A stretch of DNA of 38,481 nt from Desulfobacteraceae bacterium (GTDB lineage Bacteria > Desulfobacterota > Desulfobacteria > Desulfobacterales > Desulfosalsimonadaceae): assembly GCA_021737565.1 (NCBI GenBank), contig JAIPDS010000015.1, positions 1-38,481 of the forward strand, read 5' to 3'. Shown here piece by piece: positions 1 through 38,481 of this stretch (position 1 is the stretch's first letter; each line of letters opens with the position of its first letter). Position numbers and translations under genes: made by a program. The notes under the pieces were generated by a model, which ran no database searches, was not told the origin of the DNA, and saw only the letters and a list, made by a program, of their open reading frames with translations.

Positions 1-42
1 TGCCCACCTCCAGGCAAATCCTGGATAATCTACTTGGCTCAT
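1..42 (-). CDS. 5' end of a gene cut by the left window edge, possibly RDD-family membrane protein
   Basis: On the minus strand a strong Shine-Dalgarno (AAGGAGGT) lies five bases before an ATG at 42-40. The frame stays open for all 14 visible codons, reading MSQVDYPGFAWRWA up to the window edge. The gene follows purF in the same direction and may be part of the same transcript. The Y-x-G-F-x-x-R-x-A pattern resembles the start of RDD-family membrane proteins, but 14 residues are far too few to assign a family. The start codon and ribosome binding site lie in the loop of a perfect 9-bp inverted repeat (30-38 with 58-66). Confidence 0.5.
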   Translation of the reverse strand, partial: MSQVDYPGFAWRWA

Positions 43-66
43 TTGCACCTCCTTTTTGCCAAGTAG
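30..66 (-). promoter_or_regulatory. Hairpin enclosing the ribosome binding site and start codon of the left-edge gene
   Basis: CTACTTGGC at 30-38 and GCCAAGTAG at 58-66 are perfect inverted repeats (9 bp) with a 19-base loop. On the minus-strand RNA the loop holds AAGGAGGU and the AUG at 42-40. A loop presenting A-x-GGA is the kind of site that CsrA/RsmE-type translational repressors bind, but nothing here proves such a role; it is inferred from the geometry only. Confidence 0.4.
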
Positions 67-121
67 TTTTACCCAAAATTTGCAAAAGCGGACAAATCAT
101 TTGCTATGAATTGCGGTCATA

Positions 122-1492
122 TCATTTGCTATCAACAGCCTTGCAAAAATTATTTTCCTCTTGCCTGCTTGCTGTTGACTCCACGAGACCTTCCAGGCTC
201 AGGTAATAAAGTGTGTCAAGCGCCAAAAATTGCCTTAGCTCCTCCACGGTCTTGGTTGCCGCGATAAGCTCTCCCCTGGTGGAAAAATCGATCCCGTAAT
301 GGCAGGGATAAACATGGGGAGGGCAGCTAACCCGCATATGAACCCGCCTTACGCCAAGCTCGCGAAGCGCCTTTACCCTGGTCCGCGCTGTTGTTCCCCT
401 GATAATCGAGTCTTCTATAATTATAATGTCCTTTCCGGAAAGAAGCTCCTTTACAGGGTTGAGTTTCATCCTGACCCCGAAGTCCCTCATGCTCTGGGTG
501 GGCTGGATAAAAGTACGGCCCACGTAATGATTCCGAATCATGCCCAGGTCAAACGGGATGCCTGATTCTTCCGAATATCCCAGGGCGGCGTAGTTGCCTG
601 AATCCGGAAACGGCATCACAAGATCGGCCTCGACCGGGGCTTCCCTTGCAAGCCGGCGGCCGTGCGCCTTTCTGGTTAAATACACGTTTTTGCCGTATAT
701 AGTACTGTCAGGCCTTGCAAAATAAATGTATTCGAATATGCAGAATGTCCTTTTCACGGTTTTATGGGGGTAGATGCTGCGGACGCCATCGTCGTTTATT
801 ATCACGATTTCGCCGGGCTCAAGCTCGCGCACGAACCGGGCCCCCAGCAGGTCTAAGGCGCAGCTCTCCGAGGCCAGCACGTAATGTTCGTGAAGCTTTC
901 CGAGACAAAGAGGACGAAACCCGTTGGGATCCTTTATCCCCACAACCTCCCCCCTGCTGGTCAGCACGACAAAGCAGTAGGCGCCTTTAAGGCGGGTTAC
1001 GGCATTGACAAGGGCCTGTTCAAAACCGTGTTTTAAATTCTTGACAAAAAGATGCAGGAAAACCTCGCTGTCCATTGTGGTCTGGAAAATAGAGCCCTCT
1101 TCTTCCAGTTCCTGCTTTAAAATGTGGGCGTTTACAAGGTTGCCGTTGTGAGCCACGCCGTAGGATTTGCCCCGGTGATTTACTACAAAGGGCTGTGCAT
1201 TTTCCAGCAATGAACCGCCGGTTGTTGAATAGCGCACATGCCCGATAGCACTGCACTCGCAGGCCAGCGACTCCAGGATTCGGTCGTCGAAGACATCGTG
1301 TACAAGGCCCATGCCCTTGTGGCAGTCTATCCGTCCGTCCCTGACCACCGCGATCCCGGCACTCTCCTGACCCCGGTGCTGAAGAGCATACAGGCCGAAA
1401 TAGGCAAGACGGGCGGCCTCGGGATGCCTGTGAATGCCGAAAATTCCGCAGGATTCCCGCGGAAAAAGGTCGGTTTGATATGAAATTGTCAT
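122..1492 (-). CDS. purF: Amidophosphoribosyltransferase (PurF)
   Basis: First committed step of purine synthesis: PRPP plus glutamine gives 5-phosphoribosylamine, in the cytosol. The 456-residue product has a 14-residue propeptide before Cys15 (PRESCGIFGI), the nucleophile of the class II glutaminase domain exposed by self-cleavage. The PRPP-binding loop EDSIIRGTT is at 360-368. It belongs to the Bacillus-type, Fe-S-containing class: Cys251 (CIFEYIYFARPDS), Cys397 (PCHYGIDFS) and Cys450 match three of the four known cluster ligands. The fourth, normally in a C-x-x-C pair at the tail, is missing because the protein reads FCKAVDSK and stops. It starts 9 nt after the carB stop, so it is probably the third gene of a carA-carB-purF operon. 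The identity is certain; the state of the C-terminus is odd. Confidence 0.96.
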   Translation of the reverse strand: MTISYQTDLFPRESCGIFGIHRHPEAARLAYFGLYALQHRGQESAGIAVVRDGRIDCHKGMGLVHDVFDDRILESLACECSAIGHVRYSTTGGSLLENAQPFVVNHRGKSYGVAHNGNLVNAHILKQELEEEGSIFQTTMDSEVFLHLFVKNLKHGFEQALVNAVTRLKGAYCFVVLTSRGEVVGIKDPNGFRPLCLGKLHEHYVLASESCALDLLGARFVRELEPGEIVIINDDGVRSIYPHKTVKRTFCIFEYIYFARPDSTIYGKNVYLTRKAHGRRLAREAPVEADLVMPFPDSGNYAALGYSEESGIPFDLGMIRNHYVGRTFIQPTQSMRDFGVRMKLNPVKELLSGKDIIIIEDSIIRGTTARTRVKALRELGVRRVHMRVSCPPHVYPCHYGIDFSTRGELIAATKTVEELRQFLALDTLYYLSLEGLVESTASRQEENNFCKAVDSK

Positions 1493-1501
1493 TTTATGTA
1501 T

Positions 1502-4500
1502 TTACCCTGTATGATGATACTCCTGCAGGGACGCAACAGACAAAGCCTTTTGCTTTAAGGCGGCGATTGCCCGGCCCATTGCCCGCGCGCATGCAATGGT
1601 GGTGGCATATGGGATATTGAACTTCAGGGCCGCCCTGCGGATCATGTATCCGTCACGCCTGGTTTTATCTCCGGTGCCGGTATTTATTACAAGCTGAATT
1701 TCCCGGTTCATGATGGCATCCACCACATGCGGCCTGCCTGCTGATACCTTGTTGATCATGGCCGCTTCAATGCCGTTTTGAACAAAAAAATCACATGTAC
1801 CCCTGGTGGCAAGAATTTTAAAACCCGCATCTGAAAACTGCTTTGCCACCGCCAGCACCGGTTTTTTATCACTGTCCTGAACACTTATAAACACAGCGCC
1901 GTGCCCCGGAAGATGCTGGCCTACCGCAATCTGGCTCTTTGCATATGCGCGGCCGAAATCCGCATCAATACCCATAACCTCGCCTGTAGACTTCATCTCG
2001 GGGCCCAGCAGGGTATCTGCCTCCGGAAACCTGTCAAACGGAAGCACGGCTTCTTTTACCGATATATGTGCGGGATGGACCTGGTCTGTAAATTCCAGTT
2101 CGCGCAGACTATGACCGGCCATAACCTTTGTTGCTATTCTTGCAAGCGGCACGCCCGTGGCCTTGCTCACAAACGGTACAGTGCGCGATGCCCTGGGATT
2201 AACCTCAAGCACATAAAGCCTGCCGTCTTTTATCGCGTACTGGACGTTCATAAGGCCTATCACGTTTAATTCTTCCGCCATTGCCCTGGTGGCGGCCGAT
2301 ATTTCCGCAATTTCTTCTTTCTTAAGGGAATAAGGGGGGAGCACACATGCTGAATCGCCCGAATGAACACCTGCAGCTTCTATATGCTCCATGATACCGC
2401 CTATTACCGTGTGACTGCCGTCTGAAACTGCATCCACATCTACTTCCACGGCATCCTCCAGAAACTTGTCAATAAGCACCGGGTATTCAGGCGAGGCAAC
2501 GATTGCCAGGCGGGTGTAGTTTTCCATCTCAGCGTCATTGTATACTATCTTCATGGCCCTGCCGCCCAGCACGTAGGAAGGCCTGACTATCACGGGATAT
2601 CCAATGCGGCGTGCTTCCTCTATGGCCTCTTTAACCGAGCGGGCGGTGGCATTCGGCGGCTGGGCAAGGCCCAGCCTGTTTAGCATGGCCTGGAAGTGCT
2701 TGCGATCTTCCGCCCTTTCAATACTTTCAGGGCTGGTGCCTATTATGGGAACCCCTGAATGCATCAGCTTAAGAGACAGGTTAAGAGGCGTCTGCCCGCC
2801 GAACTGAACAATAACACCGTCGGGTTTTTCCTTTTCAACGATGTGGAGCACGTCTTCATGGGTAAGGGGCTCGAAATAAAGCTTATCAGAGGTGTCATAA
2901 TCGGTGGACACTGTCTCGGGATTCGAGTTAACCATGATGCTTTCAATCCCGAGCTCCCTTAACGCAAATGAGCCATGCACGCAGCAGTAGTCAAACTCTA
3001 TGCCCTGGCCGATTCGGTTTGGCCCGCCGCCCAGGATCATGATTTTTTTTCTCTCCGAGACCCTGGCCTCGTCTTCTTTTTCATAAGTAGAATAATAATA
3101 GGGGGTGGCTGCCTCGAATTCAGCCGCGCATGTATCAACAAGCTTGTATACCGGGCGCAGCCCTTCTGATTTGCGTATTTCCCGGATTTTTGATCCCCCG
3201 AGTCCGGTTAAAAAACCTATCTGATAATCGGAGAATCCGTATTCCTTGGCTTTCTTCATAAAATCAAAGGAAAGCTCGCCTCCGGAGTCCGCAAGCTGTT
3301 TTTCCATTTTTGCAAGGGCCAGAAACTGGCACAAAAACCAGGGATCTATTCCCGTAAGAGAATATATTGCATCAACGCCCATGCCGCTTAAAAGTGCCCG
3401 GCGCAGGTAAAAAATACGTTTGCTGGTGGGCCTTGCAAGCATCTGCTCTATTTCGGAAACAGACAGGGGAGGATATTCAGGATCTGATTCGTCCTTTCCG
3501 TCCGCGCCAAACCCGTATCTACCGATCTCCAGGGATCTAAGGCCCTTTTGCACAGCCTCTTTAAAAGTCCGTCCTATGGCCATGGTCTCGCCCACGGAGC
3601 GCATGGAGGTGGTAAGCTCGTCTTTTGCCTCCGGGAATTTCTCAAAAGTCCAGCGCGGAATCTTGACCACGCAGTAATCCAGGGCCGGCTCAAAAGAGGC
3701 TACTGTTTCTCCTGTTATGTCATTGGGTATTTCATCAAGGGTGTAGCCCACGGCAAGCTTTGCCGCGATCTTTGCGATCGGAAAACCGGTGGCCTTCGAT
3801 GCCAGGGCCGAGCTTCGCGAAACCCGGGGGTTCATCTCAACCACTATGAGTTCTCCGTCTTTTGGATTGACCGCAAACTGTACGTTTGACCCGCCGGTAT
3901 CAACACCGATTTCCCGCAGAATGGCAATTGAGGCATCGCGCATGACCTGGTATTCAACATCGGTAAGGGTCTGGGCCGGGGCAACGGTGATACTGTCTCC
4001 GGTATGCACGCCCATGGGATCAACGTTTTCAATTGAACACACAATAACAACATTGTCGTTTTTGTCGCGCATCACCTCCAGTTCGTATTCTTTCCAGCCA
4101 AGCACCGATTCTTCAAGCATCACCTGACTGATCATGCTTGCATCAAGGCCATGGGAAGCTATTTCCTCCAGGTCCTCCGGATTGTAGGCCACCCCTCCGC
4201 CGGTGCCGCCCAGCGTGAATGCGGGTCTTATTATTATGGGATATCCTATGTCTCCTGCTATCTTTCGGGCTGTCTCCATGTCATTGGCAATCCCGCTTTT
4301 GGGAATCCTGAGATTGATCTTTTCCATGGCCCGGCAGAACCGCTCCCGGTCTTCAGCCTTGTGTATGGCATCCAGGCGGGCGCCGATCATCTCCACGCCG
4401 TATTTTTCCAAAACCCCGGATTCTGCCAGGGCCACCGCTGTGTTCAGCCCTGTCTGGCCACCGAGGGTGGGAAGTATGGCGTCAGGCCGCTCCTTTTCAA

Positions 4501-4732
4501 TGATCATTTCCACGGTAGCCGGCGTGATCGGCTCAACATAGGTATGATCGGCAATCTCCGGGTCTGTCATTATGGTGGCGGGGTTTGAGTTTACAAGAAC
4601 AACACTGTAGCCCTCCTCCTTTAAGGCCTTGCAGGCCTGGGTGCCGGAATAGTCAAACTCGCAGGCCTGACTTATTATGATCGGACCCGCGCCTATTATC
4701 AGGATCTTTTCAATATCTGTACGTTTGGGCAT
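1502..4732 (-). CDS. carB: Carbamoyl-phosphate synthase large subunit (CarB)
   Basis: Makes carbamoyl phosphate from bicarbonate, ammonia delivered by CarA, and two ATP, feeding pyrimidine and arginine synthesis. The 1076 residues are the usual full length. Two homologous ATP-grasp halves are visible: the carboxyphosphate half near residues 1-400 (starting [20 protein letters not shown]) and the carbamoyl-phosphate half near 555-935 ([20 protein letters not shown]). Between them is an oligomerisation region, and a methylglyoxal-synthase-like allosteric domain fills the last ~140 residues. The start is supported by AGGTGG upstream. It lies 26 nt after carA and 9 nt before purF on the same strand. 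No frameshift or loss of key residues is apparent. Confidence 0.98.
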
Positions 4733-4758
4733 AAATATTAATCCACCTGGGCACAGCT

Positions 4759-5895
4759 TTATTTATTGTCTCTTACCATACGTGCAAACTCGCCAAACAG
4801 ATACCCTGCATCATGCGGCCCCGGGGCGGCCTCCGGATGGTACTGAACAGAGAACACCGGATACTGCTTATGGCGGAAACCCTCCAGGGTATCGTCATTC
4901 AGATTGATATGGGTTATTTCCACCGCGTTCTGGTCCAGTGTGTCCGGGTCCACTGCAAAGCCGTGATTCTGGGATGTAATTTCCACCTTGCCGGTTGCAA
5001 GGTTTTTCACCGGCTGGTTTACCCCGTGATGACCGAACTTGAGCTTAAAAGTTTTTCCTCCCAGTGCCCGGCCCAGAAGCTGTATGCCCAGACATATCCC
5101 GAAAATCGGCTTGTATCCTATAAGGTCCCTTACAGTATCGACTGCATATAAAAGGGGCGCGGGGTCTCCCGGCCCGTTTGACAAAAAGATCCCGTCCGGG
5201 CAAAGACGTTTCACGGTTTGCGCGGCCGTGTCCGCAGGCAGCACAAGCACCTGGCATCCCGCATTTTCAAGACATCTTAGGATATTGTATTTAACCCCGC
5301 AGTCTAAGGCCGCTACCCGCAGCCTGTCCGTATCCCTGTCCCAGAGGCTTTCATCCATGCGTTGTGCAGGAAACGGATGCGACCTGTTATTTTTCCAGTA
5401 ATAGGGTTTTTCCGCGGTCACGAACCTGACAAGGTCCTGGCCGGTCATGGGTGGTATCTGCGCAGCCCTTGCACTGAGTGATAAGGGATCAAGATCCTGC
5501 GTGGAGACAAAAGCCCGCATTGCGCCGGCCTGCCTTATATGCCGGGTTAAGGCACGGGTATCAAGCTCGTCAATCCCCATAACACCCTGGGATTCAAGAT
5601 AGCCTGCAAGGCTGCCGGTAGCGCGGAAGTTGCTGTAGTTTTCCTGGTATTCGCGGATAATCAACGCCGAGACCTGAACACGGTCCGATTCTATATCCTC
5701 GAAATTGACACCGTAATTGCCGATCAGAGGATAAGTCATTGTCACAAGCTGGCCCCTGTAGGAAGGATCTGTCAGGATTTCCTGGTAACCGGTCATGCCG
5801 GTGTTAAAAACCAGTTCACCGGAGATCTCACCAGGACCTGTAAAGCTTCGGCATTCAAATGCCCGCCCGTCTTCTAATGCAAGCAGAGCTTTCAT
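4759..5895 (-). CDS. carA: Carbamoyl-phosphate synthase small subunit (CarA)
   Basis: Glutaminase subunit that releases ammonia from glutamine and channels it to CarB. The 378-residue protein has the CarA N-terminal domain (roughly residues 1-190, with [17 protein letters not shown]) and a class I glutaminase domain with Cys268 in FGICLGIQ and the His353/Glu355 pair in VQYHPEA. I place the start at the ATG at 5895 ([10 protein letters not shown]). An in-frame TTG nine bases upstream exists but lies inside a heptad repeat. No Shine-Dalgarno is visible: the bases before the ATG are five tandem 7-mers, which is unusual for a housekeeping gene. It heads the carA-carB-purF run. Confidence 0.96.
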
Positions 5896-5896
5896 A

Positions 5897-5931
5897 AGGT
5901 TCAAGGTTCAAAGTTCAAAGTTCAAGGTTCA
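5897..5931. repeat. Five perfect-register heptad repeats abutting the carA start codon
   Basis: Five consecutive 7-mers of the form ARGTTCA (AGGTTCA, AGGTTCA, AAGTTCA, AAGTTCA, AGGTTCA) run without a gap from 5897 to 5931. Read along carA mRNA they are (TGAACYT)5, ending one base before the ATG at 5895. They replace the region where a Shine-Dalgarno would normally be. Seven-base repeats can gain or lose units by slippage; each unit would shift spacing to the promoter and, if the upstream TTG were used, the reading frame. Confidence 0.9.
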
Positions 5932-6085
5932 GGGGGAATGCAACTGCATTAAAAACGTTTAACGGAAAAATTTAACACCGGGTCTGCAAAACTGCAACTG
6001 TTTTCCGCCCGGCTCGCACACCCCCGCCTAGCTGCTTAGTATGGTTTGGATCAGACAGGCCTGTGGGGCGTTTTGTGTACCCGAA

Positions 6086-8419
6086 TTATTCCAGCGGCTC
6101 ATTTACCCGCATGGCCCATACCCCGCACGGACAGGCCGCTGCGCAAAACCCGCATCCTATGCACAGATCCGGATCAGAGACGTATTCATAATCTTCTTTC
6201 GAGCCCTGTTTTCTCGATATTGCGCCCTGAGGGCATATGGTCTCGCAAACCCCGCAGTCCCTGCAGGTTCCGCAGGAAGCGCAATTTGCACCGCACTGAT
6301 CCAGGCCTGAAAACGACGTGATCCTGGGATCAAAGTATTCCAGCGTAATCCTTGAAGAATCGATCACCTGGCCGGTTTCCTCCAAAGGCTGTCCGCCCTG
6401 CAATTGCCGGTTTATGGCCTCTGCCGCTTTTCTTCCCGCGCCGATTGCGTCCGTTAAAAGGCCGGGTTTAACAATATCTCCTATGGCAAAAACCCGGGGA
6501 TCACTTGTCTGAAAATAACTGTTCACCTTTACAAATCCCTTTTCCAGATCAACCGAACCAGGCAGAAAATCCGTGTCAGGGATGTCTCCGATTGATACCA
6601 CAACCGTGTCAGCCTCAATTACTTCGCCTGATTCAAGCACAACACCCTGCTCTGTGATCTCGCGGACAAAGCACGGCCAGCGAAATACAGCGCCGATAGC
6701 TTCGGCCATCCGCCTTTCTTCTCCGAATGAAGCCGGCTTCTGAACATCTATGAGCGTGATGTCTTTTGCGCCGAGCCGGGCTGCTTCGACTGCAACATCG
6801 CAGCCCACGTTGCCGGCGCCTATGACGGCCACCTTTTGACCGGCATCAATCCGGTTCTCCCTGGCAGCTGCCAGAAAATCGTTTGCATAAATAGTGGCTC
6901 CTTTGCCTGCGACATTCAGGGTGCGCGGCTTTGCCGTGCCTGCTGCCATCACCACGAAATCGTAATCTGCCTTTAACTGCTCTATATCATCTTTTCCCAG
7001 GCGCTGCTGAAGATGTACATGCGGCAGCACGGATCTTACGCGTTCGAGTTCCGCCTCTAAAACATCTGCCGGGATTCTGGCCTCCGGGATAAGACTGCTC
7101 ATTTTGCCGCCGAGTTTTTCCGACATGTCAAAGATCACGGCTTCATGGCCCGCCATCCGAAGCTGCCAGGCAACAGATATCCCGGCCGGGCCTCCACCTA
7201 TCACCGCGATTTTTCCCCCTTCAGCAGGCGGCAGATCAGGGGGCTGCGCCCGGATACTTTCCTTGCCCAACCGGGTGATATCCACAGGTGGCATGTTTGC
7301 GGAATTCCTGGTACATGACTCCATACACAGGTTGGGACACAGGTATCCGCAGACCGAAGCCGGAAAAGGTGTATATGAAAGCGCCATATCCACGGCCTCG
7401 TCCATCCGCCCTTCGCGCACCAGCCTCCACCTTTCGTGCACCGGAATCCCGGTTGGGCACGAAGCCTGGCAGGGCGGTGTATAAAACCGGTTTTCCCATA
7501 CAGGCACAAAACTGCGAAAGATGCCTGTGGCAACCACCGGCACAGGGCTCATGTCCATATCGGTCAGATCGCCGACCAGCCCGCCTTCCCCCAGCTCCTT
7601 GTTCCATACCGAACGCCGAAATTCTGAAATTGAACGTATTTTACTTACAACCTTGTCGCCCGGCCCCCGTGCTGAAATCATCTGCCAGTGCTCGCGCTCG
7701 ACAAGCTTTTCATATAGCCCGGTACGGCCGATTGCCTCAAGAAAACGGGCAAGATTCTCCTTTAACCACTGCCAGTCCGCATCCGTAATCGGCATAAGGC
7801 GAGCATCGCTTTTACTGTAGCCCCCGTGCGGGCCCCGGAAAAAAACCCTGCCGCTCACCATGCCCACAAGCGGACGATATCCAAGGACATTTCCAGGAGT
7901 GCGTGCCTCGACCCCGCAGATCACGGCAATACCTCCGGCCATGAACTCTCCGAAGTAATCCCCCGCAGAGCCAAGAACCCAGAGCTCGGGAGGATCAAAC
8001 CTTGGGTTCTGCTTGGTCATGGTCATGCCCCGGGCGCCTATATCGCCTGCAACATAAATCCTGCCCTGGGCCATTGCGTTTGCCACTCCGTTTGAGGCAT
8101 TTCCGCGTACTATAATCTCCGCCCCTGCATTTAACCATCCCACGTCATCGGAGGCTGGCCCGAAATTTTCTATGCGCGTGCCAGAAAAGCCCATTGAGCC
8201 CAGACGCTGGCCCGAATGGCCGACAACTTTGATGTGAAGCGGCTTATTTCCGGCCCGCCAGAGTCTTCCGCCTATACCGTGCTGGCCAAAGGCCTCCACC
8301 TTGATCCTGCGATGACCATTTGACACGGCCTCCTGGAGGCGCTCCTCGAGCACCCTGGATTCGAGCCGGATGTCTTGTTCGCGCCCGGATATCAAATGAT
8401 ATTGCTGCTGGTCATCCAT
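6086..8419 (-). CDS. Glutamate synthase subunit: GXGXG domain fused to FAD/NAD(P)H oxidoreductase and ferredoxin
   Basis: Electron-input and structural subunit of a split, archaeal-type glutamate synthase (cytosolic; 2-oxoglutarate + glutamine to two glutamates). In order along the 777 residues: a GltB C-terminal-type GXGXG beta-helix (about 35-200); a GltD-type N-terminal Fe-S helical domain with cysteines 317, 321, 357, 361, 365 and 369; an FAD-binding Rossmann motif GGGPAG at 408-413; an NAD(P)-binding motif GAGNVG at 534-539; and a C-terminal pair of [4Fe-4S] motifs (cysteines from 709 to 764, including CGVCETICP and CIGCGFCAAACP). The extra ferredoxin domain suggests that electrons may come from or pass through ferredoxin as well as NAD(P)H. 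It is last of three co-directional genes, 8 nt after the FMN subunit. The domain order is clear; the natural electron donor is unknown. Confidence 0.93.
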   Translation of the reverse strand: MDDQQQYHLISGREQDIRLESRVLEERLQEAVSNGHRRIKVEAFGQHGIGGRLWRAGNKPLHIKVVGHSGQRLGSMGFSGTRIENFGPASDDVGWLNAGAEIIVRGNASNGVANAMAQGRIYVAGDIGARGMTMTKQNPRFDPPELWVLGSAGDYFGEFMAGGIAVICGVEARTPGNVLGYRPLVGMVSGRVFFRGPHGGYSKSDARLMPITDADWQWLKENLARFLEAIGRTGLYEKLVEREHWQMISARGPGDKVVSKIRSISEFRRSVWNKELGEGGLVGDLTDMDMSPVPVVATGIFRSFVPVWENRFYTPPCQASCPTGIPVHERWRLVREGRMDEAVDMALSYTPFPASVCGYLCPNLCMESCTRNSANMPPVDITRLGKESIRAQPPDLPPAEGGKIAVIGGGPAGISVAWQLRMAGHEAVIFDMSEKLGGKMSSLIPEARIPADVLEAELERVRSVLPHVHLQQRLGKDDIEQLKADYDFVVMAAGTAKPRTLNVAGKGATIYANDFLAAARENRIDAGQKVAVIGAGNVGCDVAVEAARLGAKDITLIDVQKPASFGEERRMAEAIGAVFRWPCFVREITEQGVVLESGEVIEADTVVVSIGDIPDTDFLPGSVDLEKGFVKVNSYFQTSDPRVFAIGDIVKPGLLTDAIGAGRKAAEAINRQLQGGQPLEETGQVIDSSRITLEYFDPRITSFSGLDQCGANCASCGTCRDCGVCETICPQGAISRKQGSKEDYEYVSDPDLCIGCGFCAAACPCGVWAMRVNEPLE

Positions 8420-8427
8420 TTTCCCCC

Positions 8428-10062
8428 CTATACAACGTAGCTGATCCGCAGCCTGTCTGCGGCGGCCTTGTCGCTTATGCCCAGGGCGTCTGACATGCCT
8501 ATGGGAAGAGATGTTGATCTTCCCAGCGGGGCAACGATCTTGCGCAGCTCTGTATCAAAGGATACATACATGTCAACTATCCGCTGGGCGACGTCCTCCG
8601 GATCAAGCCTGCGATACAACCTGGGGTCCTGGGAAGTGATGCCTTTGGGACAAAGCCCTATGTTGCAGATGTTGCACCTTCCGGTCTCCGAGCCCAGGCA
8701 GCCTGCTGCGGCCTGCATCACGTATTTGCCTACCTGGACCCCGCTGGCCCCGAGCATGATCAGGGCTGCCGCATTTGCAGCCAGGTTCCCGCTCTTTCCG
8801 ATACCTCCGCCCGCAAACAACGGAATTTCATTCTGCTGGCCCAGTTGGACCAGGTTTAAATAACAGTCCCGCAGGCAGCTCGCAATCGGATGTCCCATGT
8901 GATCAAGGGACACGTTGTAGGCAGCACCTGTTCCGCCGTCTTCCCCGTCTATTGCAAGCCCTGCCGCGTAAGGGTTTCGGGTCAGGTTGTTTAACACGGC
9001 AAGAGCCGTGGATGTGCCGGAAATCTTCGGATAAACAGGAACCCTGAATCTCCAGGCCATGGACATGGACTGGATCATCTTTGCCACCGCCTCTTCGATG
9101 GAATACTTTGTCTGATGAGTGGGCGGGCTGGGAAGGTTTACCCCCATGGGAACGCCTCTTATGGCCGCTATCAGCCTGTTTACCTTGTGCCACATCAAAA
9201 GCCCGCCGTCGCCGGGTTTTGCCCCCTGTCCGTACTTGATTTCTATTGCGCACGGGTCAACCTTCATCTCGGGAATCGCGTGGATTATCTCGTCCCAGCC
9301 GAAATAGCCGGAAGCTATCTGCAGTATTACATAGCGCAGAAACCTGGAGCGAAGCAGCCTTGGTGGACACCCGCCTTCTCCTGTGCTTATGCGCACCGGC
9401 ATGCCCATCTCCTCGTTTAAATATGCAATCCCCATCTGCAGCCCCTCCCACATGGTCGGGGAGAGGGCACCGAATGACATGCCGCCTATTATCAGGGGGT
9501 AAATTTCCCGCACCGGCGGTATCCAGCCGTGTTCCCTCAACCGCTTCATGTTTTCCTCCGGCGGCAGGATCCTGCCGAGAAGCGTGCGCAGCTCGAATTC
9601 GTGGCGGCCTGCATCAAGGGCGGGGTCTGTTAGCATCGAAATCCTTGTGAACTTGATCTGATCAAGCAACCCGCCAGGCGAATTCCTTCGACCGCCCCTG
9701 CGTTGCGCCTGGCCGCCCCGGTTTAGATGAAACCTGAGCTTGTCAGGCTCATCGCTTCTATACGGCATTATGGCGTCATTGGGACAGACCATTGCGCACA
9801 TGCCGCACCCAACGCAGCGGTAAGCCGGATCAGTTCGCTGGCGCACGCCGTAATATATCTTAAATCCACTTACCGGCCGAAGGGAAGCATTTATAGCAGC
9901 CTCCACGGTTCTTTTCCTGAACACAGCGGGTTCGATTGCGTTTACCGGGCACACAGCGGTACAACTACCACACAATGTGCACTTTTCCATGCTCCAGGCT
10001 ATCTGCCAGGGCAGATCCTTTATGCTTAATGTAGACGCGGTAATCTCTGCATTTGTCTGCAT
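8428..10062 (-). CDS. Glutamate synthase FMN-binding catalytic subunit with N-terminal ferredoxin
   Basis: Carries the synthase reaction, joining ammonia to 2-oxoglutarate and reducing the product on FMN. The 544 residues open with two [4Fe-4S] motifs (CTLCGSCTAVCP at 28-39; CVGCGMCAMVCP at 83-94) and continue as a GltB-type TIM barrel (about 150-500) with the family signature around GEGGCPP and KYGQGAKPGDGG. Cys463, Cys466 and Cys471 (CNICNIGLCPKG) fit the [3Fe-4S] site of GltB. It lacks the glutaminase domain, which is the next gene upstream, and the GXGXG domain, which is the next gene downstream. Its start overlaps the end of the glutaminase gene by 37 nt, so the two are probably translationally coupled. 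Confidence 0.94.
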   Translation of the reverse strand: MQTNAEITASTLSIKDLPWQIAWSMEKCTLCGSCTAVCPVNAIEPAVFRKRTVEAAINASLRPVSGFKIYYGVRQRTDPAYRCVGCGMCAMVCPNDAIMPYRSDEPDKLRFHLNRGGQAQRRGGRRNSPGGLLDQIKFTRISMLTDPALDAGRHEFELRTLLGRILPPEENMKRLREHGWIPPVREIYPLIIGGMSFGALSPTMWEGLQMGIAYLNEEMGMPVRISTGEGGCPPRLLRSRFLRYVILQIASGYFGWDEIIHAIPEMKVDPCAIEIKYGQGAKPGDGGLLMWHKVNRLIAAIRGVPMGVNLPSPPTHQTKYSIEEAVAKMIQSMSMAWRFRVPVYPKISGTSTALAVLNNLTRNPYAAGLAIDGEDGGTGAAYNVSLDHMGHPIASCLRDCYLNLVQLGQQNEIPLFAGGGIGKSGNLAANAAALIMLGASGVQVGKYVMQAAAGCLGSETGRCNICNIGLCPKGITSQDPRLYRRLDPEDVAQRIVDMYVSFDTELRKIVAPLGRSTSLPIGMSDALGISDKAAADRLRISYVV

Positions 10063-11156
10063 ATGCTCACCTCCCGGCGATCCGGGTTCACGACCGCCGT
10101 ATCAAGATGCATGGGTTGAAAATCAGAAGCTTTATCACGGTCGGGCAGTATATAATCAAGACCGCATACCTCGGAGGAAAAAACGTATGTTCCCGGGTTG
10201 CCTCCCACCACCCCGGGACGCAGCTTCTTTCTGTCCTGGGCCATAAACATGGTGTTATCCGGCAACACTCCTATTACGCAGTTTGGCCCGTCTATTATCA
10301 GCTTTCTGCAGGTGCGCTTAAGGTGCTTTAAAAACTCGCCGTTTGGATGCGATTCCAGGTCCCCGTCCTGCAGGGGGGTAATTACATGCTTATAGGCCTC
10401 CACCCCCAAACCCAGGTGTTTTAAGGTATAATGAAGAATATGAACAAATACTTCGGAATCAGAATAAAAGCCGGTATATCCCGGCTCTGCCCTGGATCTT
10501 AAATACTGCCTGATAGGCACAAATGCGGTATTTTCACCGTTTGTCATGGTGGAAAAGCCCTGAATAAAAAAGGGATGACAGGCATACAGGTCAATGGCGT
10601 AATTTGTGTTCTGCCTGCCCTGGGCCATAATAATCCTGGCATTTAACTTCTCGTTTCCCAGCTCCAGGTATTTGCCCACAGCAAGGGGATCGCCTATTTC
10701 CTTTATCATTATGGTATCCGGCCAGAAGGAAAAAACGATCATGTCCTTGTTTTCCCTGCCCATTTCCTGGAGGGTAAGCCGGATGCCAACCAGCCGGGCC
10801 TCTTTTTCCTCCCGGGACAGCTCCTCCCATTCCTCTGGGTATTCATAGGCCCGGATCAGGTACATGTCCCGCCTGGGCACTCCGGGGGGCGGCACCTTTG
10901 GGACCTTTATCGTGATCTTGTACTTGGTCAAAAAACCCATGTTGATCATATAGGAATCCAGGCGCTTAATACCCGGCTCCGTAAAAATACCGGACAAAAT
11001 AGGTTCATCTTTCATTTCTTCAAGCGGCCCGCCAAGATCCCTTAAAAAAAGGCCCACCCCGGAGCCGTCATGCCCCTCGCGCATTACATCCAGGGCGTTT
11101 AGGGCGGTCATCGGGGAAACAGGTGTGTCGCTTGTAATTGCAACGAGCCTGCACAT
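10026..11156 (-). CDS. Glutamate synthase glutaminase (class II GATase) subunit
   Basis: Separate amidotransferase subunit of the split glutamate synthase; hydrolyses glutamine and passes ammonia to the FMN subunit. The 376-residue product begins MCRLVAI, so Cys2 becomes the N-terminal nucleophile after methionine removal, as in GltB-type Ntn hydrolases that have no propeptide. Further class II features are the HDGSGVGLFL stretch near residues 34-43 and EVFVHILHYTL near 240. A good AGGAG ribosome binding site lies upstream. It is first of the three-gene glutamate synthase run, so the AT-rich gap 11157-11373 should hold the promoter; I could not pick a convincing -35/-10 pair there. Confidence 0.9.
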   Translation of the reverse strand: MCRLVAITSDTPVSPMTALNALDVMREGHDGSGVGLFLRDLGGPLEEMKDEPILSGIFTEPGIKRLDSYMINMGFLTKYKITIKVPKVPPPGVPRRDMYLIRAYEYPEEWEELSREEKEARLVGIRLTLQEMGRENKDMIVFSFWPDTIMIKEIGDPLAVGKYLELGNEKLNARIIMAQGRQNTNYAIDLYACHPFFIQGFSTMTNGENTAFVPIRQYLRSRAEPGYTGFYSDSEVFVHILHYTLKHLGLGVEAYKHVITPLQDGDLESHPNGEFLKHLKRTCRKLIIDGPNCVIGVLPDNTMFMAQDRKKLRPGVVGGNPGTYVFSSEVCGLDYILPDRDKASDFQPMHLDTAVVNPDRREVSICRQMQRLPRLH

Positions 11157-11294
11157 TTTTGCTTACTCCTATTTGTTAGAATAAAATTCGGGCAAAATTC
11201 ATAAAGCAAGACCCGTACCAATTTATAATTTTAACTTCACTTCTTAAAATTGCCACGATTTGGGATTATTACGACAGGATGGATTTTTATGGGC

Positions 11295-11310
11295 TTAACA
11301 ATTTTGTTAA
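11295..11310. promoter_or_regulatory. 16-bp imperfect palindrome upstream of the glutamate synthase operon
   Basis: TTAACAATTTTGTTAA is symmetric except for its central pair. It lies about 140 bp upstream of the glutaminase subunit start, in an AT-rich gap otherwise empty of genes (11157-11373). It could be an operator or chance in AT-rich DNA. Confidence 0.25.
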
Positions 11311-11373
11311 AATTAATACATTTCTTTTACAAAAACGTAAATTCAATTGAGAATCCGGAAGGATTAATCCCGG

Positions 11374-12603
11374 TCAGGAAAAAGCCCCGCCTTCTTCCCC
11401 CATGACAGAGGGATCAAAAAGCTCGGGGAAATAGTACCTTAACACGTGGGCGGGAAAACCTATCCTTAAAGGAGCCCTGTGGGAATCCGAGTGTACCAGG
11501 CCTTCTGCAATGAGCCTGCTTACAATGCGCCTGGCGTTTCTTCTGCTCTGGTGCCCCATGTCCATAATCGGTCCGGCCTCGCCTCTTGGGATCTCCCCCC
11601 TGAAAAACAGGGCCTTTAAAAGACGGCCGGCCCGCGAATCCAGAGAAGCCAGAGAACCCATGGGTTCCTGCCTGTCTTTCATATACATATCAATCCTGGT
11701 ATCTATCCTGTCCAGGGCAAGGACCCTTTCCATAAACCGCACCTGATCAAGGCAGGTTTCAAGGAAAAACATGCAGAAATCGGCAAAAAACGCCTGGTCA
11801 AAGCCGGTCTTCTCGGAGTTTGGCGAATCTGCGGACTGAAGATTTGTCATGTACCACTGCTTGTTCCTGGAAAAACCCCTGGAAAGCGACCACAGGTTGC
11901 CCCTGTTAATGCCGGCAAGGGCCATGTAGAGCCCTGAAAAAAGACGCGCCACCCTGCCGTTTCCGTCCCTGAAGGGGTGAAGCCAGGTAAGCCGGTGATG
12001 GGAAGCTGCCGCGGCCAGAAGTTTTTCATCGCCGTGAAAATTTTCCTGGTGATAGAGAAGTTCGAACTCCCGGTATTTTTCTTCCAGGCCCCCGGGGCCG
12101 GGACCGTGAGGCGTCCTTCCTCCGTCCATGGAAACCTCTGCATCACGCATCTTTCCGGGCATTACCCTGTATCCCGTAAATCCTCCGCCGCTGTGGGTAA
12201 AAAGGTGCTCTTGGGGAAGCATTTCGTAAAACGAGCTGTGTATGCGCGAAACATAGTCGAATGAGCAGATATTTTCAGGAGGATCTGAAACAATTTCCCG
12301 CATCAGGCGCCTTTCCGTCTCCACGTGGGCCGCACAGAGCTGCTGGGCATATCGCTTTTCACTGTCCTGGGAAAACTTTTTGTTAAGCGCTGCTTCAATA
12401 TCGACTACAGAAGTCTTGTGCCCCTCTATGAGATTGGAATAATAACTGTTCAAAAACCTGAGCCTGTCGCCCAGGGCCTTTGCGGTCTCCGGCGCTATCC
12501 TGCCTTCAAGAGTGGCAGAAGAGACTATGACCTCCTGGGCCGCATCCTTTAATTCCCCGAGACGGACTGCCGGCAAGGCCGGGTATAGCGAAAAATCGCT
12601 CAT
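11374..12603 (-). CDS. Fic-domain protein with winged-helix-like C-terminus (probable AMPylase)
   Basis: Fic enzymes transfer AMP or related groups to hydroxyl side chains of target proteins. The 409-residue product has the complete active-site motif HPFRDGNGRVAR at 209-220 (catalytic His209). An upstream S-x-x-x-E-G motif (SNLIEG, 56-61) fits the inhibitory helix of class II Fic proteins, whose glutamate blocks ATP. The region 330-372 (RRNARRIVSRLIAEGLV) reads like a winged-helix DNA-binding domain, common in this Fic group and compatible with autoregulation. A pair of 21-bp direct repeats sits 30 and 97 bp upstream of the start. It is a lone gene between the glutamate synthase operon and a repeat-rich gap. 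The target protein is unknown. Confidence 0.93.
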   Translation of the reverse strand: MSDFSLYPALPAVRLGELKDAAQEVIVSSATLEGRIAPETAKALGDRLRFLNSYYSNLIEGHKTSVVDIEAALNKKFSQDSEKRYAQQLCAAHVETERRLMREIVSDPPENICSFDYVSRIHSSFYEMLPQEHLFTHSGGGFTGYRVMPGKMRDAEVSMDGGRTPHGPGPGGLEEKYREFELLYHQENFHGDEKLLAAAASHHRLTWLHPFRDGNGRVARLFSGLYMALAGINRGNLWSLSRGFSRNKQWYMTNLQSADSPNSEKTGFDQAFFADFCMFFLETCLDQVRFMERVLALDRIDTRIDMYMKDRQEPMGSLASLDSRAGRLLKALFFRGEIPRGEAGPIMDMGHQSRRNARRIVSRLIAEGLVHSDSHRAPLRIGFPAHVLRYYFPELFDPSVMGEEGGAFS

Positions 12604-12632
12604 GATCTTCTCGACAACCTGTTTAATTTATT

Positions 12633-12720
12633 TCCGGTTTTGTGTCCGGTTTACATTTAGCATTAAAGGCATAAAAAAAATTTAATCCGGCTTAAAATGT
12701 CCGGTTCTATGTCTGGTTAT
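12633..12720 (-). promoter_or_regulatory. Paired direct repeats upstream of fic, candidate operators
   Basis: Two near-identical blocks, 12633-12653 and 12700-12720, each hold two copies of TCCGGTT (one is TCTGGTT) spaced 12 bp apart in the form TCCGGTTnTnTGTCYGGTT. A fifth partial copy (TCCGGCT) is at 12686. They begin 30 bp upstream of the fic ATG and bracket the region where its promoter should be. Because 12 bp is close to one helical turn, a protein could bind both copies on the same face. The Fic protein's own C-terminal winged helix is one candidate ligand. Confidence 0.5.
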
Positions 12721-12978
12721 AATATATTTTTAAGCCGGTATCAAGAAAATTTGAAAAAAAACAGAATGAAAATTTATCAGTTCAATGCAGCTATGCCAAC
12801 GGAAATCCTGATGACTGGCAAAACCGCAATCCGGTTACCGGGATGCTGCCCAAGGCGGGACGGTCTTTTCGTCCGCTGCATTCGGGCCTGGCATCTGCAC
12901 GGCGTGCTCCGCCGCGTCCGGCGAACTCGCGCACTGTCGTGCGCTCAAACAAGCGCCGGCCGCTATGGCATTATTATA

Positions 12979-13060
12979 CGAGGAAACTCCTTTTTCGCAC
13001 CGCCGTCAGGGCAACGAAGTGCAATTTCGTAAGAGCGCAAAAAAATGATTTCCTTGGAAG
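12979..13060. repeat. Family C repeat, copy 1
   Basis: The block 12980-13060 aligns with 34814-34894, with near identity from GCACCGCCGTCAGGG through ATTTCCTTGGAAG. In addition 12979-13002 is a perfect 24-of-24 match to the reverse complement of 34757-34780. It lies within the composite element 12820-13410. Confidence 0.8.
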
Positions 13061-13120
13061 GCGGTCCTACGGGGCGGAAATTTTCAGGAGCAGGGTTGAT
13101 CTTTTTGCAGGGACTTTCAA

Positions 13121-13312
13121 GGAAGTCCAAGGTCGGGGGCAGTTTTTGAAGCGACATTGAGCGTTTTCGGGAAAAATTCAGCAAATGCCGGAGCGTAATA
13201 ATTTCAAACTGTTTGAGGCCGACAGGCCGAGTTTTTGAAATTTTAGCGGAGGCATTTGATGAATCCCGAAAACGGTCAGGAGCGAAAAAACTGCCCCGAC
13301 CTTGGACTTCCT
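13121..13312. repeat. Family B palindromic element, long form, copy 1
   Basis: About 192 bp with nested dyads. Outer arms of ~26 bp (GGAAGTCCAAGGTCGGGG at left, its complement ending at 13311) are nearly perfect. Inside are GCGTTTTCGGG and CCCGAAAACGG, then a central hairpin GAGGCCGACAGGCCGAG (13215-13231) flanked by ATTTCAAAC and GTTTTTGAAAT. The same architecture recurs at 36768-36948 with a compensated stem. It is nested in the composite element 12820-13410. Confidence 0.8.
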
Positions 13313-13500
13313 TCCGGCAAAAACTACGGTCAGGTCTCAGGGATGCAGGGCGCAACAGAACTGTCTTGTCCGCATGGCCATCGTCTGCGCCATCGGAATT
13401 TACCCAATAACACAAATGCTGAAGCTTAACTTTTAATTTTAAGTGTTACAATATGCCCGGAATTTATATCTGGAAGCTTCCAAGGACCTGGTCCTGCGAA

Positions 13501-13591
13501 CCTGCGGGGCGGTTAGTGCATCTGCATTATTCCAGCGCAGTGCCCGGCCGAATCCAGAAGACGGTCAGTAGTGAACGAACCGCTCCGCAGG
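13501..13591. repeat. Family B palindromic element, short form, ending 5 bp past the deacetylase stop
   Basis: CCTGCGGGGCGGTT at 13501 pairs with AACCGCTCCGCAGG ending at 13591. Inside are TGCATCTGCATT and ACGGTCAGTAG, which match the family B consensus seen at 21954-22053 and 36768-36948; the long central hairpin is absent. It begins five bases downstream of the polysaccharide deacetylase gene on that gene's strand, so it may act as its transcript terminator or 3'-end stabiliser, though no U-run follows. Two small perfect palindromes, TGGAAGCTTCCA (13471-13482) and AGGACC-T-GGTCCT (13483-13495), come next. Confidence 0.75.
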
Positions 13592-13595
13592 CCCT

Positions 13596-14684
13596 CTATT
13601 CACTGTATTCCGGCATTATCCACACATACGAATACCAGAACCACTTTGATCCGTCTTCAGAAGGTGCTGTAATGGTATACAAGGTGCGCCTTGTTTCAAG
13701 TCTCTCCGTGGAAACCGTCCGAATTTCAAAGGTTCCGTCTTTACGCTTATACTTTGTTTCGCAGTTGGCCCGCCCGCTTACAAAACACTGGAGCCCGCCA
13801 GCCCTGAGTTCCTCATTTTTAACCAGCAGTTTCAATTCAGGAGGATTCTGATCCCGGACAACCGGGTTCTCAGGCTCGGATTCCACCACCCCCAGGGCAT
13901 GCATTTTAATCTTCCCGGTAAAGCTTTCCATTTCTCCATAATTGAAATTCATGGGAAACCTGGGCAGCAGAAACCTGTTGCCCTGCTCATGCATAACTCC
14001 TGATTTCTGGGCTGCTGCAGCCCGGTACCCGTACTTTTTGAGCACCTCTATCATATCCGGATGATATTCCCCGAAAGGATATGCATAAAGATCGGGTGTA
14101 ATTCCAAGATGGTCTTTAAACATCCTGTGCGATCTTTCCAGGTCCTTTTCAAACCTTTTTGCAATATCTTCTTGCCGATGGTTTAAAAAATACTCGTGGG
14201 AATGAGAATGATTGGCCAGTTCAAACCCCTTGTCGCGAAGTTCTGCAAGCTGCGACCAGCTCATGTAATTGGGGCCGCCCACGTGCCTGGTGGGAACAAA
14301 TACAGTTGCTTTATACCCATATTTTTCAAGCAGGGGGACCGCGTTTTCAATTACAGATTTATAAGCATCATCAATGGTCAGCACCGCAGTTTTCTCCGGC
14401 ACCGGCTCCTCTGAATGCAGAAGATCCAAAGCCTCGCCAAGGGTTAGGAGCGTATAATCTTTTTTTTCAAGATATTCCAAGTGCTCTTTAAACTGACTAA
14501 TTGAGACACTGGTGGACGGATACTTATCCTCCATCCCGAAATGGTGATAGACAAATCCCCTTACCTGGCCGGACCCTGAATCATTTTCAGGAGCGGCTCC
14601 CGCAGCAGCCGCACTAAATAAATTCCCAAAAAAAAGTAACATACAGATTATTAAAAATCCGCAAAATAAGTTTTTTCCTGTCAT
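13596..14684 (-). CDS. Polysaccharide deacetylase (NodB-type), exported
   Basis: Carbohydrate esterase family 4 protein that would remove acetyl groups from an envelope or exopolysaccharide. The 362-residue product has an N-terminal hydrophobic signal (LFCGFLIICMLLFFGNLFSAAAAGA), then a NodB domain: motif 1 is TIDDAY (Asp105-Asp106), motif 2 is HSHSH (His159, His163), with YPFGEY further on. The C-terminal ~100 residues are not recognised. I chose the ATG at 14684 because GAGAGGG lies just before it; a longer form from 14714 adds ten residues but has no ribosome binding site. It is divergent from the glucosaminidase gene, another cell-wall enzyme. The substrate cannot be read from the sequence. 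Confidence 0.88.
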   Translation of the reverse strand: MTGKNLFCGFLIICMLLFFGNLFSAAAAGAAPENDSGSGQVRGFVYHHFGMEDKYPSTSVSISQFKEHLEYLEKKDYTLLTLGEALDLLHSEEPVPEKTAVLTIDDAYKSVIENAVPLLEKYGYKATVFVPTRHVGGPNYMSWSQLAELRDKGFELANHSHSHEYFLNHRQEDIAKRFEKDLERSHRMFKDHLGITPDLYAYPFGEYHPDMIEVLKKYGYRAAAAQKSGVMHEQGNRFLLPRFPMNFNYGEMESFTGKIKMHALGVVESEPENPVVRDQNPPELKLLVKNEELRAGGLQCFVSGRANCETKYKRKDGTFEIRTVSTERLETRRTLYTITAPSEDGSKWFWYSYVWIMPEYSE

Positions 14685-14910
14685 AAACCCTCTCAGAACC
14701 AATTTGCCATTCACTCGAAGTGCGGTGTAAACCCCGCCGGTTTTCTTCCAAAATTCATCCAGACCCGTTAAACAAACGTAACCCGGATTAAAGCGTTTTT
14801 CAATCTCATCCGAATTATCCAGCCTCCAAAATGGCTTGAAAAATTACATAAAAAAGTTATTGTATATGCTTTCGGAAATATCAGAAGACCAATATGTATA
14901 AGGAGATATT

Positions 14911-15846
14911 ATGAGGTTCGGCAAAAAAGTGTTTGCCGTGGTTATTGTATGCATTCTTTTTACAGCAGCGGCTTTTTTAAATTCTTGCGGACGGGGGGAT
15001 GCGCAATCAGATATTGATCCGGACAAAATAATCGGGAAGGTGGAACTTCCCCCGCTTAACAATAATAAAAAAGGCGCTCCACGGGAAGCCGGGATAAAAG
15101 AAAAATATGAACGAAAAGGGGCGGAACAGAAAAGCCGGAATCCCCTCCCCAAAAATATCAACACAAAACTTCCCGATTTTACGCAATATAAAGACGTTGA
15201 AACAAAAAAAAAGAAATTCTTCAACTTCCTGCGCCCGATCATCCGCGTGGAAAACCACAAGGTGTTAAAAGAAAGGGCCTATGTGCTGTTAAAATGGCAA
15301 AAGTACAAAAACGGCGAAGAGCTTGTTGAGAAAGAAAAAAAACGCCTTGTCCGGCTTGCGGAAAAATATCGCGTGAAATCGGAATATTCGAAAGGAGGCA
15401 CCTTTTTCAGGGACCTTTTAATCCATATAGACAAGGTACCGGTTGATCTTGCCCTCATACAGGCGGCCAAAGAGTCAGCCTGGGGAACATCCTACTTCGC
15501 CAGGGAGGGCAACAATCTTTTTGGCCAGTGGTGCTTTGAAGAAGGCTGCGGTCTTGTGCCGCGCCGGCGTCCGGAAGGCGCCACTTACGAGGTTAAGGCC
15601 TTTGACGATGTTTCAGATTCGGTAAGAGCATACATACACAATCTCAACTCCCATCCCGCTTACAAGGATCTTCGACTGGAGCGCTACCGGATGCGCCTGG
15701 CAGGCAGGGAACCAGACGGCCATTACATGGCCTCTGGTCTTGAAAAATACTCGGAAATCGGTATTGAATACGTAAGAACAGTCAGACAGATGATCCGGGG
15801 CAATCAACGATTCATGGGCATCCATGATTCAACAGACAGCATATAG
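14911..15846 (+). CDS. Bax-like N-acetylglucosaminidase, probable lipoprotein
   Basis: Peptidoglycan-cleaving enzyme of the glucosaminidase (Bax/FlgJ C-terminal) fold, 311 residues. A signal peptide ends in LNSC, giving a plausible lipidation site at Cys26, so the protein is probably anchored in a membrane. A charged linker (about 30-110) leads to the catalytic domain: Glu188 in AAKESAWGTS is the expected acid, followed by REGNNLFGQWCF and a YIHNLNSHPAY segment typical of Bax. AAGGAG sits ahead of the ATG. It is first of a long plus-strand series and faces the divergent polysaccharide deacetylase, suggesting a shared wall-remodelling theme. Confidence 0.9.
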   Translation: MRFGKKVFAVVIVCILFTAAAFLNSCGRGDAQSDIDPDKIIGKVELPPLNNNKKGAPREAGIKEKYERKGAEQKSRNPLPKNINTKLPDFTQYKDVETKKKKFFNFLRPIIRVENHKVLKERAYVLLKWQKYKNGEELVEKEKKRLVRLAEKYRVKSEYSKGGTFFRDLLIHIDKVPVDLALIQAAKESAWGTSYFAREGNNLFGQWCFEEGCGLVPRRRPEGATYEVKAFDDVSDSVRAYIHNLNSHPAYKDLRLERYRMRLAGREPDGHYMASGLEKYSEIGIEYVRTVRQMIRGNQRFMGIHDSTDSI

Positions 15847-15893
15847 CCCACCCGAAGTCAACAGCCGGTTGGCAGACTGAATAAGGAGGTCTC

Positions 15894-16976
15894 ATGCCGC
15901 TGTTAGATAGGCATATAATGAATAATTCCATAGGGCAATGGCTTCTGGCGCTGCTTGCGGTAACTGTTATTACCGGGGCAATAATCCTGATCAGAAAACT
16001 GCTGGCCCGGCATGCATCAAAGGGCGACCCGGCAAAAACCGCCGGAGCCGGCGGGATTTTATTCGAAATCATAGGCCGGACAAAACCTTATGCCCTGTTT
16101 TTCGCCTCCCTCTATCCCGCCTCCCTGATGCTCACCCTTGCCGAACGAGGCAGGAATGTTGCAGCAGGTGTGGCTTTTATAGCAGTTGCCTTCCAGTTCG
16201 GCATTTGGGGTAATTATTTCGTTACTGCAGCCATACGGCGATACATGGGTAAAAAACCCGGGGAGCCTGCGGCCGAATCCGGAATAACCGTGATGACGCT
16301 TCTTGGCAGGGCCGCGCTGTGGATCTTTATTCTCCTGGTAGTCCTTGAAAACACGGGTATAAACGTGGCAACCCTGATTGCAAGCCTTGGTGTGGCCGGT
16401 ATTGCCATAGGCCTTGCCACCCAAAACATTCTGGGAGATCTGTTTGCCTCGCTTTCAATTCTCCTGGACAAGCCTTTTGAAGTGGGCCATTTTATAATAG
16501 TTGGAGAGCATCTTGGAACGGTTGAGAAAATAGGGCTAAAGACCACCCGAATCCGCAGCCTTAGCGGAGAACTCCTGGTATTCGGGAACAACGACCTGCT
16601 GCAGAGCCGGATCCGAAATTTCACCAATTTCAGAGAAAGGAGAGTTGTCTTCACATTTGGCGTCCGCTACAGCACCCCTTCGCTAAAGCTAAAAAAAATT
16701 CCGGAAATCGTCAGAAATATAATAGAAAATATTGAAAATACCAGGTTTGACCGCGCCCACTTCAAGTCCTTCGGCGATTTTTCCCTTGAATTCGAGGTGG
16801 TCTATTATGTTCTCAGCCCGGACTACCTTGTGTATATGGATATTCAGGAAAAAATCAACCTCGGGATTTTCGAAGCATTCGAGGAACAGGGAATCGATTT
16901 CGCGTTTCCCACCCGAACCATACACATCGAGGAAATGGCCGGACAAAAACCTTCCGAAGGGAGGAAAGGAAGTTGA
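15894..16976 (+). CDS. Small-conductance mechanosensitive channel (MscS family)
   Basis: Inner-membrane channel that opens on membrane tension to release solutes during osmotic downshock. The 360 residues contain about five hydrophobic segments, the pore-lining helix of MscS (GVAGIAIGLATQNILGD, about residues 165-181), and the following beta domain (FEVGHFIIVGEHLGTVEKI, then SGELLVFGNNDL). The C-terminal alpha-beta domain ends near residue 340. AAGGAGGT precedes the ATG at 15894; a second in-frame ATG at 15918 is possible. It ends 3 nt before the Nudix gene, so the two are probably co-transcribed. Confidence 0.94.
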   Translation: MPLLDRHIMNNSIGQWLLALLAVTVITGAIILIRKLLARHASKGDPAKTAGAGGILFEIIGRTKPYALFFASLYPASLMLTLAERGRNVAAGVAFIAVAFQFGIWGNYFVTAAIRRYMGKKPGEPAAESGITVMTLLGRAALWIFILLVVLENTGINVATLIASLGVAGIAIGLATQNILGDLFASLSILLDKPFEVGHFIIVGEHLGTVEKIGLKTTRIRSLSGELLVFGNNDLLQSRIRNFTNFRERRVVFTFGVRYSTPSLKLKKIPEIVRNIIENIENTRFDRAHFKSFGDFSLEFEVVYYVLSPDYLVYMDIQEKINLGIFEAFEEQGIDFAFPTRTIHIEEMAGQKPSEGRKGS

Positions 16977-16979
16977 TCA

Positions 16980-17447
16980 ATGGCCTCCAGATCAGCGGGA
17001 CTGCTCATGTACAGGGAAAAAAAAGGTAAAATCGAAGTACTTCTTGTTCATCCGGGCGGCCCTTTCTGGAAAAACAGGGACCAGGGGGCCTGGTCTATTC
17101 CCAAGGGAGAATACGAGGCCGGCGAAGATACCCTTGAGGCCGCAAAACGAGAGTTTGAAGAGGAGCTGGGGTTTCCCGCCCCCTCAAAAGATTTTACAAA
17201 CCTCGGGGAAATCCGCCAAAAAGGCGGTAAAAGGGTATGCGCATGGGCCTTTGAAGGAGACTGCGACCCCTCCCTGATTTCGAGCAACACATTTTCCATG
17301 CAGTGGCCCCCGGGGTCGGCAAAGACAATGGAGTTTCCGGAAGTAGACCGTGCACAGTGGTTTGACCCGGATACGGCCCGGAAAAAAATCAATCCTGCTC
17401 AGACAAATTTTATTGACGCCCTTGAAAATATCCTTAAAAAAGCATAA
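16980..17447 (+). CDS. Nudix hydrolase
   Basis: Small hydrolase of nucleoside diphosphates linked to another moiety. The 155-residue protein carries a complete Nudix box, Gx5Ex7REUxEExGU, at 43-65 (from GEYEAGED to EEELGF). The N-terminus SAGLLMYREKKGKIEVLLVHPGGP and the phrase GAWSIPKGEY resemble Nudix proteins of the diadenosine polyphosphate or NTP pyrophosphohydrolase groups. The substrate is not fixed by the motif. It starts 3 nt after the MscS stop and has GGAAAGGAAG upstream. Confidence 0.92.
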   Translation: MASRSAGLLMYREKKGKIEVLLVHPGGPFWKNRDQGAWSIPKGEYEAGEDTLEAAKREFEEELGFPAPSKDFTNLGEIRQKGGKRVCAWAFEGDCDPSLISSNTFSMQWPPGSAKTMEFPEVDRAQWFDPDTARKKINPAQTNFIDALENILKKA

Positions 17448-17479
17448 ACCTGCTGCCGGAACTGCCGGAAAGATGCCTG

Positions 17480-17494
17480 TTCCGGTTGCCGGAA
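17480..17494. terminator. Small inverted repeat after the Nudix gene
   Basis: TTCCGG-TTG-CCGGAA is a perfect 6-bp stem with a 3-base loop 33 bp after the Nudix stop. Two further copies of GCCGGAA lie just upstream. There is no clear T-run, so termination is weakly supported. Confidence 0.25.
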
Positions 17495-17554
17495 CCTGTT
17501 TAATGCTTATCTTGCCAGAAGAAACACCCTGATATATATTCCGGGAAATTTAAA

Positions 17555-18145
17555 ATGACACTTATTTTAAAACATTTAAAAAGAAAGGAGTTTTTGTCAT
17601 CCATGGCAGAAGTTGCTGAGTCAGACAGTACGCAATCCGCAAAAACAAAAAAACAAGCAGTTAAAATACGCGAAATGACAATCGACGACTTAGGAGATGT
17701 ATTCCACCTGGGCGAACACCTTTTTGAGGCCAGAAAGGCACCCAATACCTACCGGGCCTGGGACGAATACGAGGTGGCGGACCTTTTTTACAGCGACACC
17801 GAATACTGCCTGGTGGCCGAGCACGAAGGCGAAATCGTGGGCTTTGCGCTGGGCACGACCATAAACAAGAACCGCTCAGCCTGGAAATACGGATACCTGC
17901 TGTGGCTGGGGGTTCTGCCGGAATACCAGCGATCAGGGATCGCGGAAAGACTGTTTTACCGGTTTAAATCAATTATGCTCCACGACGGAGTACGCATCCT
18001 GGTTGTGGACACGGAAGCTGACAACCGTCCGGCCATCAAATTTTTTCAGAGACAGGGTTTTGCCAACCCACAGGAGCATGTATATCTTACCATGAACCTG
18101 GACCAGGAGCGCCAGCGCATGAAAAAACGCGACCAAGGCAATTAA
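17555..18145 (+). CDS. GNAT-family N-acetyltransferase (RimI-like)
   Basis: Acetyl-CoA-dependent acetyltransferase of 196 residues. The GNAT fold covers about residues 36-185; motif A with the acetyl-CoA loop is LGVLPEYQRSGIAERL near 118-134, and the C-terminal VDTEADNRPAIKFFQRQGF is the family's usual end. The first ~35 residues are a polar, lysine-rich lead that may not be translated: an alternative start at 17603 (MAEVAES) has AAGGAG, though 12 bases away. It is followed 11 nt later by the M20 peptidase. A RimI-like alpha-amino acetylase or a small-molecule acetylase are both possible; pairing with a deacylase-like M20 enzyme is suggestive only. Confidence 0.88.
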   Translation: MTLILKHLKRKEFLSSMAEVAESDSTQSAKTKKQAVKIREMTIDDLGDVFHLGEHLFEARKAPNTYRAWDEYEVADLFYSDTEYCLVAEHEGEIVGFALGTTINKNRSAWKYGYLLWLGVLPEYQRSGIAERLFYRFKSIMLHDGVRILVVDTEADNRPAIKFFQRQGFANPQEHVYLTMNLDQERQRMKKRDQGN

Positions 18146-18156
18146 ACGGATTTTTG

Positions 18157-19257
18157 ATGATAAACCGCGACCGGCTCAAAAAACTTCTCAGCAGGCTGAT
18201 AGACATCTACAGCCCCTCGGGAAAAGAAAACGACATTCTCGAGTACCTTGAGCGGTATTTCAAAAAAAACGGGGTTCCTGCAACCGCCCAGCCTGTGGAC
18301 GATACCCGGTACAACCTGGTGATAATGCCTGAAACCGGCGAGGCAGAACTCGCACTGATAGGACATGTTGATACCATAACCGCATACGATATCGAGGATT
18401 ACGGCTTCCGCGAATCTGAGGACACAGTTTCAGGGCTGGGCGCGGCTGACATGAAATCAGGATGCGCGGCCATGGTGGAGGCCTTCCTTGACATCAGAAA
18501 ATCCTGCGGCCCCAAAACGCCCGCGGCCCTGTGCCTGGTGGTGGGTGAGGAGGAAAACGGGGACGGCGCGGCAAGATTAATTGAGGATTACCACTTTCCA
18601 TGGGCTGTGATAGGAGAGCCGACAAACCTGACCGCCTGTCTTAGCTGTTACGGCTATCTTGAAACCCAGATGACAAGCACGGGGAAAAGGCTGCATGCCT
18701 CGCTTGCAAACAACCGGCAAAACACCATAGAGGTCCTGCTTGAAACGATGCTTCGCGTATCCCAATACCTGCGCGACCAGAGACCCGAGCTTGTCTACAA
18801 TTTCCGGGACTTATACAGCAGCCGCTCCGGGCTGACAGTCCCGGACCGCTGCGAAGCATGGCTTGACATACATATCCCCCCTGATGCAGCCATAGGAGAA
18901 ATCGTAACCGAACTCGAAGAAGCTTGTATGCCGCAAAAATCACCAACTTCGCCCATAGAGTCCGGTTTTCACATAGAAACCATTGATGCCGGCTACCGGC
19001 TTCCGGAAAAAGGCGCGGTTGTGAGCGCAATAAGAGATGTATACAGCGAACTCGGAATTGACTGGCAAAGCGGAGATTTCCGCAGCCACTCAGATGCAAA
19101 CCAGCTTTGGGCGGCCGGGATAAAACCGATCGTAATGGGGCCGGGGCGCCTGGAAAATGCACATGTGCATGACGAGAACGTATCCATGCAGCAGGTCATA
19201 CAGGCTGCGGAAATATACCGGGGATTGCTTCAGCGGCTTTTCTGCCCGCAGCATTAA
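18157..19257 (+). CDS. M20-family metallopeptidase/deacylase (ArgE/DapE/LysK-like)
   Basis: Zinc-dependent aminoacylase or peptidase of 366 residues. Metal-ligand and catalytic motifs are in place: His70 in LIGHVDT, Asp98 in GAADMKSG (bridging), Glu131-Glu132 in VGEEENGDG, and a C-terminal His in AHVHDENV. The middle third is the dimerisation domain expected of the family. I start at the ATG at 18157; an in-frame TTG three bases before is less likely. It follows the GNAT gene by 11 nt. Acetyl-ornithine, succinyl-diaminopimelate or carrier-bound lysine deacylation are all compatible, and the sequence alone does not choose. Confidence 0.88.
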   Translation: MINRDRLKKLLSRLIDIYSPSGKENDILEYLERYFKKNGVPATAQPVDDTRYNLVIMPETGEAELALIGHVDTITAYDIEDYGFRESEDTVSGLGAADMKSGCAAMVEAFLDIRKSCGPKTPAALCLVVGEEENGDGAARLIEDYHFPWAVIGEPTNLTACLSCYGYLETQMTSTGKRLHASLANNRQNTIEVLLETMLRVSQYLRDQRPELVYNFRDLYSSRSGLTVPDRCEAWLDIHIPPDAAIGEIVTELEEACMPQKSPTSPIESGFHIETIDAGYRLPEKGAVVSAIRDVYSELGIDWQSGDFRSHSDANQLWAAGIKPIVMGPGRLENAHVHDENVSMQQVIQAAEIYRGLLQRLFCPQH

Positions 19258-19271
19258 AAAGGGAGCTTGCC

Positions 19272-20192
19272 ATGAGTAAAATCGACAGGCGCACCTTCTT
19301 AAAACAGGCCCGTGCAATTCTCTGTTTAGCCGGGGGCTCCATGCTGCTCCCCCCGCGGATTTGGGCTGATAAAGTGAAACCAGACATTGCCGTGGTAAAC
19401 GGGGAAATAGAGCAAGCGGTGAAAAAGGCGGTGCAAATCCTCGGCGGAATGGCAAGATTTGTAAAACCTGGAAGCCGGGTTGTTATCAAACCGAACATGA
19501 GCTTTGACACCGGCCCTGAACGTGCGTCAAACACTCATCCCCTGGTTGTAAAAACCCTGGCGCAGATGTGCATGGACTCGGGAGCCGAGAGGGTACTGGT
19601 GCTTGACAATCCGCTCAGGCCCGCGGAAAGATGCATTGAAAACTCCGGCATCGGAGAGGCGTGCGAATCTGTTAAAAGAGGGATAGTAAGAACCTTTACC
19701 GATTCCTCCCGCTTTGAGGAGGTAAAAATCAGAAACGGGAAAACCCTTAAAAAAACCGAGGTAATGAAAGAGGTTTTAAACTCAGATGTTCTGATAGCCG
19801 CACCTGTTGCAAAAACCCATTCAGGCGCCGGGGTTAGTCTTTCCATGAAAGGTATGATGGGACTGATCTATAACCGCGGGATAATGCACCGGCTGGATCT
19901 TCATGAAAGCATAGTGGATCTGGCCTCTCTTCTTACCCCGCAGCTTACGCTAATAGATGCATCGCGCGTGCTTTCCTCGGGCGGGCCAGGAGGGCCTGGA
20001 AAAGTGCTCACACCCGGGAACATAATAGCATCCACCGACATGGTGGCCGCAGATGCTTACACGGTATCTGCTTTTCAATGGTACGGCGGCCGCTATGATC
20101 CCGACCAGATAAAACATATCCGCCTGGCTCACCGGCGTAAAATCGGGCGCATGGATATCGAAAATTTGAACATAAATAAAACCTCTGTCTGA
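19272..20192 (+). CDS. DUF362 domain protein with Tat signal
   Basis: Function unknown; DUF362 proteins are frequent in anaerobes and occur beside ferredoxins. The 306-residue product begins with a twin-arginine motif RRTFLK at residues 6-11 followed by a hydrophobic stretch (ARAILCLAGGSMLL), so it is predicted to be folded in the cytosol and exported to the periplasm. The DUF362 core (about 55-290) includes VVIKPNMSF and THPLVVKTLAQM. It ends 2 nt before the polyferredoxin gene, strongly suggesting that the two products work together. GGGAGC precedes the ATG. Confidence 0.88.
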   Translation: MSKIDRRTFLKQARAILCLAGGSMLLPPRIWADKVKPDIAVVNGEIEQAVKKAVQILGGMARFVKPGSRVVIKPNMSFDTGPERASNTHPLVVKTLAQMCMDSGAERVLVLDNPLRPAERCIENSGIGEACESVKRGIVRTFTDSSRFEEVKIRNGKTLKKTEVMKEVLNSDVLIAAPVAKTHSGAGVSLSMKGMMGLIYNRGIMHRLDLHESIVDLASLLTPQLTLIDASRVLSSGGPGGPGKVLTPGNIIASTDMVAADAYTVSAFQWYGGRYDPDQIKHIRLAHRRKIGRMDIENLNINKTSV

Positions 20193-20194
20193 TA

Positions 20195-21850
20195 ATGCGC
20201 TTCAGACGAACAGCCCAGCTGATCTCTCTGGCGATATTTCTGCTGGCACTCGCCCTTTCACGCAGCATTGCAGTCTCTGACCTGTTTATAAGAATGGATC
20301 CAGCCCTGATCGGAACCGCGGCCCTGGCAGGCCGAAAACTGGCATGGACATTTCTGCCCGCCGCAGTGGTTTTGCTTTCAGCTATTGTTTTCGGCAGAAT
20401 CTTCTGCGGCTACATATGCCCCATGGGAACAACAATAGATGCGGCTGATTATTGTTTTTCACGCCCGAGTAAAAAGCGGGGCAACACCTCCCGGATTTCT
20501 TTGCGCCTGAAATACTGTATTCTTGCTTTTACGGCAGGCTCTGCCCTGTTCGGGGTGACATTTGTATTCTGGGCGGCCCCCCTGGCTTTGATTACCCGCT
20601 TCTACGGCCTGGTGATCTATCCTGTCGTCCTGCTGATTTTAAAAACAGCCGTATCAGCCCTTTACCCCATGGCGAATTTCTTAGACATTCAGCCGTTGAT
20701 GTTTGCCGAAATCCCGGCGCCAAGGTATGCGACCCAGATGTTTGTGCTGCTTTTTTTTGCGGCTGTATTTGCCGCGGCAAAACATTCGCCCCGGTTCTGG
20801 TGCAGGTATATCTGCCCGTCGGGTGCGCTTCTGGCCCTGGCCTCAAAAAAGCCCGCTGTCAGGCGCCTGGTCAGCCCGGAGTGCGACCTGTGCGGTCTTT
20901 GTGTAAGCAGATGCCCCATGGGGGCAATATATCCCGAATCCCCTGAAAAAACCCGCCACAGCGAATGTATTGTATGCAGAACCTGCGCACAGGTATGTCC
21001 GCAAAAAGCAATTGAATTCGGCACAAATCCGGGCCAAAGCGTTAAAAACCCGGAAGGTGTTTATCCCCAAAGACGTAAATTCCTTATTTCAGGACTGGCA
21101 GGCGCAGGCACAGCAGCAGTAACCCTGACCGGCTTAAATGTGGTGGTAAAGAACGAGGCAGAAAAAGGTGTTGTAAGACCCGCACGCCTGATTCGACCGC
21201 CAGGGGCTTTGCCTGAACCTGATTTTCTTGCCCTGTGCGTCAGGTGCGGCCAGTGCATGGCCGCCTGCCCCACAAACACCCTCCAGCCCGTCTGGTTTGA
21301 AGCGGGAATGCTTGGTATCTTTTCTCCCGCGGTTATACCAAGGAGAAAATACTGCGACCCCCACTGCACCGCCTGCGGGGATGCCTGCCCCACCGGGGCT
21401 GTAAGACAAATTAACACCGGGGAAAGAATTTGGGCAAAAATCGGCACAGCGATAATTTACAGGCAGCAGTGCCTGGCATGGGAATATAAAAAAAGCTGCA
21501 TGGTATGCGACGAGGTCTGCCCCTATAATGCAGTGGAATTTGAAAACCGGCCGGGCTATCCCTATCCGGTGCCCCACGTGACAGAGGACAAATGCTCGGG
21601 TTGCGGGCATTGCGAACACGCCTGCCCGGTATACAACCGGGCGGCGATCGTGGTAACCCCCATGAATTCCATGAGATTAAGGCCCGGGCAATCCTTTGAA
21701 TACGAGGCAGAAATCAGGGGCTTTAATCTGAGCCTGGAAGAAGACAGGCCGGGTTATACAGGCCCGGAAGCTTATCCCACGCCCGGCGCGCAGGATGAAG
21801 CACCCGGGAAATCAAACGAGCTTCCCCCGGGCTTTGACCAGGGAGGGTAA
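20195..21850 (+). CDS. NapH/NapG-like membrane polyferredoxin fusion
   Basis: Probable membrane electron-transfer protein of 551 residues. The first ~200 residues have several transmembrane helices with two CxxxCP motifs (CGYICPMG, CRYICPSG) as in NapH/NosR. Then come two [4Fe-4S] motifs (CDLCGLCVSRCP, CIVCRTCAQVCP), an internal RRKFLISG motif at about 292 followed by a hydrophobic stretch, and a NapG-like part with four more clusters' worth of cysteines (CVRCGQCMAACP, CDPHCTACGDACP, CMVCDEVCP, CSGCGHCEHACP). The layout suggests a NapH-like membrane anchor fused to a NapG-like periplasmic ferredoxin. It is coupled to the DUF362 gene (2-nt gap). No Nap catalytic subunit is nearby, so it is not a nitrate reductase component as seen here. 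Confidence 0.88.
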   Translation: MRFRRTAQLISLAIFLLALALSRSIAVSDLFIRMDPALIGTAALAGRKLAWTFLPAAVVLLSAIVFGRIFCGYICPMGTTIDAADYCFSRPSKKRGNTSRISLRLKYCILAFTAGSALFGVTFVFWAAPLALITRFYGLVIYPVVLLILKTAVSALYPMANFLDIQPLMFAEIPAPRYATQMFVLLFFAAVFAAAKHSPRFWCRYICPSGALLALASKKPAVRRLVSPECDLCGLCVSRCPMGAIYPESPEKTRHSECIVCRTCAQVCPQKAIEFGTNPGQSVKNPEGVYPQRRKFLISGLAGAGTAAVTLTGLNVVVKNEAEKGVVRPARLIRPPGALPEPDFLALCVRCGQCMAACPTNTLQPVWFEAGMLGIFSPAVIPRRKYCDPHCTACGDACPTGAVRQINTGERIWAKIGTAIIYRQQCLAWEYKKSCMVCDEVCPYNAVEFENRPGYPYPVPHVTEDKCSGCGHCEHACPVYNRAAIVVTPMNSMRLRPGQSFEYEAEIRGFNLSLEEDRPGYTGPEAYPTPGAQDEAPGKSNELPPGFDQGG

Positions 21851-21903
21851 ATACAAATGCTTGAGGTTTTTCCGGCTTTTTACGTTGATCCGATGACCAA
21901 GAG

Positions 21904-21926
21904 AAGTCCCTGCAAAAAATCAACCC
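21904..21926. repeat. Short block shared with the composite element, inverted
   Basis: This block, AAGTCCCTGCAAAAAATC followed by AACCC, is the reverse complement of 13093-13116 apart from one substitution and one length change in the A-run. In both places it lies next to a family B palindrome, so it is probably part of a recurring repeat cassette. Confidence 0.6.
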
Positions 21927-21953
21927 GACTTCCGAAAATCCCTGTACAGCGGC

Positions 21954-22053
21954 CCTGCGGGGCGGTTTGTTCACTGCTGACCGTCTTCGGGATTCTGCCG
22001 GGCCGAAGCCTATCCGAAGCCGCTCAATGCAGATGCACAAACCACCCCGCAGG
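21954..22053. repeat. Family B palindromic element, short form
   Basis: CCTGCGGGGCGGTTTGT at 21954 pairs with ACAAACCACCCCGCAGG ending at 22053 (17-bp arms, one mismatch). Inside, CTGCTGACCGTCTTCGGGATTC and GCGGCTTCGGAT-like segments match the inner arms of the other family B copies. It lies 104 bp after the polyferredoxin stop in a 572-bp gap with no gene (21851-22422). Confidence 0.78.
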
Positions 22054-22146
22054 ACCGCCTGCCCAAATCCCTGCAAGCTTGAAGATTTTATTTTCAGGCT
22101 CTTTGTAATACTTTGGCATTAAAAATTAAGCTGTCGTATTTTCGCC

Positions 22147-22301
22147 ATTGGGTAAATTTCGATACCGGAGGCGATGGCCATGCGGACAAGGCGGGGCTGT
22201 CCTTGAGGTAGCATTGCATGAGGGCCGGCATCTGCCAGGCCCGAATGCAGCGAACGAAAAGACCGCCCCGCCGCGTCCGGCATTTTGGCAACCGGATTGC
22301 G
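22147..22301. repeat. Family A element, compact copy
   Basis: About 155 bp. It starts with ATTGGGTAAATT and GCGATGGCCATGCGGACAAG (22171-22190) and ends with GCCAGGCCCGAATGCAGCG (22234-22252) and CAACCGGATTGCG. Each of these blocks has an inverted counterpart at the ends of 12820-13410, which is about 430 bp longer between them. The compact copy shows what the uninterrupted element may look like. It is non-coding. Confidence 0.72.
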
Positions 22302-22340
22302 TATTAAAAGAAGAATCGTTTGACAACACCCGTCATATCG

Positions 22341-22357
22341 GTTAGCAATGTTAGCAT
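22341..22357. repeat. Direct repeat GTTAGCA x2 in the leader of the hydantoinase-like gene
   Basis: GTTAGCAAT and GTTAGCATA follow each other directly at 22341-22358. A TTGACA lies at 22320-22325 but no good -10 is at the right distance, so a promoter here is only possible, not shown. The repeat may be an operator half-site pair. Confidence 0.25.
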
Positions 22358-22422
22358 AATGATTCACATGTCCGGCCGCCCGGCCGGCTACGCAGCAGCG
22401 ACCGCATATACAGGGACGGACC

Positions 22423-24114
22423 ATGATCATCGGGTTAGATGTTGGCGGCACCCATACGGACGTCGTCCTGCTGGGCGAAAAAGGTATTGAAAGACGGGTC
22501 AAAGTTCCGACCGAAAAGTCCTCGCTTTTTGACGCTGTTTTTGAAGGACTGGAACAGATCACCCGGGACATCCCTTCAGATAAAATCTCCCATGCAGTCT
22601 TAAGCACCACGCTGACAACAAACGCCATAGTGCAGGGAAAGCTCCCGCCAGCCGGCATGATGGTAACCTGCGGTCCCGGCATGGATCCCGAATATTTCCG
22701 CACAGGCGAACACTATTATGTCGTGGACGGCGCTATTGATCACAGCGGAAGGGAAATTAAGAAACTCGATGAAAAGGCCGTGAAAAAAGCCGCAGCCGCA
22801 ATGAAGGACGCGGGAATAGAATACGCCGGCATTGCCGGCAAATTCTCTGTACGCAATCCAGCCCATGAAATCCGCATCAGGGAAATTCTCTCCCCGATGT
22901 TTGAAAAAATTTTCACCGGCCATAGGGTCTCCGGCAACTTCAGCTTTCCGAGGCGGATTGCCACGACTTATTTAAACGCTTCGGTTTACCGGGTCCACAA
23001 GGAATTTTTCGGGGCTGTGCAAAAAACCCTGGACAAGAAGGGTATCGGCGTGCCGATTTATATCCTCAAGGCTGACGGCGGAACAATGGATTTTGAAACA
23101 TCCATAGACTTCCCGGCCCAGTCCATTCTTTCGGGCCCGGCGGCAAGCGTGATGGGCTCGATTGCATTTGCCCCGGCAGAAGCCGAAACCGTAGTGCTTG
23201 ACATCGGCGGGACAACCACTGACATGGCGGTGCTTATAAACGGGGTTCCGGTGCTTGCGCCCCAGGGAATCGAGATCGAGGAATACAAAACCCTGATCCG
23301 GGCGCTTCACACACAGTCTGTAGGGGTTGGCGGCGATAGCACGGTACGGGTGGATCAGGGACATTTGTTTATAGGTCCTGAGCGAAGCGGGCCCGCAATG
23401 GCTTACGGAGGGCCACAACCCACGCCCACGGATGCCCTGTTTGTCCTGGGAATGGCAGAAAATGGAGACAAAGAAAAAGCGCGGACCGGGGTCCAGGCAA
23501 TTGCCGACCAGCTCGGCCTTTCGGCCGAAGATACTGCCGAAAGGATATTTGACCAGGCCTGCCGCGAAATACTTGATTACGCCCAGGAACTGGTAAGCCT
23601 GATAAACAGCAGGCCCGTCTATACAGTGCGCGAAGCCTTGGAGGGCCACCGGATAAAACCGACGCATCTTTTGGTTCTCGGAGGCCCCGCCCCCCAGTTT
23701 GCACAACGTTTAAAAACCATATCAGACTATTCAGTAAGCAGGGTGCCCCAGTGGGATGTCGCAAACGCAATCGGCACCGCCCTTTCCCGCACCACATGCG
23801 AACTTACTCTGTTTGCGGACACCTATAAGTTAGAGGTCTCGGCGCCCGAAGAAATGTTTCATCAGGCTTTAAAGCCCGGCTTCAGCCTTGAGGAGGCCAG
23901 GAAAATGGCCGAAGAGCTTCTTGTAAAAAAGGCGATCCGCGAAGGTGCCCATAAACAGCCGATTGAAACAGATGTTCTCGAAGAACTCTCATTTAACATG
24001 ATACGTGACTTTCGGATGATCGGCAAAAACATGCGCGTCAAAATGCAGGTCCGCCCGGGTCTGATCCAGGAATACCTTCAAATAGCCGAAAAAATTAAAA
24101 ACGGAGAAAACTGA
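22423..24114 (+). CDS. Hydantoinase/oxoprolinase (HyuA-like) family ATPase
   Basis: Member of the ASKHA-fold family that uses ATP to open cyclic amides or activate carbonyl groups (HyuA, 5-oxoprolinase, acetone carboxylase beta). The 563-residue product begins with the phosphate-1 loop MIIGLDVGGTHTD and has the phosphate-2 loop VVLDIGGTTTD near residues 256-266, plus ILSGPAASVMG. It lacks the C-terminal portion of longer HyuA proteins, and no HyuB partner is in the window. It overlaps the HDAC-like gene (TGATG), so co-translation is likely. A good GGGAC ribosome binding site precedes the ATG. The substrate is unknown. Confidence 0.88.
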   Translation: MIIGLDVGGTHTDVVLLGEKGIERRVKVPTEKSSLFDAVFEGLEQITRDIPSDKISHAVLSTTLTTNAIVQGKLPPAGMMVTCGPGMDPEYFRTGEHYYVVDGAIDHSGREIKKLDEKAVKKAAAAMKDAGIEYAGIAGKFSVRNPAHEIRIREILSPMFEKIFTGHRVSGNFSFPRRIATTYLNASVYRVHKEFFGAVQKTLDKKGIGVPIYILKADGGTMDFETSIDFPAQSILSGPAASVMGSIAFAPAEAETVVLDIGGTTTDMAVLINGVPVLAPQGIEIEEYKTLIRALHTQSVGVGGDSTVRVDQGHLFIGPERSGPAMAYGGPQPTPTDALFVLGMAENGDKEKARTGVQAIADQLGLSAEDTAERIFDQACREILDYAQELVSLINSRPVYTVREALEGHRIKPTHLLVLGGPAPQFAQRLKTISDYSVSRVPQWDVANAIGTALSRTTCELTLFADTYKLEVSAPEEMFHQALKPGFSLEEARKMAEELLVKKAIREGAHKQPIETDVLEELSFNMIRDFRMIGKNMRVKMQVRPGLIQEYLQIAEKIKNGEN

Positions 24115-25430
24115 TGCTGAAAGCCAAGACCAGCACGGGCCTGGTTTTTTTCCCTGCATACGACTGGGCCATCAGCGCCACACACCCGGAACGCGAAGAG
24201 CGCCTTCTCTACACCCAGGACCAGATATTTGAAGAAGGATTGTTTGACATAGAGGGGATAAGAGAATTTAAAGCAGAGGTCATTGACATAAAAGATGTCC
24301 AAAGGGTGCATTTCTGCGTACCCGAACCTGAAAAGGTCATGACAGAATCGCACTACATAAGCGCGGGCGGGGCCAAAACAATTGCAAAGGCAAAAATGGA
24401 CGGACTTGTTAAAACAGGGTTCGCCCTGGTGCGTCCGCCCGGGCATCATGCCATGCGGGTTGTCCACGGCGGAAGAGGTTTCTGCAACATAAACAACGAA
24501 GCAATCATGATCGAATACTTGCGCCATGCCTACGGAATCGACCGGGTTGCAATTATAGACACCGACTGCCATCACGGAGACGGCACCCAGGACATATACT
24601 GGCATGATCCTGACACCCTGTTTATCTCCATGCACCAGGACGGGCGCACCCTTTTTCCGGGCACGGGATTTTCCAACGAGACAGGAGGCCCCACGGCTGC
24701 GGGAACCACCTTAAACATTCCTCTGCCGCCCTACACCTCGGAAGAGGGATTTTTAACCGTTATTAACAAGGTGGTCCTGCCTGTTCTCCAAGAGTTCAAA
24801 CCTGATCTTATCATCAATTCAGCGGGCCAGGACAATCATTTCACCGATCCGCTGACCAGCATGAATTTTTCGGCACAGGGTTATGCGGATCTTACAGCCC
24901 TGTTAAAGCCTGACATAGCAGTGCTGGAAGGCGGATACTCAATTGAGAGCGCGCTTCCGTATGTCAATGTCGGGATTATCCTGGCGATGGCCGGCGTGGA
25001 CTACAGCCATGTCGTGGAACCGGAATACTCCGCCTCTCAGCTCCGCCAGGGAAAAAGCATAACTGCTACAATTGAAAAAACATGCAACGAAGTACTTGCA
25101 ATATGGAAAGACCGTGAAAATATCCGCGTTAGAATGCAGGAAAATGTCTTATACGATGAGCGGCGAAGAAGTGTCTTCTACGATACGGACGGCTTTTTTG
25201 AAAGCCAGCATGAAACACTCCATGTCTGCATGGAATGTGCAGGAACTTATAAAATCGACTCCAGGGCAGACACCGGTTTGCGGGTGCTTACCGTTCACAT
25301 TCCCCGGAAAGCCTGCAGCAATTGCATACAGGAGGGCCATCGCTGGTTTGAACAGGCGGATATGACCAACTACGACATGATAATGCTCCAGGACCGGCCA
25401 GAAGATCAGTACCTGACCAAAAAAAAGTAG
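24114..25430 (+). CDS. Histone-deacetylase-like deacylase with C-terminal zinc-ribbon-like tail
   Basis: Zinc hydrolase of the arginase/deacetylase fold that would remove acyl groups from lysine, polyamine or a related amine. All catalytic residues are present in the 438-residue protein: His111-His112 (RPPGHHAMR), metal ligands Asp151 and His153 (DTDCHHGDGT) and Asp240 (SAGQDNHF), and the GGY motif at 273-275. The fold should end near residue 330. The remaining ~100 residues form an extension with CMEC at 372-375 and CSNC at 401-404, a spacing fit for a zinc ribbon. It is translationally coupled to the HyuA-like gene and ends 16 nt before epmA. The real substrate is unknown; bacterial family members include AcuC and acetylpolyamine amidohydrolases. 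Confidence 0.92.
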   Translation: MLKAKTSTGLVFFPAYDWAISATHPEREERLLYTQDQIFEEGLFDIEGIREFKAEVIDIKDVQRVHFCVPEPEKVMTESHYISAGGAKTIAKAKMDGLVKTGFALVRPPGHHAMRVVHGGRGFCNINNEAIMIEYLRHAYGIDRVAIIDTDCHHGDGTQDIYWHDPDTLFISMHQDGRTLFPGTGFSNETGGPTAAGTTLNIPLPPYTSEEGFLTVINKVVLPVLQEFKPDLIINSAGQDNHFTDPLTSMNFSAQGYADLTALLKPDIAVLEGGYSIESALPYVNVGIILAMAGVDYSHVVEPEYSASQLRQGKSITATIEKTCNEVLAIWKDRENIRVRMQENVLYDERRRSVFYDTDGFFESQHETLHVCMECAGTYKIDSRADTGLRVLTVHIPRKACSNCIQEGHRWFEQADMTNYDMIMLQDRPEDQYLTKKK

Positions 25431-25446
25431 CCCGCCAGGCCTTTTT

Positions 25447-26367
25447 ATGCAAAAACCCCGCCAGCACTTTATTCATTCAAATCTCATACTTCGGGGCAAA
25501 GTGCTTGAAGCTATCCGCTCATTTTTTTCCTGCCGCGGCTTTCTGGAAGTTGAAACCCCTGTTTTAATTCCCGCCCCGGCCCCGGAGCCCCATATAGAGG
25601 CCGTGGCGGCAGACGGGGCCTACCTTCAGACCTCCCCCGAGCTTTATATGAAACGGCTTCTTGCGGCCGGATATCGCCGCATTTTCCAGATCTGCAAAAC
25701 TTTCCGCGCAGGCGAGCGCGGCAGGCTGCATCTTCCGGAATTTACCATGCTTGAATGGTACGAAACAGGAGCCGACTACAATGACATGATGGCAAGAACC
25801 GAAGAACTGGTCTGGTTTGTATGCAGACATGTTCTTAAAAAGGAGCACCTTGACTACCAGGGAACAAGGATCGACCCATGCCCGCCATGGCCGAGAATCA
25901 CCGTGGCAGAAGCATTCAGACGCCATGCAGGAAAGGATATGTTTGAAGCAATCGCGGAGGATTCCTTTGACGAAATAATCGGAATTGCCATAGAATCCGG
26001 GCTTCAACGCTCCCGGCCCGTATTTCTCCACGACTACCCGGTGGAAAAGGGGGCTCTTGCAAGGCGCCGTCGCGACTGCCCGGAGCTTGCCGAACGGTTT
26101 GAGGCTTACGTGGGCGGCATTGAAATCTGCAACGGATTTACCGAGCTAACAGATCCGCAGGAGCAGCGCAGACGTTTCAAAGAAGAGTTAAGGCGCAGAA
26201 GTGAAAAGGGGCTTAAGGTTTACCCCATGCCGGAAGCTTTTTTAAAGGCGCTTTCCCGCATGCCGCCTTCGGCCGGAAATGCACTGGGAATAGACCGCCT
26301 GGTTATGCTTCTTGCAGACGCCCCCTCAATAGATGAGGCAACCGCATTCATACCTGAAGAATATTAA
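25447..26367 (+). CDS. epmA: EF-P--(R)-beta-lysine ligase EpmA (GenX/PoxA)
   Basis: Attaches (R)-beta-lysine to a conserved lysine of elongation factor P, which helps ribosomes pass polyproline stretches. The 306-residue protein is a stand-alone class II lysyl-tRNA synthetase-like catalytic core without the anticodon-binding domain. Motif 1 is near the N-terminus (FLEVETPVLIPAPAPEPHI), motif 2 reads FRAGERGRLHLPEFTMLEW, and motif 3 is GNALGIDRLVML near the end, as in E. coli EpmA. It starts 16 nt after the deacylase gene, so it is probably third in that operon. The efp gene and the aminomutase epmB are not in the window. Confidence 0.93.
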   Translation: MQKPRQHFIHSNLILRGKVLEAIRSFFSCRGFLEVETPVLIPAPAPEPHIEAVAADGAYLQTSPELYMKRLLAAGYRRIFQICKTFRAGERGRLHLPEFTMLEWYETGADYNDMMARTEELVWFVCRHVLKKEHLDYQGTRIDPCPPWPRITVAEAFRRHAGKDMFEAIAEDSFDEIIGIAIESGLQRSRPVFLHDYPVEKGALARRRRDCPELAERFEAYVGGIEICNGFTELTDPQEQRRRFKEELRRRSEKGLKVYPMPEAFLKALSRMPPSAGNALGIDRLVMLLADAPSIDEATAFIPEEY

Positions 26368-26396
26368 AAATCCCGCAGCAAAGTACCAAAATTTAT

Positions 26397-26426
26397 TTGA
26401 CCAATTGTTTAATATACGGATATAAT
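26397..26426 (+). promoter_or_regulatory. Sigma-70-type promoter for the lytic transglycosylase
   Basis: TTGACC at 26397-26402 and TATAAT at 26421-26426 with an 18-bp spacer, 79 bp upstream of the lytic transglycosylase ATG. The -10 is a perfect consensus and the -35 matches five of six. It lies 30 bp after the epmA stop. Confidence 0.7.
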
Positions 26427-26504
26427 AGGTATAAAATCCGGCAGTGCTCCTGTGGTGTATTTTGGACGGCACTAAGTTAAATCAGAACACCAAACACGGT
26501 AAAT

Positions 26505-27113
26505 ATGACCAAACTTTATCAGCAATGGGTTATCTATAAAATAATCACGGTCTTTGCAATTGCATGCATATTTATCCGCCCCGCACCCGCCCGGGCGGAA
26601 CAGGACCTATACGTTTATGTAGACGAACAGGGGGTACATCATTATACGGACACTCCCATGTCTGCTGGATACATAAAAATACCCTCGCCTTCACAATTGA
26701 ACTACAATAAGAAGGCAGAAAAGCGATATGAGGACATAATCCTGGAGCTTTCCCGAAAATCGGGAGTTCGCCCCGAGCTGATAAAAGCCGTAATACGCGT
26801 GGAATCAGGCTTTAACCAAAAGGCTATTTCAGCCAAGGGGGCGCGCGGGCTCATGCAGGTAATGCCGGTGCACGCCGGGCCATATAAAATTAAGGACCCT
26901 TTTGACCCCAGAGAAAACATCACAGCAGGCGCCATGTATCTTGGAAAGCTGATAAAACGATACAACGGCAACCTGAACCTTGCCCTGGCGGCCTATAATG
27001 CAGGACCCGCCACCGTGGACCATTACGACGGAGTCCCGCCTTACAAGGAAACCAGAAAATACGTACAAAAAGTCCTTTTACACTACCGTAATTACCGGAA
27101 AACAGGTAAATAA
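26505..27113 (+). CDS. Lytic transglycosylase (SLT domain) with DUF4124
   Basis: Cleaves the glycan strands of peptidoglycan in the periplasm. The 202-residue product has a signal peptide (to about ARA-EQD at residue 31), a short DUF4124 module (YVYVDEQGVHHYTDTP, 36-51), and a Slt/MltE-type catalytic domain with Glu100 in IRVESGFN, then AKGARGLMQVMP and NLALAAYNAGP, the family's three signatures. The ribosome binding site before the ATG at 26505 is weak, but the strong upstream promoter and the complete signal peptide support the start. The next gene begins 10 nt later. Confidence 0.94.
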   Translation: MTKLYQQWVIYKIITVFAIACIFIRPAPARAEQDLYVYVDEQGVHHYTDTPMSAGYIKIPSPSQLNYNKKAEKRYEDIILELSRKSGVRPELIKAVIRVESGFNQKAISAKGARGLMQVMPVHAGPYKIKDPFDPRENITAGAMYLGKLIKRYNGNLNLALAAYNAGPATVDHYDGVPPYKETRKYVQKVLLHYRNYRKTGK

Positions 27114-27123
27114 GCAAAAACGA

Positions 27124-27810
27124 ATGAAAAAGCCGGAAAATCTCAATGACACTTCTCTTGAAGCACTTTCAAGAATCTATCGGCTGTATGACGACTATAT
27201 TAACAGTTTCTCCCTTGCCTGCACCAAGTACTGCGCGGATTGCTGCACCACTGCACTCACCCTGACCAGCCTTGAAGGCATGATGATTTACAAATCTCTT
27301 GATCCTGCAACACGGAAGGCTGTTTTTGAAAAGCTGTTGGCCTGCTCAGATATGAACAGATTCCGACCCGCGATGACAACCAATCAGTATGCCAGGCTGT
27401 GCAGCGAACACAGGGAGCCGCCTGAAGAAAATTATCCCGAGAAGCCGGATAAATGTCCCTTTCTTGAAAACGAGGCCTGCAGCATTTACCCGGTGAGGCC
27501 CTTCGGGTGCAGGTGCATGATCTCGGAGCAGCCCTGCCGACGCACCGGCAGCGCAAGCATGGATGACTTTGCCCTGACAGTAAACACAATGTTTCTCCAG
27601 GTAATCGAACACCTGGACCAGGAAGGCTTTTCAGGCAACCTGATTGATGTAATGCTCAGAATCGGCGCAGAACAGGACAAAACTTCCGCGGACTGCCCCA
27701 CTGTCGCCAACCATCCGATAACGGTGCTAATGATTCCGCCGGAACATCAGCGCAAGGTTTCCCCTCTTCTAAGCACGCTTAACCACATCATAAAACAGGC
27801 CGGCCGGTAA
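27124..27810 (+). CDS. YkgJ-type cysteine-cluster protein (metal-binding, unknown role)
   Basis: The 228-residue protein has the cysteine pattern of the YkgJ (zinc/iron-chelating) family: CTKYCADCC near residues 38-46, then CPFLENEACSIYPVRPFGCRCM near 112-133 and a further Cys at PCRR. Such proteins bind a metal or Fe-S cluster; their role is undefined. I place the start at the ATG at 27124, 10 nt after the transglycosylase stop; an upstream frame extension to 26980 would overlap that gene and is rejected. The last 60 residues (VMLRIGAEQDKTSAD and on) are not recognised. Confidence 0.82.
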   Translation: MKKPENLNDTSLEALSRIYRLYDDYINSFSLACTKYCADCCTTALTLTSLEGMMIYKSLDPATRKAVFEKLLACSDMNRFRPAMTTNQYARLCSEHREPPEENYPEKPDKCPFLENEACSIYPVRPFGCRCMISEQPCRRTGSASMDDFALTVNTMFLQVIEHLDQEGFSGNLIDVMLRIGAEQDKTSADCPTVANHPITVLMIPPEHQRKVSPLLSTLNHIIKQAGR

Positions 27811-27848
27811 GAGCCAATGTATTCTTGACTTGTCGCGGAAAAATCTTT

Positions 27849-27865
27849 ACAAAATATAATTTTGT
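27849..27865 (+). promoter_or_regulatory. Perfect palindrome over a TATAAT box upstream of argS
   Basis: ACAAAAT-ATA-ATTTTGT is a perfect 7-3-7 inverted repeat that contains TATAAT at 27855-27860. TTGACT (27825-27830) is 24 bp upstream, too far for a standard pair; TTGTCG at 27830 gives a 19-bp spacer. The site lies 37 bp before the argS ATG. It may be an operator over the -10 box. Confidence 0.45.
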
Positions 27866-27901
27866 CATTGTCGACTTTTTATCTGAGGCGGATGGATTTG
27901 C

Positions 27902-29566
27902 ATGATTAAACAACGCTTAAAACAAATGCTGCTTGATGCGGCAAGATCAGCCTATGAAGCAGGAAGGCTTTTATCCCCGGATTTTCCCGAGACTTCTGTA
28001 GAGGAGCCCAAGATTGAAGCTCACGGGGATTTTGCCACAAACTTTGCCATGGCCGGGGCTTCGGCCCAGAAAATGCCCCCCCGGAAAATCGCCGAGGCGA
28101 TAGCAGACCATCTGGATGACCATGAAGGCATTATTGAAAAAACCGAAATTGCCGGACCGGGTTTCATAAACTTTTTTATCAGGCAGACGGCCTGGCTGCC
28201 GGTTTTAAAGGAAATCCACGATAAAGACCACTCTTTTGGAGCCGCCGGCCTTGGCGACGGGAAAAAGGTGCAGGTTGAATTTGTCAGCGCAAATCCGACC
28301 GGCCCGCTTCATATCGGCCATGGCAGAGGAGCCGTGGTAGGAGATACAGTTGCTTCCCTGCTTTCCTTTTGCGGATACCGGGTGGACCGTGAATATTATA
28401 TCAATGACGCGGGCCGCCAGATTCACACGCTTGGTAAATCCGTATATCTAAGATGCCTTGAACTCGGGGGCAAAGAGGTCGAGTTCCCGGAAGACGCCTA
28501 CCAGGGCGATTATATATACGAAATCGCAAAATCTGCAATCGCTGAAAAAGGCCCCGGTATGCTTGAAAAAAGCGAGCAGGAAGCCGTGGAGATATGTGCA
28601 AGGTATGCCGCCGGGCAGATACTCAAGGATATCAGGGTGGATCTTGAAAACCTCGGGGTAAGGTTTGACAGCTGGTTTAGCGAACAAAAGCTCTATGACT
28701 CCGGAAGGGTGGATAAGGCTCTTTCCTTTCTTGAAAAAAAGGGGCTGATTTACGAAAAGGATGACGCCAGGTGGTTTGCGGCTTCAAGGTTCGGCGACGA
28801 AAAAGACAGGGTAGTGGTCCGCAAAAACGGGCAGACCACATATTTCGCCTCTGATATAGCCTATCACCTGGAAAAATATGAACGGGGATATGACCGGGTA
28901 ATAGATGTATGGGGGGCCGATCACCACGGATATGTTCAGCGCTTAAGCGCTGCAATAACAGCCATGGGCAAAAGCTCCGGACAGTTCCGGGTTATTCTCA
29001 CCCAGCTTGTAAACCTGCTGCGCAAGGGCAGGCCTGTATCCATGTCAACCCGTGCCGGAAGATTCGTCACCCTGAGGGACGTAACAGACGAGGTCGGCAG
29101 GGATGCCGCAAGATTCATTTTTCTTACCCGCCACCATGAAAGCCCCCTTGACTTCGACCTGGAGGTGGCAAAGGCGAAAACCAACGACAATCCGGTTTAT
29201 TATGTACAGTACGTTCATGCCCGGATATCGAGCATATGGAAAAAGGCAACAGAGGAAAGAGGTATACAGGCGGCTTTGCCCAACGGCCTTGAACTTCTTT
29301 GCGAACCCGAAGAAATCCGCCTGATAAAGCAGCTTGCCCGCTATCCGGAAACCGTTGCAGTTGCAGCCGAACTCATGGAACCGCACCGCGTGGCATATTA
29401 TTTGATGGACCTTGCTGCATTGTTCCATGCATACTATAATAAGCATAGGGTGCTAACAGATGATCCCAACATTACCGAACCACGTTTATACATGATTATG
29501 GCCGTACAGAAAATAATCCGCAACGGGCTTGGAATGCTCGGGGTTTCGGCTCCGGAAACCATGTAG
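27902..29566 (+). CDS. argS: Arginyl-tRNA synthetase
   Basis: Charges tRNA-Arg with arginine in the cytosol. The 554 residues cover the N-terminal Add1 tRNA-recognition domain (about 1-110), the class I Rossmann core with HIGH exactly conserved at 137-140 ([13 protein letters not shown]), and the C-terminal DALR anticodon-binding helices (from about 430). In place of a standard KMSKS the protein has [13 protein letters not shown]; loss of the first lysine is common in ArgRS. Length is typical. It starts after GAGGCGGATGG, and the SPOR-domain gene begins 8 nt after its stop. Confidence 0.98.
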
Positions 29567-29574
29567 GATGAATA

Positions 29575-30249
29575 ATGATCACCCTGCTCCGAAAAAACCA
29601 CGAAATATTCAAAAGCGGGAATACATCCGGCCGCGTGCTTCTGCTTTTTGTAATCTCGGGATGCATGTTTGTTCTCGGTGTGCTGGTAGGGCGCAATACA
29701 GCGCCCGTACATTTTAACATGAAAAACCTGGAGAGCAAATTATCAGGACTTGAAGCAAGTGTTCTGGCAGACGACAACAGCAAACAAAAGCAGGGGGGAA
29801 AAATCCCTGAAGAGATATCCTTTGAATTCTATGACAAGCTCAGGGAGAAATCCGAGGTGGACGAATATGCAGCCGGAAGGCCCAGGGTGCTTGCACCCAA
29901 ATTTGAAAAACCCGGACCATCCGAACTCAAGGCTATGCGGGCATCCGCGCAAGGAAAACTAGAAACCCGGCACCCTCCGGATATAAAGCCTCAACGCTCT
30001 TTTAAAGAGCAGGAAAAAAAGTACGCCATTCAGGTTGCCTCCCTGCGCAATCCTGAAAAGGCGGAGCAGGTCAAGGAAAAGTTCGCCAACAAGGGATATC
30101 CGGCATTTACGCAGATGGCGATCGTGGAAGAAAGAGGCAAGTGGTGCAGGGTGCGCCTTGGGCCTTATATCAACAGGAAACAGGCCGAGGATGATTTAAG
30201 CCGCCTGCAGAAAGCCGGAGTGGATGCCATAATTGTGCTAAACGATTAA
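29575..30249 (+). CDS. SPOR-domain membrane protein
   Basis: Predicted single-pass inner-membrane protein of 224 residues: one transmembrane helix at about 20-42 (VLLLFVISGCMFVLGVLVG), a charged periplasmic linker, and a SPOR domain at about 148-222 (KYAIQVASLRNPEKAEQVKE to GVDAIIVLND). SPOR domains bind denuded peptidoglycan glycan strands, typically at the septum. It lies 8 nt after argS and 17 nt before gatC. The argS-SPOR pairing also occurs in other proteobacteria and probably reflects shared transcription, not a shared pathway. The division role is inferred from the domain only. Confidence 0.9.
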   Translation: MITLLRKNHEIFKSGNTSGRVLLLFVISGCMFVLGVLVGRNTAPVHFNMKNLESKLSGLEASVLADDNSKQKQGGKIPEEISFEFYDKLREKSEVDEYAAGRPRVLAPKFEKPGPSELKAMRASAQGKLETRHPPDIKPQRSFKEQEKKYAIQVASLRNPEKAEQVKEKFANKGYPAFTQMAIVEERGKWCRVRLGPYINRKQAEDDLSRLQKAGVDAIIVLND

Positions 30250-30266
30250 CCCGGGAGCAATAGGTC

Positions 30267-30554
30267 ATGAAAATCACAAAACAGGAAGTAAGGCATGTGG
30301 CCGAACTTGCCAGACTGGACATCGAGGAGAAGGATCTTGACAGATTCGCCCGCGAGCTTGGCGATATCCTTGAATATGCAGAAAAACTGGGCCGGGTGGA
30401 TACAACTGATGTAGCCCCTACATCCCATGCAGTGGAGATCTGCAACGCTTTTCGCCCTGACTTGGTGACCAAACATCTAGACCGCGAAGAAGCCCTGAAA
30501 AACGCACCCGAACCCGAAGAGGGCAGCTTTGCAGTGCCCAGGGTAATAGAATAG
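30267..30554 (+). CDS. gatC: Asp/Glu-tRNA amidotransferase subunit C (GatC)
   Basis: Small stabilising subunit of GatCAB, which converts Asp-tRNA-Asn and/or Glu-tRNA-Gln to the amidated forms. The 95-residue protein starts [19 protein letters not shown] and contains the family's [11 protein letters not shown] helix and the conserved tail segment near [16 protein letters not shown]. The length is typical. GGGAGC lies ahead of the ATG. It is 13 nt before gatA; gatB is on the opposite strand about 4.4 kb away. Confidence 0.96.
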
Positions 30555-30567
30555 GGAGAGGATTGCA

Positions 30568-32037
30568 ATGACAGAAGGCGACCTATGCGAGCTTTCAATA
30601 TCTGCGGCGCAGAAAATGCTTCGCTGCGGTGAGATTTCAGCCGTCGAACTCACAAATGCGGTGCTGGAACGTATCCGCTCAAAAGAACCTGAAATTAATG
30701 CCTTTATCACAATAACCGAGGACCTTGCCCGCAAACAGGCGCAACAAGCGGACAAAACCATTGCGGAGGGCAGTGCCGGTCCGCTTGCGGGTATTCCCAT
30801 GGCAATAAAAGACCTGATCTGCACAAAGGGGGTGGCAACCACCTGTGCGTCAAGGATTCTTGAAGGCTTCATCCCGCCCTATGACGCAACTGTAATGGAA
30901 AGATTAAACGCAGCAGGCGCGGTTATGCTGGGCAAGCTTAACATGGACGAATTTGCAATGGGCTCGTCAAATGAAAACTCAGCCTTTAAGATCACACGCA
31001 ATCCATGGGATCTCTCCAGAATCCCCGGGGGATCCAGCGGGGCTTCGGCCGCGGCCGTGGCGGCAGACCTGTGTCTGGGAGCGCTGGGTTCTGATACGGG
31101 AGGCTCTATTCGTCAGCCCGCCGCCCATTGCGGGGTCGTCGGCCTCAAGCCCACATACGGCAGGGTGTCGCGATTCGGGCTGGTTGCTTTTGCCTCCTCG
31201 CTGGACCAGATCGGACCGCTTGCCGGAAATGTTGAAGATGCGGCAATAATTCTCTCTGTGATTGCCGGATACGATCCAAGGGATGCCACATCCGTGGACA
31301 AAGCCGTACCCGATTACCGGACATGCCTGGCAGCAGACGTCAAAGGCCTGAAATTCGGCATCCCGGCTGAGTATCTTGAGACCGAAGGCATGGACCCGGC
31401 GGTGAAGGCCGCGTTTGAAAAGGCCACAGAGACGCTTGTGCGCGCCGGGGCGCAATGCATTGAAATCTCACTGCCCCACACGGACCATGCTCTGCCCGCA
31501 TATTACCTGATCGCCCCTGCGGAGGCGAGCTCCAACCTGGCCAGATACGACGGGGTTAAATATGGCTTCAGGGCTCCGGATGCAGATGGATTAAAACAGA
31601 TGTATGCACTGACCAGGTCCGGGGGCTTCGGCCCCGAGGTGAAACGAAGGGTTCTGCTCGGCACCTACGCCCTTTCAGCAGGATATTATGATGCCTACTA
31701 CAAGAAAGCCTCGCAGATAAGGACCCTTATTCAGCGCGATTTTGCCGCGGCGTTTGAAAAATGCGACATTATACTCTCGCCCACTGCCCCCACTGCCGCG
31801 TTTGAAATCGGGGAGAAAACAGATGATCCGCTCCAGATGTATCTTTCAGATATATTTACTCTTTCGGCAAATCTGGCCGGAATACCCGGAATATCGGTCC
31901 CTTGCGGTTTTACGGAAAACAATCTGCCAATAGGCCTGCAGATGATGGGAAACCACTTTGCCGAAGACTCGCTTTTAAAGGCTGCTTACGCATACGAGCA
32001 GCAGGCGGGCATATACGAAAAAAAACCTGTAATATAA
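30568..32037 (+). CDS. gatA: Asp/Glu-tRNA amidotransferase subunit A (GatA)
   Basis: Amidase subunit that frees ammonia from glutamine for GatB. The 489-residue protein has the amidase-signature triad: Lys81 (AIKDLI), cis-Ser156 (GGSSGAS) and nucleophile Ser180 ([12 protein letters not shown]). Full length, with no disrupted motif. AGGGAGAGG lies ahead of the ATG. It sits between gatC and a 64-residue unknown gene. Together with gatB on the other strand it completes GatCAB, suggesting that this organism makes Gln-tRNA and/or Asn-tRNA indirectly; no glnS or asnS is in the window to test this. Confidence 0.97.
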
Positions 32038-32079
32038 ATTATAACTGCAAATACAATCAAGCATGCCAGGGAGTGTTTC

Positions 32080-32274
32080 ATGTCTGTTCAGCCCAAAAAG
32101 GAAGATCTTCGAAAAGCGGTCAAATGGATAAGCGAGATTAAAAAATACGAAAAGCCGGATGCCACTCATCGGGAACTAGTGGAACAGGCAGCCCTAAGAT
32201 TCGACCTTTCGCCTGTGGATACAGAATTTCTGTACAGATTCCTGCGGGGCGAAGTCGAGGCTCCGGAACAATAA
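32080..32274 (+). CDS. Small protein of unknown function between gatA and mutL
   Basis: 64 residues, charged and predicted helical (MSVQPKKEDLRKAVKWISEI..., ending EVEAPEQ), with no membrane segment or cysteines. It resembles no family I recognise. Support for being real: a CAGGGAG ribosome binding site, a snug fit between gatA (42-nt gap) and mutL (22-nt gap), and codon use like its neighbours. It has the look of a small helical DNA- or protein-binding subunit, but that is a guess. Confidence 0.7.
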   Translation: MSVQPKKEDLRKAVKWISEIKKYEKPDATHRELVEQAALRFDLSPVDTEFLYRFLRGEVEAPEQ

Positions 32275-32296
32275 ACCACCGGGAAAACGCAGGGCC

Positions 32297-34057
32297 ATGG
32301 CATCGATCCGCATACTTCCGGAAATCCTTTCCAATCAGATAGCAGCGGGCGAGGTGGTTGAACGGCCGGCCTCCGTGGTAAAGGAGTTTCTGGAAAACTC
32401 TATTGACGCCGGGAGCAGCCGCATCCACGTGGAAATCGAACAAGGGGGAAGATCCCTTATCCGGGTGGCTGACGACGGGGCGGGAATGAATTACGAGGAC
32501 GCCCTTCTTGCCATAGAGAGATACGCTACCAGCAAAATCGCGGACCAGTCCGACCTGGCGGAAATCCGAAGCCTGGGTTTCCGGGGCGAGGCTTTGCCGA
32601 GCATTGCCTCGGTATCCAAATTCCGCATGGTCACCAGGAACAAAGAATCCGATGCCGCAACCCAAATCACAGTGGAGGGCGGAAAGCCAAAGGATGTCTC
32701 CCGGACCGGCGCGCCGGTCGGCACCATGGTGTCGGCACGGGAGCTTTTCTATAACACGCCGGCCAGGCGGAAATTTTTAAAAACCGTAAACACTGAAATG
32801 GGGCATATATCCGAAACAATGGCCTGTATAGCTCTGTCCCGGCCTGAGATAGCCTTCCGCCTGGATCATAACCAAAAGACCATAAAAGACTGGCCCGGGG
32901 CAAAGGAACCCTTTGAACGGGTTGCAGACGTGCTCGGCCGTGAACTGGAGAACCTGCTGTACCCGGTGAAATTTTCAAACAGCGCTGCCGGGGTTTCCGG
33001 CTGGGTAGCGGATCCCTCGGTTACAAGAAGCGGAACATCAAAAATATACGTGTTTGTAAACGGCCGCTTTATCCGGAACCGGGCAATCATCTATGCACTT
33101 TGCGAAGGATTCCGGGGCAGGCTGATGAAAGGCCGCTTCCCGGTCGCAGCGGTATTTGTCGACGTGCCGGCCTCTGAAGTTGATGTAAACGTGCACCCCG
33201 CAAAACAGGAAGTCCGGTTTTTAAAACAAAAACAGGTAATAGAGGCAGTGCGCAAGGCGGTTGAAAAAGCATGGTCTTCTGCCATGACAGGCGCCTTTAA
33301 AAAAAGAGACTCACCGGGAGTGCGCCCCCCGTGGGAGTATGAAGATCTCACGCAGCCCGGGCAACCGGCCCAAAACATGATATCTCAGAGCCCGGCTGAA
33401 TATCAAAGCCGCCGGCAATCAAGCGAGACTCCCGGCAGGACCCAGGAGGAGCTTTTTGAACAAGTCGGTTTTTTCACCGATTCCGTTATAATCGGCCAGT
33501 TTCAAAACACGTACATAATATGCGACAAATCCGGCGAACTTGTCATGATAGACCAGCATGCCGCACACGAGCGTATACTCTACGAACGGCTCCGGGCCAC
33601 AAGAAAAGACGGAAAAGCGCAATCCGTACAGCGGCTTTTGATGCCCGAAACCGTCGAACTCGGCTACAGGCAGGCCCCGGCAATCCATCGGCTCCTGCCG
33701 GAATTAAACGCCATGGGCTTTGAAATAGAGCACTTCGGAGGCGAAACATTCGTGGTCAAGGCGGTCCCTTCAGCCCTGGCCGAAAGACAGATCACACCCC
33801 TTATCACCGATATTGCCGAAACCGCGGAAAATACAGATACCGGCCCGGCGATGGATGATCTGCTGGATCAGTGCATAACTGTCATGGCATGCCACGGAGC
33901 CATCCGGGCCAACCAGGCTCTTTCCAGACAGGAGATGGCAGATCTTTTAAAGCAGCTCGATGCGTGCGAAAATCCCTTTAACTGCCCTCACGGCAGACCG
34001 ACGCTTATCAGATGGCCAATGGAGTTTCTGGAAAAAAGTTTCAAGCGGATTGTATAA
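32297..34057 (+). CDS. mutL: DNA mismatch repair protein MutL
   Basis: Couples mismatch recognition by MutS to strand removal. The 586-residue protein has the N-terminal GHKL ATPase (about 1-330) with LSNQIAAGEVVERPASVVKE, DDGAGM and GFRGEAL motifs, a proline-rich linker (about 335-385), and a C-terminal endonuclease domain. The nuclease motif DQHAx2Ex4E starts at Asp419 (DQHAAHERILYE), and the companion motifs ACHGAIRA and CPHGRPT (563-569) are intact, so this MutL should nick DNA itself, as in organisms without MutH. It lies 22 nt after the small unknown gene. Confidence 0.97.
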   Translation: MASIRILPEILSNQIAAGEVVERPASVVKEFLENSIDAGSSRIHVEIEQGGRSLIRVADDGAGMNYEDALLAIERYATSKIADQSDLAEIRSLGFRGEALPSIASVSKFRMVTRNKESDAATQITVEGGKPKDVSRTGAPVGTMVSARELFYNTPARRKFLKTVNTEMGHISETMACIALSRPEIAFRLDHNQKTIKDWPGAKEPFERVADVLGRELENLLYPVKFSNSAAGVSGWVADPSVTRSGTSKIYVFVNGRFIRNRAIIYALCEGFRGRLMKGRFPVAAVFVDVPASEVDVNVHPAKQEVRFLKQKQVIEAVRKAVEKAWSSAMTGAFKKRDSPGVRPPWEYEDLTQPGQPAQNMISQSPAEYQSRRQSSETPGRTQEELFEQVGFFTDSVIIGQFQNTYIICDKSGELVMIDQHAAHERILYERLRATRKDGKAQSVQRLLMPETVELGYRQAPAIHRLLPELNAMGFEIEHFGGETFVVKAVPSALAERQITPLITDIAETAENTDTGPAMDDLLDQCITVMACHGAIRANQALSRQEMADLLKQLDACENPFNCPHGRPTLIRWPMEFLEKSFKRIV

Positions 34058-34072
34058 ATGAGCCGGAAATGT

Positions 34073-34101
34073 TTGACCTGAATTTAAGAACGGATTAAAA
34101 T
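34073..34101 (+). promoter_or_regulatory. Sigma-70-type promoter for the small outer-membrane protein
   Basis: TTGACC (34073-34078) and TAAAAT (34096-34101) with a 17-bp spacer, downstream of the mutL stop. Between it and the ribosome binding site is a perfect 8-bp inverted repeat, AAATTTCA at 34117-34124 and TGAAATTT at 34131-34138, which would form a 5'-leader hairpin. Confidence 0.65.
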
Positions 34102-34164
34102 AAAAAAAGAAAATACAAATTTCAATATTCTGAAATTTTACACTCATATAAGGAGGTTTTGGCC

Positions 34165-34677
34165 ATGAGCGGCAAAATGATGCGTAAGTTTTTATCCCTG
34201 GTTACGGGGATTTTGGTCTTTGCCGCCGCCCCGTCCGCGAATGCAATGGACATGGGAGTCCAGTCCGCAATGAGGCTTTCGCCCGTAAGCGTAGAACAGA
34301 GCCTTATCGGTGCCAGAATCAGCAAATTCCCGTACATTATAACCCCCAAGGGCGGTTTCGGATTTGAAAACCGGGACAACAGGGATGATCTCAGTATTTT
34401 TACCATCGGGTGCGGACTTGACTATTACCTGTCTGACAACCCCCTGAAGCCCTATGTGGGAGCAGATCTGCTGCTGGATTTCATAGACGAAAGGGAATCG
34501 GACTCCTCGCTTTCATTTATTCCGCACGTGGGCGCCGAATACTGGTTTAACAAAAGCTTCAGCATAGGCGCTGACGTGGGCCTTCAGTTCGGAACCGGAG
34601 ATTACTACGAAAGCGATTTCCGCTTCGGCACGGCAACCACCATCCACGGTACTTACTATTTCGGCGGGCAGGAATGA
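34165..34677 (+). CDS. Small outer-membrane beta-barrel protein (unknown role)
   Basis: 170 residues from the ATG at 34165, which lies 8 bases after AGGAGG; an in-frame TTG at 34159 is too close to the ribosome binding site. A signal peptide ends near SANA-MD (about residue 25). The rest alternates polar and hydrophobic residues in short strands with aromatic girdles (GCGLDYYLSDNPLKPYVGADLLLDF, GAEYWFNKSFSIGADVGLQFG) and ends in YYFGGQE, as in small 8-stranded barrels of the OmpA/OmpW type. It has its own promoter and a family C repeat after it. Function is not deducible. Confidence 0.78.
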   Translation: MSGKMMRKFLSLVTGILVFAAAPSANAMDMGVQSAMRLSPVSVEQSLIGARISKFPYIITPKGGFGFENRDNRDDLSIFTIGCGLDYYLSDNPLKPYVGADLLLDFIDERESDSSLSFIPHVGAEYWFNKSFSIGADVGLQFGTGDYYESDFRFGTATTIHGTYYFGGQE

Positions 34678-34756
34678 CAGGATCGTAAAAAGCGATTTAT
34701 TCCACTGGCGCGGCATTTTTGCAGAAAGGAAATCCATAAGCACCTTGGCTGATCGC

Positions 34757-34894
34757 CGGTGCGAAAAAGGAGTTTCCTCGCTCCAGGAGCCTCGTCGAGC
34801 CTCAATTTCCGCTCGGAAACCCGCTTTTCCGCACCGCCGTCAGGGTAACGAAGTGCAATTTCGTGAGAGCGCAAAAAAAGGATTTCCTTGGAAG
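34757..34894. repeat. Family C repeat, copy 2, between the beta-barrel gene and gatB
   Basis: An imperfect dyad: 34757-34780 (GGTGCGAAAAAGGAGTTTCC core) is mirrored by the CGGAAACCCGCTTTTCCGCACCG region starting at 34814. The right part, to 34894, aligns with 12980-13060. The element fills the gap between two converging genes and ends 30 bp before the gatB stop codon, so it may help end transcription from both sides. Confidence 0.75.
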
Positions 34895-34924
34895 TCGATT
34901 GCCCGGCTTAGACCTGGTTCGGAA

Positions 34925-36361
34925 TTACTTGTTATCGAGCCTGTTTTTTAAGAGGCGGTTTACAACCTGAGGGTTTGCCTTTCCCCCGGTCTCCTTCATG
35001 ACCCGGCCCACAAAAAATCCGAAAAGCTTGGTTTTGCCACCCCTGTACTTTTCCACCTCTTCGGGATGATTTTCAATTACCCTTGCAACGGTTTCCTCTA
35101 TGGCGGACTCATCACTTACCTGCACCAGCCCCTTTTCCTCGACTATGGTTTTCGCAACCCTGTCGGAATCCGCCATTTCATCGAAAACAGTCTTTGCAAT
35201 CTTGCCTGAAATAATGCCTTCTTCAATCAGTTTGATCAGGTCCGCAAGCCGCTTTGCGCTTATCGGGGATTCGGTGATTGAAAGCCCCTTTGCGTTTAAA
35301 AGCCCCATTAATTCTCCCATGATCCAGTTGCTTGCGGTCTTTGGGTTGCTTATCAGGGCCGCACATTGCTCGAAATAGTCGGCGGTTTCCCTGGAGGCAG
35401 TCAGCACGTCCGCATCGTATTCAGGCAAATTGTAATCCCTGACAAAACGTTGGCGCCGCTGGTCCGGCAGCTCGGGCAGGGATTTTTTAACCTCTTTAAT
35501 CCATGCGCGGTCAATTACCAGGGGCACCAGGTCTGGATCCGGAAAATAACGATAGTCATGGGCCTCTTCCTTGCCCCTCATTGATATTGTCCTGCTTTTT
35601 TCGGAATCCCAGAGCCTGGTTTCCTGGACCACCAAGGAACCATTTGCCAGGGCCTCTATCTGGCGATCGATTTCATATGCCAAAGCTTTTTCCACGAATT
35701 TAAATGAATTCAGGTTCTTGAGCTCCGTGCGGGTTCCGAATTCAGAGGTCCCGCGGGGCCTTACTGAAACATTTGCATCACACCTGAAGCTTCCCTCCTC
35801 CATGTTTCCGTCAGAGATGTCAAGATATCTGAGAATGGAGCGAAGCTGGCGAAGATATGCGCCCGCCTCCTCGGGTGAGCAGATATCAGGCTCGCTTACG
35901 ATTTCAATCAGCGGGACGCCTGTACGGTTATAATCCACGTAGCTCACCGGCCGGTTTGGATCATGGACAAGCTTTCCTGCATCCTCCTCCATGTGAATCC
36001 TTGTGATGCCTATTTTTTTGACTGTGCCGTCTTCCAGGGTAATGTTTACGTGGCCGTTTCTTGCAATGGGCAGTTCGTACTGGGATATCTGATATCCCTT
36101 GGGCAAATCAGGGTAAAAATAATTTTTACGGGCAAAACGGCTCGTTCCCTCTACATGGCAATTGGTGGCAAGGGCCATTTTCATGGCATACTCCACGACC
36201 CCCTTGTTTAAAACCGGCAGGACGCCTGGCATGCCCAGGCAGACCGGGCATACGTGGGTATTGGGCGGGGCGCCGAAGGCGGTGGAGCATCCGCAGAAAA
36301 TCTTGGCATTGGTTTTTAGCTGGGCGTGGACTTCAAGTCCGATCACAGGTTCAAATTTCAT
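34925..36361 (-). CDS. gatB: Asp/Glu-tRNA amidotransferase subunit B (GatB)
   Basis: Kinase and transamidase subunit of GatCAB: phosphorylates the Asp or Glu on the tRNA, then amidates it. The 478 residues are full length, starting [18 protein letters not shown] and including CxC...CxxC zinc-type cysteines (CGC at 28-30, CPVCLG at 38-43), [15 protein letters not shown], and a C-terminal YqeY-like helical domain (from about 335). AAGGAA precedes the ATG at 36361; an ATG five bases upstream is out of frame. It is on the strand opposite to gatC-gatA, which is uncommon. A palindromic repeat begins only 31 bp upstream of its start. Confidence 0.97.
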
Positions 36362-36392
36362 GTCATGTTCCTTTTTTGCGCAAAAGAAGTTT

Positions 36393-36544
36393 GATGGACT
36401 CGTAAAAAGTCGATTTCCGACGGCAAAGTAAAAAGTTCAAGATCAAGGCGCGCAAAATCCCGAGAAATGCAGCGTACTTAACGTACGTGAAATTTCGAGG
36501 GATGAAGCGCAACGCCGATATTGGACTTTTTTCGAAGCCGTAAA
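36393..36544. repeat. Family D palindromic element, copy 1, in the gatB leader
   Basis: It starts GATGGACTCGTAAAAAGTC and contains GTAAAAAGTTCAAGATCAAG, GCAGCGTACTTA, CGTACGTGAAATT and GATATTGGACTTTTT, in the same order as in the reverse complement of 38348-38472. The inner stem pairs ATCCCGAGAAAT with ATTTCGAGGGAT perfectly. It lies 31 bp upstream of gatB's start, so a gatB transcript from upstream would carry it as a leader hairpin. Confidence 0.8.
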
Positions 36545-36550
36545 TTTTTT

Positions 36551-36569
36551 ATTTGCCATGACGGCAAAT
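36551..36569. promoter_or_regulatory. 7-5-7 inverted repeat upstream of gatB
   Basis: ATTTGCC-ATGAC-GGCAAAT is a perfect inverted repeat next to a T-run on one side and CTTTTT on the other. It could be an operator upstream of gatB or a small terminator hairpin. The rest of 36570-36767 holds no gene, and I see no clear promoter in it. Confidence 0.3.
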
Positions 36570-36767
36570 CTTTTTCAACCCCCTGCATGTTTTTTCAGCA
36601 AAACCAGGCAAACAATTATCAGGTCATCGCGGGTTGACACGGGATTGCCGTGCCGGGGGCAAATGCCCGGAAAAAACAAACCCGCATTGCCAAAATAAAT
36701 TCTTTTAAATCCGAGTACTTGAAACAGCCTTGAGCCTAAACCAGAGGCTTCACGGGATTTGGTCTCA

Positions 36768-36948
36768 GGGCAGTCGGGGCGGTTTGTGAGCCTGCATTGA
36801 GCGTTTTCGGGTTAAATTCGGCCGAAGGCTTACGCGTTGGAATTTCAAACTGTTTGAGGGCGAAAGCCCGAGTTTTTGAAATTCCAGCGTAAGCCGGAGG
36901 CCGAATCCCGAAAACGGTCAGCAGGGAACAAATCCGCCCCGACTGCCC
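36768..36948. repeat. Family B palindromic element, long form, copy 2
   Basis: Outer arms GGGCAGTCGGGGCGGTTTGT and its complement ending at 36948 (20 bp, one extra base). Inside are GCGTTTTCGGG and CCCGAAAACGG, then AATTTCAAAC and GTTTTTGAAATT around GAGGGCGAAAGCCCGAG (36856-36872), a 4-bp stem with a GAAA loop. The copy at 13121-13312 has GGCC-GACA-GGCC at the same place. Located in a gene-free gap (36362-37060). Confidence 0.8.
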
Positions 36949-36983
36949 GCAGCGGGAGTGAATTGGCGGTACGTATTTTATTT

Positions 36984-37013
36984 TTGACAATCAGTTGACC
37001 CGGCGGGTATATT
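36984..37013 (+). promoter_or_regulatory. Sigma-70-type promoter for DUF2065-queA
   Basis: TTGACA (36984-36989, perfect consensus) and TATATT (37008-37013) with an 18-bp spacer, 47 bp upstream of the DUF2065 ATG. Next to it, immediately upstream, is the long family B palindrome. Confidence 0.72.
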
Positions 37014-37060
37014 AAGTAGTTTAAACGGCTGGCAATACACGGCACACAGCGGGGGATTTT

Positions 37061-37255
37061 ATGGAATTTTTTCTGTGCGTAATCGGCATGGTCATGATTA
37101 TTGAGGGACTGCCCTATTTTGCGTTTCCGGACAAAATGAAGGAAATGATGAACCAGATACTTGAGCTGCCTGATTCCGCGCTGCGGAAATTCGGCTTAAT
37201 ATTGATGGTCGCGGGGCTGTTGCTTTCCTATATCGGCAGGGGCTATTTTAAATGA
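37061..37255 (+). CDS. DUF2065 small membrane protein
   Basis: 64 residues with two transmembrane helices: about 2-22 (FFLCVIGMVMIIEGLPYFAF) and 44-60 (FGLILMVAGLLLSYIGR), joined by an amphipathic loop (DKMKEMMNQILEL). This matches the DUF2065 family (YjeT-like), whose role is unknown. Its stop codon overlaps the queA start (ATGA), so the two are translationally coupled. It is first after a strong promoter. Confidence 0.85.
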   Translation: MEFFLCVIGMVMIIEGLPYFAFPDKMKEMMNQILELPDSALRKFGLILMVAGLLLSYIGRGYFK

Positions 37256-38349
37256 GCCAAAGCGGAACCGGTTACAAAAACCCGGGCTATGACATAAACG
37301 AGTTTTATTATGAACTGCCCGACAGCCTGATAGCCCAGCACCCCGCAGACCGGCGCGAAAACTCTCGCCTGCTGGTACTCGACCGCCAAAGCGGCGGAAC
37401 CGAACATTATCTTTTCCATGACCTCCCGCAGATGCTAAACCCCTCTGACGTGCTCGTGATAAACGACACCCGGGTAATTCCTGCAAGGCTTTTAGGGCGA
37501 AAAAAAGAGACCGGCGGGAAGATCGAGGTCCTGGTAATCGATTATGCCGGCGGAATTCAGACAGGTACAAATCCATATACCTTTCAATGCGAGTGCCTTA
37601 TCCGCGCCTCTAAGGCGCCCGGTCCCGGAGCGCGGCTTGAATTTGATCACGGCCTTTCGGCATGCGTGCTCTTTGCCGGGCAGGGAACATATACAATCGA
37701 ATTTAAAAGCGATATACCGTTTGAAAAGATGCTTGAAAAAACAGGCAGGGTTCCCCTGCCGCCTTACATACGCAGATCCGAACATGACTCCGGGGCAGAT
37801 GACAGGATAAACTACCAGACAGTTTATGCAGCAAAAAACGGCGCTGTTGCCGCCCCGACCGCGGGGTTTCATTTTTCGCAGGCACTTCTTGACAGGCTGG
37901 AACAAAAAGGGATTGAACTCGTATCAATCACTCTGCACGTAAGCTACGGCACATTTATGCCGGTGCGAGTCACGGATATCAGGGATCACAAAATGCACAC
38001 GGAGCATTATGACATAAGCCCTGATGCAGCGGAGAAAATCAACAGGGCCGGGCGGCAGAAGAAGCGAATAGTGGCTGTCGGCACCACTTCGGTGCGCACC
38101 CTGGAATATGCGGCAGACCATAAAAGAAATATCCGGCCGGGGCATGGTGCATGCGACCTGTTCATATATCCCGGCTACAGGTTCAAGATCGTGGATGCCA
38201 TGATCACCAATTTTCATCTGCCCAAATCCACGCTTCTCATGCTGGTTTCAGCTTTTGCGGGAAGGCAAAACATCTTTTCAGCCTACAGGGAAGCAATTGA
38301 AAAAGGCTACCGGTTTTTTAGCTACGGCGATGCAATGCTTATACATTGA
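37252..38349 (+). CDS. queA: S-adenosylmethionine:tRNA ribosyltransferase-isomerase (QueA)
   Basis: Adds the ribosyl part of SAM to 7-aminomethyl-7-deazaguanine in tRNA, forming epoxyqueuosine at the wobble base of Asp, Asn, His and Tyr tRNAs. The 365-residue protein is full length, with the family's start (YELPDSLIAQHPADRRENSRLLVLDR), VINDTRVIPARLLGRK, GRVPLPPYIRR, AAPTAGFHFS and the C-terminal NFHLPKSTLLMLVSAFAG. It overlaps DUF2065 by 4 nt. Its stop codon overlaps the first bases of a family D palindrome. A tRNA guanine transglycosylase gene is not seen before the window ends. Confidence 0.97.
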   Translation: MSQSGTGYKNPGYDINEFYYELPDSLIAQHPADRRENSRLLVLDRQSGGTEHYLFHDLPQMLNPSDVLVINDTRVIPARLLGRKKETGGKIEVLVIDYAGGIQTGTNPYTFQCECLIRASKAPGPGARLEFDHGLSACVLFAGQGTYTIEFKSDIPFEKMLEKTGRVPLPPYIRRSEHDSGADDRINYQTVYAAKNGAVAAPTAGFHFSQALLDRLEQKGIELVSITLHVSYGTFMPVRVTDIRDHKMHTEHYDISPDAAEKINRAGRQKKRIVAVGTTSVRTLEYAADHKRNIRPGHGACDLFIYPGYRFKIVDAMITNFHLPKSTLLMLVSAFAGRQNIFSAYREAIEKGYRFFSYGDAMLIH

Positions 38350-38472
38350 TGGCACCGTAAAAAGTCCAATATCTGCGTTACGCGCAATTTCTCAGAATTT
38401 CACGTACGGCTAAGTACGCTGCATTCTTCGAAATTGCGCAAGCCTTGATCTTGAACTTTTTACGGCGCCATC
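38348..38472. repeat. Family D palindromic element, copy 2, starting on the queA stop codon
   Basis: GATGGCACCGTAAAAAGT at the left and its near-complement ending GGCGCCATC at 38472 give a 125-bp element whose two arms pair over most of their length (about 62 bases each, roughly three quarters matching). The first two bases (GA) are the last two of queA's TGA stop. Strong pairing this close to a stop suggests transcript ending or 3'-end protection; no T-run follows inside the window. Confidence 0.82.
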
Positions 38473-38481
38473 TAAAATCAG

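Follow-up and report, generated by a model that had tools for sequence, protein, structure and literature searches.

Hairpin tips with a near-invariant asymmetric internal loop on dispersed palindromic repeats of Desulfobacterota

Two long palindromes in a 38,481-nt stretch of a Desulfobacteraceae draft genome (contig JAIPDS010000015.1, positions 1 to 38,481; here called the window) carry a central hairpin whose structure is kept by compensatory change and whose internal loop is kept by sequence, and copies of such elements lie between genes in both orientations. On balance, we consider it probable that both sites are copies of a large REP/MITE-type class whose tip is recognised as a single-stranded DNA hairpin and whose elements are spread by the protein that reads it.

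Results

The preliminary description of the window had reported a 4-bp stem with a four-base loop at the centre of two palindromes, GAGGCCGACAGGCCGAG (13215-13231) and GAGGGCGAAAGCCCGAG (36856-36872), and a second-from-loop pair that had changed on both sides. The positions are exact, the small hairpin was recovered in both copies inside hairpins of about 180-200 nt with RNA as well as DNA parameters, and the pair is indeed swapped (C13219-G13226 versus G36860-C36867). The first copy is a B3-subfamily element, a long imperfect hairpin on the plus strand (13120-13312) which belongs to the family found by BLAST and folds end to end with both parameter sets (RNA MFE -108.1 kcal/mol, z -11.7). In the stem below its apex 13199-13208 pair with 13234-13243, as supported by the fold and by covariation; the conserved apex internal loop is formed by the 5' strand CTGTTTGA (13209-13216) and the 3' strand GAGTT (13229-13233), and above it stands the apical hairpin GGCC-GACA-GGCC (13217-13228), again supported by fold and covariation, which holds the C-G pair. 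The second copy, of the B1 subfamily (36768-36948, plus strand), also folds with RNA and DNA parameters and matches the BLAST family (RNA MFE -124.1 kcal/mol, z -14.7). Its stem below the apex (36840-36849 and 36875-36884) and its apical hairpin GGGC-GAAA-GCCC (36858-36869), which holds the swapped G-C pair, have the same two lines of support, and the loop strands are CTGTTTGA (36850-36857) and GAGTT (36870-36874).

The window contains further related sequences. On the minus strand, at 12924-12952, lies the apex of a truncated family C copy, TTGTTTGAG-CGCAC-GACA-GTGCG-CGAGTT, with stems unrelated to those of B; it is opposite in orientation to the B3 apex and about 285-290 nt from it. A B-type hairpin consisting of arms only, with its centre missing, is found at 21958-22049 (minus strand). 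Other tip-less B copies occur in the genome of origin (G000) at C19:20670-20779, C82:23382-23472, C35:29895-29985 and C15:24719-24809, with the arms joined at an almost identical point, so that they represent either one deletion that later spread or a separate short subfamily. A second repeat family of 74 nt is present at 12990-13063 and 34824-34897 (93% identical), and also in the gatB intergenic region of genome G001 (L374), where the B element is absent.

The elements share a tip module made of a covarying stem, an asymmetric 8x5-nt internal loop (5'-CTGTYTGA / GAGTT-3') in which tandem G.A pairs can form, and an apical hairpin that covaries too and mostly ends in a GNNA, GNA or CNNG loop. 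In the carriers examined this tip crowns imperfect palindromes about 165-180 nt long; between families their stems are mostly unrelated in sequence. Among stem-supported tips the apical insert ranges from 5 to about 28 nt and both strands of the internal loop are constant. G000 has three B subfamilies, with further two-sided differences in the arms (for example AATTTCAAA/TTTGAAATT versus AATTTTAAA/TTTAAAATT), and a fourth family, C, with GC-rich stems, the same loop and one additional nucleotide in most copies. About 10 bp below the tip, a second and less strict internal loop (5' GCGTYAA / 3' YYAGC) is present in several genomes. Some apical inserts (L163, L170, L178 and L293-L295) contain further TGAG/CGAG-like blocks nested in the tip, which looks as though the tandem G.A block could be used repeatedly as a building unit.

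A 201-bp BLAST query matched about 50 places in G000 (2.65 Mb, 125 contigs), a few of which are one element matched on both strands, and copy numbers are underestimated since the repeats break the assembly. Contigs C19, C42, C43, C67, C81, C106 and C120 end within or beside elements. The same query matched 12 of 40 relatives, and the 43-nt tip core recurred in further families of the order as well as in named Desulfobacterales metagenome assemblies. A pattern of the loop only (CTGTYTGAG...CGAGTT) gave 36 matches in G000, 54 in G005, 43 in G034 (a single contig of 4.46 Mb) and 89 in G391 (CP070652.1), with 9-25 in ten further genomes of the phylum sample; the reversed pattern gave about zero in carrier genomes, and according to this control many single matches in other genomes are due to chance. 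Across Desulfobacterota the tip class reaches tens of copies per carrier genome. In the Bacteroidota sample the matches were mostly background, with G677 showing nine against none in the control, its apical hairpins being paired. The nine tips are mostly of the TCCCG...CGGGA type, as in G391 and G133 (Desulfobacterota), and transfer or convergence between the phyla is possible. Plasmids and viral contigs, the latter searched with the B-type core only, gave no match, and the open-access literature searched held no description of the motif or of such repeats in Desulfobacterales.

Covariation was assessed on 63 different cores from many genomes, all of them with an apical insert of 10 nt. Entry into this set required the exact internal loop and at least seven of the ten outer Watson-Crick pairs, and therefore the invariance of the loop and part of the outer-stem pairing are built into the set; pairing of the apical stem played no part in the selection. 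Paired cells made up 95.7% of the total versus 76.3 ± 0.8% after shuffling, a value that none of 500 shuffles reached, and two-sided changes were seen in 144 cells against 31.5, affecting 12 of the 14 base pairs. As the cores are related sequences, these shuffles overstate significance, and safer evidence comes from slid-register controls, in which every register was far worse than the true one, and from the within-family counts given below. The reported second-from-loop pair is G-C in 33 cores, C-G in 23, A-U in one, G-U in one and unpaired in five.

The within-family test was seeded on the arms instead of the loop and covered B3 (16 copies), a family of G034 (18) and B2 (9); family C was left out because its seed matched B copies too. 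Deviations from the consensus in the apex loop numbered 1/208, 0/234 and 3/117 in B3, the G034 family and B2, respectively, compared with 58/1982, 93/1584 and 50/1146 in stems, 43/543, 60/641 and 27/221 at other unpaired sites, and 10/64, 0/54 and 2/36 in the apical loop. Two-sided changes exceeded those expected if the sides were independent (10 versus 0.9, 8 versus 2.7 and 15 versus 1.1). The unpaired asymmetric loop is thus the best-conserved part of the element while the pairs around it change together. Covariation and selection at the level of the fold, as the preliminary description had suspected for the folded strand, are well supported by the margin over shuffles and slid registers, the excess of two-sided changes and the near-invariance of the loop.

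The copies are largely intergenic. In G000 none of 25 lies inside a long ORF, and among all fetched loci, chance pattern matches included, 17 of 141 do. Orientation to genes is random (39 versus 35 among co-oriented gene pairs), with 28 copies between divergent and 16 between convergent genes. In the region of gatB, a small gene that we take to encode DUF2065, and queA, a conserved stretch resembling a promoter (TTGACA/TATAAT) has a B1 element upstream of it in G000 and a B3 element downstream of it in G005, and neither element is present in the congeners G001 and G006; independent insertion is the best interpretation. Of 14 neighbours in G005 that lie less than 600 bp apart, 13 are inverted, and the spacings fall at 328-351 and 251-278 nt, a BIME-like layout. 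A C-family element on the minus strand repeatedly precedes a B element on the plus strand by about 290 nt, forming a composite two-hairpin unit (L002, L004, L005, L006, L008, L009, L010, L012, L016 and L023 in G000; 12924-13233 in the window). In G034 two elements, L221 and L223 (402 kb and 889-891 kb), stop after CTTTAG and are followed by the same unrelated sequence, and four copies lie within a local duplication; this could mark the element end or a cleavage site. Element boundaries flanked by a target-site duplication could not be established. The intergenic placement, random orientation, partial arrangement in inverted pairs of fixed spacing and shifted position at an orthologous locus indicate dispersed repeats of a mobile type, and dispersal by insertion is well supported.

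Discussion

The preliminary description had warned that gene conversion between the arms could mimic covariation. Template switching or arm-to-arm conversion would maintain complementarity with no selection on the fold itself; the arms are long and almost perfect, and a conserved G.G mismatch in them has been healed in some copies (L014, L022), as template switching would do. However, such a process should erase the asymmetry of the loop, which persists: the apex loop hardly deviates within families, against 8-12% at other unpaired sites, and it is retained across genomes that share no stem sequence. The predicted loss of asymmetry is not observed, and we regard conversion as an improbable explanation. 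If the element were instead a duplex-DNA site with two half-sites for a regulator, recombinase or nucleoid protein, and the palindrome incidental, the conserved blocks CTGTYTGAG and CGAGTT would be accounted for. Yet the distance between the blocks varies widely and with no helical phase, and the variable stretch between them is the covarying hairpin itself. With an insert of such varying length between fixed loop strands, a duplex site of fixed spacing is unlikely, and the whole proposal has very little probability.

A more serious competitor is a structured RNA, in which the internal loop of a transcribed hairpin would serve as a protein-binding site or act in cis on mRNAs. Both window copies fold strongly as RNA, and on paper the tandem G.A pairs beside a 3-nt bulge would resemble a kink-turn (UYU-GA / GA), with a C-stem beside the bulge (CUG/GUU) that lacks canonical pairing. 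Folding also appears strand-specific. One-sided changes give G.T in 29 cases and A.C in 12 (p=0.012), counted in a fixed register, as counting on MFE folds is biased to G.T by the folding itself; the motif-sense strand is thus probably the one that folds. This excess fits RNA equally, and G.T is the better mismatch in DNA too. Against RNA, orientation to the flanking genes is random and copies also occur between divergent genes, tens of copies with unrelated stems exist per genome, and Rfam gave no match in the window at the gathering threshold; at a relaxed threshold the best at the element was MIR5998, below threshold with 26 of 180 bits and not meaningful. An intrinsic transcription terminator was also considered and rejected, given the random gene orientation and the lack of a T-run past the 3' arm at 13312 or 36948. 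We therefore hold a structured RNA to be unlikely, though it is the most probable of the alternatives.

The apical loops bear on this choice. It had been argued that a GNRA-type loop speaks for RNA; GACA is not GNRA, the family consensus is GNNA, and the argument is not supported. Counted as genome-by-hairpin combinations, 61 of 81 tetraloops are GNNA, with a pyrimidine at the third base in 41 of these and a purine in 20; triloops are GNA in 17 of 25, and a CTTG loop closed by G-C occurs in four genomes. Unusual stability in DNA is known for the loops d(cGNNAg), d(GCGNAGC) and d(gCNNGc), and tandem G.A pairs in the context 5'-YGAR-3' are stable in DNA as well. In Streptomyces telomeres, DNA hairpins end in GNA or CTTG loops that show sheared G.A pairing (PMC7205883). 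Since the loop types are shared with these hairpins, a single-stranded DNA hairpin is preferred, and we favour it over RNA as the selected form with good confidence. Nearest-neighbour energies from the ViennaRNA loop tables do not separate the two readings. As the preferred loop types of RNA and single-stranded DNA differ, the family offers a rare comparative test between them.

The motif strand is distributed unequally between the two halves of the G034 genome (5 plus and 17 minus versus 14 plus and 7 minus, p=0.006; p=0.014 with a local cluster counted once and 0.055 with the terminus also placed at 2.38 Mb). The coding strand in the first half, judged from sampled pieces, is balanced, and coarse GC skew puts the origin near position 1, with dnaA elsewhere, at 1.23 Mb. 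In this one genome the bias suggests a replication-strand preference like that of IS200/IS605 transposition. The GC skew of G391 is too noisy to place an origin.

Among known systems the closest are REP, REPIN and BIME, which are also dispersed intergenic palindromes, often arranged as inverted neighbours, whose stems contain a conserved bulge. For REP, strand-specific recognition of the folded single strand is a demonstrated mechanism (PMC8266576). Unlike REP, of 20-40 nt, the elements described here measure about 165-180 nt, carry neither a GTAG nor a CGTC tag at their foot, have no linked RAYT, and are defined by an internal loop common to unrelated stems. Over 143 instances GTAG had no fixed position, CGTC stood at -16 in only 18, and GGAG stood at -19 in 34, mostly of one related subfamily. 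The elements are thus REP-like in their bulged hairpins and inverted pairs, yet they are not to be filed as REP. With regard to MITEs, the whole element is an inverted repeat and its positions differ between congeners, and no target-site duplication or autonomous partner was found. ERIC/IRU and similar long imperfect palindromic MITE-like repeats are of similar length, intergenic and dispersed by insertion. The likeness is one of general description and implies no relation in sequence, and to our knowledge ERIC does not comprise unrelated stems that share one invariant internal loop. The GNA or CTTG caps recall the Streptomyces telomere hairpins (PMC7205883), which differ in lying at chromosome ends and for which no CTGTYTGA/GAGTT loop is reported, whereas the present elements are dispersed repeats. 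An integron attC site was rejected, as GTTRRRY occurs anywhere in just 18 of 143 instances and the copies are dispersed, not arrayed.

An all-against-all comparison of the genes beside elements revealed no recurrent transposase or mobile gene, and the recurrent neighbours, judged by eye, look like ordinary metabolic genes. Around 30 Y1_Tnp loci, including the sole one in G000, no tip was found within about 1.5 kb. Y1 transposases are present in 15 of 16 high-copy genomes and in 197 of 281 others (p=0.046), a weak co-occurrence.

Under the preferred explanation, the motif-sense strand would form a single-stranded DNA hairpin when the element is replicated or transposed. The spread and maintenance of the elements may be due to a putative protein that reads the bulged tip, much as TnpA-REP or IS200/IS605 transposases act on their own bulged hairpins. 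Selection for recognition of the tip would account for the concerted change on the two sides of the central pair.

Conclusions

Sequence is the usual basis for grouping bacterial palindromic repeats. In the present case unrelated stems share one loop, which evolves as a module. More tentatively, and with less confidence than we place in the reading of the two window copies, these repeats could be phylum-wide mobile DNA hairpins defined by shape, a near-invariant asymmetric loop under a DNA-type mini-hairpin, and mobilised by a putative enzyme that reads folded single-stranded DNA. Nearly every stem pair exists in dozens of natural variants. In effect this variation would be a mutational scan of the requirements of a hairpin-reading enzyme, and it would offer a route to finding that enzyme.
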